A stretch of 64,000 nt of DNA from Flavobacterium sp. HJ-32-4 (GTDB lineage Bacteria > Bacteroidota > Bacteroidia > Flavobacteriales > Flavobacteriaceae), in NCBI RefSeq assembly GCF_022532105.1, contig NZ_CP092832.1, forward strand, positions 1,302,001 to 1,366,000, given 5' to 3'. Every line of letters starts with the position of its first letter. The first letter of the stretch is position 1. Position numbers and translations under genes: made by a program. Shown here piece by piece: positions 1 to 64,000 of this stretch. The notes beneath the pieces are model-generated. The model made no database searches. It saw only the letters and a program-made list of their open reading frames with translations, and was not told the DNA's origin.

Positions 1-2
1 TT

Positions 3-326
3 CCACTGACCGAACTTCGCGATGCCCTTGATTATTGGTACCGACAAACCAAAAGCCGTGTCACCTATGAATATGTCGTCTGGAAAGGTATCAATGACGA
101 CAAAGCCTCGATCGACGCCCTCGTGCGGTTCTGCAAGCACGTGCCGTGTAAGGTCAACCTGATCGAATACAACCCAATCGACGACGGCGAGTTTCAACAG
201 GCAGATGAAGCGGCCATCAACGCGTATATCAAGGCGTTGGAAGCCCATGACATCGTCGTAAAAGTGCGCCGCAGCCGGGGGAAAGACATCGATGCGGCCT
301 GTGGGCAGTTGGCAAATAAATCCTAA
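3..326 (+). CDS. rlmN: 23S rRNA (adenine-C2)-methyltransferase RlmN, C-terminal part
   Basis: This is the 3' end of a gene that begins before the window, open in frame from base 3. RlmN is a radical-SAM enzyme that methylates C2 of A2503 in 23S rRNA and A37 of some tRNAs. The visible 107 residues carry the family's late motifs: YEYV near the start, KVNLIEYNP in the middle, and DIDAACGQL near the end. The Cys in AACGQL matches the cysteine that is methylated and resolved during catalysis in E. coli RlmN. The iron-sulfur CxxxCxxC motif lies outside the window. The gene ends normally with TAA. Confidence 0.93.
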   Translation, partial: PLTELRDALDYWYRQTKSRVTYEYVVWKGINDDKASIDALVRFCKHVPCKVNLIEYNPIDDGEFQQADEAAINAYIKALEAHDIVVKVRRSRGKDIDAACGQLANKS

Positions 327-439
327 ACCACTTTCCCTGTGATGCATAGGGTTGGCACCCTTTCTGCTAGAGGCACTGTGACGGCGACAGCCACTGCGAC
401 TTTCCGTATGACACCTTCCATTCTTTCCCCGTTTAAGGT

Positions 440-447
440 TATATTTG
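440..447 (+). promoter_or_regulatory. -7 element for the polyprenyl synthase gene
   Basis: TATATTTG fits the Bacteroidota -7 consensus TAnnTTTG exactly. Its last G lies 5 nt before the A of the downstream ATG at 452, so transcription would be expected to start at or next to the start codon, which suggests a leaderless mRNA. No clear -33 TTG was seen. Confidence 0.5.
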
Positions 448-451
448 GGCA

Positions 452-1432
452 ATGAAAATCACGGAGCAGATCAAGCAGCCCATTTTCGCCGAAATGGAAC
501 TTTTCGAGAAGAAGTTCCACGATGCTATGGCATCACGGGTGGCGCTCCTGAACCGTATCACCTATTATATCGTCAACCGAAAGGGGAAGCAGATGCGTCC
601 CATGTTCGTGTTTCTCTCGGCGAAGATGGTATCCGGAGGCGCCATTAACGAACGCACCTACCGCGGGGCTTCCGTAATCGAACTCATCCATACCGCCACG
701 CTCGTGCACGACGATGTGGTAGACGACAGCAACCGCCGCCGGGGCTTTTTTTCCATCAATGCCTTATGGAAGAACAAGATTGCGGTTTTGGTGGGCGACT
801 ACCTGCTGTCGAAAGGCTTGTTACTTTCCATTGACAACGGTGACTTCGATCTTTTGCGGATCATCTCGGTGGCCGTGCGTGAAATGAGCGAGGGCGAACT
901 GCTCCAGATTGAAAAAGCACGACGCCTCGATATCACCGAGGAGGTATATTACGAAATCATCCGCCAGAAAACCGCCACGCTCATTGCCGCCTGCTGTGCG
1001 TTGGGTGCGAGATCCGTCGCGCCTGACGATGACGCCACGGTCGAGAGGATGCGAAAGTTCGGTGAGTTGATCGGGATGGCCTTCCAGATAAAAGACGACC
1101 TCTTCGACTATACCGACGATGCAATCGGCAAACCGACCGGCATCGACATCAAAGAGCAGAAAATGACACTGCCACTCATTTACGTACTCAACACCTGCTC
1201 TAAAAAAGACAAAGACTGGCTGATCAATTCGATCAAAAATCACAACAAAGACAAAAAACGGGTGCGTGAGGTCATCCAATTCGTAAAAGAACAATTAGGA
1301 CTCGCGTATGCCGAGCAGAAAATGCGGGACTTCCGCGACGAGGCGCTTGAGCTTTTGGCGACCTTTCCCCATTCCGACTATCGCGCGGCCTTGGAATTGA
1401 TGGTGGAGTATGTGATTGAGAGGAAGAAGTAG
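452..1432 (+). CDS. ispB: Polyprenyl (octaprenyl-type) diphosphate synthase
   Basis: A 326-residue trans-isoprenyl diphosphate synthase that elongates an allylic diphosphate with isopentenyl diphosphate, probably to make the side chain of menaquinone. The first aspartate-rich motif DDVVD lies at residues 87-91 and the second, DDLFD, at 215-219, preceded by the conserved FQ pair at 211-212. Length and motifs fit the IspB/HepT long-chain group rather than a short-chain farnesyl synthase, but chain length cannot be read with certainty. The ATG at 452 directly follows a -7 promoter element. The gene stands alone between rlmN and an ECF sigma factor. The symbol ispB is given by family and not by proven product length. 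Confidence 0.88.
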   Translation: MKITEQIKQPIFAEMELFEKKFHDAMASRVALLNRITYYIVNRKGKQMRPMFVFLSAKMVSGGAINERTYRGASVIELIHTATLVHDDVVDDSNRRRGFFSINALWKNKIAVLVGDYLLSKGLLLSIDNGDFDLLRIISVAVREMSEGELLQIEKARRLDITEEVYYEIIRQKTATLIAACCALGARSVAPDDDATVERMRKFGELIGMAFQIKDDLFDYTDDAIGKPTGIDIKEQKMTLPLIYVLNTCSKKDKDWLINSIKNHNKDKKRVREVIQFVKEQLGLAYAEQKMRDFRDEALELLATFPHSDYRAALELMVEYVIERKK

Positions 1433-1460
1433 GGGGAGAGAAGAAAGAGGGGGAGGTAGG
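1426..1460. repeat. Purine-rich degenerate repeat (GGGGAGA-type)
   Basis: The end of the prenyl synthase gene runs into AGTAGGGGGAGAGAAGAAAGAGGGGGAGG, a low-complexity G/A stretch. It is the complement in style of the CTCACCCC-type repeat at 9205-9258. It belongs to the set of short degenerate intergenic repeats found at several places in this window. Confidence 0.4.
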
Positions 1461-1619
1461 ATACTATCCTTGTAAAGTTTTCTTTTTTTCAACAGTTTTT
1501 CTATGCTGAATAACAAGCATTTAGACTCTACGTATTCTTATTTTTTATTTTTTTTTGTTCTCCATACAACGTTTTGACGTCTTTTTTCGTCTTGGGTCCA
1601 AATACACCATCGAAGAGGT

Positions 1620-2180
1620 TTGAAAGTAATCGATTTACATGCTGATGAGAAGGAGTTGATCCGACTCGCCATCGACCGCAACCGGCACGCACAGCAGCTG
1701 ATGTACCAGCGCCATGCACCGAAGATGCTGGGGGTGTGCAGGCAGTATATCAAAGACGTTCACCAGGCCGAAGATGTGATGATCACCGCATTCATGAAAG
1801 TGTTCACGAACCTGGCCCATTTTGAGGGGAAGGGGAGTTTTGAAGGATGGATACGGCGGATTATGATCAACGAATGCCTTTCGTATCTGCGGGCCCACCG
1901 ACGCATCAGTTTTCTTGAAGACAAGCCGTATGCCGAGCCGGGTTTCAACGACATCGAATGCAACCTGTCGGTCGACGACATCCAATCGCTGATCGACGAG
2001 ATGCCTGACGGATTTCGTACCATCTTCAACCTCTACGTCATCGAAGGGTATAAACACAAAGAGATTGCGGAAATGCTTGACATCCATGAAGGCACGTCGC
2101 GATCGCAGTTTGCAGCGGCCCGGAGGCACCTGCAGGAACGAATTCAAAAATTAGAAATGTATGGCAACGGAACGGAATAA
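1620..2180 (+). CDS. ECF-type RNA polymerase sigma factor (locus 1)
   Basis: A 186-residue sigma-70 family protein with only regions 2 and 4, as in extracytoplasmic-function sigma factors. Region 2 includes HQAEDVMITAFMKVF and GSFEGWIRRIMINECLSYLR. Region 4 includes the helix-turn-helix YKHKEIAEMLDIHEGTSRSQ. The best start is TTG at 1620, because the next ATG, at residue 28, would remove part of region 2; AAGAGG lies just upstream. Its 3' end overlaps the next gene by 20 bp, which indicates translational coupling to the membrane protein that follows, a likely anti-sigma factor. The signal it answers to is unknown. Confidence 0.9.
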   Translation: MKVIDLHADEKELIRLAIDRNRHAQQLMYQRHAPKMLGVCRQYIKDVHQAEDVMITAFMKVFTNLAHFEGKGSFEGWIRRIMINECLSYLRAHRRISFLEDKPYAEPGFNDIECNLSVDDIQSLIDEMPDGFRTIFNLYVIEGYKHKEIAEMLDIHEGTSRSQFAAARRHLQERIQKLEMYGNGTE

Positions 2181-2886
2181 AATGGAGGAGGATTTCAGGA
2201 TAAAATTAGGGCAACGGGAAATCATGCCCTCTGAAGGCGCATGGGACCGCCTGGATGCCATGCTGTCCGTAGCGGAAGGTAAGAAGAAGCGGGATTTCCG
2301 TTGGCTGTATATCGCCGCCAGTATACTGGGCTTTGCCTTGATTGCCACCTGGTTTTTCGGCAGCACACAGGAAATGACCGATACGGCACGTCCGAGGGTG
2401 GTGGTCAATGAGACAGAGGAGACGCAGGTAACGCCTTCAACGCCAGAAGCGGCCCTCCCGATGCCGACAACGGCAACAAGCCCCGCAGCAGTCGCCATCC
2501 AAACGCCTAAAGTGGGCCGGCACGCAGAAGCGACAAGCGAAAAGGGTGCCATTGTAAACGCGCCGGTGACCTATCCGACTAACGAAGCCGGGACAAACGG
2601 AGCCGGAGTCGCTCAGAATACGAATGAAATCATCCATCAAAAGACCGGACAGGTCGCACCGAAGCCGGTAACGGTTGACGCAGCCGCACTACTGGCTTCG
2701 GTCGACAATAAGGGCAAGGTGACGGTGCCGTTTTCTGGTAAGGAAAAGGTAAAGGTCGACGCTGCCAGCCTCTTGTCGCAGGTCGACGGTGAACTCGATA
2801 TGACCTTTCGCGAGAAAACTATCCGGACGGTGACACGCAACTACCAGAATGTCAAGGTGGCGCTGTCGAACCGGAACAATGAATAG
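2161..2886 (+). CDS. Single-pass membrane protein, probable anti-sigma factor (locus 1)
   Basis: A 241-residue protein with a cytoplasmic N-terminus (1-45), one hydrophobic segment at about 48-67, and a Thr/Pro/Ala-rich region beyond it, probably periplasmic. The N-terminus has the pattern FRxxL followed by PSEGAWDRLDAML (23-35), which closely matches the N-terminus of the protein encoded at 34748-36136 beside another ECF sigma factor. The C-terminal part holds two copies of a short motif of the form VxVDAAxLLxxVD. Its position directly after, and overlapping, an ECF sigma gene supports an anti-sigma role, although no classical zinc-binding anti-sigma motif is present. The function is inferred from context. 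Confidence 0.7.
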   Translation: MATERNKMEEDFRIKLGQREIMPSEGAWDRLDAMLSVAEGKKKRDFRWLYIAASILGFALIATWFFGSTQEMTDTARPRVVVNETEETQVTPSTPEAALPMPTTATSPAAVAIQTPKVGRHAEATSEKGAIVNAPVTYPTNEAGTNGAGVAQNTNEIIHQKTGQVAPKPVTVDAAALLASVDNKGKVTVPFSGKEKVKVDAASLLSQVDGELDMTFREKTIRTVTRNYQNVKVALSNRNNE

Positions 2887-2912
2887 CAATCATCAATCAA
2901 ATTTCAATAGTT

Positions 2913-3944
2913 ATGAGAACCATTACCCTTTTTTTGGCAGGCTTGTTCTGCCTGTTGGCCAGCAAGATGGTGGGCCAGAGTTTTGAAGATCGTGCGCGCC
3001 TGATCGCCAACAAGATCGAGACCGTTACGAAAGACGAGAAAGCCGCATTGAAACAGGAAGTGGAGAAGGTCAACGAAGACCTACAGGCGGGTCGCCTTAC
3101 GGCAGAAGAAGCCGACCAGCGCAAAATGGACCTCGCGCAGACCCATGCCCGCGCGATTGAAGAGAAAGTCGCCGCCTACGAAGCGGAGCTCCGCGATTTG
3201 GTGCAACAGAAAATCGACGGGAAAATCCATGAGGAGGATACCAGCCGCATGTTCCGTGTTACCTTCAAATGGCGGGACCCGGATAATTGGTCACGCCATC
3301 ATGGCGAGTCGCGCACCACAACCCAGTTCGTTTTCGCAGCCGGCGTCAACAACCTTGTCACGAACGGGTCGGTAGCCAATTCCGATTTCCGCTACTGGGG
3401 CTCCCATTTCTATGAGTGGGGTTTTACCTGGAATACCCGCCTGATGAAAACCGACAACCTGCTGCACGCCAAATACGGTTTTTCGTTGCAATACAACAAC
3501 CTGCGTCCTACCGACAACCGTATGTTTGTTGACAACGGTTCAACGACGGACCTTGAGACCAATACGGTGAACATGCGCGATTCGCGTTTCCGGAATGTCA
3601 ACCTGGTGTTTCCCGTCCATCTCGAGTTTGATTTCACCCGCAAAGGCGAGCACGATGGAAAACCTACGTTCCGTACGCATGAGTCGTTTCGTTTCGGTAT
3701 CGGTGGCTATGCCGGTGTGAACCTTAAAACCAAACAAGTGTTGCGTTACGATGTCGACGGATACAAAGAACGCAGTATCACCAAAGGCAGTTTCAATGTC
3801 AACGATTTCATTTATGGCGTGAGTGCTTATGTAGGATATGAGTCGACAAGTCTCTACGTTAAATACGACTTAAACCCATTATTCAAAGACAATCCGGTGG
3901 CGCAGCGCAACGTGTCGTTGGGCATCCGGTTTGACCTGAATTAA
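2913..3944 (+). CDS. Secreted protein with coiled coil and predicted beta-barrel C-terminus
   Basis: A 343-residue protein with a signal peptide (MRTITLFLAGLFCLLASKMVGQ). A charged, probably coiled-coil region follows at about 25-100 with many Glu, Lys and Ala, as in EEKVAAYEAELRDLVQQK. From about 110 the sequence alternates aromatic and polar residues and ends in GIRFDLN, consistent with outer-membrane beta strands. I do not recognise a named family. It starts 26 bp after the anti-sigma-like gene and is likely the third gene of that operon. Together the three genes place a sigma factor, an inner-membrane protein and an outer-membrane protein in one unit. Confidence 0.65.
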   Translation: MRTITLFLAGLFCLLASKMVGQSFEDRARLIANKIETVTKDEKAALKQEVEKVNEDLQAGRLTAEEADQRKMDLAQTHARAIEEKVAAYEAELRDLVQQKIDGKIHEEDTSRMFRVTFKWRDPDNWSRHHGESRTTTQFVFAAGVNNLVTNGSVANSDFRYWGSHFYEWGFTWNTRLMKTDNLLHAKYGFSLQYNNLRPTDNRMFVDNGSTTDLETNTVNMRDSRFRNVNLVFPVHLEFDFTRKGEHDGKPTFRTHESFRFGIGGYAGVNLKTKQVLRYDVDGYKERSITKGSFNVNDFIYGVSAYVGYESTSLYVKYDLNPLFKDNPVAQRNVSLGIRFDLN

Positions 3945-3982
3945 GAAGTAGTGAGGTAATTTTACCTTTTCTTCCCTATCAT

Positions 3983-4008
3983 GAAAGCGTTCCCTTTGGA
4001 GCGCTTTC
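3983..4008 (+). terminator. Hairpin terminator after ECF locus 1
   Basis: The arms GAAAGCGTTCC (3983-3993) and GGAGCGCTTTC (3998-4008) pair over 11 positions with one G-T pair and a CTTT loop, followed by GTATTTTA. It would end the three-gene unit before dnaG. It also lies inside the longest in-frame extension of dnaG, which argues for the later dnaG start at 4062. Confidence 0.7.
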
Positions 4009-4061
4009 GTATTTTACGTCGCAATGATGTACCTTCGTACTTTGCCATTGGCTGCCCACGC

Positions 4062-6038
4062 ATGATTACCCAAAGCACTATAGAGAAAGTTTTCGAAGCC
4101 GTCCGCGTAGAGGAGGTCATCGGCGATTTCGTGCAACTGAAGCGATCGGGCAGTAATTTCAAAGGGTTGAGTCCGTTTTCGGAAGAACGGACGCCTTCTT
4201 TCATGGTGTCGCCCGTCAAGCAGATTTGGAAGGATTTCAGTAGCGGCAAAGGCGGAAATGCCATCTCCTTTATCATGGAACACGAGCATTTCACCTATCC
4301 GGAGGCCATCCGGTATCTGGCGAAGAAGTACAACATCGAAATCGAAGAAACCGAGCAGACCGACGAGCAGAAGGCGGTGCAGGATGCGCGCGAGAGTATG
4401 TACCTCGTGTCGGAATTCGCCCGCGACTACTTCCATGACATCCTGCTGAACAGCGACGAAGGGAAAGCCATTGGGCTGTCGTACTTCAAAGAACGTGGGT
4501 TTACGTTAGACACCATCCGGAAATTCCAGTTGGGTTATTCGCCTGAATCGCGTACGGCTTTTACCGATGAAGCCATCCGGAAAGGGTACCAACTCGAGTT
4601 CATGGAAAGCACCGGCCTGACGATTGTGCGGGAAGAACGACAATTCGACCGGTTTAGCGGACGGGTCATGTTTCCCATCCAAAGCATGTCGGGACGGGTG
4701 TTGGGTTTTGGCGGACGTATCCTTACCAACGACAAAAAAACCGCGAAATACCTGAATTCGCCGGAAAGCGAGATTTACCATAAGAGTAAGGTACTCTATG
4801 GTATCTTCCAGGCGCGGCAGGCCATTGCCAAGCAGAACAACTGTTTTTTGGTGGAAGGCTACACCGATGTCATCCAGTTTCACCAAGCGGGTATTGAGAA
4901 CGTGGTGGCCTCGTCGGGAACTGCGCTTACCCCCGACCAAATACGACTCGTCAATCGCCTGACGCGAAACATCACCGTGCTGTTTGACGGGGATGCAGCC
5001 GGTCTGCGGGCGTCGCTTCGCGGTATTGACCTGATTTTGGAGGAAGGGATGAACGTGCGGGTCTGTACGTTCCCCGATGGCGATGACCCGGATAGCTTTG
5101 CGCGGAAGACACCGTATGAAGACTTGGTAGCGTATATCGAAACGAACAGCAAAGACTTCATCCGGTTCAAGACGTCCCTTCTGATGGAGGACGCCCGTCA
5201 TGATCCCATCAAAAAGGCCGAGTTGATCCGCGATATCGTGACCAGTATCTCAAAGGTGCCCGATCGTATCCAACGCGAAATCTACATACAAGAGTGTTCG
5301 CGTCTCATGGATATCTCCGAACAGGTACTTGCCAGTGCGCTCGCGCAGATGGTGCAGAAGAACCTGGCCGACGCGTCGAAGAAACCGCAGACGGAACGAC
5401 AGGGACTTGAAGTCGTGCAATCAGAACCAGACGCACCGGCTGAGAAAGTCGACATCCTCTACGAACTTGAACGAAAGATCATCGCGATCCTGCTGCTATA
5501 TGGCGACCGAACCGCCGATTTCGAAGATACCTTCCTTCGCCTGAACGAAGAAGGGGAAGCGGAAGAAGTACGGGAAACCACCACCTGCAAAATCTACGAA
5601 CGCATCTACCTGAGTTTACAGGAAGATGAAGTCGAACTCGCGAACGCGGAATTCCGTGCCATCTACAACGACCTCATTGCCTATTTCCATGCCAATGAAA
5701 CTTTTTCAACCGAGCATTACCTGGCACGCCTCGACACGGCATTGAGTCCGATGGTTACCGACATCCTGATGGAAGACGAGCGGATGCAGCTCCACAACTG
5801 GGAAGCGCGGCAGATACTCGTCAAACAGAAAACCGACACGATTGGACAGTACGTTACCGAAACCATCTTTACGCTGCGCTGGTATCTGGTAGACCGCATC
5901 ATCGATGAGTTGAAAAAGGAAATCGTGCCCGACCCTGAGGCCGACAATAGTGAAACGCTGTCGATGGTGATGGATTACTATAAGCTCATCCACACCTTTT
6001 CAACGCGTTTGGGTCGCGTGATGTCCCGTTTTTCCTAA
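4062..6038 (+). CDS. dnaG: DNA primase DnaG with degenerate zinc-binding domain
   Basis: A 658-residue primase that makes RNA primers at the replication fork. The order is an N-terminal zinc-ribbon-like domain (1-95), a catalytic TOPRIM core with EGYTDV and DGDAAG, and a helicase-binding C-terminus. The N-terminal fold motifs remain (TPSFMVSPVKQIW, GKGGNAISF), but all four zinc ligands of the usual CPFHxEKTPSF and CFGCG motifs are replaced: Ser37, Ser40, Asp58 and Ser61. The start at ATG 4062 (MITQSTIEKVFEAVRVEEVIG) is preferred because the in-frame extension to 3981 reads through a terminator hairpin. Its stop overlaps by 3 bp the stop of the convergent response-regulator gene. Confidence 0.93.
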   Translation: MITQSTIEKVFEAVRVEEVIGDFVQLKRSGSNFKGLSPFSEERTPSFMVSPVKQIWKDFSSGKGGNAISFIMEHEHFTYPEAIRYLAKKYNIEIEETEQTDEQKAVQDARESMYLVSEFARDYFHDILLNSDEGKAIGLSYFKERGFTLDTIRKFQLGYSPESRTAFTDEAIRKGYQLEFMESTGLTIVREERQFDRFSGRVMFPIQSMSGRVLGFGGRILTNDKKTAKYLNSPESEIYHKSKVLYGIFQARQAIAKQNNCFLVEGYTDVIQFHQAGIENVVASSGTALTPDQIRLVNRLTRNITVLFDGDAAGLRASLRGIDLILEEGMNVRVCTFPDGDDPDSFARKTPYEDLVAYIETNSKDFIRFKTSLLMEDARHDPIKKAELIRDIVTSISKVPDRIQREIYIQECSRLMDISEQVLASALAQMVQKNLADASKKPQTERQGLEVVQSEPDAPAEKVDILYELERKIIAILLLYGDRTADFEDTFLRLNEEGEAEEVRETTTCKIYERIYLSLQEDEVELANAEFRAIYNDLIAYFHANETFSTEHYLARLDTALSPMVTDILMEDERMQLHNWEARQILVKQKTDTIGQYVTETIFTLRWYLVDRIIDELKKEIVPDPEADNSETLSMVMDYYKLIHTFSTRLGRVMSRFS

Positions 6039-6664
6039 ACGATATCAAGCGTCTTCGCCTTATTGACCAGGTCAACGAGGTTGGTGACGTTGAGTTTGGT
6101 CAGCAGTCGAAGTTTGTAGGTGCTGATCGTCTTCTCGTTGAGTCCGAGAATACGGGAAATCTCATTGTTCTTCTTTCCTTCCGACAAATAGCGCAATACC
6201 TCAATCTCGCGTGTAGAGAGTTTGCGGTAGAGTCGTTCGCTTTTGTTTTGGCGGGAGATCAGGCTGAGTTTCCGGCGGATATCATCGCTGAAGACAATCT
6301 CTCCTTCGTTGACGCGCAGGAGGATGCTCTCAAGTGTTTCGAGGCTTGCCGTTTTGGGAACGTACGCTGCGACACCTGCTTTGATCGCGTTTGGAGTGTA
6401 GATGTGTTCGGCCAGATTCGTGAATAGGACCACGCGGGCTTTGAATTCCTTGATGGTGGCTTTCAACGCCGTAATGGTCGTGAGGCCGGCTAGTTCTAAA
6501 TCGATAACCAGGATGTCAGTAGGTCGGGTGCGGAGAATTTCCCGAACATCGTCAAAATGGTAGACTTGCGAGGAAATACTGATTTCGGGATGATTCGCAA
6601 AATACGATTTTAATCCACAATGAACCACAGGTTGATTATCGGCTGTACATATTTGTATTGCCAT
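6035..6664 (-). CDS. NarL/LuxR-type response regulator, orphan
   Basis: A 209-residue two-domain regulator. The receiver domain (1-120) has the phosphoacceptor Asp55 in LVIDLEL, Thr82 and Lys104. The acidic pocket reads ADN, so the second usual acid is Asn10. A LuxR-type helix-turn-helix at about 147-200 contains LSTREIEVLRYLSEGKKNNEISRILGLNEKTISTYKLRLLTKL in its usual order. No histidine kinase lies nearby, so the partner is elsewhere or absent. Upstream an AT-rich stretch at 6690-6740 could hold its promoter. The target genes cannot be told from sequence. Confidence 0.85.
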   Translation of the reverse strand: MAIQICTADNQPVVHCGLKSYFANHPEISISSQVYHFDDVREILRTRPTDILVIDLELAGLTTITALKATIKEFKARVVLFTNLAEHIYTPNAIKAGVAAYVPKTASLETLESILLRVNEGEIVFSDDIRRKLSLISRQNKSERLYRKLSTREIEVLRYLSEGKKNNEISRILGLNEKTISTYKLRLLTKLNVTNLVDLVNKAKTLDIV

Positions 6665-6747
6665 TTACCGAAGCTTGTTTTGGGGGTTGCTTAAGTGGTA
6701 AAAATACTAAAAAAATGTTATAACATTGTAAATCAGGACTGAAAAAT

Positions 6748-7554
6748 TTACCTATAACCTTCCGGAATTAAGCAAACCGGAATAGGTATCATCTTGTGCC
6801 TGTTAGCATTATTTAATTTTTTGTAAATTTCAAATGCAATTTTTTCGCGACCTGAGAAATCGTCAATCGTTTTCCCAACGGCATCCGCCGCCATCGCCTC
6901 TTCCAATTCGTCGTAGGTAGCGCCCAATTGATCTTCGTCAGAACGGTCATCGCCGAAAAGGCCATCGGTAGGCGGTGCCACCAATATTGAATCGGGGACA
7001 GATAGGTACCGCCCGAGGGCATACACCTCTGATTTTACGAGGTCTGCAATCGGGCTCACGTCTACGCCACCGTCTCCATACTTCGTATAAAAGCCCACTC
7101 CAAAGTCTTCGACTTTATTTCCTGTTCCGGCTACCAGCAAACCGTGAAGGCCGGCATGGTAATATAAGGTTGTCATCCGAAGTCGCGCCCGTGTATTGGC
7201 CAGTGTGTGGGCCAGCATCGGCTCGTTCTCATCGCCCGGAAAGGTGGCCTTGAAGCTCTCAAAGAGCGGTGTGAGATCGGACGTCGCTTTCTCCACATTG
7301 GGGAAACGGCTTTGCAACTGCGCGATGTGTTCGCTGCTTCGGGCCCAGTGGCTCGGCGGCTGGTGGATGGGCATTTCGACGCACAACGTCCGGAGGCCGG
7401 TTTGCGCACAAAGTGTAGACGTAACGGCAGAGTCGATTCCGCCCGAAATACCAACCACAAATCCGTTGGTTCGCGAGCGTACGGCATAGTCCTGGAGCCA
7501 GGCGACGATATGGGTGTTCACCCGGGCTACATCAAGGGTGGTGTTTTTTTGCAT
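6748..7554 (-). CDS. nadE: Ammonia-dependent NAD+ synthetase
   Basis: A 268-residue enzyme that amidates nicotinic acid adenine dinucleotide to NAD+ using ATP and ammonia. The N-type ATP pyrophosphatase loop SGGIDS is at residues 37-42. The substrate-binding segment GTGNKVEDFGVGFYTKYGDGG follows in the middle, split by no insertions. There is no N-terminal glutaminase (nitrilase) domain, so free ammonia is the expected donor. It is transcribed away from gldB, and the two genes share a 127 bp region containing an exact TAnnTTTG element for gldB and a one-mismatch element, TACATTCG, for nadE. Confidence 0.93.
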   Translation of the reverse strand: MQKNTTLDVARVNTHIVAWLQDYAVRSRTNGFVVGISGGIDSAVTSTLCAQTGLRTLCVEMPIHQPPSHWARSSEHIAQLQSRFPNVEKATSDLTPLFESFKATFPGDENEPMLAHTLANTRARLRMTTLYYHAGLHGLLVAGTGNKVEDFGVGFYTKYGDGGVDVSPIADLVKSEVYALGRYLSVPDSILVAPPTDGLFGDDRSDEDQLGATYDELEEAMAADAVGKTIDDFSGREKIAFEIYKKLNNANRHKMIPIPVCLIPEGYR

Positions 7555-7562
7555 CTTGTTGG

Positions 7563-7592
7563 TTTGAAAAACAGGGCGCGAATGTATCTTTG
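7563..7592 (+). promoter_or_regulatory. Promoter for gldB-gldC
   Basis: TTTG at 7563-7566, an 18 nt spacer, and TATCTTTG at 7585-7592 form a complete Bacteroidota-type promoter (-33 TTTG, -7 TAnnTTTG). Transcription would give a leader of about 85 nt before gldB. The -7 element lies inside an inverted repeat GCGCGA/TCGCGC (7577-7598), and the opposite strand carries TACATTCG at 7580-7587, usable by nadE. Confidence 0.65.
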
Positions 7593-7681
7593 TCGCGCTT
7601 TTGGGTGGCTAAAATTAGCCAAATCCGGGCGTATTTCCTTACACAATTACAATATTTCCGGTATTTCCCGGTTTTGCCTAG

Positions 7682-8650
7682 ATGAAACGACTGTTTTTAT
7701 TTTCAACGCTTCTCCTGCTCGTGGCCTGTGGGAAGCAATCCAAGACAGAAAAGGCCATAGAGGAGGTGCCACTGGACAATATCCGGGTGGAACGTTTTGA
7801 CAAGGCCTTCTTCGAAACACCTCCCGCCGGACTGCCCGCCCTCAAGCGGCAGTACCCGGAATTCTTCCCTGCGTCAACGCCCGACTCGGTCTGGATCGCC
7901 AAAATGACGCATCCGCAATGGCGCGAGCTCTATAATGAGGTGCAGAAGCGCTTCCCCGACTTCAACAAACAAACGGCGGAAATCGAAGACCTCTTCCGTC
8001 ACATCAAATATTACTACCCGAAAACGCCGACACCCACCGTCGTGACGCTCATCAACGAAATGGACTATAATACGAAGGTTCTGTATCGCGATGGGCTGGT
8101 ATTGATTTCGCTGGAGCTGTATTTAGGGAAAGACCATAAATTCTATGATTATCCGGAGTACCTGCGGCAGAATTTCGAACCCGGACAAATGATGCCGGAT
8201 ATCGCAGCCGCCTTCGCCGCTACCAAGCTTCCGGAGTTGACCGAGAACACCCTGCTGGCCCAGATGGTCCGGGCCGGAAAGGAACTGTATATGAAGGATT
8301 TACTCCTCCCCAACTATTCCGATGCCGCCAAAATAGGTTACACGGATGCCCAGATCGCCTTCTGTAAGGAAAACGAAGGAGTTATCTGGACCTCTTTCGT
8401 AGAACAAAAATTACTGTATAGCACCGACGGTCGACTCGGCAACCGCTTTATCAACCCGGCCCCGTTTTCGAAGTTCTATCTTGAGGTGGACAACGAAACG
8501 CCCGGCCGCATCGGCACCTGGGTCGGATGGCAGATCGTTCGCGCCTATATGGAACAAAACGAAGAGGTGAGCCTGACGCAACTGCTTGCGATGGACGCCA
8601 ACGAGATCTTCACCGGATCACACTACAAACCGAAATTATCCAATGACTGA
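7682..8650 (+). CDS. gldB: Gliding motility lipoprotein GldB
   Basis: A 322-residue lipoprotein with a signal peptide and lipobox ending in VACGKQ (Cys16). GldB is required for gliding and is known from Flavobacterium johnsoniae as part of the gld set tied to the type IX secretion system; its biochemical role is not settled. The sequence shows the family pattern of NIRVERFDKAFF near the start, GLVLISLELYLG in the middle and RIGTWVGWQIVRAYMEQN towards the end. The last 8 bp overlap gldC, so the two are translated together. The gene is assigned by family recognition and by the gldB-gldC pairing. Confidence 0.9.
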   Translation: MKRLFLFSTLLLLVACGKQSKTEKAIEEVPLDNIRVERFDKAFFETPPAGLPALKRQYPEFFPASTPDSVWIAKMTHPQWRELYNEVQKRFPDFNKQTAEIEDLFRHIKYYYPKTPTPTVVTLINEMDYNTKVLYRDGLVLISLELYLGKDHKFYDYPEYLRQNFEPGQMMPDIAAAFAATKLPELTENTLLAQMVRAGKELYMKDLLLPNYSDAAKIGYTDAQIAFCKENEGVIWTSFVEQKLLYSTDGRLGNRFINPAPFSKFYLEVDNETPGRIGTWVGWQIVRAYMEQNEEVSLTQLLAMDANEIFTGSHYKPKLSND

Positions 8651-8975
8651 TACGTCTTCTGAAATCCGCATCAAGATCGCGCTCGACGCGAATCGTATTC
8701 CCGAAAAAATGACCTGGACGGCCCGTGATGGCGGCGTGGTAAACAAGCCTACCAAAGCGCTTTTATTGTCGGTCTGGGACAGCAAGCCGCAGGAAACGCT
8801 GCGCATCGACCTCTGGACCAAAGACATGCCCGTCGACGAGATGAAAGTGTTTTTCCACCAAACCCTCGTGGCGATGTCCGACACCTACCAGCGCGCCACC
8901 GGCGACGAAAAAATGGCCGACACCATGCGGGATTTCTGTGAGTATTTCGCCGAAAAACTCGACTTAAAAAAGTAA
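8643..8975 (+). CDS. gldC: Gliding motility protein GldC
   Basis: A 110-residue soluble protein without signal peptide. GldC accompanies GldB in gliding flavobacteria, and its loss there gives a mild motility defect. The start at ATG 8643 (MTDTSSEIRIKIALD) overlaps the end of gldB; a longer upstream reading frame runs through gldB and is not needed. Recognisable parts are the TWTARDGG and LLLSVWD segments and the C-terminal MRDFCEYFAEKL. Confidence 0.9.
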   Translation: MTDTSSEIRIKIALDANRIPEKMTWTARDGGVVNKPTKALLLSVWDSKPQETLRIDLWTKDMPVDEMKVFFHQTLVAMSDTYQRATGDEKMADTMRDFCEYFAEKLDLKK

Positions 8976-9012
8976 AGGAAACATTGGTTTCCGATTGTTT
9001 AGCGTAGATTTT

Positions 9013-9200
9013 TTGGGCGTCCCGGCGCAAGGAATTCCCGTCACCTAACAGGTTGTTGGCGCGCCGTCGCGCTCTCCGCACTCGCTTTGCTCCGCGAAAA
9101 GCGTCGCAAAGCTCAGACAATCGCTACGATCGCTGACGCAGCCTTCACACGTTCACCTACCTGATAGCCCGGACAGGTAAAGCATATCTGTCCCATCGCC
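9013..9200. repeat. Intergenic repeat-like sequence with hairpin between gldC and engB
   Basis: This convergent intergenic region holds no gene. It begins with TTTTTTGGGCGTCCCGGCGCAAGG, similar in style to dispersed elements in flavobacterial genomes. At 9084-9112 the arms GCTTTGC and GCAAAGC enclose a second short pairing, giving a hairpin that could end transcription from either side. A weaker hairpin, GGAAAC/GTTTCC, lies at 8977-8992 right after gldC. Confidence 0.4.
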
Positions 9201-9204
9201 CCGC

Positions 9205-9258
9205 TTTCCTCTTTCCTCCTTCTTCTCACCTCTCACCCCTCTCATCTCACCCCTCTCC
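9205..9258. repeat. CTCACCCC-type degenerate tandem repeat
   Basis: A pyrimidine-rich run of units such as TCTCACC and CTCATCTCACCCC. It extends into the last codons of engB on the minus strand, so that gene's final residues (KGEG) are encoded by repeat sequence. Confidence 0.5.
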
Positions 9259-9861
9259 CTTAAACAACTCCTTATTGATCCCGTCAATAAACGCCAGTAG
9301 TTCCTCTTTGCCCGTTCCGTCCTCTGATGACGTGATAAAATACGGTGGCATTTCTTCCCAGTCGCCCGCCAGTAGCGTTTTCTTATAATCCGCGACCAAT
9401 CCGTGCGCCTTTGTCTTCCCAACCTTATCGGCTTTGGTGAAGATGAGCGCGACCGGAATACCGGTTTCGCCCAGATACGTCAGGAACTCGAGGTCGATTT
9501 TTTGCGCTTCAAGCCGGATATCGATCAAGACAAACGCACACGACAACTGTTCGCGCGTTTCGAAATAATCGGTGATGAACTTCTGGAACGTTTCTTTCGT
9601 TTTCTTTGAAACCCGTGCATAACCATAGCCGGGTAAGTCGACCAAAAACCAGTTGTTGTTGATCTTGAAGTGGTTGATCAACTGCGTTTTACCTGGTTTA
9701 CCCGAGGTTTTCGCGAGGCTTTTGTGGTTCGTCAGCATGTTGATCAGCGACGATTTTCCCACGTTCGAGCGTCCGATGAACGCGTATTCCGGAATCCAGT
9801 CTTTCGGGCACTTGGCCGCATCGGAATTACTGACGATAAACTCGGCGGATGTTATTTTCAT
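9247..9861 (-). CDS. engB: Ribosome biogenesis GTP-binding protein EngB (YsxC/YihA)
   Basis: A 204-residue TRAFAC-class GTPase that takes part in assembly of the large ribosomal subunit. The P-loop GRSNVGKSS is at about residues 30-38, followed by GKTQLINHF (switch I), DLPGYGYA (G3) and TKAD (G4). The start at 9861 (MKITSAEFIVSNSDAAKCP) fits the usual N-terminus of the family; a 16-residue upstream extension lacks family features. It is followed on the same strand, at higher coordinates, by the alpha/beta hydrolase gene, which is its likely operon partner. Confidence 0.94.
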   Translation of the reverse strand: MKITSAEFIVSNSDAAKCPKDWIPEYAFIGRSNVGKSSLINMLTNHKSLAKTSGKPGKTQLINHFKINNNWFLVDLPGYGYARVSKKTKETFQKFITDYFETREQLSCAFVLIDIRLEAQKIDLEFLTYLGETGIPVALIFTKADKVGKTKAHGLVADYKKTLLAGDWEEMPPYFITSSEDGTGKEELLAFIDGINKELFKGEG

Positions 9862-9930
9862 ATGTGCTTGTTCCGGATACCGGATAGTAGATAAAGGAAA
9901 ATGGTCCAATAGCCCGCAAACTCACTTGCG

Positions 9931-9979
9931 CAGTTCGTCAACTCCTCAGTTCCTCAGTTGCTTCTCTACTCAGTTCCTC
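9931..9979. repeat. CTCAGTTC-type degenerate tandem repeat
   Basis: Units of the form CAGTTCCTCA recur here with drift (CAGTTCGTCAACTCCTCAGTTCC and CTCAGTTCCTCA). The same word recurs more regularly at 56781-56856. The array sits between engB and the hydrolase gene, ending at the hydrolase stop. Confidence 0.5.
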
Positions 9980-10742
9980 AAAAATGATGCTCCCGCAACC
10001 ACTCGTGCATCAGGCGGTTGAATTCGTTCGGGTGCTCCATCATGGCGGCATGCCCGCACTGGTCGATCCAATAGAGGCTGGAATGCGGTAAGAGTTTATG
10101 GAACTCCTCTGCTACCTCCGGCGGTGTTACTTTGTCGTTTTTACCCCAGATGATACAGGTCGGTACGTGCATTTTCGGCAGGTCCTTCGCCATATTATGA
10201 CGGATGGCGCTCTTGGCGATGGTCAGGGTCTTGATGAGTTTGAGGCGGTCATTCGCTACGGCATAGACCTCTTCGACAATCTCAGGTGTGGCGATCTTCG
10301 GGTCGTAAAACACTTCTTCCGCCTTCTTTTGGATGTAGTCGCGGTCGCCCCGACGCGGATAACTGTCGCCCATCGAGTTTTCGTAAAGACCCGAACTTCC
10401 GGTGATCACCAGGGCCAGCATCTTCTCAGGATACATCTTTGTGTGGTAGAGCGCGATGTGTCCGCCCAATGAATTTCCCAACAGGATCACCCGCTCGAAC
10501 CCTTTGAACGTGATAAAGTCCTTCACAAACTTCGCAAAGGCTTTCACGTTGGTTTTCAGGATGCTTTGCGTGTAAATCGGCAACTCCGGAATGACCACTT
10601 TGTATCCCTGCTTCGGGAAATAGTCGGCTACTCCGTCAAAATTACTCAGCCCGCCCATGAGTCCGTGAAGCACAATGATCGGCGTTCCTTCACCGGCTTC
10701 ATAGTAAGTGTATCTGCCTTCTTTTTTCAATTGGTAGGTCAT
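9978..10742 (-). CDS. Alpha/beta hydrolase
   Basis: A 254-residue alpha/beta-hydrolase fold protein without signal peptide, so cytoplasmic. The oxyanion region LHGLMGG is at residues 25-31 and the nucleophile elbow GNSLGG places Ser91. Asp203 (WGKNDKVTP) and His231 (CGHAAMMEHP) complete the triad. The substrate cannot be predicted. In flavobacteria a gene of this kind is commonly found between engB and mraZ, as here. It is divergent from mraZ across 226 bp. Confidence 0.88.
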   Translation of the reverse strand: MTYQLKKEGRYTYYEAGEGTPIIVLHGLMGGLSNFDGVADYFPKQGYKVVIPELPIYTQSILKTNVKAFAKFVKDFITFKGFERVILLGNSLGGHIALYHTKMYPEKMLALVITGSSGLYENSMGDSYPRRGDRDYIQKKAEEVFYDPKIATPEIVEEVYAVANDRLKLIKTLTIAKSAIRHNMAKDLPKMHVPTCIIWGKNDKVTPPEVAEEFHKLLPHSSLYWIDQCGHAAMMEHPNEFNRLMHEWLREHHF

Positions 10743-10769
10743 GCGTACGGGCCTTTCTTAAAATCCCCA

Positions 10770-10777
10770 CAAATATA
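10770..10777 (-). promoter_or_regulatory. -7 element for the hydrolase gene
   Basis: Read on the minus strand the site is TATATTTG, an exact TAnnTTTG match 28 nt before the hydrolase ATG. It probably drives hydrolase and engB together. Confidence 0.5.
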
Positions 10778-10861
10778 GGAGTTTCAACCAAAAGGGGGCG
10801 GCTTTTTTTCGTCATCCCACCAAGGGTGATGGAGGTTATACCGCGTCGTTGGTGGCCGCTA

Positions 10862-10928
10862 GTGGGCCGGGTGGGGGATAAAGGGAAAACTTATCAACAA
10901 AAGTGGGGTATTGTGGAGATTTATGGAG
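10862..10928 (+). promoter_or_regulatory. Probable MraZ operator: spaced GTGGG-like repeats
   Basis: Three direct repeats, GTGGG (10903), GTGGA (10913) and ATGGA (10923), are spaced exactly 10 bp apart, ending 9 bp before the mraZ -7 element. Two further GTGGG copies lie at 10862 and 10871. MraZ of E. coli is known to bind TGGGN direct repeats separated by 5 nt upstream of its own gene, so this is a candidate autoregulatory operator for the dcw cluster. Confidence 0.65.
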
Positions 10929-10936
10929 GAAATCGT

Positions 10937-10944
10937 TATTTTTG
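10937..10944 (+). promoter_or_regulatory. -7 element of the dcw cluster promoter
   Basis: TATTTTTG matches TAnnTTTG and lies 25 nt before the GTG start of mraZ. A TTG at 10911-10913 could act as -33 with a 23 nt spacer, which is longer than usual; the operator repeats overlap this region. Confidence 0.55.
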
Positions 10945-10968
10945 CTTAACCACGGGTAAAATCTTAAT

Positions 10969-11445
10969 GTGTTGATTACCATCATCGGAACATACGAATG
11001 CAAGGCGGATGACAAGGGAAGGCTGATAGTGCCGGCTCCCTTGAAGAAGCAGCTTGCGCCGGTATTGGCGGAAGGTTTCGTGCTGAAACGTTCGGTTTTC
11101 GATCCGTGTCTGGAGTTGTGGCCGATGTCGGAATGGAACCTGATGATGGCCAAAATCAACAAACTCAACCGGTTCAACAAAAAGAACAACGATTTCATCC
11201 GCCGGTTTATGGCGGGCGTGAAAATGATTGAAATCGACGATTTAGGGCGGATACTGATCGCGAAAGACCTGAAAGACTTCAGTTCGATCCAGAAGGAAGT
11301 GGTCTTCTCGTCAAAAGTCAACATCGTCGAGATCTGGGACAAACAGAAATACGAAAGTGCCGTGTCTGGCGATGACGTCGACTTTGCGGCGCTGGCAGAA
11401 GATGTAATGGGGGGTGCAAATGATGACGGTGATGGACTATCATAA
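10969..11445 (+). CDS. mraZ: Transcriptional regulator MraZ
   Basis: A 158-residue DNA-binding protein of the AbrB/MraZ fold with two tandem repeats. Each has the DxxGR-type motif: DDKGRLIVP near residue 16 and DDLGRILI near residue 87. MraZ represses the division and cell-wall cluster that it heads. Start codons are non-standard: GTG at 10969 or TTG at 10972, since the ATG at 10967 is followed by a stop codon in its frame. The 3' end overlaps the start of rsmH by about 25 bp. Upstream lie a TAnnTTTG promoter and 10-bp-spaced GTGGG-like repeats that fit its known binding mode. Confidence 0.92.
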   Translation: MLITIIGTYECKADDKGRLIVPAPLKKQLAPVLAEGFVLKRSVFDPCLELWPMSEWNLMMAKINKLNRFNKKNNDFIRRFMAGVKMIEIDDLGRILIAKDLKDFSSIQKEVVFSSKVNIVEIWDKQKYESAVSGDDVDFAALAEDVMGGANDDGDGLS

Positions 11446-12334
11446 TCCGGTATTGTTGTCGGCTACGGTCGACGGACTCGACATTCGTCCTGACGGGATG
11501 TATGTCGACGTGACCTTTGGCGGTGGCGGACACTCGCGCGAAATCCTGCGCCGGCTCGGACCCAACGGGCGCCTTTTTGCGTTCGACCAGGATGTCGATG
11601 CTGTAGAGAATGCCCTTGACGACGATCGCTTCGTGCTCATCAACGAGAACTTCCGGTTCATTCGCCGTTTTCTTCGCCTTCACGGCGTACGCCAGGTCGA
11701 TGGTGTTTTGGCGGATCTCGGCGTATCGTCCCACCAATTCGACGTGCCTGAGCGGGGCTTCTCAACCCGGTTCAATGCGCCGCTCGACATGCGGATGAAC
11801 CAAAACGACGACCTGAATGCATTTCGCGTCATCAACGAATACGATGAACTGCAGCTCCGGCGCGTGTTTCTCGACTATGGCGAACTCAAAAACGCCCCGG
11901 TCATCGCCCGCACGCTCGTTGACGCCCGCATGAAGCAACCCATCCGCAGCACCGAAGAATTCAAACAGGTGCTGTCGCGTTTTTTGCCGGCCCACAAAAG
12001 CAATAAAATACTGGCCCAGATGTATCAGGCCATCCGGATAGAAGTGAACCAGGAATTGGAGGTGCTGAAGGAATTCCTGCTCCAAATGAACGACCTGCTG
12101 AAGACCGGCGGCCGCCTGAGTATCATCTCCTATCACTCCCTCGAAGACCGGTTGGTGAAGCGTTTCATCCGTAACGGGATGTTCGAGGGCGAACCGGAAC
12201 GCGATTTCTTCGGGAATTACGAAACGCCCTTCGTTCCCGTCGGAAAGCTGATTGTTCCCGATGAAGCCGAAATTGCCGTGAATAATCGTGCGCGCAGTGC
12301 CAAACTGCGTATCGCCGAACGTACCGGAAAATGA
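11420..12334 (+). CDS. rsmH: 16S rRNA (cytosine-N4)-methyltransferase RsmH (MraW)
   Basis: An S-adenosylmethionine-dependent enzyme of about 304 residues that N4-methylates C1402 of 16S rRNA. Motifs seen are YHNPVLLSATVDGL at the N-terminus, the SAM-binding DVTFGGGGHSREIL, DLGVSSHQFD, and the late SYHSLEDRLVKRF. Several start codons are possible between 11414 and 11432; ATG 11420 is chosen for the G-rich run 4-10 nt before it, and ATG 11432 (MDYHNPVLL) would match the shortest family members. It overlaps mraZ upstream and shares ATGA with the ftsL-like gene downstream. Confidence 0.94.
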   Translation: MMTVMDYHNPVLLSATVDGLDIRPDGMYVDVTFGGGGHSREILRRLGPNGRLFAFDQDVDAVENALDDDRFVLINENFRFIRRFLRLHGVRQVDGVLADLGVSSHQFDVPERGFSTRFNAPLDMRMNQNDDLNAFRVINEYDELQLRRVFLDYGELKNAPVIARTLVDARMKQPIRSTEEFKQVLSRFLPAHKSNKILAQMYQAIRIEVNQELEVLKEFLLQMNDLLKTGGRLSIISYHSLEDRLVKRFIRNGMFEGEPERDFFGNYETPFVPVGKLIVPDEAEIAVNNRARSAKLRIAERTGK

Positions 12335-12675
12335 AGAACGCGGTTTACAACATACTCAAAGCCCGTTTCCTTGTCAATGAGGATGCCTTCCGTAACTGGA
12401 GGTTTATCCTTTTTCTGGTATTGCTGGCCATCGTGATGATCGGCAACAACAACAGCTATGATGAAAAGACGTACCGCATTGCGGTGCTGACCAATGAAGT
12501 GAAGGAACTGCGCTCAGAGTTCGTCGACCGCCGTTCCCAGTTGATGAAACTGAAAATGGAATCGACCATCGCCGAGAAGATGCAGGAACGCCACATCTAT
12601 CCGTCTGCCGTGCCGCCTGTCAAAATCAGGGTCAAGCAGCCGAAGAAAGAAGGCTTTTTCGATAAACTATGGTAG
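12331..12675 (+). CDS. ftsL: FtsL-like division protein
   Basis: A 114-residue protein with a short cytoplasmic N-terminus, one membrane helix (about 23-42, RFILFLVLLAIVMIG) and a periplasmic coiled-coil region (EVKELRSEFVDRRSQLMKLKMES). Sequence conservation of FtsL is low, and the call rests on topology and on its place between rsmH and ftsI, where FtsL is found in other bacteria. FtsL joins FtsQ and FtsB to activate the septal FtsW-FtsI pair. It overlaps rsmH by 4 bp and ftsI by 7 bp. Confidence 0.82.
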   Translation: MKNAVYNILKARFLVNEDAFRNWRFILFLVLLAIVMIGNNNSYDEKTYRIAVLTNEVKELRSEFVDRRSQLMKLKMESTIAEKMQERHIYPSAVPPVKIRVKQPKKEGFFDKLW

Positions 12676-14672
12676 ACAACGATAAAAAGATCGCCCACAG
12701 GATGTACCTGTTTGCTGTCGTGATTTTCATCATGGCCGTTGCCGTCGTGGTGAAAATGACGAACATCCAGCTGGTCGAAGGCGACTATTATCGGAAACTG
12801 GCCAAAGAGCGTACGGTGAAACGCTTCGTCATCCCGGCCAATAAAGGGAACATTTATTCGGTGGACGGCAGTTTGCTGGCGACGTCCATCCCTAACTATG
12901 ACATCCGCTTTGATGCAGTAGCGCCTAAGCAGGAGGATTTCGACAAGAACCTCGGCGCGCTGGCACAGTCGCTTTCGGAGATGTTCGGTAAGTCGGCCGC
13001 GCATTATGAAAACGCCCTCACCCGGGCCCGTGACCACAAAAACCGCTACTTCCTGATCGCAAAAGGACTCAGCTATACCGAGTATATGAGGGTGAAGGGG
13101 TTTCCGCTGTTCAACAAAGGACCGTATAAAGGTGGTTTCATCATGGACCAGAAAACCGTCCGTGAATACCCGATCGGTCAGGTGGCGTTGCGGACCATCG
13201 GCTATGATCGCATCGGCGGTGATGGCAAACGTATCAGCAAAGGCATCGAGGCCGCTTTTGCCAACTACCTGAACGGCACCGACGGTAAAATCCTCAAACA
13301 GAAAATTGCAAAAGGGCAATGGAAGCCGATCCGCGATGAGAATGAAGTGGAGCCGCACGACGGATACGATGTCATCTCTACCATTGACGTATACATACAG
13401 GATATCGCCCACCACGCCCTGCTGAAGCAACTCCAGGAATACCAGGCCGACCACGGATGCGTAGTAGTTATGGAAACCAAAACGGGTGAAATCCGCGCTA
13501 TTTCCAATCTTGGCCGTGCGAAAGATAGCACCTACTACGAAACTGTGAACTATGCCGTAGCCGAATCACATGAACCGGGCTCTACGTTCAAGTTGTTGGA
13601 TATGCTGGCGTTGTTAGACGACAAGCGGGCCGATACCTCCGACGTTTACAACCGTCACGGAGGCGAGATGCAATATAGCGGCGGCCATCGCGTGAAAGAT
13701 TCGCACTATAGCGGTGCCGAGCCGAGCGTATCCTTGGCGCGCGGATTTGAAATTTCATCCAATACGGTGCTGGTGCAGGCGGTGTATAACCACTACCGTA
13801 AAGATCCGGAGACGTTTGTGAACCGGATCAACCGATACGGACTCGACAAGCCACTGGGACTCCCGTTTGAAGGGGAAGGTAAGCCTATTATCCCGCAACC
13901 GGGTGATGCGCGTTGGTCGGCTATTTCACTTCCGTGGATGGCATTCGGCTATGGCGTGTCGGTGACCCCGTTGCAAACCCTATCGATCTATAACGCCGTC
14001 GCCAATAACGGTGAGATGGTCAAGCCGTTGTTCGTCCGGGAAATCAAAGAATGGAACAAAACGATCAAGAAGTTCGATAAGCAGGTGATTTGCCCGAAGA
14101 TCGCATCGGATGCCACCCTGAAGAAAGTACGTGCGGTATTGGAAAATGTGGTCAAGAAGGGAACGGGAAAAGCCTTGTATTCGCCCAACTTCTCCATGGC
14201 GGGAAAAACCGGTACGGCCCAGGTCGACTATTACAAAGGCGAAGGGAAACTGTATTACGCTTCCTCGTTTGTCGGGTATTTCCCGGCTGATAATCCGAAG
14301 TATTCCTGCATTGTGGTCGTACACAAACCGTCTACGGCAAAAGGCTATTACGGTGCGGATGTGGCGGGTCCGGTATTCAAACGGATTGCACAAAAGATCT
14401 TTACCGATTCTCCTTCGATGAATGAAGTACGGAACCTCAAGCAACGCAATCCGCTTCAGGACAAAAATTTTGAACGCTATGACGCCCAGGTCGTATCAGG
14501 ACGCAAGACCATCCCCAACCTCAAAGGCATGGCGGGAATGGACGCCGTGGCCCTGCTCGAGAACCTCGGCATGAAAGTGCGGGTCATCGGGGTGGGTAAA
14601 GTGCGCAAGCAATCCCTGAATCCGGGCGAAAGCATACAGAAAAACACCACTATAACACTTGAATTATCGTGA
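12669..14672 (+). CDS. ftsI: Septal penicillin-binding protein (class B) with PASTA domain
   Basis: A 667-residue transpeptidase that cross-links septal peptidoglycan. It has an N-terminal membrane helix (about 12-30), a dimerisation domain, and a transpeptidase domain with STFK at 305-308 (catalytic Ser305), SSN at 363-365 and KTG at 513-515. A single PASTA domain (about 612-667) begins at TIPNLKGMAGMDAVALLE. The PASTA module makes it resemble the Spo0/FtsI group of many Bacteroidota. It overlaps both neighbours by a few bases and belongs to the dcw operon. Confidence 0.94.
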   Translation: MVDNDKKIAHRMYLFAVVIFIMAVAVVVKMTNIQLVEGDYYRKLAKERTVKRFVIPANKGNIYSVDGSLLATSIPNYDIRFDAVAPKQEDFDKNLGALAQSLSEMFGKSAAHYENALTRARDHKNRYFLIAKGLSYTEYMRVKGFPLFNKGPYKGGFIMDQKTVREYPIGQVALRTIGYDRIGGDGKRISKGIEAAFANYLNGTDGKILKQKIAKGQWKPIRDENEVEPHDGYDVISTIDVYIQDIAHHALLKQLQEYQADHGCVVVMETKTGEIRAISNLGRAKDSTYYETVNYAVAESHEPGSTFKLLDMLALLDDKRADTSDVYNRHGGEMQYSGGHRVKDSHYSGAEPSVSLARGFEISSNTVLVQAVYNHYRKDPETFVNRINRYGLDKPLGLPFEGEGKPIIPQPGDARWSAISLPWMAFGYGVSVTPLQTLSIYNAVANNGEMVKPLFVREIKEWNKTIKKFDKQVICPKIASDATLKKVRAVLENVVKKGTGKALYSPNFSMAGKTGTAQVDYYKGEGKLYYASSFVGYFPADNPKYSCIVVVHKPSTAKGYYGADVAGPVFKRIAQKIFTDSPSMNEVRNLKQRNPLQDKNFERYDAQVVSGRKTIPNLKGMAGMDAVALLENLGMKVRVIGVGKVRKQSLNPGESIQKNTTITLELS

Positions 14673-16132
14673 GTATTCTCCGCGACATACTATATAAAGT
14701 CAGTATCGACGCTGTAAAAGGCGCTACGGATATCCGCATCCGGCAGATAGACTTCGATTCCCGTAAGATCGGGCAAGGCGATGTGTTTGTAGCGATCCGG
14801 GGCACCGTTTCCGACGGACACGCCTATATCGATACGGCCATCGCGCAGGGTGCGATTGCTGTGGTGTGTGAAACCCTTCCTGAAACCATCGTGGCTGGCG
14901 TGACGTATGTGCGTACGCCCGACGCGCATTCAGCGTTGGCATTCATGGCCGCGAATTATTACGGCAATCCGTCTCACGACCTGAAACTCACGGGTATTAC
15001 CGGCACCAACGGAAAAACAACCGTGGCGTCGTTGTCGTACCAATTGTTCCGTAAAGCAGGCTTCAAAACCGGACTGATCTCAACAGTGCGGATTATGGTG
15101 GACGATGTCGAATACAAAGCGACGCATACCACTCCCGACTCGCTGACCATCAACCGCTACCTGCGGGAAATGGTCGACGCCGGTATCGATTACTGCTTTA
15201 TGGAAGTAAGCTCGCACGGCATCCACCAAAAACGGACAGAAGGCCTGCAGTTTGCTGGCGGCGTATTTACCAATTTATCCCACGACCACCTTGACTACCA
15301 TGCGACGTTCGCCGAATATCGCGATGTGAAGAAGGCGTTTTTCGATCACCTGTCGCCGTCGTCTTTTGCCCTCACCAACCTCGACGACCGCAACGGGCTT
15401 GTCATGTTGCAGAATACCTATGCCCGCAAACGGACATATGCACTGAAATCGTTCGCCGACTATAAAGCGCAGATACTGGAGAACCAATTATCAGGACTGT
15501 TGCTTAAAATCAACGACCAGGAAGTGTGGGTTCGCCTCATCGGCACCTTCAATGCCTATAACTTGTTGGCGATTTATGGCACGGCGGTGGAATTGGGATT
15601 GGAACCGCTGGAAGCCCTACGCCTCTTGTCGGAGTTGGAAAGTGTGTCGGGCCGCTTCCAGTTCATCGTATCCGATTCGAAGATTACGGCCATCGTCGAT
15701 TACGCCCATACACCCGATGCGTTGGAGAATGTGTTGAAGACGATCAACGACATCCGCACCCGCAACGAACAGTTGATTACGGTGGTAGGATGCGGTGGCG
15801 ACCGCGATAAAACCAAGCGTCCGGTCATGGCGGATATCGGCTCGTCTATGAGCGACAAGCTGATCCTGACGTCGGATAACCCGCGAAGCGAAGATCCCGA
15901 TGACATCATCGCAGACATGGAGAAAGGCGTACAACCGCAACATTACAAACGTACGATTGCCATCACCGACCGTCGTCAGGCTATCAAGACCGCCTGTCAG
16001 CTTGCCAACCCCGGTGATATCATCCTGGTAGCCGGTAAAGGCCACGAAAACTATCAGGAAATCAAAGGTGTACGCTATGATTTCGACGACATGCAGACCG
16101 TAAAGGAACTATTGATACAACTAAACAAATAA
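14669..16132 (+). CDS. murE: UDP-MurNAc-L-Ala-D-Glu : meso-diaminopimelate ligase MurE
   Basis: A 487-residue Mur ligase that adds the third residue of the stem peptide. The ATP-binding TGTNGKTT is at 111-118. The DNPR motif at 403-406 indicates meso-diaminopimelate as the added amino acid rather than lysine, so the peptidoglycan is of the DAP type. It starts with GTG inside a GTGA overlap with the ftsI stop, a sign of translational coupling. mraY follows after 6 bp. Confidence 0.96.
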   Translation: MSILRDILYKVSIDAVKGATDIRIRQIDFDSRKIGQGDVFVAIRGTVSDGHAYIDTAIAQGAIAVVCETLPETIVAGVTYVRTPDAHSALAFMAANYYGNPSHDLKLTGITGTNGKTTVASLSYQLFRKAGFKTGLISTVRIMVDDVEYKATHTTPDSLTINRYLREMVDAGIDYCFMEVSSHGIHQKRTEGLQFAGGVFTNLSHDHLDYHATFAEYRDVKKAFFDHLSPSSFALTNLDDRNGLVMLQNTYARKRTYALKSFADYKAQILENQLSGLLLKINDQEVWVRLIGTFNAYNLLAIYGTAVELGLEPLEALRLLSELESVSGRFQFIVSDSKITAIVDYAHTPDALENVLKTINDIRTRNEQLITVVGCGGDRDKTKRPVMADIGSSMSDKLILTSDNPRSEDPDDIIADMEKGVQPQHYKRTIAITDRRQAIKTACQLANPGDIILVAGKGHENYQEIKGVRYDFDDMQTVKELLIQLNK

Positions 16133-16138
16133 CCGGCT

Positions 16139-17368
16139 ATGCTCTACTACCTCTTCGACTATTTACATAGGGAATCTGGACTCCCCGGAGCCGGTGTATT
16201 CCAGTATATTACGTTCCGGTCGGCGCTGGCCATTATCTTTTCCCTCGGACTTTCGACGATTTTCGGGAAGCGGGTCATCAACTTCCTGCGGAGGCAGCAG
16301 GTAGGGGAGACCATCCGCGAACTCGGCCTCGAAGGGCAGAAAGAAAAAGCGGGAACGCCTACGATGGGTGGTTTGATTATCATTGGTGCGACGCTGATTC
16401 CGGTGTTACTGTTCGCGAAACTCAACAATATCTATGTCATCCTGCTCATCGTAACGACCCTTTGGATGGGTACGATCGGCTTTATCGACGACTACATCAA
16501 GATCTTCAAGAAAGACAAACAAGGCCTAAAAGGGATTTTCAAAGTGGTAGGTCAGGTCGGATTGGGACTCATCGTCGGAACGGTGCTCTACTTCCATCCG
16601 GGTGTGACCGTGCGTGACGAATCGGGTTCTAATTACCGGTATGAAAACGGCACCCGGATCGAAATCCAACCGTCGGCGCACTACGAAAAATCCACCGCCA
16701 CTACGATTCCGTTCGTCAAAAACAACGAATTCGACTATGCCGAACTCATCTCCTTTATGGGTGACGACTACCACAATTGGGCGTGGCTGATTTTCATCCC
16801 GGTGGTGATTTTCATCGTAACGGCGATCTCAAATGGCGCCAACCTTACCGATGGTATCGACGGTCTTGCGGCCGGCACCTCGGCAATATCCGTGGTAGCG
16901 CTGGGCATCTTCACCTTTGTATCAGGTAACGTCATTTTTTCGAGTTATCTCAACATCATGTACATCCCGAATTCGGGCGAGATGACCATTTTCATCGCAG
17001 CTTTTGTCGGGGCGTTGATTGGTTTCCTTTGGTACAACTCCTATCCCGCCACTGTGTTCATGGGCGACACGGGCAGTTTGACCATCGGTGGCGTCATTGC
17101 CGTATTGGCAATTGCCGTGCGGAAAGAACTATTGGTGCCGCTGCTTTGCGGGATCTTCATCGTTGAAAATTTTTCCGTAGTGCTGCAGGTGAGCTATTTC
17201 AAATACACCAAAAAGCGCTTTGGCGAAGGGCGTCGCATCTTCCTGATGTCGCCTTTGCACCACCACTACCAGAAGAAAGGCTATCATGAAAGTAAGATCG
17301 TGACCCGTTTTTGGGTCGTGGGTATCCTGCTGGCCATTTTGTCGATTGTAACCCTGAAACTGCGATAG
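16139..17368 (+). CDS. mraY: Phospho-MurNAc-pentapeptide translocase MraY
   Basis: A 409-residue polytopic inner-membrane enzyme that moves phospho-MurNAc-pentapeptide to undecaprenyl phosphate, making lipid I. Catalytic motifs are [24 protein letters not shown] and the histidine-rich [10 protein letters not shown] near the end. It has about ten membrane segments. A polar stretch of about 50 residues between membrane segments near the middle ([17 protein letters not shown] and following) makes it longer than E. coli MraY (360 residues). It lies 1 bp before murD. Confidence 0.96.
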
Positions 17369-17369
17369 G

Positions 17370-18704
17370 ATGAAACGACTCGTAGTATTAGGCGGAGGCG
17401 AAAGCGGTGTGGGCACGGCCATCCTTGGTAAAAAACAGGGATACGACGTGTTTGTCTCCGATTTGGGACGGATCAAAGACCACTATCGCGAGGTCTTGAA
17501 TCTCAACCAGATCGAATGGGAAGACGAGCGCCATACCGAAGAACGCCTGCTGCTGGCCGATGTGGTGATGAAAAGTCCGGGAATTCCGGATAAGGCACCC
17601 ATGGTCACCAAACTGCGGGATCGGGGCATCGCGGTCATCTCGGAAATCGAGTTCGCCGCCGGATTTACCAAGGCGGTGACAATAGGCATCACCGGCAGTA
17701 ACGGCAAAACGACGACGACGATGCTGACGTACCATTTGCTGCGCTCGGGCGGACTCAACGTCGGCCTGGCCGGAAACGTCGGGAAGAGTTTTGCGTGGCA
17801 GGTGGCGGATGAGAATTACGATGCCTATGTGCTGGAATTAAGCAGCTTCCAGTTAGACGGCATCATCGACTATAAGCCGCACATTGCTGTGTTGACCAAC
17901 ATCAGTCCGGATCACCTTGACCGCTACGAATACAAATACGAAAACTACATCGCCTCGAAATTCCGGATCACGATGAACCAGGACGAAGACGATTATTTCA
18001 TATACGACGCCGATGACCCTGCCATCAGTAAATGGCTGGAAACAAACGATATCAAAGCACAAAAAATACCTTTTTCGATTACCCGGCCACTGCAGACAGG
18101 GGCCTATCTAAACGACCAAACCATGAAACTGCACATCAAAGAAGACGATTTCTCAATGGACACCAGCCACCTCGCACTCGAAGGCAAGCACAACCTCAAG
18201 AACGCCATGGCCGCTGCATCGGTAGCCCAACTGATGAAAATCAGGAAGCAGACCATCCGCGAAAGCCTGTCGAACTTCCAGGGCGTTGAGCACCGATTGG
18301 AGAAAGTGCTGAAAATCCAGAATGTACAGTATATCAACGACTCAAAAGCGACGAATGTCAACGCGACCTTCTTCGCCCTCGAGAGCATGACCGTCCCTAC
18401 CGTATGGATTGTGGGTGGTGTGGATAAAGGAAACGATTACACTGAACTGATGCCACTCGTTCGCGAGAAAGTCAAAGCGATTGTGTGCCTCGGTGTCGAC
18501 AACCGCAAGATCATCGATGCGTTCGGCGACGTGGTAGACGTGATGGTGGAAGTCGACAACATGACCGACGCCGTCCGTACCTCACAGCGCCTGGCCGAAA
18601 AGGGCGACGCCGTGCTGTTGTCACCGGCATGCGCCAGTTTCGACCTGTTCGAAAACTACGAAGACAGGGGAAAACAGTTTAAGCAGGCGGTGCAGAATTT
18701 GTAG
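17370..18704 (+). CDS. murD: UDP-MurNAc-L-alanine : D-glutamate ligase MurD
   Basis: A 444-residue cytoplasmic Mur ligase that adds D-glutamate to UDP-MurNAc-L-Ala. The ATP loop ITGSNGKTTTTM is near residues 108-119. LTNISPDHLDRY lies in the central domain and SPACASFDLFENYEDRGKQF at the end is typical of MurD. It is expressed as part of the dcw operon, with a 48 bp gap to ftsW that contains a degenerate AGGAGCA-type repeat. Confidence 0.96.
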   Translation: MKRLVVLGGGESGVGTAILGKKQGYDVFVSDLGRIKDHYREVLNLNQIEWEDERHTEERLLLADVVMKSPGIPDKAPMVTKLRDRGIAVISEIEFAAGFTKAVTIGITGSNGKTTTTMLTYHLLRSGGLNVGLAGNVGKSFAWQVADENYDAYVLELSSFQLDGIIDYKPHIAVLTNISPDHLDRYEYKYENYIASKFRITMNQDEDDYFIYDADDPAISKWLETNDIKAQKIPFSITRPLQTGAYLNDQTMKLHIKEDDFSMDTSHLALEGKHNLKNAMAAASVAQLMKIRKQTIRESLSNFQGVEHRLEKVLKIQNVQYINDSKATNVNATFFALESMTVPTVWIVGGVDKGNDYTELMPLVREKVKAIVCLGVDNRKIIDAFGDVVDVMVEVDNMTDAVRTSQRLAEKGDAVLLSPACASFDLFENYEDRGKQFKQAVQNL

Positions 18705-18737
18705 AAGAAGGAACGAGTAGCAAGGAGCAAGAAGGGC
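18705..18737. repeat. AAGGAGC-type degenerate tandem repeat inside the dcw cluster
   Basis: Between murD and ftsW the sequence GAGTAGCAAGGAGCAAGAAG recurs in the same style as 56617-56652 (GAGTAGCAAGGAGCAAGGAG). Two nearly identical copies 38 kb apart point to a dispersed repeat family, here lodged within an operon of essential genes. Confidence 0.55.
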
Positions 18738-18752
18738 TAACCCAACAGTAAC

Positions 18753-20072
18753 ATGAAGAACATTGTAGCAAGTTTGAAAGGAGACAAAGGCATCTGGTCA
18801 TTCGTGGCCCTGCTGGCGCTTTTCTCGTTCATGCCGGTGTTCAGCGCCAGTAGTAACCTGGCGTTTATCGGGCAGGGTACGGGCAATACGCTCGGGTACC
18901 TGCTGAAGCACTTTGTGCACATCGTATTTGGGTTCTTCATCCTTTACAACATCCAGAAAATCCCGTATCACTACTTCCGCGGCATATCGCGTATTTTCCT
19001 TCCGTTGGTATGGCTGCTGCTGGCCTATACGCTGTTTTTCGGTATCGAGCAGGGCAGCGCCACCCGTTGGATCCAGGTGCCGTTTCTTGGCGTTTCGTTC
19101 CAAACATCTTCACTTGCATCGATTGTGTTGATGATGTATGTGGCCCGCTACCTGTCGAAGACCGGTGAACCCGACAACTTCAAATTGTCGCTCTTCAACC
19201 TCTGGACGCCGGTGGCCATCACCCTCATGCTCATCCTGCCCAATAACTTCTCAACCGCGGCACTGATATTTTCGATGGTGCTGATGCTGACGTTCATCGG
19301 AGGCTATCCCGCGCGGTACCTGGGCATTATTATCGCGATGGGCGTCGGGGCCTTCATCCTGTTTATAGGCGTGGCCAAGATCATGCAGAAAACCAATCCG
19401 GGGCACGTGCCCGGCGTGTTCCAACGCGTCGAAACGTGGGAGAACCGGATCATGAACTATTCGAACAAAGAGAAAGACGAATCCGACGGCGACTACCAGA
19501 TCGAAAAAGCCAAGACGGCGATTGCAACCGGTGGTATCTACGGACTCGGGCCAGGGAAGTCGGTGCAGAAAAATTTCCTGCCACAATCGTCCTCCGATTT
19601 CATCTTCGCGATTATAGTGGAGGAATACGGACTGATCGGCGGACTCGGCATCCTGACACTCTACTTATTGTTGTTTTTCCGTTTCGTGGTGGCCGCGCAC
19701 AAAGCCAACTCGCTTTTTGGGAAACTGTTGGTCGTAGGACTGGGATTCCCGATCATCTTCCAGGCCTTGATCAATATGGGCGTCGCGACGCAGTTGCTGC
19801 CTGTGACCGGACAAACGCTACCTCTCATCAGTTCAGGCGGTAGTTCGATATGGATGACCTGCGTGGCACTGGGAATCATCCTGAGTGTGACGAAGAAGGA
19901 AGAAGAAATCGCTGAAGAACTCGAAGACAAGGAACGCCGTGAAAAAGCGCTCCAGAAACTGATAGACGAACAGATCGAACGGGATGCGCGCGAGGCAGCC
20001 CAGGCGGATGACGACGAAGACTACTCAATAGAGGATGCATCCGATAACCCCTTACAACCGGTTATGCGATGA
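18753..20072 (+). CDS. ftsW: Septal peptidoglycan glycosyltransferase FtsW
   Basis: A 439-residue SEDS-family polytopic membrane protein that polymerises glycan strands at the division site together with FtsI. It has about ten membrane segments, and the region ending [18 protein letters not shown] is the conserved C-terminal SEDS motif. After the last membrane segment the protein carries an unusual cytoplasmic tail of about 60 charged residues, first coiled-coil-like ([19 protein letters not shown]) and then strongly acidic ([11 protein letters not shown]). It overlaps murG by 4 bp. Confidence 0.94.
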
Positions 20073-21160
20073 AGAAACTGAAATTCATATTAAGCGGAGG
20101 CGGCACGGGTGGTCACATCTACCCGGCCATCGCGATTGCAGATGAGCTTCGCCGTCGCTATCCCGACTGTGATATCCTCTTCGTAGGTGCCCAGGATAAA
20201 ATGGAAATGCAGAAAGTGCCCCAGGCCGGTTATCCCATCAAAGGCCTCTGGATTTCCGGCATTCAACGCAGCCTCACGCTCGACAACGCGATGTTTCCCC
20301 TGAAGATGTTCTCGAGCCTGCTGAAAGCCCGCACCATCATTCGCGAGTTTCGTCCCGATGTGGCCATTGGAACCGGCGGCTTTGCCAGCGGTCCACTGTT
20401 GCGTGTAGCGGCAGCGGCCGGCGTACCGACGCTGATCCAGGAGCAGAATTCCTACCCGGGTATCACCAATAAGTGGCTATCGGCCAAAGCACGAAAAGTA
20501 TGCGTTGCCTATGACCACCTCGACCGGTTCTTTCCTGCGGGGAAAATCGTAAAAACCGGCAACCCGGTGCGTCAGGACCTACTCCAGATCGACGGAAAAC
20601 GCACCGAAGGCCTTGCGCATTTTGGCCTTTCCGAAACGAAGAAAACGCTGTTGGTATTGGGCGGAAGCCTTGGCTCACGGCGCATCAACCAGCTTATCGC
20701 AAAAGAAGTCGTCAACATCGCGGCGCAGGACGTGCAGGTGATCTGGCAATGCGGGAAGTTTTACTACGAAGAGTACCAATCGTACGAAAACGATGCGATC
20801 CGCGTCCGCGCTTTCATCGAGCGGATGGATCTTGCGTATGCCGCCGCCGATGTCATCATTTCCCGTTCCGGCGCTTCGTCGGTTTCCGAATTGTGCATCG
20901 TCGGCAAACCCGTGATCTTCATCCCGTCACCGAATGTGGCAGAAGACCATCAAACCAAGAACGCGCAGGCCATCGTCGATGCGAAGGGGGCGGTATTGTT
21001 GAAGGAAAGCCAGCTCGACACCCAGTTTGCCACGACATTCACCGATTTGTTGCAGAACGACACGTGGCAGGCCGAACTCGGGCGAAACATCCGCAGCCTC
21101 GCACTGCCGGATGCGACCCGCGATATTGTAGACGAAATTGAACAATTACTAACCAAATAG
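20069..21160 (+). CDS. murG: Lipid II synthase (GlcNAc transferase) MurG
   Basis: A 363-residue GT28-family peripheral membrane enzyme that transfers GlcNAc from UDP-GlcNAc to lipid I. The N-terminal glycine-rich loop [12 protein letters not shown] and the second loop [11 protein letters not shown] are present, as is the [11 protein letters not shown] segment and the donor-site [12 protein letters not shown]. It overlaps ftsW upstream and is 1 bp from murC. Confidence 0.97.
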
Positions 21161-21161
21161 G

Positions 21162-22511
21162 ATGCAGTCCGGAAATTTCCATAACGTCTATTTCATCGGC
21201 ATCGGAGGCATCGGTATGTCGGCCCTCGCCCGGTATTTCAAAAAGACCGGACGAAACGTGACGGGCTATGACAAGACGCCTACTCACCTGACCGACGAGT
21301 TGGCGACCGACGGTATTACGGTGCATTTCGACGACGACATCCAGGCGATTCCCGCTTCGTTCCGTCCGGAAGACACGCTCGTTGTCGTGACACCGGCGGT
21401 ACCGAAAGACCACGGCGAATGGAACTATTTCCTGGCGAACGGCTATACCGTGAAAAAACGGGCCGAAGTACTGGGCATCGTAACCCGCGACAGCTATTGC
21501 CTGGCGGTAGCCGGTACGCATGGGAAGACGACGACGTCCAGTATCCTGGCACACATCCTCTATACGGCGAAGGCCGATATGACCGCCTTTTTGGGAGGTA
21601 TCGTGGAAAATTACGACTCGAACATCGTAGGTGACGGCATCGCCCTCACCGTGGTGGAAGCCGATGAATTCGACCGGTCGTTCCTGCACCTGCACCCCGA
21701 TGTTGCCTGCATCACCTCAATGGATGCCGACCACCTCGACATTTATGGGGATGATGCCGCCATCAAGGCCTCGTTTACGGAGTTTGCAGCCAAAGTAACC
21801 GACAAAAGCAAATTGTTCATCGCGAACGGTCTGCCGCTGGAAGGTGTGACCGTCGCCGTAGAGGAGAAGGCCGATGTGTCGGCGCAGCACGTTCGAATCG
21901 AAAACGGGCGCTACGTGTTCGACATCGTCACCCCGACGATGCAGGTAACGAATGTGGCGTTTGGCTTACCGGGCCACCACAACCTGATGAATGCCCTGAT
22001 GGCGTCGGCCATGGCCATGACAGCCGGTGTTTCGGCAGATGATATACGGGCCGCGTTGGATAGTTTTCGCGGCGTGCGCCGCCGGTTTTCGTACCAGATC
22101 CGGGAAGAAGGCTTGGTGTATATCGACGATTACGCCCACCATCCAACGGAAATCGACGCGGTGCGACAAGCGGTTAGCGAGTTGTATCCCGGGAAGAAGA
22201 TACTCGCGGTCTTCCAACCCCATCTCTACAGCCGCACCCGTGATTTCATCGACGGATTTGCGCGCAGCCTGTCGGGTTTCGATGAAATCGTTTTGCTCGA
22301 CATCTATCCGGCACGTGAACTGCCGATCGAGGGTGTGACGTCGGATTGGTTGTTGGAAAAAATTGAAAATCCACATAAGGAATTGGTGTCGAAAACCGCC
22401 CTTTTCGAGGTGTTGAAAACCAGCGATGCCGATGTATTCGTGACCATCGGCGCCGGAGATATTGGAGAAATGACCGCTGACATAAAAAACGTGCTCCATG
22501 AAAAAGCGTAA
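21162..22511 (+). CDS. murC: UDP-N-acetylmuramate : L-alanine ligase MurC
   Basis: A 449-residue Mur ligase adding L-alanine, the first stem-peptide residue. The N-terminal Rossmann segment GIGGIGMSALARYF, the ATP loop GTHGKTTTSS and the C-terminal DDYAHHPTEI and FQPHLYSRT motifs are all present. Its end overlaps ftsQ by 14 bp. Confidence 0.97.
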   Translation: MQSGNFHNVYFIGIGGIGMSALARYFKKTGRNVTGYDKTPTHLTDELATDGITVHFDDDIQAIPASFRPEDTLVVVTPAVPKDHGEWNYFLANGYTVKKRAEVLGIVTRDSYCLAVAGTHGKTTTSSILAHILYTAKADMTAFLGGIVENYDSNIVGDGIALTVVEADEFDRSFLHLHPDVACITSMDADHLDIYGDDAAIKASFTEFAAKVTDKSKLFIANGLPLEGVTVAVEEKADVSAQHVRIENGRYVFDIVTPTMQVTNVAFGLPGHHNLMNALMASAMAMTAGVSADDIRAALDSFRGVRRRFSYQIREEGLVYIDDYAHHPTEIDAVRQAVSELYPGKKILAVFQPHLYSRTRDFIDGFARSLSGFDEIVLLDIYPARELPIEGVTSDWLLEKIENPHKELVSKTALFEVLKTSDADVFVTIGAGDIGEMTADIKNVLHEKA

Positions 22512-23232
22512 TTGGCGAAATATCTGGATCAATGTCCGTTTGGTGCTGATTTTCATCGGATTATTGGCGCTGTATTCGTTCACGCTGAAACGGAACGAAA
22601 GCCGCCCGCTGCGCCGCACCGAAGTGACGTTCGAAGAGCCGAAAACCCGCTATATCACCGCAACCGCGGTTAATAAATTGTTAATAGAAAATAAAACGGC
22701 TCCGCGTGACGTCCGGGTAGATGAGGTAGATTTGGGTAGGTTGGAAAAATCCATTGATGCAAACGACATGGTCGAGAAATCGGAAGTGTTCGTGACAATC
22801 GACGGTTGCCTCCACGCAAGGGTGAAGCAAAAGACCCCGGTTGCCCGGGTCGTAGGTGAAGAAGGATCGTTCTACCTTGACAATGAAGGAAATGCGATGC
22901 CGCTTTCGCCGGTTAGCGCCGCCCGCGTCCCGCTGATTTCGGGCGACTTAACGGCCGCCGACAGCAAAAAATTAGGCGAACTTTTCCGGATGGTCCACGA
23001 TGATGATTTCCTGAAAAAAAACATCATCGGTGCGCGGATCATGCCCAATGGAAGCATCCTGATGCAGAACCGGAACTACGAGTACGTGATCGAGTTCGGG
23101 CGAACCATCCACATGCGACGGAAGTTCGACAACTATAAGGCATTTTTCCAGAAGGCGGTTCGCGACAGCCTCCTGGACGACTACCGAAACATCAACCTGA
23201 AGTTCATCCGACAGGTGGTATGCACCCGGTAA
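22498..23232 (+). CDS. ftsQ: Cell division protein FtsQ
   Basis: A 244-residue bitopic membrane protein. A basic N-terminus (MKKRNWRNIWINV) is followed by one membrane helix at about 14-28 and a periplasmic region with POTRA-like and beta domains (RYITATAVNKLL, VFVTIDGCLHARVKQKTP). FtsQ links FtsL/FtsB to the divisome. Conservation is low and the assignment leans on topology and position between murC and ftsA. Confidence 0.88.
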   Translation: MKKRNWRNIWINVRLVLIFIGLLALYSFTLKRNESRPLRRTEVTFEEPKTRYITATAVNKLLIENKTAPRDVRVDEVDLGRLEKSIDANDMVEKSEVFVTIDGCLHARVKQKTPVARVVGEEGSFYLDNEGNAMPLSPVSAARVPLISGDLTAADSKKLGELFRMVHDDDFLKKNIIGARIMPNGSILMQNRNYEYVIEFGRTIHMRRKFDNYKAFFQKAVRDSLLDDYRNINLKFIRQVVCTR

Positions 23233-23312
23233 CGCGAACGAAAAACGGGCCGGCTTCCCGATAACAAGCCAAAGAGCATAAAAGGCAGCAATAGTACGTC
23301 ATAACGACCATT

Positions 23313-24710
23313 ATGGAAAAAGAGAACATCGCAGTAGGCCTCGACATCGGAACGACGAAGATCGTCGCCATGATCGGGCGTAAGAACGAGTACGGCAAGC
23401 TGGAGATCCTCGGTGTGGGGAAATCGAAAAGCCTCGGCGTGGCGCGTGGCGTGGTGAATAACATCACGCAGACGATCCAGTCGATCCAGCAGGCCGTGGC
23501 CGAAGCTGAGAACGATTCGAATTACCAGATCAAGGACTGTGTGGTCGGCATTGCCGGACAGCACATCCGGAGTATCCAGCACGCGGATTACATCAGCCGG
23601 AGCAATCCGGAAGAGGTCATCGGCGATAAGGATATCGATCTGTTGATCAACCAGGTACACAAACTGGCGATGCTTCCCGGAGAAGAGATCATCCACGTGC
23701 TGCCACAGGAATTCAAAATCGACGGGCAATCCGAAATCAAGGAACCAATCGGTATGTACGGCGGACGTCTGGAGTCCAGCTTCCACGTCGTAGTCGGACA
23801 GGCGTCGTCTATCCGTAACGTAGGTCGCTGCGTGCAGAGCGCCGGCATCGAACTGTCTGGGTTGACGCTTGAGCCGCTGGCTTCCGCTGACGCCGTCCTC
23901 AGCCAGGAAGAGAAAGAAGCCGGTGTAGCCCTGATCGATATCGGAGGTGGCACGACGGACCTCGCGATCTTCAAGGATGGCATCATCCGTCACACCGCGG
24001 TCATTCCGTTCGGCGGTAATATCATCACGGAAGACATCAAAGAAGGTTGTTCCATCATCGAGAAACAGGCGGAACTCCTGAAAGTGAAATTCGGTTCAGC
24101 CTGGCCAGGCGAAAACAAAGACAATGAAATCGTGTCGATTCCCGGACTCCGCGGACGTGAACCGAAAGAGATATCGCTGAAAAACCTGTCGAAGATCATC
24201 CACGCCCGTGTGGTCGAAATCATCGAGCAGGTATTCAATGAAATCAAGGCATACGGACACGAAGACCCACGCAAGAAGCTCATTGCCGGTATCGTATTGA
24301 CAGGAGGTGGCTCGCAATTGAAACACATCAAGCAATTGGTCGAGTACATCACCGGAATGGATACCCGCATCGGATACCCGAACGAGCACCTCGCCGGCAA
24401 TTCAGATGAAGAGTTTTCAAGTCCACTGTATGCTACAGCCGTCGGACTCGTCATGAACAGCATCCGCAACAATACCTGCAGCGCCATCCCAATGGTGCCG
24501 GTGGAAGTGCAGAAGCCGGTCTACCGCGCGCCCGAACCGGTGTACCAGCCGATTGCCACGCAGCCTGAGCCGGTGGCCGAAACACCGGTAGAGCCAGTGG
24601 CCCCGGTGTTGGATACCAAGCAGGTAGAGACTACCGAAACCAAGATCAGGCGTTCCTTTTTCGATAAGTACGTCGATAAAATCAAGGAATTCCTTGATAA
24701 CGCAGAATAA
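23313..24710 (+). CDS. ftsA: Cell division protein FtsA
   Basis: A 465-residue actin-like ATPase that tethers FtsZ to the membrane. The phosphate-1 motif AVGLDIGTTKIVAMIG is at the N-terminus, phosphate-2 at VALIDIGGGTTDLAIF and the adenosine motif at GIVLTGGGSQLKHI. A Pro/Val/Glu-rich linker (about 390-440) precedes the C-terminal amphipathic helix FFDKYVDKIKEFLDNAE that should bind the membrane. An 80 bp gap separates it from ftsQ and 61 bp from ftsZ, so internal promoters are possible, though none matches TAnnTTTG exactly. Confidence 0.96.
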   Translation: MEKENIAVGLDIGTTKIVAMIGRKNEYGKLEILGVGKSKSLGVARGVVNNITQTIQSIQQAVAEAENDSNYQIKDCVVGIAGQHIRSIQHADYISRSNPEEVIGDKDIDLLINQVHKLAMLPGEEIIHVLPQEFKIDGQSEIKEPIGMYGGRLESSFHVVVGQASSIRNVGRCVQSAGIELSGLTLEPLASADAVLSQEEKEAGVALIDIGGGTTDLAIFKDGIIRHTAVIPFGGNIITEDIKEGCSIIEKQAELLKVKFGSAWPGENKDNEIVSIPGLRGREPKEISLKNLSKIIHARVVEIIEQVFNEIKAYGHEDPRKKLIAGIVLTGGGSQLKHIKQLVEYITGMDTRIGYPNEHLAGNSDEEFSSPLYATAVGLVMNSIRNNTCSAIPMVPVEVQKPVYRAPEPVYQPIATQPEPVAETPVEPVAPVLDTKQVETTETKIRRSFFDKYVDKIKEFLDNAE

Positions 24711-24771
24711 CACGACTAGCCAAATAACGGGGGGATAAAAATCAAGAGAGCAAGAATTTAAACCAAAAAGT

Positions 24772-26760
24772 ATGACCAGCAACTCAGAATTTGGAAGTAT
24801 TTCATTCGATCTGCCTAAAAACCAGTCGAATGTCATCAAAGTAATCGGCGTAGGCGGTGGGGGAAGCAACGCGATCAACCACATGTTCCGCCAGGGTATT
24901 AAAGGTGTTGATTTCATCATCTGCAACACCGATGCACAGGCCCTGCAGAACAGCCCCGTGCCGAATAAGATACAACTGGGCGTTACCCTAACCGAAGGAC
25001 TCGGGGCCGGTGCGAACCCAGAAGTAGGGCAACAGTCGGCGATCGAAAGCATCTCGGATATCGAGAAAATGCTCGACAGCAACACCAAGATGGTCTTCAT
25101 CACCGCCGGTATGGGAGGTGGTACCGGAACCGGTGCGGCTCCTGTCATCGCACAACTGGCCCGTGAACGCGACATCCTGACCGTGGGTATCGTAACTATC
25201 CCGTTCCAGTTTGAAGGCAAGGTGCGCCAAGACCAGGCCATGAACGGCGTCGAGCGCCTGCGCAAACAGGTCGACTCGCTCATCGTCATCAATAACAACA
25301 AACTGCGCGAGGTATACGGAAACCTGGGCTTCAAGGCCGGGTTCTCGAAAGCCGATGAAGTACTCGCAACCGCTTCCCGCGGCATTGCAGAGGTCATCAC
25401 GCACCACTACACCCAGAACATCGACCTGAAAGATGCGAAAACCGTACTGTCGAACAGCGGAACGGCCATCATGGGATCGGCGCTCGCCAGTGGTGAAAAC
25501 CGCGCAAAAGAAGGGATTGTCGCCGCTCTCGACTCTCCACTGCTCAACGACAATAAGATCACCGGTGCCAAAAACGTTTTGTTGCTGATCGTTTCGGGTA
25601 GCCAGGAAATCACCATCGACGAGATTGGTGAAATCAACGACCATATCCAACAGGAAGCCGGCTATAACGCCAACATCATTATGGGTGTAGGGGAAGACGA
25701 AAGCCTGGGCGACGCCATTGCCGTGACCATCATCGCGACGGGCTTCAATGTCGAGCAGCAGAACGAAATCGTCAATACCGAGCCGAAGAAAATCATCCAC
25801 GCGCTGGAAGACGAACAACGCATTACGCACAACCTGACCCAGAAGACGCTCACGCCTTTCGACCTTTCACTGTCTGCTGAGCCGGAAGTGAAAGAAGAGA
25901 AGATCGTGCACGACCTGATGGAAGAGGTAACGGCGCGCGAGACCAAAATCGCGATGGACATCATCGCGGCAGCGGAAATAGTGGAAGCGCCAAAAGCGGA
26001 ACCTGTATTCGAAGTTGACCTTGTGCCAACCACCGAGTTCATCAAAAACCTCGATGTGACCTTCGAAATCGTATCGCCGGCGGCCTTCGCCAACGATTTC
26101 CTGTTCGCACCTGAAGTGAACGACATCCGCGTGAACGAGCCCAAAACCGTAAAACAGGAAGAAGACCAGTTCACCTTCTCTTTCGATCTGCCAGTAAGCA
26201 AGCCCGAGCCTGTAGCGGCCCCACCGGCCCCTGTGGCAGAAGACCGTATGCTGTTCGAACTCTCGGCTGAAACGCACGATATCACCGTGAACCAACCGGT
26301 GCAGGTAGTGCCGATGACCGAACTCAACGAAACCGGTGTCATCCGTTATTCGCTTGAAGAGTACATGGAAATCGAGAACGCCCTTACCGATTCGAAACCG
26401 GTTGCCAAAGTAGCCGAAGAACCGGAAGAGTTGAAAATCACGATGAAAGAAGTGAACTGGGGAAGCGAATTCGCCAGCATCAACGAGAACGTATCGCCGA
26501 CCGAAATGTCGATCGAAGAAGCCAACCGTCTCCGCGCCGAAGAAAGAAGGCGGAGGCTGAAAGAATTCAACTATAAGTTCCACAACAACCCGTCACGGTT
26601 GGAGGAATTCGAGAAAGAACCGGCGTATAAGCGCATGGGACTTGACGTGACCTCTACGCCTGACCAAAATAGCAAATCCCGTTTGTCATTGGGGCTCGAC
26701 AGCAACGACGACATCCAATTGCGTTCGAACAACTCGTTCCTGCATGATAACGTGGATTAA
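24772..26760 (+). CDS. ftsZ: Cell division GTPase FtsZ with long C-terminal linker
   Basis: A 662-residue tubulin-like GTPase that forms the Z ring. GTP-binding motifs are VGGGGSNAINHM and the signature GMGGGTGTGAAPVIAQ near residues 105-120. The globular part ends around residue 330. A linker of about 300 residues rich in Glu, Val and Pro follows, far longer than in E. coli (383 residues in total), and the protein ends with the conserved tail SFLHDNVD that should bind FtsA or other partners. It is the last gene of the dcw cluster and is followed by a terminator. Confidence 0.97.
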   Translation: MTSNSEFGSISFDLPKNQSNVIKVIGVGGGGSNAINHMFRQGIKGVDFIICNTDAQALQNSPVPNKIQLGVTLTEGLGAGANPEVGQQSAIESISDIEKMLDSNTKMVFITAGMGGGTGTGAAPVIAQLARERDILTVGIVTIPFQFEGKVRQDQAMNGVERLRKQVDSLIVINNNKLREVYGNLGFKAGFSKADEVLATASRGIAEVITHHYTQNIDLKDAKTVLSNSGTAIMGSALASGENRAKEGIVAALDSPLLNDNKITGAKNVLLLIVSGSQEITIDEIGEINDHIQQEAGYNANIIMGVGEDESLGDAIAVTIIATGFNVEQQNEIVNTEPKKIIHALEDEQRITHNLTQKTLTPFDLSLSAEPEVKEEKIVHDLMEEVTARETKIAMDIIAAAEIVEAPKAEPVFEVDLVPTTEFIKNLDVTFEIVSPAAFANDFLFAPEVNDIRVNEPKTVKQEEDQFTFSFDLPVSKPEPVAAPPAPVAEDRMLFELSAETHDITVNQPVQVVPMTELNETGVIRYSLEEYMEIENALTDSKPVAKVAEEPEELKITMKEVNWGSEFASINENVSPTEMSIEEANRLRAEERRRRLKEFNYKFHNNPSRLEEFEKEPAYKRMGLDVTSTPDQNSKSRLSLGLDSNDDIQLRSNNSFLHDNVD

Positions 26761-26784
26761 CTAACTCAAACCTTTTTGCTAATG

Positions 26785-26816
26785 ACCCGGGACCTGTGTT
26801 CCGGGTTATTTTTTTT
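26785..26816 (+). terminator. Terminator after ftsZ
   Basis: The arms ACCCGGGAC (26785-26793) and GTTCCGGGT (26798-26806) pair around a CTGT loop and are followed by TATTTTTTTT. It closes the dcw cluster. Confidence 0.85.
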
Positions 26817-26823
26817 ACTTTTG
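26816..26823 (+). promoter_or_regulatory. -7 element upstream of the yqeY-like gene
   Basis: TACTTTTG fits TAnnTTTG and directly follows the ftsZ terminator T-run. If used it gives a leader of about 190 nt that includes a dispersed repeat copy. Confidence 0.4.
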
Positions 26824-26872
26824 CAATGGATTTTGGGAAGCATGGCACCCTCGCTCCGATTCACGGGACACG

Positions 26873-26975
26873 ACCGGCTATCCGCTATAGCTTTTTCGCC
26901 GTCGCGCCGCATCACGCCCGACGTTTAGGGGCGGCTCAAAAGGCTGCCGCTGCTATCCGGGCTAGCGGGAGCTGC
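26873..26975 (+). repeat. Dispersed two-block repeat, copy A
   Basis: Block 1 is CGGCTATCCGCTATAGCTTTT at about 26875-26895 and block 2 is GGCTCAAAAGGCTGCCGCTG with CTATCCGGGCTAGC directly after it (26932-26966). The same two blocks in the same order occur at 54903-55033, and in inverse orientation at 28071-28152. The sequence between blocks differs in length among copies. Confidence 0.65.
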
Positions 26976-27015
26976 CTGTTCCAAAACACGTTACGAAATA
27001 CAAAACGACAACGAT

Positions 27016-27465
27016 ATGAGTCTATCCGAGAAAATCATGGCCGAGATCAAAGACGCTATGAAAGCAAAAGATACCGTGAAACTAGAGTCTCTCCGCGCGG
27101 TGAAGTCGGCCTTGTTGCTGGCCCAGACCGAAAGCGGCGCCAAAGCCGAAATCGCGCCCGAAGAAGAGATCAAACTGCTGCAACGCCTGGTGAAACAGCG
27201 TCGCGACAGCGCAAAAATCTACACCGAACAGGGCCGTCCCGACCTTGCAGAACCCGAAATCGCGCAGGCCGCCGTCATTGAGCAGTTTCTACCCGCACAG
27301 TTAAGCGAAGCCGAAGTAGAGGCAGTCGTCGCCAAGATCATCGCCGAGACTGGCGCCAGCGGAATGGCTGCGATGGGCAAGGTGATGGGAGTGGCCAGTG
27401 CACAATTGGCAGGTCAGGCCGACGGCAAGACGATTTCCGGTGTGGTGAAGAAATTATTGTCCTGA
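27016..27465 (+). CDS. GatB/YqeY domain protein
   Basis: A 149-residue soluble protein of the YqeY family, related to the tail domain of the GatB subunit of amidotransferases and possibly binding tRNA. Typical parts are MSLSEKIMAEIKDAMKAKD, LQRLVKQRRDSAKIY, QAAVIEQFLPAQLSEAEV and the final GASGMAAMGKVMG and DGKTISGVVKKLL. Its exact role is unknown in the family. It follows ftsZ but has its own possible promoter. Confidence 0.88.
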   Translation: MSLSEKIMAEIKDAMKAKDTVKLESLRAVKSALLLAQTESGAKAEIAPEEEIKLLQRLVKQRRDSAKIYTEQGRPDLAEPEIAQAAVIEQFLPAQLSEAEVEAVVAKIIAETGASGMAAMGKVMGVASAQLAGQADGKTISGVVKKLLS

Positions 27466-27480
27466 TACGACACAAAACCC

Positions 27481-27511
27481 AACGGATTTCGCTATTTTCG
27501 CATCCGTTTTA
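27481..27511 (+). terminator. Probable terminator after the yqeY-like gene
   Basis: AACGGAT (27481-27487) and ATCCGTT (27502-27508) flank a 14 nt loop and are followed by TT. The loop contains TATTTTCG (27493-27500), a one-mismatch TAnnTTTG element placed 14 nt before tRNA-Arg, so this site may serve as both terminator and tRNA promoter. Confidence 0.45.
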
Positions 27512-27513
27512 CC

Positions 27514-27585
27514 GGCCTCATAGTTCAATGGATAGAATTTCAGATTCCGGTTCTGAAGATTTGGGTTCGAATCCCGATGAGGTCA
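27514..27585 (+). tRNA. tRNA-Arg (anticodon CCG)
   Basis: A 72 nt cloverleaf without encoded CCA. Acceptor arms are GGCCTCA (27514-27520) and TGAGGTC (27578-27584) with discriminator A. The anticodon stem TTCAGA/TCTGAA encloses the loop TTCCGGT, giving anticodon CCG, which reads the arginine codon CGG. The T arm is TTGGG-TTCGAAT-CCCGA. Its 3' portion is in register with the downstream tandem repeat array. Confidence 0.95.
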
Positions 27586-27595
27586 CGAATAAATG

Positions 27596-27650
27596 CCACT
27601 AAAAGCAGAAAAGGCCGAGCCCCCGCTCGAGCCTTTTCTGCTTTTAGTGG
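27596..27650. terminator. Very strong hairpin after tRNA-Arg
   Basis: A near-perfect inverted repeat: CCACTAAAAGCAGAAAAGGC (27596-27615) pairs with the complementary arm at 27631-27650, and CGAGC/GCTCG extends the stem, with a CCCC loop and one bulged A. It would terminate transcription in both directions. Only the right-hand arm is repeated in the tandem array downstream. Confidence 0.8.
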
Positions 27651-27912
27651 TATTTTCAAAGCGGAGCTTTGCGGGATGTGCGCAGCGCAGCGGAGCAAAT
27701 CCCGATTCATGACCTCATCGCCAATGTAGCAGCCGAGCCCCGCTCGAGCCTTTTTCCTTTTTGTGGGTATTTTCAAAGCGGAGCTTTGACGGGATGTGCG
27801 CAGCGCAGCGGAGCAAATCCCGATGAGGGATCTTATCGGCAATGGAGCAACCTAGCCCCGCTTGAGCCTTTTCTGCTTTTAGTGGTATTTTCAAAGCGGC
27901 CCTTTGCGGGTT
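27615..27912. repeat. tRNA-anchored tandem repeat array (about 118 bp period)
   Basis: The sequence TATTTTCAAAGCGG begins at 27651, 27768 and 27886, a period of 117-118 bp. Each unit runs GAGCCTTTT, then a short stem CAAAGC/GCTTTG, then CGGGAT-N-ATCCCG enclosing TGTGCGCAGCGCAGCGGAGC. Units end in AATCCCGAT at 27698 and 27816, the same word as the tRNA T-arm end at 27570, so the tRNA 3' end is in phase with the array. The third unit decays after 27900. No protein-coding signal was accepted here. Confidence 0.8.
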
Positions 27913-28070
27913 TTGCGAAGGAACACACAATCAAGAAGGGCGTGGTAGTGCCAAGGGGCCGCGAAGACACGAAGACGCGAAGGCGCGCGGGGAGGTGTAT
28001 CCACGATAGGTCGTTTATAGCCGCGAAAGGGGCGTGAGGTTGGCAGAGACCTTCCGCGGCCCGCGCGAAG
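27913..28070. other. Gene-free stretch with a dispersed GAAGACGCGAAGG-type repeat
   Basis: The stretch between the repeat array and repeat copy C contains CGCGAAGACACGAAGACGCG at 27961-27980, followed by AAGGCGC. Its reverse complement has the same wording as the CTTCGTGTCTTAGTGCC units at 30961-31103. No gene, promoter or terminator was found in it. Confidence 0.4.
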
Positions 28071-28152
28071 GATAGGAGCGGTAGCCTTTTGAGCCTGTAG
28101 GGCGTGTCGGGGATCTTGTTGTTTCTGGCGAAAAAGCTAAAGCGGATAGCCT
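28071..28152 (-). repeat. Dispersed two-block repeat, copy C (inverse orientation)
   Basis: Read on the minus strand it starts GGCTATCCGCTTTAGCTTTT, then TCGCC, and about 35 nt later has GGCTCAAAAGGCTACCGCTC followed by CTATCC. These are blocks 1 and 2 of the element seen at 26873 and 54903. It lies 90 bp upstream of the MtfA-like gene. Confidence 0.65.
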
Positions 28153-28189
28153 GACGGCGCCTTATGGGCCGAACAATGCAAAAGACCCG

Positions 28190-28220
28190 TTGCGCCGGCG
28201 CGCCCAAAACCCTACTTTTG
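28190..28220 (+). promoter_or_regulatory. Promoter for the MtfA-like gene
   Basis: TTG (28190-28192), a 20 nt spacer and TACTTTTG (28213-28220) give a complete -33/-7 pair, 23 nt before the ATG at 28243. Confidence 0.65.
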
Positions 28221-28242
28221 GTTTCTTTATTAAAATTCGTAG

Positions 28243-29073
28243 ATGGATGCAGTCGGAGACGCGCTGTTAGGCGTTTTTATGTTGGCTTTTCTCGCCCTTG
28301 TGTTGTTTTTTATGGGCCGCGCTATCCTGTTTTTGATGGTCGAGCCGGTCTTTGTGTTTGCGTGCAACCGACCGTTGTATGTGCACGCCTACCTTCGCAC
28401 CAAGCGACTTGATGAAACATTGCGGGCCCAATTGCGGCGTGAAAACCGGTTTTACGCGCGGTTGTCAGCCCAACGACAGCGGTATTTTGACCATCGGGTG
28501 GTGCGTTTTTTAGAATGCTACGAATTTGAGGGGCGGAACGGCCTGGAGGTGACCGACGCCATGAAGACGTCGGTAGCGGCGGCGCATGTGATGCTGACGT
28601 TCGGGATGCGGACGTATCTTCCGGACCTGTTGAAGAAAGTGATCCTGTATCCGGATGTGTATTATTCGCCGTTTACGAAATCTGACAATAAAGGCGAGTT
28701 CAACCCGATGGTCGGTGCGGTCGTTTTTTCGTGGCGGCATTTCCAGGAGGGGCATGAAATAGGGAATGACAACCTGCACCTAGGTATCCACGAGTTTACC
28801 CACCTGATGCATCTGTATGGCGAGCGGTCGCGCCATGCCAGTTCCTCGATTTTCAGCGATATGTATGGCGAAATCATGGCCGGGCTTGCACAACCCGGTG
28901 CGATGGAGCGGGTGCGCAATACGGGCTATTTCCGCGACTACGCCTTTACCAACGCCCACGAGTTCATGGCGGTGGTGCTGGAACACTTCTTCGAGACGCC
29001 AACCGAGTTCAGGGCACACTTCCCGTTGCTGTATGAGAAAGTGGCGAAGATGATTAATTACCGGGAACGGTAG
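28243..29073 (+). CDS. MtfA-like zinc metallopeptidase with N-terminal membrane helix
   Basis: A 276-residue protein of the MtfA (M90) family. The metal-binding HEFTH is at residues 183-187. An N-terminal hydrophobic segment (about 9-39) should anchor it in the membrane, which differs from the soluble E. coli MtfA that acts on the Mlc repressor and the glucose PTS. Other conserved parts are GRNGLEVTDAMKTSVAAAHVMLTFG and the late YAFTNAHEFMAVVLEHFFETP, where a Glu may be the third ligand. The substrate here is unknown. DUF72 follows 34 bp later. Confidence 0.83.
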   Translation: MDAVGDALLGVFMLAFLALVLFFMGRAILFLMVEPVFVFACNRPLYVHAYLRTKRLDETLRAQLRRENRFYARLSAQRQRYFDHRVVRFLECYEFEGRNGLEVTDAMKTSVAAAHVMLTFGMRTYLPDLLKKVILYPDVYYSPFTKSDNKGEFNPMVGAVVFSWRHFQEGHEIGNDNLHLGIHEFTHLMHLYGERSRHASSSIFSDMYGEIMAGLAQPGAMERVRNTGYFRDYAFTNAHEFMAVVLEHFFETPTEFRAHFPLLYEKVAKMINYRER

Positions 29074-29107
29074 GCGTTTTTTCGTAACTTTCGGGTAAAA
29101 CGATATC

Positions 29108-29998
29108 ATGATATTCGGAAAAGTGGACGACCCCGGGCTCGTCGATTTCACCCTGCCGGTGGACGCACCGGAAACCAAAGGCGTGCTGTCAAAAGGCAAT
29201 CCCAAGGCGTTTGAAGCGTTTGTGGGCTGCGCCAAGTGGAACCGCACCGACCTGAAAGGGTTTTATCCCCGCGGCACAAAAGACGAGCTGACGTATTACG
29301 CCACCCAGTTCAACTCGATTGAGCTCAATGCGACCTTTTACGGCATGCCAAAATGGGAGCAGGTAGAAGCGTGGCGCGATAAAACGCCGGAGGGGTTTCG
29401 GTTTTTTCCAAAAGTAAGCGACCTGATCACCCATTACCGTAGGCTGAATAACGTAGAGGAACCCATCAGCACGTTTGCCAATGCGGTCAGCAATTTCGGC
29501 GATAAGCTCGGAATGGCGTTCCTGCAATTGCACGACAATTTCAAACCGAAGGATTTTGCGAAACTCGAGGCGGCGCTGCGAATGTTTCCGGCCGGTTTTC
29601 CGTTGGCGGTGGAAGTACGCAATGGCGAATGGTTCGCCGATAAAACCACACTCGATGCCTTCTGTGGTTTGTTGTCGGAACTCGGCATGGCCAACATCAT
29701 CGTCGATACAGCGGGTCGGCGCGACATGCTGCATATGCGGCTGACGACGCCCGTGGCTTTTGTGCGGTATGTGGGTGCTAACCATCCGTCAGACGTCCCG
29801 CGTTTGGACGAGTGGGTGGAACGCATTGCCGATTGGAAAAAGCAGGGACTCGAAAAGCTGTATTTCTTCGTGCACCAAAATATTGAGAAGGAGTCGCCGT
29901 TGTTGTCGTCTTATTTCATCGAGCGACTAAATGCCGCGATTGGCACCGATTTGAAGATTCCGGCGCGGCAGGTGGCGCAGCAGTCGGAGTTGTTTTAG
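29108..29998 (+). CDS. DUF72 domain protein
   Basis: A 296-residue TIM-barrel-like protein of the DUF72 family, whose reaction is not established. Family features are FVGCAKWNRTDLKGFYP near residue 38, EYARQFNSIELNATFY-like wording (TQFNSIELNATFYGMP), FRFFPKVSDLITH and LAVEVRNGEWF. A weak -7 element TAACTTTC (29085-29092) precedes it, or it is read from the MtfA promoter. Confidence 0.85.
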   Translation: MIFGKVDDPGLVDFTLPVDAPETKGVLSKGNPKAFEAFVGCAKWNRTDLKGFYPRGTKDELTYYATQFNSIELNATFYGMPKWEQVEAWRDKTPEGFRFFPKVSDLITHYRRLNNVEEPISTFANAVSNFGDKLGMAFLQLHDNFKPKDFAKLEAALRMFPAGFPLAVEVRNGEWFADKTTLDAFCGLLSELGMANIIVDTAGRRDMLHMRLTTPVAFVRYVGANHPSDVPRLDEWVERIADWKKQGLEKLYFFVHQNIEKESPLLSSYFIERLNAAIGTDLKIPARQVAQQSELF

Positions 29999-30025
29999 GG
30001 CAATACGTACCAGTGACGAAACGGC

Positions 30026-30062
30026 TTAGACCTCAAAGGTTTTCAAAACCTTTGAGGTCTAA
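30026..30062. terminator. Bidirectional hairpin between the DUF72 gene and rpe
   Basis: An 18 bp perfect inverted repeat, TTAGACCTCAAAGGTTTT and its complement, with a single C at the centre. It lies between two convergent genes and is flanked by no repeats. Similar AGACCTCAAAGGTTTT palindromes are common between genes in this group from general knowledge. Confidence 0.75.
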
Positions 30063-30121
30063 AGGTCGCGTTTTCGCTTTGAAAAAAAGTACGGGAAACC
30101 CGCACATAATGTTAAAACAAC

Positions 30122-30781
30122 TTACGCCAGCAATTGACGTAGCGACGCCACTGTTGCCACCGGATCTTCAGAACGGAAAACGAAATTCCCCGCAACAAGC
30201 ACATCAGCACCGGCTTCGACCAGGGCCTTCGCGTTTCCGGCATTCACCCCACCGTCGATTTCGATAAGCGTTGACGCGCCTTTGCTTGTAATGAGGGCTT
30301 TCAGTTTGCGAACCTTATCATAGGTGTTCTCTATAAAAGACTGCCCTCCGAACCCAGGGTTGACACTCATGACGCAGACAAGGTCGATGTCCTTGATGAC
30401 GTCTTCCAACAGCGCAACCGGAGTGTGGGGATTCAACGCCACACCCGCTTTCATGCCTTCTGCCTTGATGGCCTGTAGGGTGCGGTGAAGATGTGTACAG
30501 GCTTCGTAATGCACCGTCAGGTTATGCGTGCCCAGTGCGGCAAAAGTCTTGATGTAACGGTCGGGGTCGACAATCATGAGGTGGACATCTACGACTTTTT
30601 TCATGTATTTGACGGTCGATTCGAGCACCGGCATCCCGAAGGAAATGTTGGGCACGAAAACCCCATCCATGATATCGATGTGAAACCAATCAGCCTCACT
30701 GGCGTTGATCATCTCGATGTCGCGTTGCAGATTGGCGAAATCAGCCGCCAGAACAGACGGCGCAATAAGAGTTTTGGACAT
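30122..30781 (-). CDS. rpe: Ribulose-phosphate 3-epimerase
   Basis: A 219-residue TIM-barrel enzyme that interconverts ribulose 5-phosphate and xylulose 5-phosphate in the pentose phosphate pathway. Motifs are IAPSVLAADFANL at the N-terminus, FHIDIMDGVFVPNISFG, VDVHLMIVDPDRYI, MSVNPGFGGQSFI and EIDGGVNAGNAKALVEAGAD. The start at 30781 (MSKTLIAPS) is clear, since the longer frame upstream runs through low-complexity repeats. Confidence 0.96.
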   Translation of the reverse strand: MSKTLIAPSVLAADFANLQRDIEMINASEADWFHIDIMDGVFVPNISFGMPVLESTVKYMKKVVDVHLMIVDPDRYIKTFAALGTHNLTVHYEACTHLHRTLQAIKAEGMKAGVALNPHTPVALLEDVIKDIDLVCVMSVNPGFGGQSFIENTYDKVRKLKALITSKGASTLIEIDGGVNAGNAKALVEAGADVLVAGNFVFRSEDPVATVASLRQLLA

Positions 30782-30799
30782 AGTAGTGTTGTTGTGGCG

Positions 30800-30807
30800 C
30801 AAAGGTA
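30800..30807 (-). promoter_or_regulatory. -7 element for rpe
   Basis: Read on the minus strand it is TACCTTTG, an exact TAnnTTTG match 19 nt before the rpe ATG. A convincing -33 was not seen. Confidence 0.55.
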
Positions 30808-30834
30808 CGGAAGATTTGGGAAAGCGGAAGGTGG

Positions 30835-30880
30835 AGTAGCAGGCAGTAGGCAGTGGGTAGTAGGCAGTAGGCAGTAGGCG
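30835..30880. repeat. GCAGTAG heptanucleotide repeat
   Basis: Units GGCAGTA, GGCAGTG, GGTAGTA, GGCAGTA and GGCAGTA follow one another with a 7 bp period, just upstream of the rpe promoter. A shorter copy is at 56662-56687. Confidence 0.65.
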
Positions 30881-30960
30881 CGGTGGACGATTGTAATCGA
30901 CATTCCCGCAGCTTTGTGCCGTCACATCAGAAGATCAGGGATGAGATAGCTTTTCATCAG

Positions 30961-31103
30961 CCTTCGTGTCTTAGCGCCTTTGTGTCTATAATTACAAAAG
31001 AATCGCTTAGTCGATAATCCGCCCCCTTCGCGTCTTAGGCTATCACTATAAAGAACCACTCAGTCGATAATTCGTGCCCTTCGTGTCTTAGTGCCTTCGC
31101 GGC
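30961..31103. repeat. Imperfect tandem repeat with CTTCGTGTCTTAG words, rpe-rpoD intergenic region
   Basis: Two and a half units of about 55-65 bp. Each begins CTTCGTGTCTTAG or CTTCGCGTCTTAG (30962, 31026, 31080) and contains a TCGCTTAGTCGATAATCC or ACTCAGTCGATAATTCG segment. The region from 30881 to 31355 has no gene; apart from this repeat it holds two hairpins downstream of rpoD. Confidence 0.55.
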
Positions 31104-31112
31104 TGAAATGAA

Positions 31113-31157
31113 AAAACTCCGGGAACCCGAGCACATTGTGCGAACAGACCGGAGTTT
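31113..31157 (-). terminator. Second hairpin downstream of rpoD
   Basis: AAACTCCGG (31113-31121) and CCGGAGTTT (31149-31157) are complementary, separated by 27 nt. The same arms recur at 31190-31215, so this looks like a duplicated terminator with a longer loop. An A-run on the plus strand gives a T-run for minus-strand transcripts. Confidence 0.5.
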
Positions 31158-31189
31158 CAAATAGTATCTAGGTGACCCTACAACATGAA

Positions 31190-31215
31190 AAAACTCCGGT
31201 AATCAGCCGGAGTTT
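31190..31215 (-). terminator. Terminator after rpoD
   Basis: AAACTCCGG and CCGGAGTTT form a stem with a short loop (about TAATCAG), preceded on the plus strand by GAAAA, which is the T-run of the minus-strand transcript. It lies about 140 bp after the rpoD stop. Confidence 0.65.
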
Positions 31216-31355
31216 CAATCATCAATCAAAAAACGAACAGTTAATCAGACTGTTGTCGCGTTTATATCAAAAAAGTGATAATCGTAAATTATGGACGTGC
31301 AAAATACAACTAAATTTAAAAAATCCAAATGTAAAATGCCCGGCTATTGTTGCAA

Positions 31356-32219
31356 TTATCCCAGGTAGGTCTTCAGGATTTTGCTGCGTGAGGTGTGTTT
31401 CAACCTCCGGATAGCCTTCTCCTTGATCTGGCGCACACGCTCGCGCGTGAGGTCGAAGGTCTCGCCAATCTCCTCAAGTGTCATCGGATGTTGGTCACCC
31501 AATCCGAAATACAGACGCACCACATCCGCTTCACGCGGTGTAAGCGTTTCAAGCGAACGCTCGATTTCCGTCCGCAGTGATTCGTGGATCAGTTCACGGT
31601 CGGGGTTAGGAGACTCGCCTGAACGCAATACATCATACAGGTTCGAATCCTCGCCTTCTACCAACGGCGCATCCATTGACAGGTGACGTCCGGAATTCTT
31701 CATACTCTCCTTCACGTCGTTGACGGTCATGTCGAGTTCTTTCGCGATTTCTTCCGCGGATGGTGGACGCTCGTTCGATTGCTCGAGCAACGCATACATC
31801 TTGTTGATCTTATTGATCGATCCGATTTTGTTCAGCGGCAAACGCACAATACGCGATTGTTCGGCCAACGCCTGAAGAATCGATTGACGGATCCACCAAA
31901 CCGCATACGAAATGAATTTAAAACCGCGGGTTTCGTCGAAGCGCTGCGCAGCTTTGATCAATCCAAGGTTTCCTTCGTTGATCAGATCGGGAAGCGTCAA
32001 TCCCTGGTTTTGGTATTGCTTGGCAACGGATACCACGAAACGAAGGTTGGCTTTTGTCAGCTTCTCCAACGCTTTCTGGTCTCCGGCCTTGATCTTTTGT
32101 GCGAGTTCCACCTCTTCGTCAGCGGTGATAAGATCGACTTTCCCGATTTCCTGTAGGTACTTGTCAAGTGAAGCAGTCTCCCGGTTGGTTACCTGCTTGG
32201 TAATCTTAAGTTGTCTCAT
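31356..32219 (-). CDS. rpoD: Primary sigma factor RpoD/SigA (Bacteroidota type)
   Basis: A 287-residue sigma-70 factor, short because it lacks most of region 1.1. Region 1.2 is [16 protein letters not shown], region 2 includes [31 protein letters not shown] and [13 protein letters not shown], and region 4.2 holds the helix-turn-helix [20 protein letters not shown]. This housekeeping sigma of Bacteroidota reads the unusual -33 TTTG / -7 TAnnTTTG promoters found throughout the window. A likely promoter is the one-mismatch TAACTTTT about 65 nt upstream of the ATG. Confidence 0.96.
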
Positions 32220-32299
32220 GAATTAGTCTGAGTGGGGTTACGATACTTGTAGTTATACGTATGCCGCTCCGAAAAAGTTACAAACCTCCAAAAAAATCT

Positions 32300-33253
32300 T
32301 TAGTAGGAAAGATCGACCCGGGCCGTCAGGCGCGCTTCGTAAAAGGCAACCTTTTGTAACATCTTGCTAAAGAATAATTTACGGTCTCTGGTGCCGGAGT
32401 GGTTCAGCGATTTTGAGTTTTGCAATTGGAAGAGAAAATAGTCGCGGGCGTGCCGGCACGTCACGTCGTCTCCGGTGATGAAATAACCTAACATCGTATA
32501 AGGGACGAAGAGGCGCATACGGTTCTCATCGCACACGAGTACGTTATTGTTAAGAATCAAAAGCTCATTATGGTACAGATCATAACGCGCATCCGCCCGC
32601 GAACAGCGACGCTCGGTTTCCGCCAATAATGTGCGGACATCCTCATAGAGCGCGCGCGCCGCGTCCGGTGTCAGCAATCCCGATTCCGAGAAATAGTCGA
32701 TTTGCTGTAAGGTGCTGTTGATCGTCGTATCATTCCAGATTTCACGGATGGCCATATTCGCATACGCATTCCGCAGTCGGCTGCTGTGCGGTAGTACGGC
32801 TTCCGGTACCGTAAACCCCGAAAAAGGCGTCATGTCGCTACCGGTCAGCAACGCCATCCATACATATAGCTTGAACTTCGACAACAGCGTACCGCCCACC
32901 GTATGAAACAGCGGGATATCCTTAGCGGAATAATACATCACCGCGTCCTGCTTCTGGAAACGTTCCAGATAATCCGCCGATGTCGCAAAATAATCAGCCA
33001 GGTCAGCAAACGAATGGATTTCCTTGGTCTTTTCGACCACCACTTTGTTATCGGCACCCAACACCGCATCCATCGACAGGTTAAAATGCCGACACAACGC
33101 GACGGCCTCGTCTATCGAGAACTTGCTCTTAGAGGATACCCGCCGGTGGGCCGCATCGTAGCTAATCGATAGGACAGCCGACAATACATCCAGCAACGAA
33201 TCACCGGGTGGGATTTTCTTTCGGATGGCAGCCAGCAGCAGATCTTGGTTCAT
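32300..33253 (-). CDS. Helix-turn-helix regulator-like protein of unknown target
   Basis: A 317-residue cytoplasmic protein. Residues 12-65 look like an N-terminal helix-turn-helix of the XRE or BetR type (DSLLDVLSAVLSISYDAAHRRV, then SKFSIDEAVALCRHFNLSMD). The long C-terminal part (about 80-317) is mostly alpha-helical with no known motif. Such proteins are frequent in flavobacteria and uncharacterised. The ATG at 33253 (MNQDLLLAAIRKK) is chosen over an upstream TTG. It is divergent from the surface-repeat protein gene across 97 bp and may regulate it, which is only an inference from position. Confidence 0.65.
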   Translation of the reverse strand: MNQDLLLAAIRKKIPPGDSLLDVLSAVLSISYDAAHRRVSSKSKFSIDEAVALCRHFNLSMDAVLGADNKVVVEKTKEIHSFADLADYFATSADYLERFQKQDAVMYYSAKDIPLFHTVGGTLLSKFKLYVWMALLTGSDMTPFSGFTVPEAVLPHSSRLRNAYANMAIREIWNDTTINSTLQQIDYFSESGLLTPDAARALYEDVRTLLAETERRCSRADARYDLYHNELLILNNNVLVCDENRMRLFVPYTMLGYFITGDDVTCRHARDYFLFQLQNSKSLNHSGTRDRKLFFSKMLQKVAFYEARLTARVDLSY

Positions 33254-33320
33254 TTGTGATTTTCGCAAAACACAATAGTACTAAAATTATTTAACACAAC
33301 ATCGATTGTTATTATCGCAA

Positions 33321-33328
33321 TAGTTTTG
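33321..33328 (+). promoter_or_regulatory. -7 element for the surface-repeat protein gene
   Basis: TAGTTTTG fits TAnnTTTG and lies 22 nt before the ATG at 33351. On the other strand TACTATTG (one mismatch) at about 33279-33286 could serve the divergent regulator gene. Confidence 0.5.
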
Positions 33329-33350
33329 GCTCAGTAAAATACACATCCAA

Positions 33351-34085
33351 ATGAAAAAAATCCTCCTTTTGGCACTCCTCATAGCAGGTAGTGCAAGCGC
33401 ACAAGACAGCTTACCGGGCCATATACAGCGCGGGTTCAGCCTATCGCCCATTTCCCGTAAGGTAAGCCGTGTCGACGGATGGGTGCTGGGCGTCGGCCAT
33501 TATCGCAGTAAACTGATCGAACGGCAAACCGTAAACGGCCTCAACACCGAATTGAGTCCGACCGGCGCGGCCTTCGTACTCGCCGGGATCGTTAGGGTTA
33601 TGTACCTGAGCAAACGGGGTGAAATTCCCATCATTGACAGCCTTCCGGCGGCGGCGCCAACGTTTATCCGGGTCAATGGAATCAATGTAAGTACGGGTGG
33701 ATTTATCGAAGAAGGTGCGGAGGTGCGCGGACTCAACCTCTCGACCGCTACCCTCCTGAACCGGATGCAGGGTGTTTCCGTATCGGCACTTGCCGTTGGA
33801 GCAGTTCGGGTAGACGGATTCACCATCAGTCCGTTCTCCTCCATCCGGCACCTGAACGGAGGCTCTATTTCCCTCACCAACAGCGCCTGGGAGGTACGGG
33901 GCACGCAAATAGGGCTCCTCAACATGACCCGTGAATTGCGTGGGCTACAGCTGGGAGCCATCAACTCAGCCCGTTCGTCGCGATATGGCTTCCAGATTGG
34001 GCTGATCAACCGCACCCATCGCGGGTTTCAGCTAGGCTTGTTGAACATCAATAAAAAACGGGTACTACCCCTCTTAAACTGGTAA
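33351..34085 (+). CDS. Secreted protein with LA_2272-type surface repeats
   Basis: A 244-residue protein with a signal peptide (MKKILLLALLIAGSASAQ). Towards the C-terminus (about 183-240) it has repeats of the form GxQ(I/L)GLLN or GLQLGAIN: GTQIGLLN, GLQLGAIN, GFQIGLIN and GFQLGLLN, spaced 13-18 residues. This matches the LA_2272 surface-repeat family, first named in Leptospira, of unknown function. It is 4 bp from the next gene and likely co-transcribed with it. Confidence 0.7.
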   Translation: MKKILLLALLIAGSASAQDSLPGHIQRGFSLSPISRKVSRVDGWVLGVGHYRSKLIERQTVNGLNTELSPTGAAFVLAGIVRVMYLSKRGEIPIIDSLPAAAPTFIRVNGINVSTGGFIEEGAEVRGLNLSTATLLNRMQGVSVSALAVGAVRVDGFTISPFSSIRHLNGGSISLTNSAWEVRGTQIGLLNMTRELRGLQLGAINSARSSRYGFQIGLINRTHRGFQLGLLNINKKRVLPLLNW

Positions 34086-34089
34086 TCGC

Positions 34090-34713
34090 ATGAAAAAGAT
34101 CATTTGTGTTTCGCTATTGCTTGCCTCCCTGATAGGATCGGCACAGGCCCGTCCTTTCCTGTCGCCCACCGAACGTGTATATGTCGAAGCCGGAGGGTAC
34201 ATTCCGCTTGACGGCCTAAAAGACAAAATCCAGCCGTCTGTGAACTTCGGATTCTGGTACCGCGCCGTCCATTTCGAGCGCGAATCACTCGAGATTGGTT
34301 TCAACCTGACGGTTCCGGAAAGCGTGGGCAACTTCCAGTATATCCATCGCGACAGTATCTTCAACAACCGCATCCGTGGACTCGGCGGCACCATAGGTAT
34401 CCGCTACTCGGCACGGATGGATTTCTTCGAATCTCCGACCACCGGCATGGAATGGTATTCGACCCTGGGCTACGGCTTCCTGACGTACCGATCACAGTTT
34501 GTAGGCTATACCGATCCCTCTGCTCCCTTTCAAAAGGAACGATACAGCAAGGTGTTCAGTACCATGTCAATCGGACTCGGGGTACGCTGGTTTTACAAGA
34601 ATGTAGGTGTACAGGCGGGTTACCAGTGGACACCTTACTCCTGGTTTTACAAAGACTTACCGCGCGATTTTGGAAGCGGCGCGTTGTTGGTAGGGATTGT
34701 ATACAAGCAATAA
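34090..34713 (+). CDS. Predicted outer-membrane beta-barrel protein
   Basis: A 207-residue protein with a signal peptide (MKKIICVSLLLASLIGSAQA). The mature part alternates hydrophobic and polar residues with many aromatics (VNFGFWYRAVHFE, GTIGIRYSARMDF, GVRWFYKNVGVQAGYQW) and ends GALLVGIVYKQ, as expected for a small eight-stranded barrel. No named family is recognised. It is co-directional with the surface-repeat gene. Confidence 0.65.
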   Translation: MKKIICVSLLLASLIGSAQARPFLSPTERVYVEAGGYIPLDGLKDKIQPSVNFGFWYRAVHFERESLEIGFNLTVPESVGNFQYIHRDSIFNNRIRGLGGTIGIRYSARMDFFESPTTGMEWYSTLGYGFLTYRSQFVGYTDPSAPFQKERYSKVFSTMSIGLGVRWFYKNVGVQAGYQWTPYSWFYKDLPRDFGSGALLVGIVYKQ

Positions 34714-34718
34714 GAAAA

Positions 34719-34738
34719 GCCCGGCGTTAAAACCGGGC
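34719..34738. terminator. Terminator between convergent genes
   Basis: GCCCGG (34719-34724) and CCGGGC (34733-34738) enclose CGTTAAAA. It sits between the plus-strand barrel gene and the minus-strand fused barrel gene. Confidence 0.6.
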
Positions 34739-34747
34739 CTAACCAAC

Positions 34748-36136
34748 TTATAATCTGTAACTAAATCCGAATTGAGCTGTGACCCACCGGGGTCGGAAGG
34801 TGGTGTCGCTTTCGAGCGTCTTAAGGGGGTAACGGAAGAGCGGCGTTACCTCGGCGCGCCAATGCGACCCGATTTTATAGTATACCTGAAAACCTGCGTC
34901 AATACCCGAAGTGGTTTTCAGGAAGTTGTTTTGACCTCCCAGAGAAAACGTTTGGGTTCCCGTTGCCGAGACGACTAATTCATTGCGGTTGTAGCGCATC
35001 AGGGCTATGCCGAGTAGTGCCTCCACCCCGAGATTGCGGTCTAGTAGCCGGTAGCTGAACGTGATGGGAATCTCGGAGTACCGGATTTCCTGGTCAATGG
35101 TAACCGTCTGGGCATTTACGAATCGTTCTTCGACATCCATAGGCGACATTCCGGCAGCCAAATCAATGCGACTGTAGTCAAGGAAGCGATTATCACTCCC
35201 GACCCCCGAGATGTGGGTTTGGTACGCCAGGTTTACCTGTGAGTAGCCAATCTGGATACCAAAACGGCCGTTGAACTTCCACTTCGCAAACAAGCCGAAC
35301 GAATGGCCTGCCTTTCCCTTGCCCGAGAAGGTAGCGGCATCTGAGAGAGGCGAGGCGTTCCCGAAGGATGCCATTACGTTTGGGCCATACCAACCGCCCA
35401 CGTAAAACTCATACTGGGGCTTGGGTTCCTCTGCAGCTTTGGATTCGTCTTTTTTGACGGTTTTCTTTTGGTTGGCGGTGCTGTCTGCCGTCGGTGTTGT
35501 GGCAACGGAAAGGGAATCACTGGTGGGAAACAGCAGTTCCCGCCCGAGACTTCCCGTCGGATTCGGCTGAAATGCGATGCCTTTGGCCTCTTCTGCCTGT
35601 CCGAACGCGTCGCGGGAAGACGCCATTCGCTTTTTAGCAAAATACGATGTAAAGCGCGTCGGAGGGTGCATTCGCGTACGCCGGTGATTTCGGTGCACCG
35701 GCCCTTTTTTAGTAAAGGAAGGACGAGACGACTCGACGGAATGGGCTTTTTGGGATGCCGTTACAGTAGTCGTGTTGCCTGACGTCGGTGCCGACCTCTC
35801 AGGATGCAGGGTGTTTGGATCACTAGGGTCTACCTTTCCATCCGGATGTGATACGACGGGTTGTGATACAGAAGGGCGTACCGGAGCCGATTTTTCGTCA
35901 CGTCGTTCCCAATTGTCGTTACTCTCGACAGCATCCCCGGTGAAATACGTAACGCCAAAATACCCCACCAGGAGCATTGCCGCCAGTCCCGGCCACCAAA
36001 GCCAGAACACGCCGCGGCGTTTTTTCTTTTTTTCAAGGTCGGCCTCGATACGAGCCCAAACTTCGTCAGAAGGCGTTTGGTCGAGGTCTTTCAGGCGTTC
36101 GCGGAAGGCGCGACCGATATCTTTTTTATTTTCCAT
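34748..36136 (-). CDS. Anti-sigma-like N-terminus fused to a predicted outer-membrane beta-barrel (locus 2)
   Basis: A 462-residue protein with three parts. Residues 1-42 are charged and cytoplasmic, with FRERL and PSDEVWARIEADL (22-34), matching the N-terminus of the protein at 2161-2886. Residues 43-65 form one membrane helix, followed by a Ser/Thr/Pro-rich linker (66-238). Residues 241-462 resemble an outer-membrane barrel of the PorT-like type (YEFYVGGWYGPN, RFGIQIGYSQVNLAY, EIPITFSYRLL) and end in the beta-signal-like QFGFSYRL. There is no cleavable signal peptide. It overlaps the upstream ECF sigma gene by 11 bp. The role as anti-sigma is inferred from this. Confidence 0.75.
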   Translation of the reverse strand: MENKKDIGRAFRERLKDLDQTPSDEVWARIEADLEKKKKRRGVFWLWWPGLAAMLLVGYFGVTYFTGDAVESNDNWERRDEKSAPVRPSVSQPVVSHPDGKVDPSDPNTLHPERSAPTSGNTTTVTASQKAHSVESSRPSFTKKGPVHRNHRRTRMHPPTRFTSYFAKKRMASSRDAFGQAEEAKGIAFQPNPTGSLGRELLFPTSDSLSVATTPTADSTANQKKTVKKDESKAAEEPKPQYEFYVGGWYGPNVMASFGNASPLSDAATFSGKGKAGHSFGLFAKWKFNGRFGIQIGYSQVNLAYQTHISGVGSDNRFLDYSRIDLAAGMSPMDVEERFVNAQTVTIDQEIRYSEIPITFSYRLLDRNLGVEALLGIALMRYNRNELVVSATGTQTFSLGGQNNFLKTTSGIDAGFQVYYKIGSHWRAEVTPLFRYPLKTLESDTTFRPRWVTAQFGFSYRL

Positions 36137-36674
36137 TGCTCACCTTTTTAGGGTTAATGGGAGTTTGCTGTAACTCTCTTTTCAACAAAGCCTTGGCCTT
36201 GTGTAGGTTTGATTTTGAGGTGCCCTCTGTAATATCCAGCATTGAGGCGATTTCCTTATGCGAATAATCGTCCAACTCATAAAGGCAGAATACCAGCCGG
36301 TACTGGTTGGGAAGACGTTGCACGAGTTCCAACAACCGGTCAAGCGACACGTCCATCTCGTCTTCATCTACCGTGGTGTCATCCGGGAGCTTGTCAGGCA
36401 GGGCGACGAGTCCAAAGGTTTTGCGGTAACTGTCAATTGCTTTGTGGATGGTGATCCGTTTCATCCATCCCTCAAACGACCCTTTGTTTGCAAAGCTTCG
36501 GATGTTGGTGAAGATCTCGACGAACGCGTTGTGCAGGTTGTCTTCGGCTTCTTCCAGGTTGGCGCAATACTTCAGGCTGAGCGCGAAGAGCGTATTTCGG
36601 TAGCGTCCATAGAGTGCTTCCCGCGCCTTTCGGTCGCCGTCCATACAGCCTTTTATGATGTTATCGAGATCCAA
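36126..36674 (-). CDS. ECF-type RNA polymerase sigma factor (locus 2)
   Basis: A 182-residue two-region sigma factor. Region 2 includes EEAEDNLHNAFVEIFTNI and GSFEGWMKRITIHKAIDSYR. Region 4 includes YELDDYSHKEIASMLDITEGTSKSNLHKAK. The best start is TTG at 36674 (DLDNIIKGCMDGDRKAREALY), since the next ATG removes the conserved N-terminal helix. Use of TTG is shared with the ECF gene at 1620. It overlaps the fused anti-sigma/barrel gene and follows a lipoprotein gene by 48 bp. Confidence 0.9.
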   Translation of the reverse strand: MDLDNIIKGCMDGDRKAREALYGRYRNTLFALSLKYCANLEEAEDNLHNAFVEIFTNIRSFANKGSFEGWMKRITIHKAIDSYRKTFGLVALPDKLPDDTTVDEDEMDVSLDRLLELVQRLPNQYRLVFCLYELDDYSHKEIASMLDITEGTSKSNLHKAKALLKRELQQTPINPKKVSNGK

Positions 36675-36722
36675 CGGAAGCAGGGGTATCGTTCGGTAAA
36701 TCGGAAATGCGTGTCATCCCTC

Positions 36723-37994
36723 TTAAAAGTAATGGATTCCGCGCACATGCACGCCCGATGTCGTCTTATCTTCAGCGCTCATCACATTGGTCGTAGCGTC
36801 CAGCACAAAGGCAGTAGCACCCGTAGCGTCGGTGGCCGACCAATAGCGTCCGTTCAACTCATTGGGCAGTAGCGGCACAAGGGCGTCCCGTATAGCCTGG
36901 AGTTCCGCTTTGGAAGGAAGAAACCAGCGATGGCCGACATCCGCCCCAAATAACAATACTTCCCGTGCAGCCACGGTTCCGTCGGCGGTAGGGGAACAGA
37001 CGGAAGGCGTAGTGTAGAAATCGACCAGCGCCCCATGCATCCGGGCAATATCGCCGCTGGCCCATTTTCCGGCACCCATGCCGTCCTGTAATGCCTGCGG
37101 AATCGCCAGGATGTTGCATCCCCATTGCGCGGAAGGTAGGTCGCTTTCCATTATCTCAATATACCGCCATCCCTCGCTATACGAACCTTTGTCATAGCAT
37201 ACCAACCCTCCCTGCGGACCGACGGCGCCAATCGAATAGGCCGTTTCGGTTTCACAGGAACGACTTAGTTGTATCAACTGGTTTCCGTCGCCGATACGGA
37301 TAGTATCAGGCGTGACGATGACAGGTGCGTCGATTTGCCAGTAGTCGGCTAGGGCTGAGGTGCCGCCGAGATAAATGTTCATGTGGTAGTTGTCGTTTAC
37401 GAAAAGAAACGTCCACGTACCCTCATAGGTTTCGCCATTGTAGTAAAAGGTTAATGTCCCGTCGGGATGGGTCTGGAAAACACCACCTACAAACCCATTG
37501 CGACCGCCTTCTACGTAATCGACGTTCCAGACGCAGGGTGTGGGCGGACAAAACAATCCGTTGCAATACCGGATGATGTCGTCACGGTTGCAACTGTCGA
37601 TCGCCGCCTTCAACTCTTCGTTGTTATGGATGGAAAAGACGCTGCCGTCTGCTAGTGTGGTCGAAATCGGATAGCTGATACTGATCGCAGCGTCTGTAAC
37701 CAGGTTGCCGAGGAAAGCACTGAAATCAGCGTCGCCGACAATCTGGTCTTGCGCCACCGGATCGAGATCACCATCATAGGTAATGACGGTAAGGGGATAG
37801 ACGAAGTCAATGCAGACGATGTGCTGTAACGGGTCGGTGTCCTCGTTGCTGATCTGGCTCACTTGCGTAAACAGGACGTCCTGCTGTGTGATCACATTGT
37901 CAAAGTCGGGGACGATGGTGTCGGCCCGTAGGGTATCATCGAGGTCGGTGCATCCCGCCAGGGCGAGAAACAGGAAGGGGAGGTATCGTTTCAT
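36723..37994 (-). CDS. Lipoprotein with DUF1566/Fib_succ-like C-terminal domain
   Basis: A 423-residue lipoprotein with lipobox LALAGC (Cys15), so attached to a membrane, possibly exposed on the surface. The N-terminal half has no recognised family. The C-terminal third (about 270-423) contains SEGWRYIEIMESDLPSAQWG, HRWFLPSKAELQAIRDAL and GRYWSATDATGATAFVLD, wording typical of DUF1566 or Fib_succ major-paralogous domains, which belong to a C-type-lectin-like group. It starts 6 bp after the stop of the papain-like lipoprotein gene and is probably in the same operon as the ECF genes. Confidence 0.7.
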   Translation of the reverse strand: MKRYLPFLFLALAGCTDLDDTLRADTIVPDFDNVITQQDVLFTQVSQISNEDTDPLQHIVCIDFVYPLTVITYDGDLDPVAQDQIVGDADFSAFLGNLVTDAAISISYPISTTLADGSVFSIHNNEELKAAIDSCNRDDIIRYCNGLFCPPTPCVWNVDYVEGGRNGFVGGVFQTHPDGTLTFYYNGETYEGTWTFLFVNDNYHMNIYLGGTSALADYWQIDAPVIVTPDTIRIGDGNQLIQLSRSCETETAYSIGAVGPQGGLVCYDKGSYSEGWRYIEIMESDLPSAQWGCNILAIPQALQDGMGAGKWASGDIARMHGALVDFYTTPSVCSPTADGTVAAREVLLFGADVGHRWFLPSKAELQAIRDALVPLLPNELNGRYWSATDATGATAFVLDATTNVMSAEDKTTSGVHVRGIHYF

Positions 37995-38000
37995 GGTAAT

Positions 38001-39002
38001 TTAAATTGCGTCATACGCGATATAAGCGCCTAAAAGGCCGTATTCATAGTCAGGATCGGAGGCTTGTCGGAAGAAATCATAACTCACCCAGCAGTAACCT
38101 TCGTTGCCCCAGTCGGTTCCCCATGAGTTCACCACCTTGAACGCGGCCAGGTCGTCGTCGTACCCCACCACGAGCATGGCGTGTGAGCCGACAAGTTGCG
38201 TGCTGTCGCAATGGAGGTACACGAAGCGGTTGTCGGCATCCCGGGGTGTGGCCGCCCGGAACGACTGGTCGAGTTTCATACCGATGACCACCGGCATCTG
38301 CGTAGCGATCATCGCCTTTACGACATTGCGGGTTGTGAAGGAACCGGTTTCCGCAAGCGGGTAGACCGCGTAATAGTCACTAATTTTATGGGCCTCGGCC
38401 TCGGTTCGTGCCACGCTTCCGGGCTGGTAGGTGCATACGGAAGGGTTGTACGGAAAATACGCCCATGTGCAGGCCCCTTGTGCTTTCAATACATGGAGTG
38501 CGTTCTCGATGCAGGTGCCCACATCGCAACCGCCGGCTTCTTTCGCCTGGTTATAAACATACGCCGGACTCATCACCTGGTCGAAGGTGGTAAACACATG
38601 GCCATATTGGATTTTTTCCTGATAGCTTTTTAGGTAATAGGTCGTGGCCCACGCCACGCAGCTTCCCTGCGCCCCCTGGCTTCGCACGGGCGGCATATCG
38701 GCACTGAGGTCAAACAGCACCGGGAGGTCGGGCGGAATCTCAAAAACCGGTAGCGGCAGCGCGGGCTCGGTAATGCTCGCGCAGCCTGCGTCATTGAGGC
38801 CACAGTTTTTCGGGTCGTTTTGTGCAACTTCCGTCTCAATAGGCGTTTCGGGATCGATGGGTGGATTTTCTTCCTCCGGCTCCGGCTCCCAGTCAATCGG
38901 ATTGACGTTATCGGGTGGGCGCGTGCGGCTTCCCACGGGTTCGGTTTCACAGCTTAGGGCTGAAAATGCGATGAAGATGGCAACCAGGAGACGTAGTTTC
39001 AT
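38001..39002 (-). CDS. Papain-like (C1 family) cysteine peptidase lipoprotein
   Basis: A 333-residue lipoprotein. The signal peptide MKLRLLVAIFIAFSALSC ends in the lipobox with Cys18; this start at 39002 is preferred over a longer frame with no signal. A Pro/Glu-rich linker (about 30-60) follows. The peptidase domain has SQGAQGSCVAWA with the catalytic Cys115, SHAMLVVGYDD with the catalytic His, and VVNSWGTDWGNEGYCWVSY with the Asn. No classical inhibitory propeptide is visible. It is the first gene of a probable operon with a second lipoprotein and ECF locus 2. Confidence 0.85.
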   Translation of the reverse strand: MKLRLLVAIFIAFSALSCETEPVGSRTRPPDNVNPIDWEPEPEEENPPIDPETPIETEVAQNDPKNCGLNDAGCASITEPALPLPVFEIPPDLPVLFDLSADMPPVRSQGAQGSCVAWATTYYLKSYQEKIQYGHVFTTFDQVMSPAYVYNQAKEAGGCDVGTCIENALHVLKAQGACTWAYFPYNPSVCTYQPGSVARTEAEAHKISDYYAVYPLAETGSFTTRNVVKAMIATQMPVVIGMKLDQSFRAATPRDADNRFVYLHCDSTQLVGSHAMLVVGYDDDLAAFKVVNSWGTDWGNEGYCWVSYDFFRQASDPDYEYGLLGAYIAYDAI

Positions 39003-39054
39003 ATGACCTGTTTTAGCTATAGTCGACCACAAAGCAAAAGGTTGCCTCAAAAAA

Positions 39055-39084
39055 GAAACCCTGCTCCGATAGAAGCAGGGTTTC
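39055..39084 (-). terminator. Terminator after pnp
   Basis: GAAACCCTGCT (39055-39065) and AGCAGGGTTTC (39074-39084) pair over 11 bp. On the minus strand the stem is followed by TTTTTT. It ends pnp transcription before the lipoprotein operon. Confidence 0.85.
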
Positions 39085-39112
39085 CTGAATTAACCTATAT
39101 ATATAACTGGTA

Positions 39113-41428
39113 CTATTCCTGTGTTTCGTCGTTGTGTGACTCACGGGATTCTTCTTGGTCCGGGCGTGGTTCGCGCGGCGGACGGTTGTCATCACGACGT
39201 GGCCCACGGTCATCACGACGCGGTCCGCGATCGTCACGGCGGGGTCCACGGTCATCGCGACGTGGTCCGCGGTCATCGCGACGCTCCGGGCGCGGTGCAT
39301 TCTCATCACGAGGAGGGCGTGGGAGAAGCGCCTTACGGGAAACACGCTCTTTCTTCGTCTTCGGATCGATACCCATGAATTTCACATCAAGTTCATCACC
39401 CATGTTGACCACATCGGTTACGTTCTCCGTGCGCTCCCATGCCAATTCTGACACGTGCAGCAGGATTTCGTTACCCGGCGCGTCGAGGTATTCCACTACC
39501 GCACCGAAGTCCATGATCTTGATGACTTTCACGCGGTACGTCTCACCGATTTCCGGTTTGAACTTAAGCGCTTCGATCTTGGCCAGAACCATGTCGATAC
39601 CATCCTGGTCGGTACCGAGGATTTCGACAACACCCTGGTCGTCGACTTCGTTGAGTACGATGGTCGTTTTCGACAATTTCTGGAGTTCCTGGATATTCTT
39701 TCCACCTGGTCCGATGAACGGCCCAATGTATTGGCTTGGCATGTACGCCATGATGATCTTCGGCGCATTTGGTTTCAGTTGCGGACGTGAAGCTGGGATG
39801 GCCTCTGTCAGCTTCTCCAAAATGTGAAGACGTCCGGCACGTGCCTGTTCCAACGCCTGCTCCATGATATCATAACGAAGTCCTTCAATCTTAATGTCCA
39901 TCTGGCAGGCCGTGATACCGTCAGCGGTACCCGTTACTTTGAAGTCCATGTCACCCAGGTGATCTTCATCCCCAAGGATATCCGACAATACGGCCCAACG
40001 ACCGGTAGCATCGTCTGAGATGAGTCCCATGGCGATACCCGATACCGGCTTCACCATACCAACACCTGAATCAAGAAGCGCCATCGTGCCGGCACAAACA
40101 GTGGCCATGGAAGACGATCCGTTTGATTCAAGAACTTCCGATACGATACGGATGGTATAGGCACAATCTTCCGGGATCATGTTTTTCAACGCCCGTTGCG
40201 CCAGGTTTCCGTGGCCTACCTCACGACGTGACGTACCGCGTAGCGGACGTGCCTCACCAGTTGAGAAAGGAGGGAAGTTGTAGTGCAGGTAGAAACGCTC
40301 TTCACCTTGCTCAGATGGTGTATCGATGATGTTCGCTTCGCGCGATGTACCAAGGGTGACGGTCGCCAACGCCTGGGTTTCACCCCGTGTGAAGATAGCA
40401 GAACCGTGGGTGCGTGGCAGATAATCGACCTCACACCAGATCGGACGGATGTCGGTTGTCTTACGTCCGTCAAGACGGATGCCTTTTTCAAGGATGACGT
40501 TACGGACGGCCTCTTTCTGTACTTTATACAGATACGTGCTCACCAGGTCACCGTTCTCGGCAAGTTCTTCTTCGGTGAACGTCGCGATGACCTCCTCCTT
40601 AACGGCTGAGAATTTCTCGCTGCGCTCCTGCTTGGACGAACCTTCAAGTGCAATGGCGTAGTACTTGTCGTAAGCGGCTTCTTTCACGCGGGCATAGACG
40701 GCCTCGTTTGACTTGTCACCTTCGTATTCGCGCATCGCTTTGCCAACAGCCGCACGCATGCGTTCCTGGGCGGCAACCTGTACCTTGATGGCGTCATGGG
40801 CGAATTTGATGGCTTCGACCATTTCCTTTTCGGAAATCTCTTTCATCTCACCTTCTACCATCGCAACAGAGTCGGCAGACGCACCGATCATCATGTCGAT
40901 GTCAGACGCTTCGAGTTGTGACGGACTAGGGTTGATGATGAATTTACCGTCAACACGTGCCACACGCACCTCTGAAATCAGGGTTGGGAAAGGCAGGTCG
41001 GAAACAGCGATGGCAGCAGAAGCGGCAAGTCCGGCCAGTGAATCCGGCATGACTTCCTCATCGTGTGACATCAATTGGATCATTACCTGCGTTTCGGCAT
41101 GGTAATCATCCGGGAAAAGCGGACGGAGCACGCGGTCCACAAGGCGCATGGTCAATACTTCCTTGTCGCTAGGACGCGCTTCGCGCTTGAAGAAACCACC
41201 TGGGAAACGGCCTGAAGAGGCGAATTTCTCGCGGTAGTCAACGGTGAGCGGAAGAAAATCCACTCCAGGGTTTGCAGTTCTTGCGGAGACTGCGGTAGCG
41301 AGCAGCATGGTGTCACCCATACGCACTACTACCGATCCGTCGGCCTGTTTGGCCAGTTTTCCGGTTTCGATCGAGATGGTCCTGCCATCTCCCAAATCGA
41401 TAACCTCGGTAATAACATTTGGAATCAT
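39113..41428 (-). CDS. pnp: Polyribonucleotide nucleotidyltransferase (PNPase) with heptad-repeat tail
   Basis: A 771-residue exoribonuclease that degrades RNA by phosphorolysis from the 3' end. It has two RNase PH domains joined by an alpha-helical domain, with the catalytic core around [23 protein letters not shown], then a KH domain ([16 protein letters not shown]) and an S1 domain ([21 protein letters not shown]). After S1 the tail holds four exact DDRGPRR heptads and a fifth degenerate one, then an acidic end. The basic, RGG-like tail may bind RNA or partner proteins. It is downstream of rpsO on the same strand, with a terminator between. Confidence 0.96.
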
Positions 41429-41500
41429 AAATCCTTTTGTTGATTAAACAGTGGGTTTTTGTTTGTTGTTGTAGTTGTGTTGTTGTAGTTGCAGACCCAA
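41429..41500 (-). promoter_or_regulatory. CAA-rich leader of pnp
   Basis: Read on the minus strand, the leader contains two copies of AACTACAACAACA followed by ACAAACAAAAACCC, a sequence with almost no G and so little structure. No TAnnTTTG match was found, so the promoter is not placed. The low structure may favour ribosome or PNPase access; this is only a suggestion. Confidence 0.35.
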
Positions 41501-41540
41501 TGAAAAACCAAAACTTTTTTTGCGCCGGATTCCAAAACAA

Positions 41541-41564
41541 AAAGAGGCGCGCGGGCGCCTCTTT
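41541..41564 (-). terminator. Terminator after rpsO
   Basis: AAAGAGGCGC (41541-41550) and GCGCCTCTTT (41555-41564) pair perfectly around GCGG. The flanking A-run gives a T-run for the minus-strand transcript from rpsO. Confidence 0.85.
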
Positions 41565-41572
41565 CGGTCAGA

Positions 41573-41842
41573 TTATTTCCTGATGTTGAGTTCTTTGATG
41601 ATCGCGCGGTAGCGGTTGATCTCGGTGTTCTTCAGGTAGTCAAGGTGGCTCCTTCTTTTACCTACCAACTTTACAAGGGCACGCTCGGTGTTGTAGTCGT
41701 GGCGGTTTTTCTTAAGGTGCTCCGTGAGGTGGTTGATCCTGTAGGTGAACAGCGCGATCTGCCCTTCTGCTGAACCGGTGTTGGTCGCAGCGCCTCCGTG
41801 CTTGGCAAAAATTTCTTCTTTTTTCTCTTTAGTCAAATACAT
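41573..41842 (-). CDS. rpsO: 30S ribosomal protein S15
   Basis: An 89-residue ribosomal protein, the usual length, that binds the central domain of 16S rRNA. Seen are NTGSAEGQIALFTYRINHLTEHL, HDYNTERALVKLVGKRRSHLDYL and the C-terminal YRAIIKELNIRK, all typical. The start at 41842 (MYLTKEKKEEIFAKHGG) fits the family. The rpsO-pnp order matches that in many bacteria. Confidence 0.97.
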   Translation of the reverse strand: MYLTKEKKEEIFAKHGGAATNTGSAEGQIALFTYRINHLTEHLKKNRHDYNTERALVKLVGKRRSHLDYLKNTEINRYRAIIKELNIRK

Positions 41843-41896
41843 GCTAATATTCTTTAAATGATTATTATGTAGTGCTACGTTTTTCGTACACGGGTG

Positions 41897-41904
41897 CAAA
41901 GGTA
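41897..41904 (-). promoter_or_regulatory. Promoter of rpsO
   Basis: On the minus strand a TTG is followed after 19 nt by TACCTTTG (-7, exact consensus). The ATG of rpsO is 55 nt downstream, leaving room for a regulatory leader. Confidence 0.65.
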
Positions 41905-41934
41905 GTATTATTTTTTGGATAGGCAAGAGGACTG

Positions 41935-41985
41935 AGTCGAAAGTCGAAAGTCAAAAGTCGAAGGTCAAAAGTCAAAAGTCGAGAG
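41935..41985. repeat. AGTCAAA heptanucleotide repeat
   Basis: Seven units of the form GTCGAAA, GTCAAAA or GTCGAGA follow one another with a 7 bp period between the rpsO promoter and the GAF-domain gene. Confidence 0.7.
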
Positions 41986-42071
41986 TGGGAGTGGTGGAGG
42001 TAGTGTATAGACAACATAAACCACGGCGCACGTGGCGTCGGTAATGGGGATGAAGGTAAGATTGGGTTGGC

Positions 42072-42530
42072 TTATCGGAACAACTTCGCGATTTCCGCGT
42101 TGACGAATTCCAGGAAACGCTCATCCTGCTCGGTAAAAGGGTCGGCAACCTCACTGTCAATGTCGATCTGCCCGATGTTGCGTCCGTCTACAAACATCGG
42201 CACGACGATCTCCGATTTGACGGTCAGGCTGCACGCGATATAGTTATCCTGCGCCGTCACATCCGGAACTACGAAATTCTGGTTCGACACCGCTACCTGT
42301 CCACAAATGCCCTTCCCAAAAGGGATAACCGTGTGGTCGGTCGGCTCACCGGCATACGGCCCGAGAATCAGTTCTTCCTTCTCACCATTGCGGAAATAAA
42401 AACCGACCCAATCGTAATAGTCGATGTTGTCGCGCAACAGGTGGCAGATTTCAAGTAGCTTATCCTCGCGAAGGATGTTGGTATGGTGCAGAATATCCTG
42501 TACTTTTGGCTTCAGTTCCTCGAATGTCAT
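42072..42530 (-). CDS. GAF-domain protein, free methionine-(R)-sulfoxide reductase-like
   Basis: A 152-residue single-GAF protein of the fRMsr type, which reduces free methionine-R-sulfoxide using cysteines. GKGICGQVA gives Cys76 and DNYIACSLTVKSEIVVPM gives Cys100, which correspond to Cys94 and the catalytic Cys118 of the E. coli enzyme. The place of the E. coli Cys84 is taken by a PTDH segment, so one of the three usual cysteines is missing. The start at 42530 (MTFEELKPKVQDILHH) fits the fold. Its promoter lies 44 nt upstream. Confidence 0.8.
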   Translation of the reverse strand: MTFEELKPKVQDILHHTNILREDKLLEICHLLRDNIDYYDWVGFYFRNGEKEELILGPYAGEPTDHTVIPFGKGICGQVAVSNQNFVVPDVTAQDNYIACSLTVKSEIVVPMFVDGRNIGQIDIDSEVADPFTEQDERFLEFVNAEIAKLFR

Positions 42531-42573
42531 GGCGTCTTTTTTCGTCGTGGCGCGCGGCGCCTGGTTTTCTTTA

Positions 42574-42581
42574 CAAAGGTA
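42574..42581 (-). promoter_or_regulatory. -7 element for the GAF-domain gene
   Basis: On the minus strand the site reads TACCTTTG, an exact TAnnTTTG match. Confidence 0.55.
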
Positions 42582-42624
42582 GGACACCCGTACGGCGCAG
42601 GATGATAGAAAATTGTTAAATGTC

Positions 42625-43176
42625 ATGCAGACCCTGTTTCGCCAATACCGCCCTTTTTTGCTGTTCCTGCTGAAATTTCTCGGGGTCTACATCGTGTTGA
42701 CCCTGCTCTACCAGCTTTTTCTGGGGTCGTATGACGAACGTATCCATGAAATCGACGCCATGACCCGCCTGGTTTCCGAACAGGTGGTGGGTGTCTTGCA
42801 ACTGTCAGGATATGACGCGTCGATGCTGCCACACGAAAGCGAAGCCTCTTACAGGGTGTTAGTGGGAGGGAAGACTGTCGTACGCGTGATCGAGGGATGT
42901 AACGCCATAAGTCTCATGATCCTGTTTACGGCCTTTATCGTGGCTTTCGGATCGACTTTCAAAAAAACCGGGTTGTTTATTTTGGGTGGACTCGTCCTGA
43001 TCCATCTCTTGAACGTGGCCCGCATTGCCCTGCTAACCATCGGCATCCGAACGTATCCCGAATCGCAGGCCCTGATGCACGATATCCTCTTCCCACTCGT
43101 CATCTACGGCACCATCTTCCTGTTATGGGTACTATGGATCCGAAAATTCTCGCCCCATGCCCGGAAAAAAGCGTAA
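42625..43176 (+). CDS. xrtF: Exosortase family protein XrtF
   Basis: A 183-residue polytopic membrane protein of the exosortase/archaeosortase superfamily, which cleaves sorting signals of surface proteins. The three catalytic positions are present: Cys92 in EGCNAISLMILF, Arg133 in NVARIALLTIG and His152 in ALMHDILFP. Hydrophobic segments lie at about 10-33, 95-112, 116-140 and 150-172. XrtF is the flavobacterial type and, to my knowledge, has no assigned sorting-signal substrates. The start is ATG 42625. It overlaps its partner gene by 20 bp. Confidence 0.9.
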   Translation: MQTLFRQYRPFLLFLLKFLGVYIVLTLLYQLFLGSYDERIHEIDAMTRLVSEQVVGVLQLSGYDASMLPHESEASYRVLVGGKTVVRVIEGCNAISLMILFTAFIVAFGSTFKKTGLFILGGLVLIHLLNVARIALLTIGIRTYPESQALMHDILFPLVIYGTIFLLWVLWIRKFSPHARKKA

Positions 43177-43606
43177 TATCATACGTATCGTACTTGCCGT
43201 CCTGCTGGTAGCGGCACTCGCGGCCATCCGCCTTTTTGAGCGCTCGTTGTTCTATGACCCGTTCCTCGATTTCTTTCATGGCGAATACCAGGGTAAGCCG
43301 CTTCCGGAATACGCTTCCGTTCAACTGGTACTCGGACTGACGTTTCGATATACCCTTAATATGGTCGTGTCGCTGACCTTGCTCTACGTCCTGTTCCAAT
43401 CCGTATCCAAGCTACGGTTCGCCGCCCTGCTGTATGCCCTGCTGTTTGTAGTGCTGTTTATCGCCTTTTGGATCGTACTGCAATGCTTCGACCACAACCT
43501 CCTGGCGCTTTTCTACGTGCGGCGCTTCCTGATCCAGCCGCTGTTCATCATCCTGTTCATTCCGGCGTTCTATTTCCAGGACCGCCAGGCAGCAAACGGC
43601 GAATAA
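43157..43606 (+). CDS. Exosortase F system-associated membrane protein
   Basis: A 149-residue membrane protein with about four hydrophobic segments (11-27, 61-83, 89-108, 121-141) and the segment EYASVQLVLGLTFRYTLNMVVSL. It matches the small family always found next to XrtF in flavobacteria (exosortase F-associated protein). Its role is unknown. The overlap with xrtF shows coupled translation. Confidence 0.85.
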   Translation: MPGKKRNIIRIVLAVLLVAALAAIRLFERSLFYDPFLDFFHGEYQGKPLPEYASVQLVLGLTFRYTLNMVVSLTLLYVLFQSVSKLRFAALLYALLFVVLFIAFWIVLQCFDHNLLALFYVRRFLIQPLFIILFIPAFYFQDRQAANGE

Positions 43607-43610
43607 TCCG

Positions 43611-43618
43611 TATCTTTG
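43611..43618 (+). promoter_or_regulatory. -7 element for the HYC_CC_PP gene
   Basis: TATCTTTG matches TAnnTTTG. Its final G is 5 nt before the A of the ATG at 43623, the same spacing as at 440-452, which suggests a leaderless transcript. Confidence 0.6.
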
Positions 43619-43622
43619 CGTC

Positions 43623-44042
43623 ATGACCCGCAAAACGCTCGCTTTACTGTTGTCGTTTGTGCTCTTGGCCACCCAGACGAGCCTGGCGGTACGCGTGCAT
43701 TATTGCGGAGGGGAAGCGGTTTCTGTAGCCGCCGGTTTCCACCTCACAGGCGGTGGTTGCGGCATGGAGCCGGACACAGCATCCGGCTGCGCTACCGGGT
43801 CTACACTCGAAAAGAAAGGATGTTGCGACGAAACCTCCGTCCAGCTTAAAGTCAAGCAAGACGCACCGACTATTGCGAAAAGCGGTTTCGGTGTCGACGC
43901 CATCCTCACTACGCCCACACAGCCGCCATTACGGTTCCAGCATCCGGTGCCGTCTACGGTCTACCGTATTCCAGCCTTCCGTTGTGAAGCGCATGGCCCC
44001 CCGTTATTTATCCTCTACTCTTCTTATCTCGTATACGCCTAG
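43623..44042 (+). CDS. HYC_CC_PP family protein
   Basis: A 139-residue protein with a signal peptide and the three motifs that name the family: HYC at residues 26-28, CC at 67-68 (KKGCCDE) and PP in GPPLFI at 125-130. It also has other cysteines (46, 56 and 121). The family is found next to TonB receptors and heavy-metal-associated proteins in Bacteroidota, and the cysteines suggest metal binding, perhaps copper; this is not proven. It appears to be the first gene of a three-gene unit with the TonB receptor and the HMA protein. Confidence 0.85.
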   Translation: MTRKTLALLLSFVLLATQTSLAVRVHYCGGEAVSVAAGFHLTGGGCGMEPDTASGCATGSTLEKKGCCDETSVQLKVKQDAPTIAKSGFGVDAILTTPTQPPLRFQHPVPSTVYRIPAFRCEAHGPPLFILYSSYLVYA

Positions 44043-44091
44043 GGCATCGTTGACTCGGACCTTTTTCCTTGTTTAACGATACACCACGTAT

Positions 44092-46131
44092 ATGCATTTC
44101 AAACACTATGGGCTACTCCTGGTGTCGACCTTTGCCATGGCGCAGGATCCTGTGACGGATTCCCTCCAGGAGGTAAAAGTCGAAACCAGCCGCAAAAGCC
44201 TCAAAAAAGCACTTACTGCCACGGCGAATACAACCGTGATGTCGAGTCGGGAATTGCTCAAAGCCGCCTGCTGTAACCTCGCGGAAAGCTTTGAAACCAA
44301 CCCGGCCATCGACGTAAATTTCCAGGACGCACTGACCGGCGTGCGCCAAATTCGTATGCTCGGACTCGCGAGTCCGTACCTTGCGGTCACCGAAGAGAAC
44401 ATCCCGTTTGCGCGCGGCGCCTCGCAGGCTTACGGATTGTCGTTTACGCCCGGCACCTGGGTACACAGCATCCAGGTGACCAAAGGCGCCGGCTCGGTTA
44501 TCAATGGTTTTGAAAGTATTTCAGGCCAGGTCAACACCGAACTACTCAAACCCATGGACGACATCCCGTTCTTCGCCAACGTCTATTCCTCTTCCGATGG
44601 TCGATTCGAGCTCAATACGCACTTCACCCGTCGGCTTTCCCCAAAATGGAGCAGCAGCCTGTTGGTGCACGGGAACGCCCGTCCGTTTAAGACCGATATG
44701 AACGACGACGGCTTCCTCGACAACCCGCTGGCACGGCAGGCGAATATCGCCAGTCGTTGGCAGTACCACGATCCGGAAACGGGTTGGGAAGGATTTGCCT
44801 CCATTCGCTATCTCGACGATAATAAGGTCACCGGAGAAACCGGGTTCGATCCCGATCGTGATCGCGGCACCACCCACCATTGGGGATCTGAGATACGCAC
44901 CCGCCGCCTGGACCTGTCCACCAAAACAGGATACGTATTCCTGGATATGCCCTACCAAAGTATAGGCTGGCAGAATGCCTTTTCGGTGCACGACCAGAAT
45001 TCCTATTTCGGACAGAATCTGTACAACCTCACCCAGCGGAGTTTTTATTCGAACCTGATTTTCAGTTCCATCATAGATAATACCCGACATAAGTTTACCA
45101 CCGGGTTGAGTTTCACGTACGATCACTATAATGAATACGTGGTTGTGCCTCAGATTGATGAGAATTTCGACCGTATCGACAATTCCGTCGGCGCCTTCTT
45201 CGAATACAATTTCAATAACGACGACAACTTCAGCCTGATTGCCGGATTGCGCGCCGATGTCCACAACCGCCTGGGGGCTTTCCTGACACCCCGCCTCCAT
45301 GTGCGCTATGTGCCGTGGGAAAAAGGGGTCTTGCGGGCCTCTGCCGGACGCGGACGACGCGCCGCCAACATCTTCGCTGAAAACCAACAGCTGTTTGCCA
45401 GTGCAAGAACGTTTGATTTGATGGGCAATGGCGGCAAGTTATACGGACTCAACCCGGAGGTCGCCTGGAACTACGGCCTGAGTTTCCAGCAACGGCTCTC
45501 CCTTTTCGGGAAGCCGTCGGAAGTAGGTTTCGACCTTTACCGCACCGTGTTCGACAACCAGATAGTGGTGGATATGTATGGTAGTCCGCAAAGCGTCGCA
45601 TTCTATGACCTTCAGGGTCGGTCGGATGCCACCAGCCTGCAGGTCGATTTTGACAGCGAGCCAATCCGGCGATTGAATGTCCGCCTGGCGTATAAAACCT
45701 ATCAGGTGCGCACGGATTTCATGTCATCGGGCTACCGCCAGAAGCCCTTGCAGCCCCAACAACGCCTCTTTGGGAATATCGCCTATGAAACCCCCGATCA
45801 CGACGGGCGCCGCTGGAAGTTCGACGCGACCTACAACGCCTTGGGCGCGCAGTGGTTGCCCTACACCGGAACCAACCCCCAGGCAGACCGGCTTCCCAAT
45901 CGCGTGGCAGGCTATTCGCTCGTGCATTTTCAGGTAACACGGGTGTTCTCGGGCGCGTTCGAGCTGTATGCCGGCGGCGAAAATATCGGGAATTACCGCC
46001 AGCAAAAAGCCATACTAGGGGCGGATGATCCGTTTGGCCCCACCTTTGATGCCTCCATTTCGTATGCCCCTGTCTTCGGCCGGATGTTCTATGCCGGCCT
46101 TCGTTATAAAGTACTACAAAAAAACAAATGA
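44092..46131 (+). CDS. TonB-dependent receptor, probable metal uptake
   Basis: A 679-residue outer-membrane receptor with a short signal peptide (MHFKHYGLLLVSTFAMAQ). The TonB box region is DSLQEVKVE, followed by the plug (about 30-160) with LAESFETNPAIDV, IRMLGLASPYLAVTEE and VTKGAGSVINGFESISGQVN. The barrel ends RMFYAGLRYKVLQK. Cys60-Cys61 in LKAACCNLAES is a motif of the receptor group encoded beside HMA proteins. It lacks the N-terminal carboxypeptidase-like domain of SusC-type receptors. The substrate is likely a metal or metal complex by context, possibly copper. Confidence 0.88.
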   Translation: MHFKHYGLLLVSTFAMAQDPVTDSLQEVKVETSRKSLKKALTATANTTVMSSRELLKAACCNLAESFETNPAIDVNFQDALTGVRQIRMLGLASPYLAVTEENIPFARGASQAYGLSFTPGTWVHSIQVTKGAGSVINGFESISGQVNTELLKPMDDIPFFANVYSSSDGRFELNTHFTRRLSPKWSSSLLVHGNARPFKTDMNDDGFLDNPLARQANIASRWQYHDPETGWEGFASIRYLDDNKVTGETGFDPDRDRGTTHHWGSEIRTRRLDLSTKTGYVFLDMPYQSIGWQNAFSVHDQNSYFGQNLYNLTQRSFYSNLIFSSIIDNTRHKFTTGLSFTYDHYNEYVVVPQIDENFDRIDNSVGAFFEYNFNNDDNFSLIAGLRADVHNRLGAFLTPRLHVRYVPWEKGVLRASAGRGRRAANIFAENQQLFASARTFDLMGNGGKLYGLNPEVAWNYGLSFQQRLSLFGKPSEVGFDLYRTVFDNQIVVDMYGSPQSVAFYDLQGRSDATSLQVDFDSEPIRRLNVRLAYKTYQVRTDFMSSGYRQKPLQPQQRLFGNIAYETPDHDGRRWKFDATYNALGAQWLPYTGTNPQADRLPNRVAGYSLVHFQVTRVFSGAFELYAGGENIGNYRQQKAILGADDPFGPTFDASISYAPVFGRMFYAGLRYKVLQKNK

Positions 46132-46132
46132 T

Positions 46133-46480
46133 ATGAACAAGTATGTAATCCTATTGGTAATGGTGTTGGCCGGTTTTTCCGCCCAGGCACAACAAAAGAA
46201 AAACAAGAACGCCCGATACGACGTCGAAGTCAACGGTAATTGCGACCAGTGCAAGAAACGGATTGAGAAAGCCGCACTACGGGTCGACGGCGTGAAAATG
46301 GCTATCTGGGATATAGAGAGTCACCGGTTGGCGCTCATCCTCAACGAAGAGAAGACCACGGTTGACGCCGTGGAACAAGCCGTGGCGAAAGCTGGCCATG
46401 ATACGGATCGCCACCGTGCCACCGAGGCCGATTACGAAGCCTTGCACGGGTGTTGTAAATACGAACGCAAGCCGGAATAG
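46133..46480 (+). CDS. Periplasmic heavy-metal-associated (HMA) protein
   Basis: A 115-residue protein with a signal peptide (MNKYVILLVMVLAGFSAQAQ) and an HMA fold. The metal site GNCDQCKKRIEKAA places Cys37 and Cys40, and a second cysteine pair (HGCCKYE) lies near the end. The start at 46133 is 1 bp after the TonB receptor stop, so it is clearly in that operon. It probably binds a soft metal such as copper in the periplasm after uptake. Confidence 0.88.
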   Translation: MNKYVILLVMVLAGFSAQAQQKKNKNARYDVEVNGNCDQCKKRIEKAALRVDGVKMAIWDIESHRLALILNEEKTTVDAVEQAVAKAGHDTDRHRATEADYEALHGCCKYERKPE

Positions 46481-46574
46481 TCTTTCCCAAATCGGACTAA
46501 CTTCGATTGCCGTTGCCGTAAATAATGTGTAATTTCACGCACGATAAATGCATACCCTTAAATAACCCTTTCTC

Positions 46575-47315
46575 ATGTCCGATTTTAACTGGAAAAACCT
46601 GATCAACCCCGAATACTACATTCTTCTGGAAATAGGGGGCGTCAAAATCGGATTATGGATTGTGTTGTTTATCGTATTTGCCGAGACGGGGCTCTTTGCC
46701 GGATTCTTTCTTCCGGGCGACAGCCTCCTGTTCCTGACGGGTATCTACGCCACCGAGTGGATTGACGACCTGGGGAACCACCGCCCCGGCCTGATCGACC
46801 AGATTTACCACATCGACAGCGATTTGCTCAACGTCACCGTTCTGGCATCGTTGGTCGCATTGGCGGGTGTGTTGGGCAACATGACCGGCTATTGGTTCGG
46901 ATCGAAAAGCGGTTATTACCTCTACAAACGGCAGGATACCTTCCTGTTCAAGAAGAAATACCTGATACAGTCGAAAGATTTCTTCGAGAAGCATGGCGGA
47001 CGTGCCATCATTTTTGCGCGCTTCCTTCCGATTATCCGGACGTTCGCGCCGATTGTGGCGGGTATTGTCAATATGGACAAGAAGAAGTTCATGTTCTATA
47101 ACGTCGTCAGTTCCGTAGTATGGTCGTTTAGCCTGATATTCGCAGGCCACTACCTCAATGATTATTTGATGGAGCGATTCGATATCAACATGAAAGACCA
47201 CATCGAACTCATTGTAATTGGATTAGTGGTCGTTACGTTGGCCCCCGTCATCATCAAGTTCGCGCGGAAACTACCCGAACAACCGAAAGACGATACACCT
47301 CAAAATCCGGATTGA
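46575..47315 (+). CDS. DedA family membrane protein
   Basis: A 246-residue polytopic inner-membrane protein of the DedA/VTT superfamily. Typical parts are FAETGLFAGFFLPGDSLLFLTG near residue 35, GNMTGYWFGSKSGYYLYKR, FFEKHGGRAIIFARFLPIIRTFAPIVAG and the Trp-rich VSSVVWSFSLIFAGHYLN. Family members act in phospholipid or undecaprenyl phosphate flipping and envelope integrity. It is probably a separate unit, 94 bp after the HMA gene, and its stop lies inside a terminator. Confidence 0.92.
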   Translation: MSDFNWKNLINPEYYILLEIGGVKIGLWIVLFIVFAETGLFAGFFLPGDSLLFLTGIYATEWIDDLGNHRPGLIDQIYHIDSDLLNVTVLASLVALAGVLGNMTGYWFGSKSGYYLYKRQDTFLFKKKYLIQSKDFFEKHGGRAIIFARFLPIIRTFAPIVAGIVNMDKKKFMFYNVVSSVVWSFSLIFAGHYLNDYLMERFDINMKDHIELIVIGLVVVTLAPVIIKFARKLPEQPKDDTPQNPD

Positions 47316-47328
47316 TTCCGGATTTTTT
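47303..47328. terminator. Terminator after the DedA gene
   Basis: AAATCCGG (47303-47310) and CCGGATTT (47318-47325) pair and are followed by TTTT. The DedA stop codon lies in the loop. The next gene converges from the right. Confidence 0.8.
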
Positions 47329-49652
47329 TATGGGATATCAAACCGCTCGCAAATCAGGCTTCCGTCAAATGTGAATCCTTCCACATGCAAGGTCGAGGGC
47401 ATGCGGTAATCGGGTATTGAAAAGCGAACCAAGCCCGATGTGTCGGTAATAAAGGTTCCGATCCAGGAAATCACCCCGAAATTATGGAAGCCCTCATCGG
47501 AGGTCGAGATAAGCTCGGGATTGTGGAAATCGTGGATACGGGCAAATCCGCCGTTTACCGCAAATTCCTGTGCGAACGAGGCAGGTCCGGATATCTTTGG
47601 TTTTTTCCGATAGATGCGTATCACCCCTTCATTGTTGGTAACCGACGGAACGATGGTGTGGGCATTGGTGTAGATTTCATCGATTTCATCCATCGTCATA
47701 CCCACGAGCACGTCATATGTCATCTGTCGGATATTGTCGATATACAGCACCGGCGTTCGCGGAGCGCCATTTATCGTGCTGACACCCCGGGCTGTGATGG
47801 TAACTGATATATTGTCGTCGACAACGTTGAAGCCCCGCGTTTCGAGAAAGGTCGTGACGCGCTGCGTGGCAGTGGGCGGCACCTTATAACCATTCAGGTC
47901 GTGATGCCCGGGCCAATCCTGTCGCTTCAGTTTATTCGTGTTTTTGACTTCCGTCTCGGCTAGTTGCACAAAGTTCTTGGCAAATTTCGGTATCGCAACG
48001 GATTCTGGCGTCGGAAACAACGGGCACTCAGAAGGTGCCGGGCGAAAGGGCTTTAGGCAGTTTCCTTTCATTCCGACGATATGGGCCGAAAACTTGAAGG
48101 GTTTGGGTTCAAATCCGGGCACTTCCACCAAATAGAGTTTCACCGAAGTCGAGTCGGTGATGACCATATTGGGAAAAGCGAAGTCGTTCTTTTCGCCAAT
48201 ATCAGAGAACTCCTGTAACAACGCGGTAATCGAATAGAGTTTCATCTTATATTTCCCCCGATCTTTCAGTGGCTGTGACAGGTTGCCGGCGATGGTTTGG
48301 CCTTTTTCAAATTCGAACTTCTCCACCGGCGGCATATCGATGATGTCCGACCAAGCCTGCCGTGATCCAGGCTGGGCAAGCAAGGCCAGATCGAGTTCGT
48401 AGTGTCGCCCTTTTGAATATTTTGAAAGGTAATAGCGGCCGTTGGTAACCGGCAGCTGCACATACGGCTGGAAGTAGAAGGTACTATACAGGTCGTGGTT
48501 TTCGTCGTAGGCTTTGGAGTCGACCGGAACGGCTGAAACGCTGAGGTTGGCATCCGTAAAGTGGTGCCCTTCGAAATTCATGACACCATCCTTAGCTGCC
48601 TGTTTTTCTATAGTAGGCGTCGAACGCACCACTGGATACCGGAACACCAGTCGCTCGGCCCACTGTTTCCGTTCGGAGTCGATGAAACGGGCCACATTGA
48701 CGCCTTCCTGCAACAGGCTGTCCTGCAAAATCAATTGCGCTTCCGTTTTGGAATCAGGGAAAGGAACATCCACGATAGTCGACTTATCATCTTGTTGGAG
48801 CACCAGAAAAAGCGGTTTGGATCGGAGGGAAGGAAGCAGCGAGGGATGCGGACGGACCTTCACAATGACTTTCCCTGGCAGCGTGAAATTATTGATGTCA
48901 ACAGCGATACCACCTGCTTCCGCAACCGGAAAAGCCGCTTCACCCGATTTGTCACCCGAAGAAAAACGCACGCTCATACCGTTCTCCGGAACAAGCGCGA
49001 CCTTCGCGAGTCCGAAGCGGTTTACCGACGATTGCGCAACCGCCTGTCCTTTGGCATCAACGACTTCTACCTGCCCGCTGCTAAACGGCGAGCCGTCGCA
49101 GCCTGTGACGCGGATGCCGATCGTATTCTGTACGCCCGCAACCCATGTGCCTCCTTCTGCAAATAGTTCGACCTTAACATCAGCAAAATGATCCCGCTGC
49201 GGTGCCCGTCCGGTCTGCACATTAATCAATTCAATGGGGAAAACAGACGTTTCATCTTCCCTGAAATTATTCATCCAATTGGTAAAAACCTGGATGTAGT
49301 AGGAGCCGCTCCCCCAGGTAGGTTGCAGCGTAAAATTCCCTTGAAAACTGCCGTTTGAGGCGAAAAATAGCTTTTCGGCTACGACCTGTCCGCTCTCATC
49401 CAGCAGGCGCGCATGGATGTTCGTGGTAGCGTAATACGGTTCTTTGTTCTTGCGGTTGTATACATATCCTTTGAAGAAAATCTCTTCGTTGGTAAAGAAC
49501 ACGGACTTGTCGAAATGAAGGTGGATGGTCTCCCGGTCAAGGGCGAAATACGACGCAATCGTCTTGGATAGGGCTTCTTTTTGGGACGTCGTGTCCTGGG
49601 CCGACAGCCATAGCGGTAACAGGAGGAAGGGTAGCCACAGCACCCTGCGCAT
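47328..49652 (-). CDS. Large exported protein with MG2-like and TonB-plug-like regions
   Basis: A protein of about 774 residues with a signal peptide (MRRVLWLPFLLLPLWLSAQ). The N-terminal part resembles the MG2-type beta domains of alpha-2-macroglobulin-like proteins: HLHFDKSVFFTNEEIFFKGYVYN, followed by GSGSYYIQVFTNWMNNF. Near the C-terminus, GVSTINGAPRTPVLYIDNI and VLVGMTMDEIDEIYTNA resemble a TonB receptor plug, but no barrel follows. Such proteins are common and uncharacterised in Bacteroidota, perhaps with an envelope role. An ATG 12 bp earlier (49664) is also possible. It is a monocistronic gene. Confidence 0.7.
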   Translation of the reverse strand: MRRVLWLPFLLLPLWLSAQDTTSQKEALSKTIASYFALDRETIHLHFDKSVFFTNEEIFFKGYVYNRKNKEPYYATTNIHARLLDESGQVVAEKLFFASNGSFQGNFTLQPTWGSGSYYIQVFTNWMNNFREDETSVFPIELINVQTGRAPQRDHFADVKVELFAEGGTWVAGVQNTIGIRVTGCDGSPFSSGQVEVVDAKGQAVAQSSVNRFGLAKVALVPENGMSVRFSSGDKSGEAAFPVAEAGGIAVDINNFTLPGKVIVKVRPHPSLLPSLRSKPLFLVLQQDDKSTIVDVPFPDSKTEAQLILQDSLLQEGVNVARFIDSERKQWAERLVFRYPVVRSTPTIEKQAAKDGVMNFEGHHFTDANLSVSAVPVDSKAYDENHDLYSTFYFQPYVQLPVTNGRYYLSKYSKGRHYELDLALLAQPGSRQAWSDIIDMPPVEKFEFEKGQTIAGNLSQPLKDRGKYKMKLYSITALLQEFSDIGEKNDFAFPNMVITDSTSVKLYLVEVPGFEPKPFKFSAHIVGMKGNCLKPFRPAPSECPLFPTPESVAIPKFAKNFVQLAETEVKNTNKLKRQDWPGHHDLNGYKVPPTATQRVTTFLETRGFNVVDDNISVTITARGVSTINGAPRTPVLYIDNIRQMTYDVLVGMTMDEIDEIYTNAHTIVPSVTNNEGVIRIYRKKPKISGPASFAQEFAVNGGFARIHDFHNPELISTSDEGFHNFGVISWIGTFITDTSGLVRFSIPDYRMPSTLHVEGFTFDGSLICERFDIP

Positions 49653-49717
49653 CGGAAAATTCATACGGAATGTTTTCGGTTGCCATAAAGCTATATTTTT
49701 TTCTGATACAAAAAAGA

Positions 49718-49741
49718 AAGGAGGACAAATTTGTCCTCCTT
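49718..49741 (-). terminator. Terminator after groEL
   Basis: A 12 bp perfect palindrome centred on AAATTT (AAGGAGGACAAA and its complement), with an A-run on the plus strand that becomes the T-run of the groEL transcript. Confidence 0.85.
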
Positions 49742-49766
49742 CCGTTAGTTTCTGGGTGAATTCGGG

Positions 49767-51700
<1,934 letters not shown>

Positions 51701-51774
51701 AAGCAATGGTTTTATGATTAAATAAGGGTTATTATACTACTGCCCCCGCGCCTGACCACAATCGTGCCAAGCGC

Positions 51775-51790
51775 GTTTGTCCTGACAAAA
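51775..51790. promoter_or_regulatory. Palindrome upstream of groES
   Basis: TTTGTC and GACAAA flank a CT centre, about 80 bp before the groES ATG. Heat-shock operons often have such palindromic operators, but this one does not match the CIRCE element. Its role is a guess. Confidence 0.3.
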
Positions 51791-51798
51791 TGGTAAAA

Positions 51799-51830
51799 AA
51801 AATGCCAACATGACACCATGTTGGCATTTT
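51799..51830. terminator. Terminator after secG
   Basis: AATGCCAACATG (51801-51812) and CATGTTGGCATT (51817-51828) pair perfectly around ACAC, with A and T runs on both sides, so it can work in either direction. Confidence 0.85.
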
Positions 51831-51847
51831 CTGATGTCGTGTGAGAC

Positions 51848-52201
51848 TTATTTTTGAGCTGGAGCAGGCGTTTCAGTCGTGCCCGCCGGAGCAGCCGGTT
51901 TTGCAGCCGGTGCATCGCTACCGTTGCTTTCAGGAGCCGGAGCCTCGGTTTGGTCTTCTTCTGTTGCTACCGGAGCGCTTGATTCGAAGAACATACCCGA
52001 TACCAAAATCAGGGCCACCAAAATAGCACCCAGCGTCCAGGTACTTTTATCAAGGAAATCGGTTGTTTTCTGAACGCCGCCCAATTGCTGGGAACCGCCG
52101 AATGAAGAGGAAAGTCCGCCGCCTTTCGGGTTTTGTACCATCACCACCAGGATCAGGAGGAAACAAACGAAGACGATCAACACTAAGCAAACAGTAAGCA
52201 T
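51848..52201 (-). CDS. secG: Preprotein translocase subunit SecG
   Basis: A 117-residue protein with two membrane segments (about 3-22 and 53-71) joined by the conserved MVQNPKGGGLSSSFGG segment. SecG supports protein export through SecYE. A Pro/Ala/Glu/Thr-rich tail (75-117) extends beyond the usual 70-80 residues; such tails are frequent in Bacteroidota SecG. It is 12 bp after the TPR gene. Confidence 0.93.
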   Translation of the reverse strand: MLTVCLVLIVFVCFLLILVVMVQNPKGGGLSSSFGGSQQLGGVQKTTDFLDKSTWTLGAILVALILVSGMFFESSAPVATEEDQTEAPAPESNGSDAPAAKPAAPAGTTETPAPAQK

Positions 52202-52213
52202 CTTATATCGTAT

Positions 52214-53041
52214 TTAATTGGAATTCTGTTGTAAAGACCGGATGTCTGAAATTCGGTCTGCAAATAAACTACTTTTTTCCGGATATTTCAAAATTAAAAT
52301 TTCGTACGCCTGAATGGCCTTTTCGTACTTCTTTTGCTCGAGGTACACACGGGCCAGCGTCTCGGTCATCAGCGACTGCGTGTCGGTTTCCGATGGCAGC
52401 GAAGCCGCCACAGTGCCCGGTTCGTCCCGCTTCGGCACAATCTTCGGATTGCTTTCGATGAACCGGTCGATCAGGTCGAGTTTCCGTTTGCGCTCCTCCG
52501 GTATCGGTGTCGCTTCGGGCTCCGCACGCCGCTCGATCGGCTTGATCGACGTCAGTTGCAGCCACTCCATAAACGAGTGTTTCTCCTGTTTCGAGAAATC
52601 AAGTGGCTTCCCGATCCCCAGTTTTTCCTCCGCGTCGACCGTCGGCAGTTCTTTCCGCGTCACCGCAATGCTCGTCCGGATGGATTGTTCCAGCGTATCC
52701 ACATCCATATCCGCCCGTCTCAGCTTCACTTCCTCGCTGTCGTTCACCACGATCTCCGCAATCCGCGCCGCTTTTTCCTGGTCAAACGCGTCCTGCAGGC
52801 TCTCGAAATTACCCGACGTGATGAAGTCGAACAACACCCCCCGGTCATGCGTATACGCCGCCGTGGTTTTCAGCGCCTGGTTATACCGGTAGCTGTCCTG
52901 TGCATACAACCCTTTCAACTGCAGCGCCCGCGCACTCTGGAAGTACGGGAATTCGCGTACCATCTCCTCCAACTCGGCAAGTTGCCGGTCGCGAAGCGCC
53001 GTAGGGCGTGAGAGTAAAAAGGTGTATTCCGCTGTGTTCAT
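52214..53041 (-). CDS. Conserved protein with C-terminal TPR motif
   Basis: A 275-residue cytoplasmic protein. The last 45 residues (LMTETLARVYLEQKKYEKAI and QAYEILILKYPEKSSLFA) form a tetratricopeptide-like pair of helices. The central part is charged with a conserved SFMEWLQLT segment. No function is known to me; it is commonly placed between the LptE-like gene and secG in flavobacteria. It begins 1 bp after the LptE-like stop. Confidence 0.75.
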   Translation of the reverse strand: MNTAEYTFLLSRPTALRDRQLAELEEMVREFPYFQSARALQLKGLYAQDSYRYNQALKTTAAYTHDRGVLFDFITSGNFESLQDAFDQEKAARIAEIVVNDSEEVKLRRADMDVDTLEQSIRTSIAVTRKELPTVDAEEKLGIGKPLDFSKQEKHSFMEWLQLTSIKPIERRAEPEATPIPEERKRKLDLIDRFIESNPKIVPKRDEPGTVAASLPSETDTQSLMTETLARVYLEQKKYEKAIQAYEILILKYPEKSSLFADRISDIRSLQQNSN

Positions 53042-53042
53042 C

Positions 53043-53543
53043 CTACCACTTGGCGAGGGTGTCGTTGAAAATATCCTGGGTCAGTCGGTCGAAAATCTCG
53101 TCGATATAAGCCGTCAATTCGGCATTGCTTGGCTGCTGCGAGCCCGGGAAGTCTCGGTAGAAACTATAGCGCTTCTCCTGCGATTCCTCTTCGTTCTTCT
53201 TATTGGTATACCGCACGTTTACGGCGATCGTCAGTCGGTTTTCCGCTGCACGCTGGTCCGCCGTAGCCGACATCGGCGTAATGCGATAGTCGACGATTTC
53301 CCCCTCATACACCCGGTCGCCGTTCGAATTCGTCAGCGTCAGGTTCGTCTGGTTCTGGATGAGGTCCTGCAGTTTATTGGTGAACGTCCGCTCAATGCCC
53401 GGCTGCACCAACTCCGAATTGTTCTGGAAATAGTTCACCTGGAACGAGCCACTCATCGGTTTCGCCCCGGTAAAATTATACACGCCGCAGCCACTCAACA
53501 GGCCGGCGCTCACAAAAAGGAAAAGTAATTTCAGTGCTTTCAT
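53043..53543 (-). CDS. LptE-like lipoprotein
   Basis: A 166-residue lipoprotein with signal peptide and lipobox LLSGC (Cys19). It corresponds to the flavobacterial LptE family: GVYNFTGAKPMSGSFQVNYFQNNS after the lipobox and IERTFTNKLQDLIQNQTNL-type wording in the middle. LptE plugs LptD, which inserts LPS into the outer membrane. The start at 53543 (MKALKLLFLF) fits the signal peptide. It lies 21 bp after the sigma-54 activator. Confidence 0.85.
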   Translation of the reverse strand: MKALKLLFLFVSAGLLSGCGVYNFTGAKPMSGSFQVNYFQNNSELVQPGIERTFTNKLQDLIQNQTNLTLTNSNGDRVYEGEIVDYRITPMSATADQRAAENRLTIAVNVRYTNKKNEEESQEKRYSFYRDFPGSQQPSNAELTAYIDEIFDRLTQDIFNDTLAKW

Positions 53544-53564
53544 TCGTGTTGCCAAAGTACGGAT

Positions 53565-54833
53565 TTATCCGAGATCGAATTGCTTGATTTTGCGGTAAAG
53601 TGTGCGTTCGGAAATGCCCAGTTCATCCGCAGCGGCCTTCCGGCGGCCACGGTGGCGTTCGAGCGCTTTTTTGATCATCTCGATCTCTTTCTGCTCTAGT
53701 CGCAGCGGTTCCTCTTCTTCAATGGCCTCGGCAAAGAGGTAGTGGTCGTCGGCATCGTCGTCGGCATAATCCGTGTGTGCCGCATTCGTACTGGCGGGCA
53801 TCACCACCGGATGTGCATGTTCTTCAAACGCCCGCACCTCGGCATGCTCGGGTTGGCCATAGATTTTCTGAATAAGCCCCTGATGCGCTTCCTGCACCTT
53901 CGCACCGCCGTTTTTCATTAGCTCGAGCGTGAGTTTCTTCAGGTCGTTCAGGTCATTCTTCATGTCGAACAACACCTTATATAATATCTCACGTTCCGTA
54001 CTGAAATCGCTGTCGCTCTTGCTTCCCGGAATCACCGAAGGCAAGGCGCTCTCCGCAGGCAAATACGACAACAGCGTGGCACCCGTGATGTCGCGGTTGG
54101 TTTCCAGCACCGACAATTGTTCGGCTATGTTCCGCAACTGCCGGATGTTCCCGCCCCAACGGTAGCGCTGCAACGCCTGCACGGCCGAATCATCCAGCCG
54201 GATCGGCGGCATTTTATACTTATGTCCAAAGTCGGAAGCGAACTTCCGGAACAGCAAATGAATATCTTCTTTGCGTTCGCGCAGCGGCGGCAGGGTAATC
54301 TCCACTGTACTCAAACGGTAGTAAAGGTCCTCCCGAAACCGGCCTTTCTCAATCGCCTCGCGCATGTTGACGTTCGTTGCCGCCACGATGCGCACATTGG
54401 TTTTCTGCACCTGCGACGAGCCGACCTTGATGAACTCGCCGTTCTCCAGCACCCGCAACAGGCGCACCTGTGTTGTGAGGGGCAATTCGCCCACTTCATC
54501 CAGGAAAATCGTGCCGCCATTGGCCACCTCAAAATAGCCTTCCCGCGTGCCGGTCGCGCCGGTAAACGCCCCTTTTTCGTGTCCGAACAATTCGCTGTCG
54601 ATCGTGCCTTCCGGTATCGCGCCACAGTTCACGGCAATATATTTGCCATGCTTGCGGTGCGACAGCGAGTGGATAATCTTCGGCACGGCTTCCTTCCCCA
54701 CACCGCTTTCCCCCACGACCAGCACCGAAATGTCGGTCGGGGCCACCTGAATCGCTTTCTCGATGGCACGGTTGAGCTTCGGGTCATTCCCGATGATTTC
54801 GAAACGTTGTTTTATGGCTTGTACAGATTCCAT
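53565..54833 (-). CDS. Sigma-54-dependent transcriptional activator without sensor domain
   Basis: A 422-residue bacterial enhancer-binding protein. The AAA+ domain begins near the N-terminus, with Walker A GESGVGKE at 41-48, the sigma-54 contact loop GAFTGA at 88-93, and Walker B GGTIFLDEVGE at 106-116. A less conserved, acidic region (about 260-370) leads to a Fis-type helix-turn-helix at the C-terminus (RKAAADELGISERTLYRKIKQF). There is no receiver, GAF or PAS domain, so regulation must come from elsewhere, as in PspF. rpoN itself is not in the window. Confidence 0.93.
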   Translation of the reverse strand: MESVQAIKQRFEIIGNDPKLNRAIEKAIQVAPTDISVLVVGESGVGKEAVPKIIHSLSHRKHGKYIAVNCGAIPEGTIDSELFGHEKGAFTGATGTREGYFEVANGGTIFLDEVGELPLTTQVRLLRVLENGEFIKVGSSQVQKTNVRIVAATNVNMREAIEKGRFREDLYYRLSTVEITLPPLRERKEDIHLLFRKFASDFGHKYKMPPIRLDDSAVQALQRYRWGGNIRQLRNIAEQLSVLETNRDITGATLLSYLPAESALPSVIPGSKSDSDFSTEREILYKVLFDMKNDLNDLKKLTLELMKNGGAKVQEAHQGLIQKIYGQPEHAEVRAFEEHAHPVVMPASTNAAHTDYADDDADDHYLFAEAIEEEEPLRLEQKEIEMIKKALERHRGRRKAAADELGISERTLYRKIKQFDLG

Positions 54834-54902
54834 GTTGGTTCAAAGTTGTGGCAGAAAACGGTTGTCGTTCCTCCGCCTATGGATTGTTTTTTGAAGCTGA
54901 TC

Positions 54903-55033
54903 CGGCTGTCCGCTTTAGCTTTCTCCGGCAAAACCCTTTTTGCATCGCCGCCTACCGGCTTCATGCGGTCGCCGTCGCCAGCGGCAAAAAGCGGTTTTCC
55001 CGTCAAAAGGCTGCCGCTTCCATCCGGGCTAGG
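54903..55033 (+). repeat. Dispersed two-block repeat, copy B
   Basis: Block 1 is CGGCTGTCCGCTTTAGCTTT (about 54903-54922) and block 2 is GTCAAAAGGCTGCCGCTTCC with ATCCGGGCTAG directly after (about 55002-55033). The spacer is longer than in copies A and C and holds AGCGGCAAAAAGCGGTTTT. It fills most of the gap between miaB and the sigma-54 activator. Confidence 0.65.
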
Positions 55034-55082
55034 CAGTCTCAGTCTCAGTCGCAGTCACAGTCACAGTCGCAGTGACAGTCGC
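55034..55082. repeat. CAGTCT/CAGTCG hexanucleotide repeat
   Basis: About eight units of CAGTCN (N mostly T, G or A) follow each other, just downstream of miaB. A second array of the same word lies at 56701-56752, on the other side of miaB. Confidence 0.65.
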
Positions 55083-55091
55083 GGAGTCGCT

Positions 55092-56537
55092 TCAATTCAT
55101 GTTTGAATACCCGATGGCTTCCCCGATAAGGGTCGCGCTTGTGCACGAGTCAACGCGCACCAGCACAAAGTCGCCGGGTTTATACTGTTCCTTCGGAAAC
55201 ACTACAACGGTATTCTGCGAATTGCGTCCGCTCCAGTGTTGGTCCGACTTCTTCGATTCTTTTTCGATCAGCACTTCCACCACCTGCCCCACAAAGGCCT
55301 GCGTGCGCGCAAGTGAATGCTGCTGTTGCAACGCCACGATTTCCCGCAGGCGGCGCAGTTTGACGTCCTCCGGCACGTCGTCGGTCATCTTCCGGGCCGC
55401 CAGCGTGCCCGGACGCTCCGAATAGGCGAACATATAACCGTAGTCGTATTTGACATACTCCATCAAATCCAGTGTATCGCGGTGGTCGTCTTCTGTCTCG
55501 GTCGGAAACCCGGTGATCATATCCTGTGAGATCGCACAATCGGGTATGATGGCCCGGATCCGGTCAATCAGCGCCATATAGTCTTCCCGTGTGTGCTGCC
55601 GGTTCATTTCCTTTAGGATACGGGTACTGCCACTCTGCACCGGCAAATGGATGTAGTTGCATACATTCGGGTGCTTCGCGATCACGTGCAGCACTTCCTC
55701 GTGCATGTCCTGCGGGTTCGAGGTCGAAAACCGGAACCGCATCTTCGGGAAGGCCGTGGCACAACGGTCGAGCAGTTGCGCGAAATCAACCGCGGTCGCT
55801 TTCTGCATCTCCGTCGCTTTGTCGTAATCTTTTTTCAGCCCGCCGCCATACCATAAATAACTGTCGACGTTCTGCCCGAGCAGCGTCACTTCGCGGAAAC
55901 CGCGTGCCCACAGGTCGCCGATTTCTTCGAGTATGCTCTGCGGCTCACGGCTGCGCTCCCGTCCGCGTGTGAACGGCACCACGCAGAACGTACACATATT
56001 GTCGCATCCGCGGGTGATCGACACAAACGCATTCACGCCGTTGCTGTTCAGCCGCACCGGGGCGACATCGCCATACGTTTCGTCTTTCGACAGGATCACA
56101 TTGATCGCATCACGTCCTTCTTCTACCTCTTTTAATAGGTTCGGAAGGTCTTTATACGCATCCGGCCCTACGACCATGTCCACGATTTTCTCTTCCTCAA
56201 GGAATTTACTCTTCAGGCGTTCGGCCATACAGCCCAGCACCCCCACCTTCATCGACGGGTTGATTTTTTTGATCGCGTTATACGTCTCCAGCCGCTTGCG
56301 AACCGTTTGTTCGGCCTTGTCGCGAATCGAGCAGGTGTTGACCAATACGAGATCGGCTTCCTCCAACTGCTGCGTGGTGTCATAGCCGTTCTCCGCCAGG
56401 ATCGACGCCACGATCTCGCTGTCCGAAAAGTTCATTTGGCAGCCGTAACTCTCGATAAACAGTTTTTTTGTATTGCCGGATTTCGGCAGTCGCACCAGGC
56501 TTTCGCCCTGTTTGTGCTCTTCGATGATCTTCTCCAT
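55092..56537 (-). CDS. miaB: tRNA-2-methylthio-N6-dimethylallyladenosine synthase MiaB
   Basis: A 481-residue radical-SAM methylthiotransferase that modifies A37 of tRNAs reading codons that start with U. The N-terminal UPF0004 domain has [23 protein letters not shown] and LGCMAER cysteines. The radical-SAM motif is GCDNMCTFC (CxxxCxxC). The TRAM domain at the end (about 405-470) contains [12 protein letters not shown]. The start at 56537 is supported by its promoter 26 nt upstream. Confidence 0.96.
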
Positions 56538-56562
56538 TTGTTTTTATACGCCCTAGGGCCTG

Positions 56563-56570
56563 CAAAGATA
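56563..56570 (-). promoter_or_regulatory. -7 element for miaB
   Basis: On the minus strand the site reads TATCTTTG, exact TAnnTTTG, and a TTG 21 nt further upstream may be the -33 element. Confidence 0.6.
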
Positions 56571-56616
56571 GGGCAAAAGTGTCAAAAGTGACAAGATGTC
56601 AGGTTTTGTTTAACAA

Positions 56617-56856
56617 TGGGAGTAGCGAGTAGCAAGGAGCAAGGAGCGAGGGGACAGCCTTTCGTAGTAAGCAGTAGGCAGTGGGCCCGGAACGCCATCA
56701 TCAGTCGCAGTCGCAGTCACAGTCGCAGTCGCAGTCACAATCACAGTCTCAGGTGATGCGTAAATCCCCAATTTCTTAATTCTCCGTTCCTCAGTTACTC
56801 CGTTCCTCCGTTCCTCAGTTCCTCAGTTCCTCAGTTCCTCCGTTCCTCCGTTCCAA
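56617..56856. repeat. Cluster of four degenerate tandem repeat families between miaB and topA
   Basis: In order: AGTAGCAAGGAGC-type (56617-56652), GCAGTAG-type (56662-56687), CAGTCG/CAGTCA-type (56701-56752) and TTCCTCAG/TTCCTCCG-type (56781-56856, about nine 8-10 bp units). Each family also occurs elsewhere in the window: 18705, 30835, 55034 and 9931. The rest of this 468 bp gap has an AT run TATTATATATATAAATATAT (56893-56912) and the topA promoter; no gene was found. Confidence 0.7.
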
Positions 56857-56950
56857 CCTCCTTCCGCATCCACCAGACCCGCCGATAGGATTTATTATAT
56901 ATATAAATATATATAGGTGTCAAACCCGGTACAGCCACTGCCAAAAAAAA

Positions 56951-56980
56951 TTTGTTTTTGGAAAAAAGCATCTACTTTTG
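56951..56980 (+). promoter_or_regulatory. Promoter of topA
   Basis: TTTG (56951-56954), an 18 nt spacer and TACTTTTG (56973-56980) match the -33/-7 pattern with the same spacing as the gldB promoter. The ATG is 26 nt downstream. Confidence 0.7.
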
Positions 56981-57005
56981 CCCCCAGTGACCCTAAATAG
57001 TGTGT

Positions 57006-59492
57006 ATGGCAAAGAACCTGGTGATAGTGGAGTCGCCTGCAAAGGCAAAGACGATTGAAAAGTTTCTTGGGAAGGATTTCCAGGTCGAATCAAGTTATGG
57101 GCATATCGCCGACCTTCCTTCCAAGGAAATCGGGGTGGATATCGCCAACGGCTTTAAACCTAAATACGAGGTGTCGCCTGATAAGAAGGCGCTGGTCTCA
57201 AAACTGAAGACGCTGGCCAAGAATGCGGAAACCGTATGGCTGGCGAGCGATGAAGACCGCGAAGGGGAGGCCATCTCCTGGCACCTGGCGGAAGAACTGA
57301 AACTCGATCGCAAGAAAACGAAACGTATCGTCTTCCACGAAATTACCAAATCGGCCATCACCAAAGCCATCGAAAACCCACGGGATATCAACTACAACCT
57401 CGTAGACGCCCAACAGGCACGCCGCGTACTCGACCGTCTGGTAGGGTATGAGGTATCGCCCGTCTTGTGGCGAAAAATCCGCAGCGGACTGTCAGCCGGA
57501 CGCGTGCAGTCGGTCGCCGTGCGTTTGATCGTCGAGCGCGAACGCGAGATACAGCAGTTCAAGCCGGTGGCCAGCTATTCGGTGGTCGCCGATTTCGCAA
57601 ACGCTGACGGAAAGAATGTCCGGGCAAAACTATCGCGGAATTTTGCCACGAAAAAAGAAGCCGAAGATTTCCTTCGCCTCAATATCGGCTCGACCTACCA
57701 GGTAGCCGACCTCGAAACCAAACCCGGGCGCAAGTCGCCGGCCGCGCCGTTCACCACGTCTACGCTACAGCAGGAAGCCGCCCGTAAACTCTATATGCCC
57801 GTAGGCATCACCATGCAGATAGCACAACGGCTGTATGAGGCCGGTTTGATCACCTACATGCGTACCGACAGCGTCAACCTCTCGCAAGAAGCGATGGCAG
57901 CCACCGCACAGGAAATCAAGTCGTCGTTCGGCGACCGCTATTCGAAACCCCGCACCTTCGTCACCAAGTCGAAAGGCGCGCAGGAGGCTCACGAGGCCAT
58001 CCGTCCGACCGATATGTCACGGCATTCGATCAGCCTCGACCGCGACCAGTCGCGTCTCTACGAACTGATCTGGAAGCGTACCATCGCCTCCCAGATGGCC
58101 GACGCCGAGTTGGAACGCACCACGGTCAACATCACCGCCAGCAACCATAAAGAGCCGTTCGTTGCTTCGGGAGAAGTCCTGCAGTTCGACGGATTCTTAA
58201 AAGTATACCTCGAAGGACAAGACGACGAAGAAGACGAGCAGGAAGGCATGTTGCCCGCCATGAAAGTAGGCGAGCGGCTGGTCAACCACGCCATCACGGC
58301 CACCGAGCGCTATTCGCGTCCGGCCTCACGCTACACGGAGGCGTCACTCGTAAAGAAACTGGAAGAACTCGGCATCGGCCGTCCGTCCACCTATGCACCT
58401 ACGATTTCAACCATCATCGGCCGTAATTATGTCGAGAAAGGAAATATGGAGGGCGTAGAACGTCCGTACACCCAACTCCTTCTCGCCAATGGTGCGGTGT
58501 CAGAGAAAACACTGAAAGAAACCACCGGATCTGATAAAGGCAAACTGGTGCCGACCGACATTGGCAACATCGTCACCGACTTCCTGGTGAAGAATTTCGG
58601 CACCATCCTCGATTACCATTTCACGGCGCGCGTTGAAGAAGACTTCGATGAAATCGCGGAAGGCAATCGCAACTGGTCGAAAATGATGCAGGAGTTCTAC
58701 AACCATTTCCATCCAAACGTAGAGGAAGTGGTGGCCAATGCCGATCGTGAAACCGGCGAGCGTATCCTCGGCACCGATCCAACATCCGGGAAACCGGTAA
58801 GTGTACGCCTCGGAAAATTTGGCCCGATGGTACAGATTGGCGATATCGACGATGAAAACAAGCAATTTGCCAGCCTGCGGGCCGACCAGAATATCGGCAC
58901 CATTGCGCTGGAAGATGCCTTGAACCTTTTCCTGCTCCCGAAAAACCTGGGTATCTATAAAGGAGAAGAAGTGGAAGTCAACAACGGGCGTTATGGCCCG
59001 TACGTACGCCACGGCAGCACCTTCATTTCTTTGCCGAAAGGCACCGATCCGATTGACGTCGATCTCACGCAGGCACAAGTCTTCATTGATGAGAAACTCA
59101 AGGCCGATGCGCCGATTGGGGAATACGAAGGACATCCCGTGCAAAAAGGGGTGGGCCGCTTCGGTCCGTTCATCAAATGGAACGGCATGTTCATCAACGT
59201 CAGTAAAAAATACGATTTCGACCGTTTGACGCAGGCCGATATCGAAAGCCTGATCGAAGACAAACTTCAGAAAGACCAAGATAAAGTCATTTCAAGCTGG
59301 CCGGCAGAAGGCATCGTGGTGGAGAAAGCCCGATGGGGACGTTCGGTCATCACGAAAGGCAAAACCAAGATCGAGTTGGGGAAAGACGTCGACGCGTCGA
59401 AACTTACCCTCGAACAGATACAGGAACTGATTGCCCAGAAAACCCCGGCGAAGAAAACCGCCGCAAAAGCCAAAACGACACGTAAGAAGTAA
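57006..59492 (+). CDS. topA: DNA topoisomerase I
   Basis: An 828-residue type IA topoisomerase that relaxes negative supercoils. The TOPRIM segment begins VIVESPAKAKTIEKFLG and includes ASDEDREGEAISWHLAEEL. The active tyrosine is in GLITYMRTDSVNLS, and SGLSAGRVQSVAVRLIVERE is present. The C-terminus lacks zinc-finger cysteines and has instead topoisomerase C-terminal repeats (RYGPYVRHG, RFGPFIKWNG, RWGRSVITKG), followed by a Lys/Ala-rich tail. The ATG at 57006 is preferred over a GTG 6 bp earlier. The last base overlaps the next gene. Confidence 0.97.
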   Translation: MAKNLVIVESPAKAKTIEKFLGKDFQVESSYGHIADLPSKEIGVDIANGFKPKYEVSPDKKALVSKLKTLAKNAETVWLASDEDREGEAISWHLAEELKLDRKKTKRIVFHEITKSAITKAIENPRDINYNLVDAQQARRVLDRLVGYEVSPVLWRKIRSGLSAGRVQSVAVRLIVEREREIQQFKPVASYSVVADFANADGKNVRAKLSRNFATKKEAEDFLRLNIGSTYQVADLETKPGRKSPAAPFTTSTLQQEAARKLYMPVGITMQIAQRLYEAGLITYMRTDSVNLSQEAMAATAQEIKSSFGDRYSKPRTFVTKSKGAQEAHEAIRPTDMSRHSISLDRDQSRLYELIWKRTIASQMADAELERTTVNITASNHKEPFVASGEVLQFDGFLKVYLEGQDDEEDEQEGMLPAMKVGERLVNHAITATERYSRPASRYTEASLVKKLEELGIGRPSTYAPTISTIIGRNYVEKGNMEGVERPYTQLLLANGAVSEKTLKETTGSDKGKLVPTDIGNIVTDFLVKNFGTILDYHFTARVEEDFDEIAEGNRNWSKMMQEFYNHFHPNVEEVVANADRETGERILGTDPTSGKPVSVRLGKFGPMVQIGDIDDENKQFASLRADQNIGTIALEDALNLFLLPKNLGIYKGEEVEVNNGRYGPYVRHGSTFISLPKGTDPIDVDLTQAQVFIDEKLKADAPIGEYEGHPVQKGVGRFGPFIKWNGMFINVSKKYDFDRLTQADIESLIEDKLQKDQDKVISSWPAEGIVVEKARWGRSVITKGKTKIELGKDVDASKLTLEQIQELIAQKTPAKKTAAKAKTTRKK

Positions 59493-60631
59493 TGGAATTC
59501 GATTTCCTTTCACCGCTGAACGACGAGATCACAGGTTTTATCCGCAACCTGTCGGCCCAGCATTTGGGTAGTAAGGTAGTATTGCATACGTCCACCGACT
59601 TCCCCGACCTGGCGAAAGTGCGGATTGCGATGGTAGGCGTACTGGATGCCCGGGGCGCGAACAGCTACGAAGAGGTCAACCTCGATGCCATCCGGATGGA
59701 ACTCTATAGCCTCTATCCCGGGAATTGGTTCGAAACGATCGCCGACCTGGGCGACATCATCGAAGGGAATACCATCGAAGATACCCATTACGCCGTTCGG
59801 GAAGTGGTCACTTCGCTGTTGAAGAAACAAATCATCCCCGTGGTGATAGGCGGAAGCCAGGATATTACATATGCACTTTACCGCGCCTACGACACCCTCG
59901 AACAGATGGTCAACCTGGTGTGCATCGACAGCCGCTTCGATTTCGGGAAGCCCGATCATCCGGTAAGCGCGAGTTCGTATCTGTCGAAGATTGTAATGGA
60001 AGAGCCAAACAACCTCTTCAACTACAGTAATGTCGGCTACCAGACCTATTACAACTCGCAGGAGGAAATCGACCTGATCGAGAAATTGTTCTTTGACGAG
60101 TTCCGGCTCGGGGAAGTGACGGCCAACATCGCTATCGCCGAACCGGTCTTTCGCGACGCCGATTTGGTGAGCCTTGATTTAACATCAATAAAATCCAGCG
60201 ATTCGGGCAATTTGCTTACTTTTACCCCGAACGGTTTCAATGGCAAGGAAATCTGTGCATTGGCCCGCTACGCGGGTATCAGCGATAAGGTATCAGCCTT
60301 TGGTATTTTCAACCAGAACAGTTCACCCAATGAGGCGCCGTTGGCCGCGCAGATTATCTGGTATTTCCTTGAGGGCTACCACTACCGGTCCAACGAGTAT
60401 CCCTTCGGTAGCCGGGAGCAGTACCTGAAATACATCGTGCCCATGGAAGATGACGAATTGGTCTTTTACAAAAGCGATCGTACGGAACGTTGGTGGATCG
60501 AAATACCACATGTTAATAATAAATTAAAAAGGAATACGTTATTACCGTGTTCACACGAAGATTATCTGGAAGCGGTAAAAGGAGAGATTCCGAAGCGATG
60601 GTGGAAGGCACAACGGAAAAGCATCCTGTGA
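59492..60631 (+). CDS. Ureohydrolase (arginase/formimidoylglutamase) fold protein with altered metal site
   Basis: A 379-residue protein with the overall layout of the arginase superfamily. The three metal-binding motifs are changed: GGDHS is GGSQD (120-124), DAHxD is DSRFD (146-150, His to Arg148), and SxDxD is SLDLT (227-231, the last Asp to Thr). Two aspartates (146 and 150) and Asp229 remain, so binding of two Mn ions is doubtful. In flavobacteria such a gene often precedes gldKLMN. It is coupled to topA by 1 bp overlap and lies 149 bp before gldK. It could be a non-catalytic partner; that is an inference. Confidence 0.75.
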   Translation: MEFDFLSPLNDEITGFIRNLSAQHLGSKVVLHTSTDFPDLAKVRIAMVGVLDARGANSYEEVNLDAIRMELYSLYPGNWFETIADLGDIIEGNTIEDTHYAVREVVTSLLKKQIIPVVIGGSQDITYALYRAYDTLEQMVNLVCIDSRFDFGKPDHPVSASSYLSKIVMEEPNNLFNYSNVGYQTYYNSQEEIDLIEKLFFDEFRLGEVTANIAIAEPVFRDADLVSLDLTSIKSSDSGNLLTFTPNGFNGKEICALARYAGISDKVSAFGIFNQNSSPNEAPLAAQIIWYFLEGYHYRSNEYPFGSREQYLKYIVPMEDDELVFYKSDRTERWWIEIPHVNNKLKRNTLLPCSHEDYLEAVKGEIPKRWWKAQRKSIL

Positions 60632-60780
60632 ATCATGAAATTAAAAGCAAGAAACTTGCATTTACGCTATCGATTTCACAGATTTCCGGCTTTTTGTGAG
60701 TAAAAAAATTGCTTTTGTAAAAAATAATAAATAGGTTTACGCCCTTAAATTTAAGAATACTTTATAACCCTAATTTCTAT

Positions 60781-62184
60781 ATGAAGAAGCTCATTGCATT
60801 TGCAGCACTTTCATCACTGTTGTTCAGCTGCGGTTCGAGTGACAAAGGAGAACTGGTCGGTGTGAAAGGAAAGAAATGGCATCCTGAGAAACCCTACGGA
60901 ATGACGCTGGTACCCGGCGGTGCGTTCATCATGGGTAAATCAGATGATGACCTCGCGAATATCGGTGATGCACCTACCAAGACCGTGACCGTTCGTTCTT
61001 TTTATATGGATGAAACGGAAATCACTAACAGCGAATACCGACAGTTCGTGGAATGGGTAAAAGACTCGATCATCCGCGTGCGATTGGCTATTTTGGCAGA
61101 AGACGTAGGAGGTGGCGGAACGGCTACCGGCGGAACGGCCAAAGGCGGTAAGGGAGGAAGCATCCAGGATTATGCGTTTGCGAACGCCGATCCGGAGAAG
61201 ATGACCCCGTACGATAAATATATGTATGAGAACTACTATAGCCAGGGTACGGATGATGATCCGTATGCAGGACGTCGTTTGAATCGTAAAGTAAAATTGC
61301 AGACCAGCACGGCGAAATACCCGGATGAGTATTATGTAGAGGTAATGGACTCTATGTACCTGCCGGTATCAGAATCCTACAATGGTCTTCGTACCATTGA
61401 TGTGAAGAAACTGCAGTTCCGTTATTCTTGGATGGACATCCAGGCAGCAGCGAAAGCCAAGAAAGGCAAGCGTAGCGACTTTATCAAGACAGAGAAAACA
61501 GAAGTGTATCCAGATACAACCGTGTGGATCAAAGACTTCGCGTATTCGTACAACGAGCCGATGCACAACGATTACTTCTGGCACCAGGCCTATAGCGAGT
61601 ATCCTGTAGTAGGTGTGAACTGGAAGCAGGCAAAAGCATTCTGCGCATGGAGAACGCTTAACAAAAACGCATACATCAAATCAAAGAAAAAACACCACGA
61701 CCTGATCAACTCCTTCCGTCTTCCAACCGAAGCAGAGTGGGAATACGCAGCACGCGGTGGATTGGCATCCGCGACCTATCCATGGGGTGGGCCGTATGCG
61801 AAGAGTGACCGTGGTTGCTTCCTCGCAAACTTCAAGCCGAACCGTGGCGACTATGCAGCGGACGGTGCGCTTTACACAGTGGAAGCAGAATCGTATGATC
61901 CGAATGGCTACAACCTCTACAACATGGCGGGTAACGTAGCGGAGTGGACAGATTCTTCGTATGATCCGGGCGCTTACGAGTACGTTTCGACCATGAACCC
62001 GAACGTGCCGGATACCAAGAACATGCGTAAAGTAGTACGCGGTGGATCATGGAAAGACGTTTCCTACTACCTTGCGGTAAGCACACGTGACTTCGAATAT
62101 GCGGATACAGCCCGCAGCTACATCGGATTCCGTACCGTACAGGATTACATGGGAACCCAAACAACGGGTAACGCACCACGTTAA
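60781..62184 (+). CDS. gldK: Gliding motility / T9SS lipoprotein GldK
   Basis: A 467-residue outer-membrane lipoprotein with lipobox SSLLFSCGSS (Cys17). It has the formylglycine-generating-enzyme-like fold: MTLVPGGAFIMG, YMDETEITNSEYRQFVEW, FRLPTEAEWEYAARGG, NLYNMAGNVAEWTDSSYD and VVRGGSWKD. GldK and GldN form rings that are part of the type IX secretion machine, on the periplasmic side of the outer membrane; it is structural and not known to make formylglycine. A Gly-rich insertion (GGGTATGGTAKGGKGGS) lies near residue 110. It is first in the gldKLM order. Confidence 0.96.
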   Translation: MKKLIAFAALSSLLFSCGSSDKGELVGVKGKKWHPEKPYGMTLVPGGAFIMGKSDDDLANIGDAPTKTVTVRSFYMDETEITNSEYRQFVEWVKDSIIRVRLAILAEDVGGGGTATGGTAKGGKGGSIQDYAFANADPEKMTPYDKYMYENYYSQGTDDDPYAGRRLNRKVKLQTSTAKYPDEYYVEVMDSMYLPVSESYNGLRTIDVKKLQFRYSWMDIQAAAKAKKGKRSDFIKTEKTEVYPDTTVWIKDFAYSYNEPMHNDYFWHQAYSEYPVVGVNWKQAKAFCAWRTLNKNAYIKSKKKHHDLINSFRLPTEAEWEYAARGGLASATYPWGGPYAKSDRGCFLANFKPNRGDYAADGALYTVEAESYDPNGYNLYNMAGNVAEWTDSSYDPGAYEYVSTMNPNVPDTKNMRKVVRGGSWKDVSYYLAVSTRDFEYADTARSYIGFRTVQDYMGTQTTGNAPR

Positions 62185-62234
62185 GATTAACCAACTTTCA
62201 TTAATAAACTATCTAAATTTAACAATTAAGTATT

Positions 62235-62867
62235 ATGGCATTTTTGAGCAAAAAAGCAATGAACTTCGCTTACGGTATGGGAGCGGCGGTTGTAATCGTA
62301 GGAGCACTCTTCAAACTGATGCACTGGCCTGGAGCGAGTGTGATGCTCATCGTCGGATTGGGAACGGAGGCATTGATCTTTGGTCTGTCTGCTTTCGATC
62401 CGGTTGATAAAGAACTTGACTGGTCGTTGGTATATCCAGAATTGGCCGGCGGCGAAGCCCGTAAGAAAGATGCCAAAGAGGATCCAAAAGATGCCCAGGG
62501 CCTTCTGTCCCAGAAACTGGACAACCTGTTGAAAGAAGCAAAAATCGACGGTCAGTTGATGGCAAGCCTCGGCACTTCGATCCGTAACTTCGAGTCGGCT
62601 GCAAAAGGAATTTCCCCTGCTGCTGACGGCATTGCGGCTACTAAGAAATACAGCGAAGAGTTGGAGCGCGCAGCTACACAAATGGAAAACCTGAACGCCC
62701 TTTACAAAATGCAGTTGGAAAGCCAACAGCGTAATGCTGAGGCCAACCAGGCAATCGCGGAAGGCGCTTCTAAACTGCAAGAGCAAATGAAGTCGATGAC
62801 AGCAAACATCGCATCGCTCAACAACGTTTACGGCGGTATGCTTTCTGCTATGAGCAACAGAGGATAA
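62235..62867 (+). CDS. gldL: Gliding motility / T9SS inner-membrane motor protein GldL
   Basis: A 210-residue protein with two membrane helices (about 10-28 and 35-52) and a cytoplasmic helical tail. GldL with GldM forms the proton-driven motor of the type IX secretion system. Residues linked to proton use in this family are present: Tyr13, Lys27, His30 and the intramembrane Glu45 (LGTEALIFG), which matches the conserved Glu49 of F. johnsoniae after a shorter loop. It lies 50 bp after gldK and 44 bp before gldM. Confidence 0.96.
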   Translation: MAFLSKKAMNFAYGMGAAVVIVGALFKLMHWPGASVMLIVGLGTEALIFGLSAFDPVDKELDWSLVYPELAGGEARKKDAKEDPKDAQGLLSQKLDNLLKEAKIDGQLMASLGTSIRNFESAAKGISPAADGIAATKKYSEELERAATQMENLNALYKMQLESQQRNAEANQAIAEGASKLQEQMKSMTANIASLNNVYGGMLSAMSNRG

Positions 62868-62911
62868 TCCCGAGTCATTTTTACATAATTCAAAACACGA
62901 AACTATAAGGA

Positions 62912-64000
62912 ATGGCTTCAGGTAAATTAACACCACGGCAGAAGATGATTAACCTGATGTATCTGGTTTTCATCGCGATGCTCGCGCTAAACATGTCGAA
63001 AGAGGTTCTGTCGGCATTCGGATTGATGAACGAACAATTTGAAGCTACAAATGCTGAGGCAGCCAAGAACAACGACAGTATGTTCCAGGCGCTGACCGCA
63101 AAGGCTGCTGAAAACCCGACGTTCTCTTCCGCTAAAGCGATTTCAGACAAGGTTAAGGCGATCTCAGATCAGTTCTACACCTACATTGAGTCGTTGAAGA
63201 GCGATATCACGAAAGATATCGAGAAAGACGAAAAAACAGGAAAGCTTCCGTATGAAGCGATGGATAAAGGAGACAAAATCGACGAACAGTGGTTCGAAGG
63301 TGATGGATACTCTCCAAAAGGCAAAGAAATTGTTGCTGCCATCGATAAGTACAAATCAGATATGAAAGCTGCGTTGGGCGATGACGTTAAGTACAAGGCA
63401 GTAGCTGCTGAGATTGACGGTAAGTTCAACACGGGGGACGTAACAGATGGTGAGGGAGTAAAGAAAAAGTATCTTGACTACCATTATAAAGGGTTTCCTT
63501 CAATCGCATCACTGACAAAGCTTTCTGCGATGCAGAACAGTGTCAAGACTATCGAGGCAAACGTCTACAACCTTGCACTTGGTAAAGCGGCACTTGAGGC
63601 GATCTCAATGAACAAGTATACGGCTATCGTCGTACTCGACAAAAATGCCTATTTCCAAGGAGAGAAGGTTACCGGTAAAGTGGTGCTGGGTCGTTACGAC
63701 TCTAATACGAAGCCGACTTCCTTCCAGGGACCTGGTAAGATCGAAAACGGTCAAGCGATTATCAACATGACCGCTGGTTCTATCGGTGAGCAGAAGATTT
63801 CTGGTAAGTTTACCTTCCTTGAAGACGGTAAAACGGTTCCACTAGCGTTCGAAGGCAAGTATGTGGTAGTGCCACAGCCAAAGACAGCTACTATTTCAGC
63901 TGACAAGATGAATGTCGTGTATCGCGGACTTCCTAACCCGATGACCATTTCCTTTGCAGGTATTTCTGACAATAAAGTTAAGGCTAGCGCTCCTGGCCTT
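62912..64000 (+). CDS. gldM: Gliding motility / T9SS motor protein GldM, cut by window end
   Basis: The first 363 residues of GldM; the gene runs past the end of the window. It has one N-terminal membrane helix (KMINLMYLVFIAMLALNMS, about 11-30) and a long periplasmic part with the D1 helical domain followed by beta domains (from about residue 225: YTAIVVLDKNAYFQGEKVTGKVVLGRYD). GldM spans the periplasm as a dimer and passes the GldL motion to the outer-membrane GldK/GldN ring. The family usually has about 510-520 residues, so about 150 are missing. Confidence 0.96.
   Translation, partial: MASGKLTPRQKMINLMYLVFIAMLALNMSKEVLSAFGLMNEQFEATNAEAAKNNDSMFQALTAKAAENPTFSSAKAISDKVKAISDQFYTYIESLKSDITKDIEKDEKTGKLPYEAMDKGDKIDEQWFEGDGYSPKGKEIVAAIDKYKSDMKAALGDDVKYKAVAAEIDGKFNTGDVTDGEGVKKKYLDYHYKGFPSIASLTKLSAMQNSVKTIEANVYNLALGKAALEAISMNKYTAIVVLDKNAYFQGEKVTGKVVLGRYDSNTKPTSFQGPGKIENGQAIINMTAGSIGEQKISGKFTFLEDGKTVPLAFEGKYVVVPQPKTATISADKMNVVYRGLPNPMTISFAGISDNKVKASAPGL

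Follow-up and report, generated by a model that had tools for sequence, protein, structure and literature searches.

A predicted Dma/Reo-type trans-envelope anti-sigma factor in a Flavobacterium-like bacterium, with barrel-less orthologues at the same locus

The architecture in which an anti-sigma end is joined to an outer-membrane barrel is already published (Dma1-3, Reo). In Bacteroides thetaiotaomicron, Dma1 and Dma2, paired with Das1 and Das2 (ECF21), are described in the passages concerned as combining an anti-sigma N-terminus, a single membrane helix, a long disordered tether and a barrel at the C-terminus; the gene sits next to that of an ECF sigma factor, and the operon is short (PMC13088901). 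A pair of the same layout was described from Phocaeicola vulgatus in 2022; the relevant passages state that loss of the anti-sigma factor turns the regulon on, and that a toxin presumed to act through envelope stress induces the pair (PMC9308784). In the EcfO-Reo systems (Bacteroides fragilis and Phocaeicola vulgatus M0N98_03760-61), the anti-sigma factor is predicted to extend across the periplasm and the outer membrane. Excerpts of that work say that Reo spans all compartments and probably senses outer-membrane stress, and control of surface lipoproteins is proposed (PMC13114119). The passages on these systems also state that the regulon includes surface lipoproteins (NigD) and that antibacterial toxins are inducers (PMC9308784, PMC13114119). 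FecI-FecR-TonB receptor signalling likewise connects what happens at the outer membrane with an ECF sigma factor via a single-pass anti-sigma factor.

We analyzed a 64-kb stretch of DNA from a Flavobacterium-like host (the window, i.e., the whole stretch) that carries a locus of this kind. The domain order of its anti-sigma protein is the same as that given for Dma2 in the passages on that protein (PMC13088901). The likeness to Dma1, Dma2 and Reo is one of described domain order. The window locus differs from Dma1 and Dma2 in its host, in its pnp-lipoB-ecf-dma-rpoD neighbourhood, in a GCAACC/GACTA element and in having barrel-less orthologues. It differs from EcfO-Reo in the putative lipoproteins linked to it (a C1-peptidase-like one and lipoB) and from FecI-FecR-TonB in that the outer-membrane part, a predicted eight-stranded barrel, is fused to the anti-sigma factor, in which no FecR domain was found. 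What goes beyond the published passages is the presence of two subfamilies, subfamily-specific promoter-like elements and barrel-less members. Among the papers listed by text searches, none dealt with this locus, its promoter or barrel-less orthologues; the founding description of the Dma architecture, a 2024 PNAS paper, may contain some of this.

The gene pair and the predicted chain

The Dma-type anti-sigma gene (34748..36136, minus strand, 462 aa) overlaps by 11 nt the gene of an ECF sigma factor of 182 aa with a TTG start (36126..36674, minus strand); the initial annotation had noted an overlap with an ECF sigma gene. The sigma factor matches Pfam Sigma70_r2 and r4_2 above cut-off as well as NCBIfam sigma70-ECF, and among the 25 NCBIfam families listed only the ECF superfamily model is above cut-off. 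The presumed operon begins with lipoC1 (38001..39002, minus strand), a putative lipoprotein gene with a papain-like (C1) peptidase domain. Its start is the ATG at 39002; the TTG at 39050, listed by the ORF finder, was judged too early and sits just ahead of a promoter-like element. Between lipoC1 and the sigma gene is lipoB (36723..37994, minus strand), a putative lipoprotein with an LFLALAGC signal by eye, a weak Lcl_C-like match at its C-terminus and no match to the NigD family (Pfam, E up to 1).

The gene order in the window is pnp, lipoC1, lipoB, ecf, dma, a small cassette and rpoD. From their sequences, we take the conserved upstream neighbour (39113..41428, minus strand) to be pnp, encoding polynucleotide phosphorylase, and the conserved downstream neighbour (31356..32219, minus strand, 287 aa) to be rpoD. 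The cassette (32300-34713) encodes a 322-aa regulator-like protein, whose match to BetR is weak and does not reach the cut-off, together with a pair of small putative outer-membrane proteins (207 and 244 aa), neither of which has a Pfam match. It recurs, whole or in part, beside loci of the window's subfamily (type A, below), upstream of ecf in L019 and L023 and downstream of dma in L009 and L022. None of the neighbours between 31.4 and 41.4 kb is of the TonB-receptor kind by size or Pfam match, in agreement with the earlier claim that no separate TonB receptor adjoins the pair.

The anti-sigma chain is predicted to run from the cytosol through both membranes to a surface barrel. Residues 1-42 (36011..36136; this and the following segments on the minus strand) form the N-terminal cytosolic segment, with the motif IG..F...L.....P...W..I...L.KKKKRR. 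The KKKKRR precedes, at residue 43, a single membrane helix of residues about 43-65 (35942..36010); the hydropathy maximum starts at residue 44, and the structure model has helices at residues 7-18 and 24-66. The periplasmic linker, residues 66-241 (35414..35941), is predicted to be disordered, with pLDDT <50 across nearly all of residues 66-236. Residues 242-462 (34751..35413) are a predicted eight-stranded outer-membrane barrel, from the model and from strand alternation (p = 0.0045), and the nearest solved folds to this predicted structure include OmpA, OmpW and NspA. The initial annotation had read the chain in this order (cytosolic end, helix, linker, barrel) and had called for a full-chain structure prediction, and the model, the hydropathy and the strand alternation bear the layout out.

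The cytosolic end is conserved. Many invariant alignment columns fall within the first 42 residues, and M1, E2, G8, L18, P22, W27, I30, K37 and K38 are invariant in 28/28 rows of alignment A1. The regions between barrel strands diverge much among aligned members. We did not find an anti-sigma domain in residues 1-42 by Pfam search, a FecR match to the anti-sigma protein at E up to 1, or a match to it in a PDB sequence search. The co-variation excess is 0.194 for the ECF protein with the N-terminus and 0.192 for the ECF protein with the barrel (nulls 0.158), values equal enough that the test does not single out the N-terminus.

The same window holds an unfused version at 1620-3944 (plus strand) besides the fused one at 34748-36136. 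This triplet has an ECF sigma gene at 1620-2180, a 241-aa, single-pass anti-sigma factor with no barrel, and a third gene (2913-3944) whose 343-aa product begins, by eye, like a signal peptide and has no Pfam family over cut-off. The N-terminus of the unfused anti-sigma factor matches the Dma profile with an hhalign probability of 90.8% (E 1.2e-6). A separate hhalign comparison, of A1 with A2, is not an independent one since A2 holds P0001.

Distribution, two subfamilies and promoter-like elements

A protein search returned the query and 27 others, some of them named outer membrane beta-barrel protein of Flavobacterium. A more distant search gave 481 matches, and organism names are flavobacterial among the 120 listed. 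An ECF gene lies directly upstream of the anti-sigma gene in 19/19 named loci. In a tool-drawn sample of 120 family genomes, one of which is the window's own, the anti-sigma factor was found in 103 (E up to 0.001) and the sigma factor also in 103 (E up to 1e-35). Comparison of both lists shows that the same 17 genomes are without either, and 14 of these are 2.2 Mb or smaller. The flavobacterial profile does not reach far: 27 of 148 genomes in a wider phylum sample match it at E up to 1e-5, and an ECF-like gene adjoins the match in 11 of the best 14 loci outside the family (L186-L199).

Among 102 ECF rows, from loci picked via Dma or ECF matches, an anti-sigma partner adjoins 101 (101 stretches), two of these partners belonging to another class. 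The remaining row, L173, failed the adjacency filter, though a Dma match sits about 450 nt downstream. The barrel is present in 86/98 sigma/anti-sigma pairs, across wide divergence, a count that omits windowB and L163, whose anti-sigma factors are of another class, L105, which a contig end truncates, and L173. A natural fusion of sigma and anti-sigma factor was not found in the family, where no ECF match sits in a frame >219 aa. One candidate from the same genus, a 773-aa protein of L203, was rejected as a sigma fusion; it has an anti-sigma-like end, a membrane helix, a TonB-receptor plug and vWA/YfbK domains, and comes after an ORF that looks sigma-like by eye, the two lying at 1831-4691 (minus strand).

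In a tree of 57 ECF proteins, type A, which includes the window locus, splits from type B with support 100/100, and the window's own genome holds a second copy, of type B (G000, about 724.6-726.3 kb). The window subfamily occupies a conserved pnp-lipoprotein-ecf-dma-rpoD cluster. In the fetched stretches of type A loci, pnp (24/41) and a lipoB homologue (22/41) lie upstream and rpoD lies downstream (30/41). None of these neighbours was found in the 57 type B loci, an absence that is partly by definition, since the tree covers 42 type A and 15 type B rows and the other 42 type B loci were labelled by the absence of pnp, lipoB and rpoD. Type B has a lipoprotein gene of its own: a conserved putative lipoprotein of 134-142 aa is encoded right before the ECF gene in 8/8 loci (chosen, not sampled). 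The copy in the window's own genome (L064 8871-9278, minus strand, about 726.9-727.3 kb) has no Pfam match, NigD included, at E up to 10, and kinship with NigD was rejected on this ground.

A promoter-like element, AGGCAACC-N15-GACTATA, is located at 39018..39047 (minus strand), in the gap that separates pnp from the lipoC1 ATG (39002). It is the sole match with ≤2 mismatches in the 64-kb window. The type A pattern GCAAC(C/T)-N12-17-GACTA occurs in 27/41 type A and 0/57 type B loci, and the type B (TATCTA) pattern in 16/57 type B and 0/41 type A loci, both counted within 2950 bases. The type B element, upstream of the type B ecf, is ACGCAACC, 14 bases and GTATCTA, with constant spacing in the 16 loci. 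The first box, GCAACC, is thus common to both types and the second box differs (GACTA in A, TATCTA in B). Shuffles gave counts of at most 2; they overstate the significance, since the loci that yielded the motifs also served for counting them and share ancestry. With a relaxed type A pattern the counts were 25/41 for type A and 1/57 for type B, and with ATCAG as the second box, a control, they were 2/41 and 0/57. With the strict patterns, 14/41 type A and 41/57 type B loci are missing their own element.

The strict type A pattern is not enriched across the window's own genome, where it has one match, at the operon itself, and the reversed control has four. It is thus the place of the window element, not its rarity, that counts, and a genome-wide regulon defined by this pattern was rejected, the operon being its only site. 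A stricter pattern, one that the site in the window fails to match, had two matches across 41 genomes of the genus, one of them directly preceding a lipoB homologue (35% identity). The type B promoter pattern has no match in the window, and the type B promoter model scores at best 9.1 there (shuffled mean maximum 8.2; training sites 25-39). In the type B operon of the same genome, a weaker type B site (10.9) precedes the lipoprotein gene; in other type B loci the promoter-like element lies directly before ecf. A start-site study of Flavobacterium psychrophilum reports six motifs, none of which is described with GCAACC, GACTA or TATCTA boxes in the passages concerned; these tie one ECF/anti-sigma pair to a CGT-box motif (PMC9723704). 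The element of the window is a candidate site for autoregulation by the cognate sigma factor, as judged from its sequence and position.

Proposed mechanism and the linker

We consider it quite probable that the locus encodes a flavobacterial trans-envelope anti-sigma factor of the Dma/Reo type that functions as a whole in five steps. First, the sigma and anti-sigma factors would be co-translated through the 11-nt overlap. Second, the membrane helix would serve as a signal anchor that is not cleaved, leaving the N-terminus in the cytosol for residues 1-42 to hold the sigma factor. Third, the linker would cross the periplasm and BAM would fold the barrel into the outer membrane, so that the chain would be tethered at both ends. 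Fourth, outer-membrane stress or failed barrel assembly would make the periplasmic part cleavable, or change it, and the sigma factor would be freed. Fifth, the sigma factor would act at the GCAACC-N-GACTA element to transcribe the operon that encodes it (lipoC1-lipoB-ecf-dma), giving more lipoproteins and more anti-sigma factor. The gene pair, domain order, fold, promoter-like element and its subfamily specificity come from sequence or prediction. Sequestration of the sigma factor and its release by stress would follow by analogy with the published relatives, and signal transfer to the sigma factor is suggested by the gene pairing together with the published Dma/Reo systems. BAM dependence, proteolysis and autoregulation are what we infer ourselves.

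The linker fits a chain anchored in both membranes. The distance from helix to barrel is 94-306 residues in the 86 barrel-bearing members and 177 in the window protein, with medians of 219.5 residues for type A and 200 for type B. The linker is never shorter than 94 residues, which fully extended would be about 32 nm (arithmetic, at 0.34 nm per residue) and thus long enough for crossing a periplasm. In the 100 anti-sigma proteins for which hydropathy was measured, including two of the other anti-sigma class, the maximum begins at residue 41-64. These lengths also bear on the alternative of a barrel that remains folded, senses a ligand or stress as a receptor and signals by pull on the tether or by a change of its conformation, without proteolysis. 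The wide variation in linker length and the large differences between aligned members in the inter-strand regions of the barrel favour such a receptor, but a disordered linker of 94-306 residues would be a poor transmitter of conformation or force, and we regard this alternative as unlikely.

Barrel-less orthologues and the purpose of the barrel

At the type A locus, 11/41 members have no barrel and stop after 206-247 residues. They follow the same ecf gene, and rpoD lies downstream in 10/11. The promoter-like element (strict or relaxed pattern) is kept in 9/11, so that these systems look alive. We did not find an ORF of at least 100 aa matching the family barrel profile in the fetched stretches of the 11 loci. 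Downstream in one of them, L104, a separate protein of 186 aa is encoded whose start looks signal-like. Aequorivita sinensis and A. xiaoshiensis are barrel-less and A. aurantiaca is barrel-bearing. L162 (5507-10055, plus strand), a type A locus, has two adjacent ECF/anti-sigma pairs; the anti-sigma partner is a 567-aa barrel-bearing protein in the first and a 179-aa barrel-less one in the second.

The barrel-less members do not make up one clade. The barrel-less L023 (Flavobacterium sp. MFBS3-15) nests with the barrel-bearing L010, L014 and L019 at 100/99, and a single clade of all 12 barrel-less rows is rejected (AU p 6.7e-5); at least two changes must therefore have occurred independently. 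Parsimony counts five barrel changes on the tree. We claim two and not five because one clade is not rejected without L023 (p 0.057) or without L023 and L162_2 (p 0.097). The word YYN(S/D), usually followed by IDSL, is found near the C-terminus of 9/12 barrel-less proteins, the exceptions being L023, L107 and the second pair of L162. It is not exclusive to these forms, as 5/86 barrel-bearing proteins also have YYN(S/D). One of these is of type A (L161), with YYNS in its linker and a place among the barrel-less rows in the tree.

Since 11/41 type A members are without a barrel, control of the sigma factor apparently can run without one, and these orthologues suggest that the circuit of some lineages can do without the barrel. 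The barrel could even be a mere anchor or by-product with no part in sensing, control of the sigma factor lying with the periplasmic linker or with how much anti-sigma factor is present. The persistence of ecf, rpoD and the promoter-like element at barrel-less loci, with no separate barrel ORF nearby, speaks for this. However, the barrel is kept in 86/98 pairs over wide divergence, and the YYN(S/D) tail, so much commoner in barrel-less proteins, suggests that something replaced the barrel there; we judge the anchor explanation somewhat less likely still than a folded receptor. It is very improbable that the protein is simply one of the usual outer-membrane proteins, with an odd signal anchor, and is encoded near a sigma gene by accident: some relatives bear the database name 'outer membrane beta-barrel protein' and Pfam has no anti-sigma domain for it, but the ECF pairing holds in nearly every locus, the genomes without either gene are identical sets, KKKKRR precedes the helix at residue 43 and many invariant columns lie in residues 1-42.

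The trans-envelope anti-sigma reading can be extended, tentatively, to a detachable sensor of outer-membrane assembly in barrel-bearing lineages, with the locus rewired by dropping of the barrel in their sisters. The sensor would itself be a BAM substrate, and an unfolded, tethered barrel would lead to cutting of the linker and freeing of the sigma factor. Sister lineages with the same ecf-dma locus and promoter would have dropped the barrel in at least two independent changes, and the YYNS...IDSL periplasmic tail of most barrel-less proteins would serve as a docking point for a separate partner. L161, with both barrel and YYNS, could be an intermediate.

Most useful among the new points are the promoter-like elements, one for each subfamily, and the absence of the barrel from natural orthologues. 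The candidate promoter has a clear subfamily specificity between two paralogous systems, which makes their regulons searchable. Barrel-less orthologues at one locus offer a direct test of the purpose of the barrel. The Dma/Reo design, studied in gut Bacteroidales according to the published passages, extends to Flavobacterium-like bacteria, with the pair in 103/120 sampled genomes of the family.
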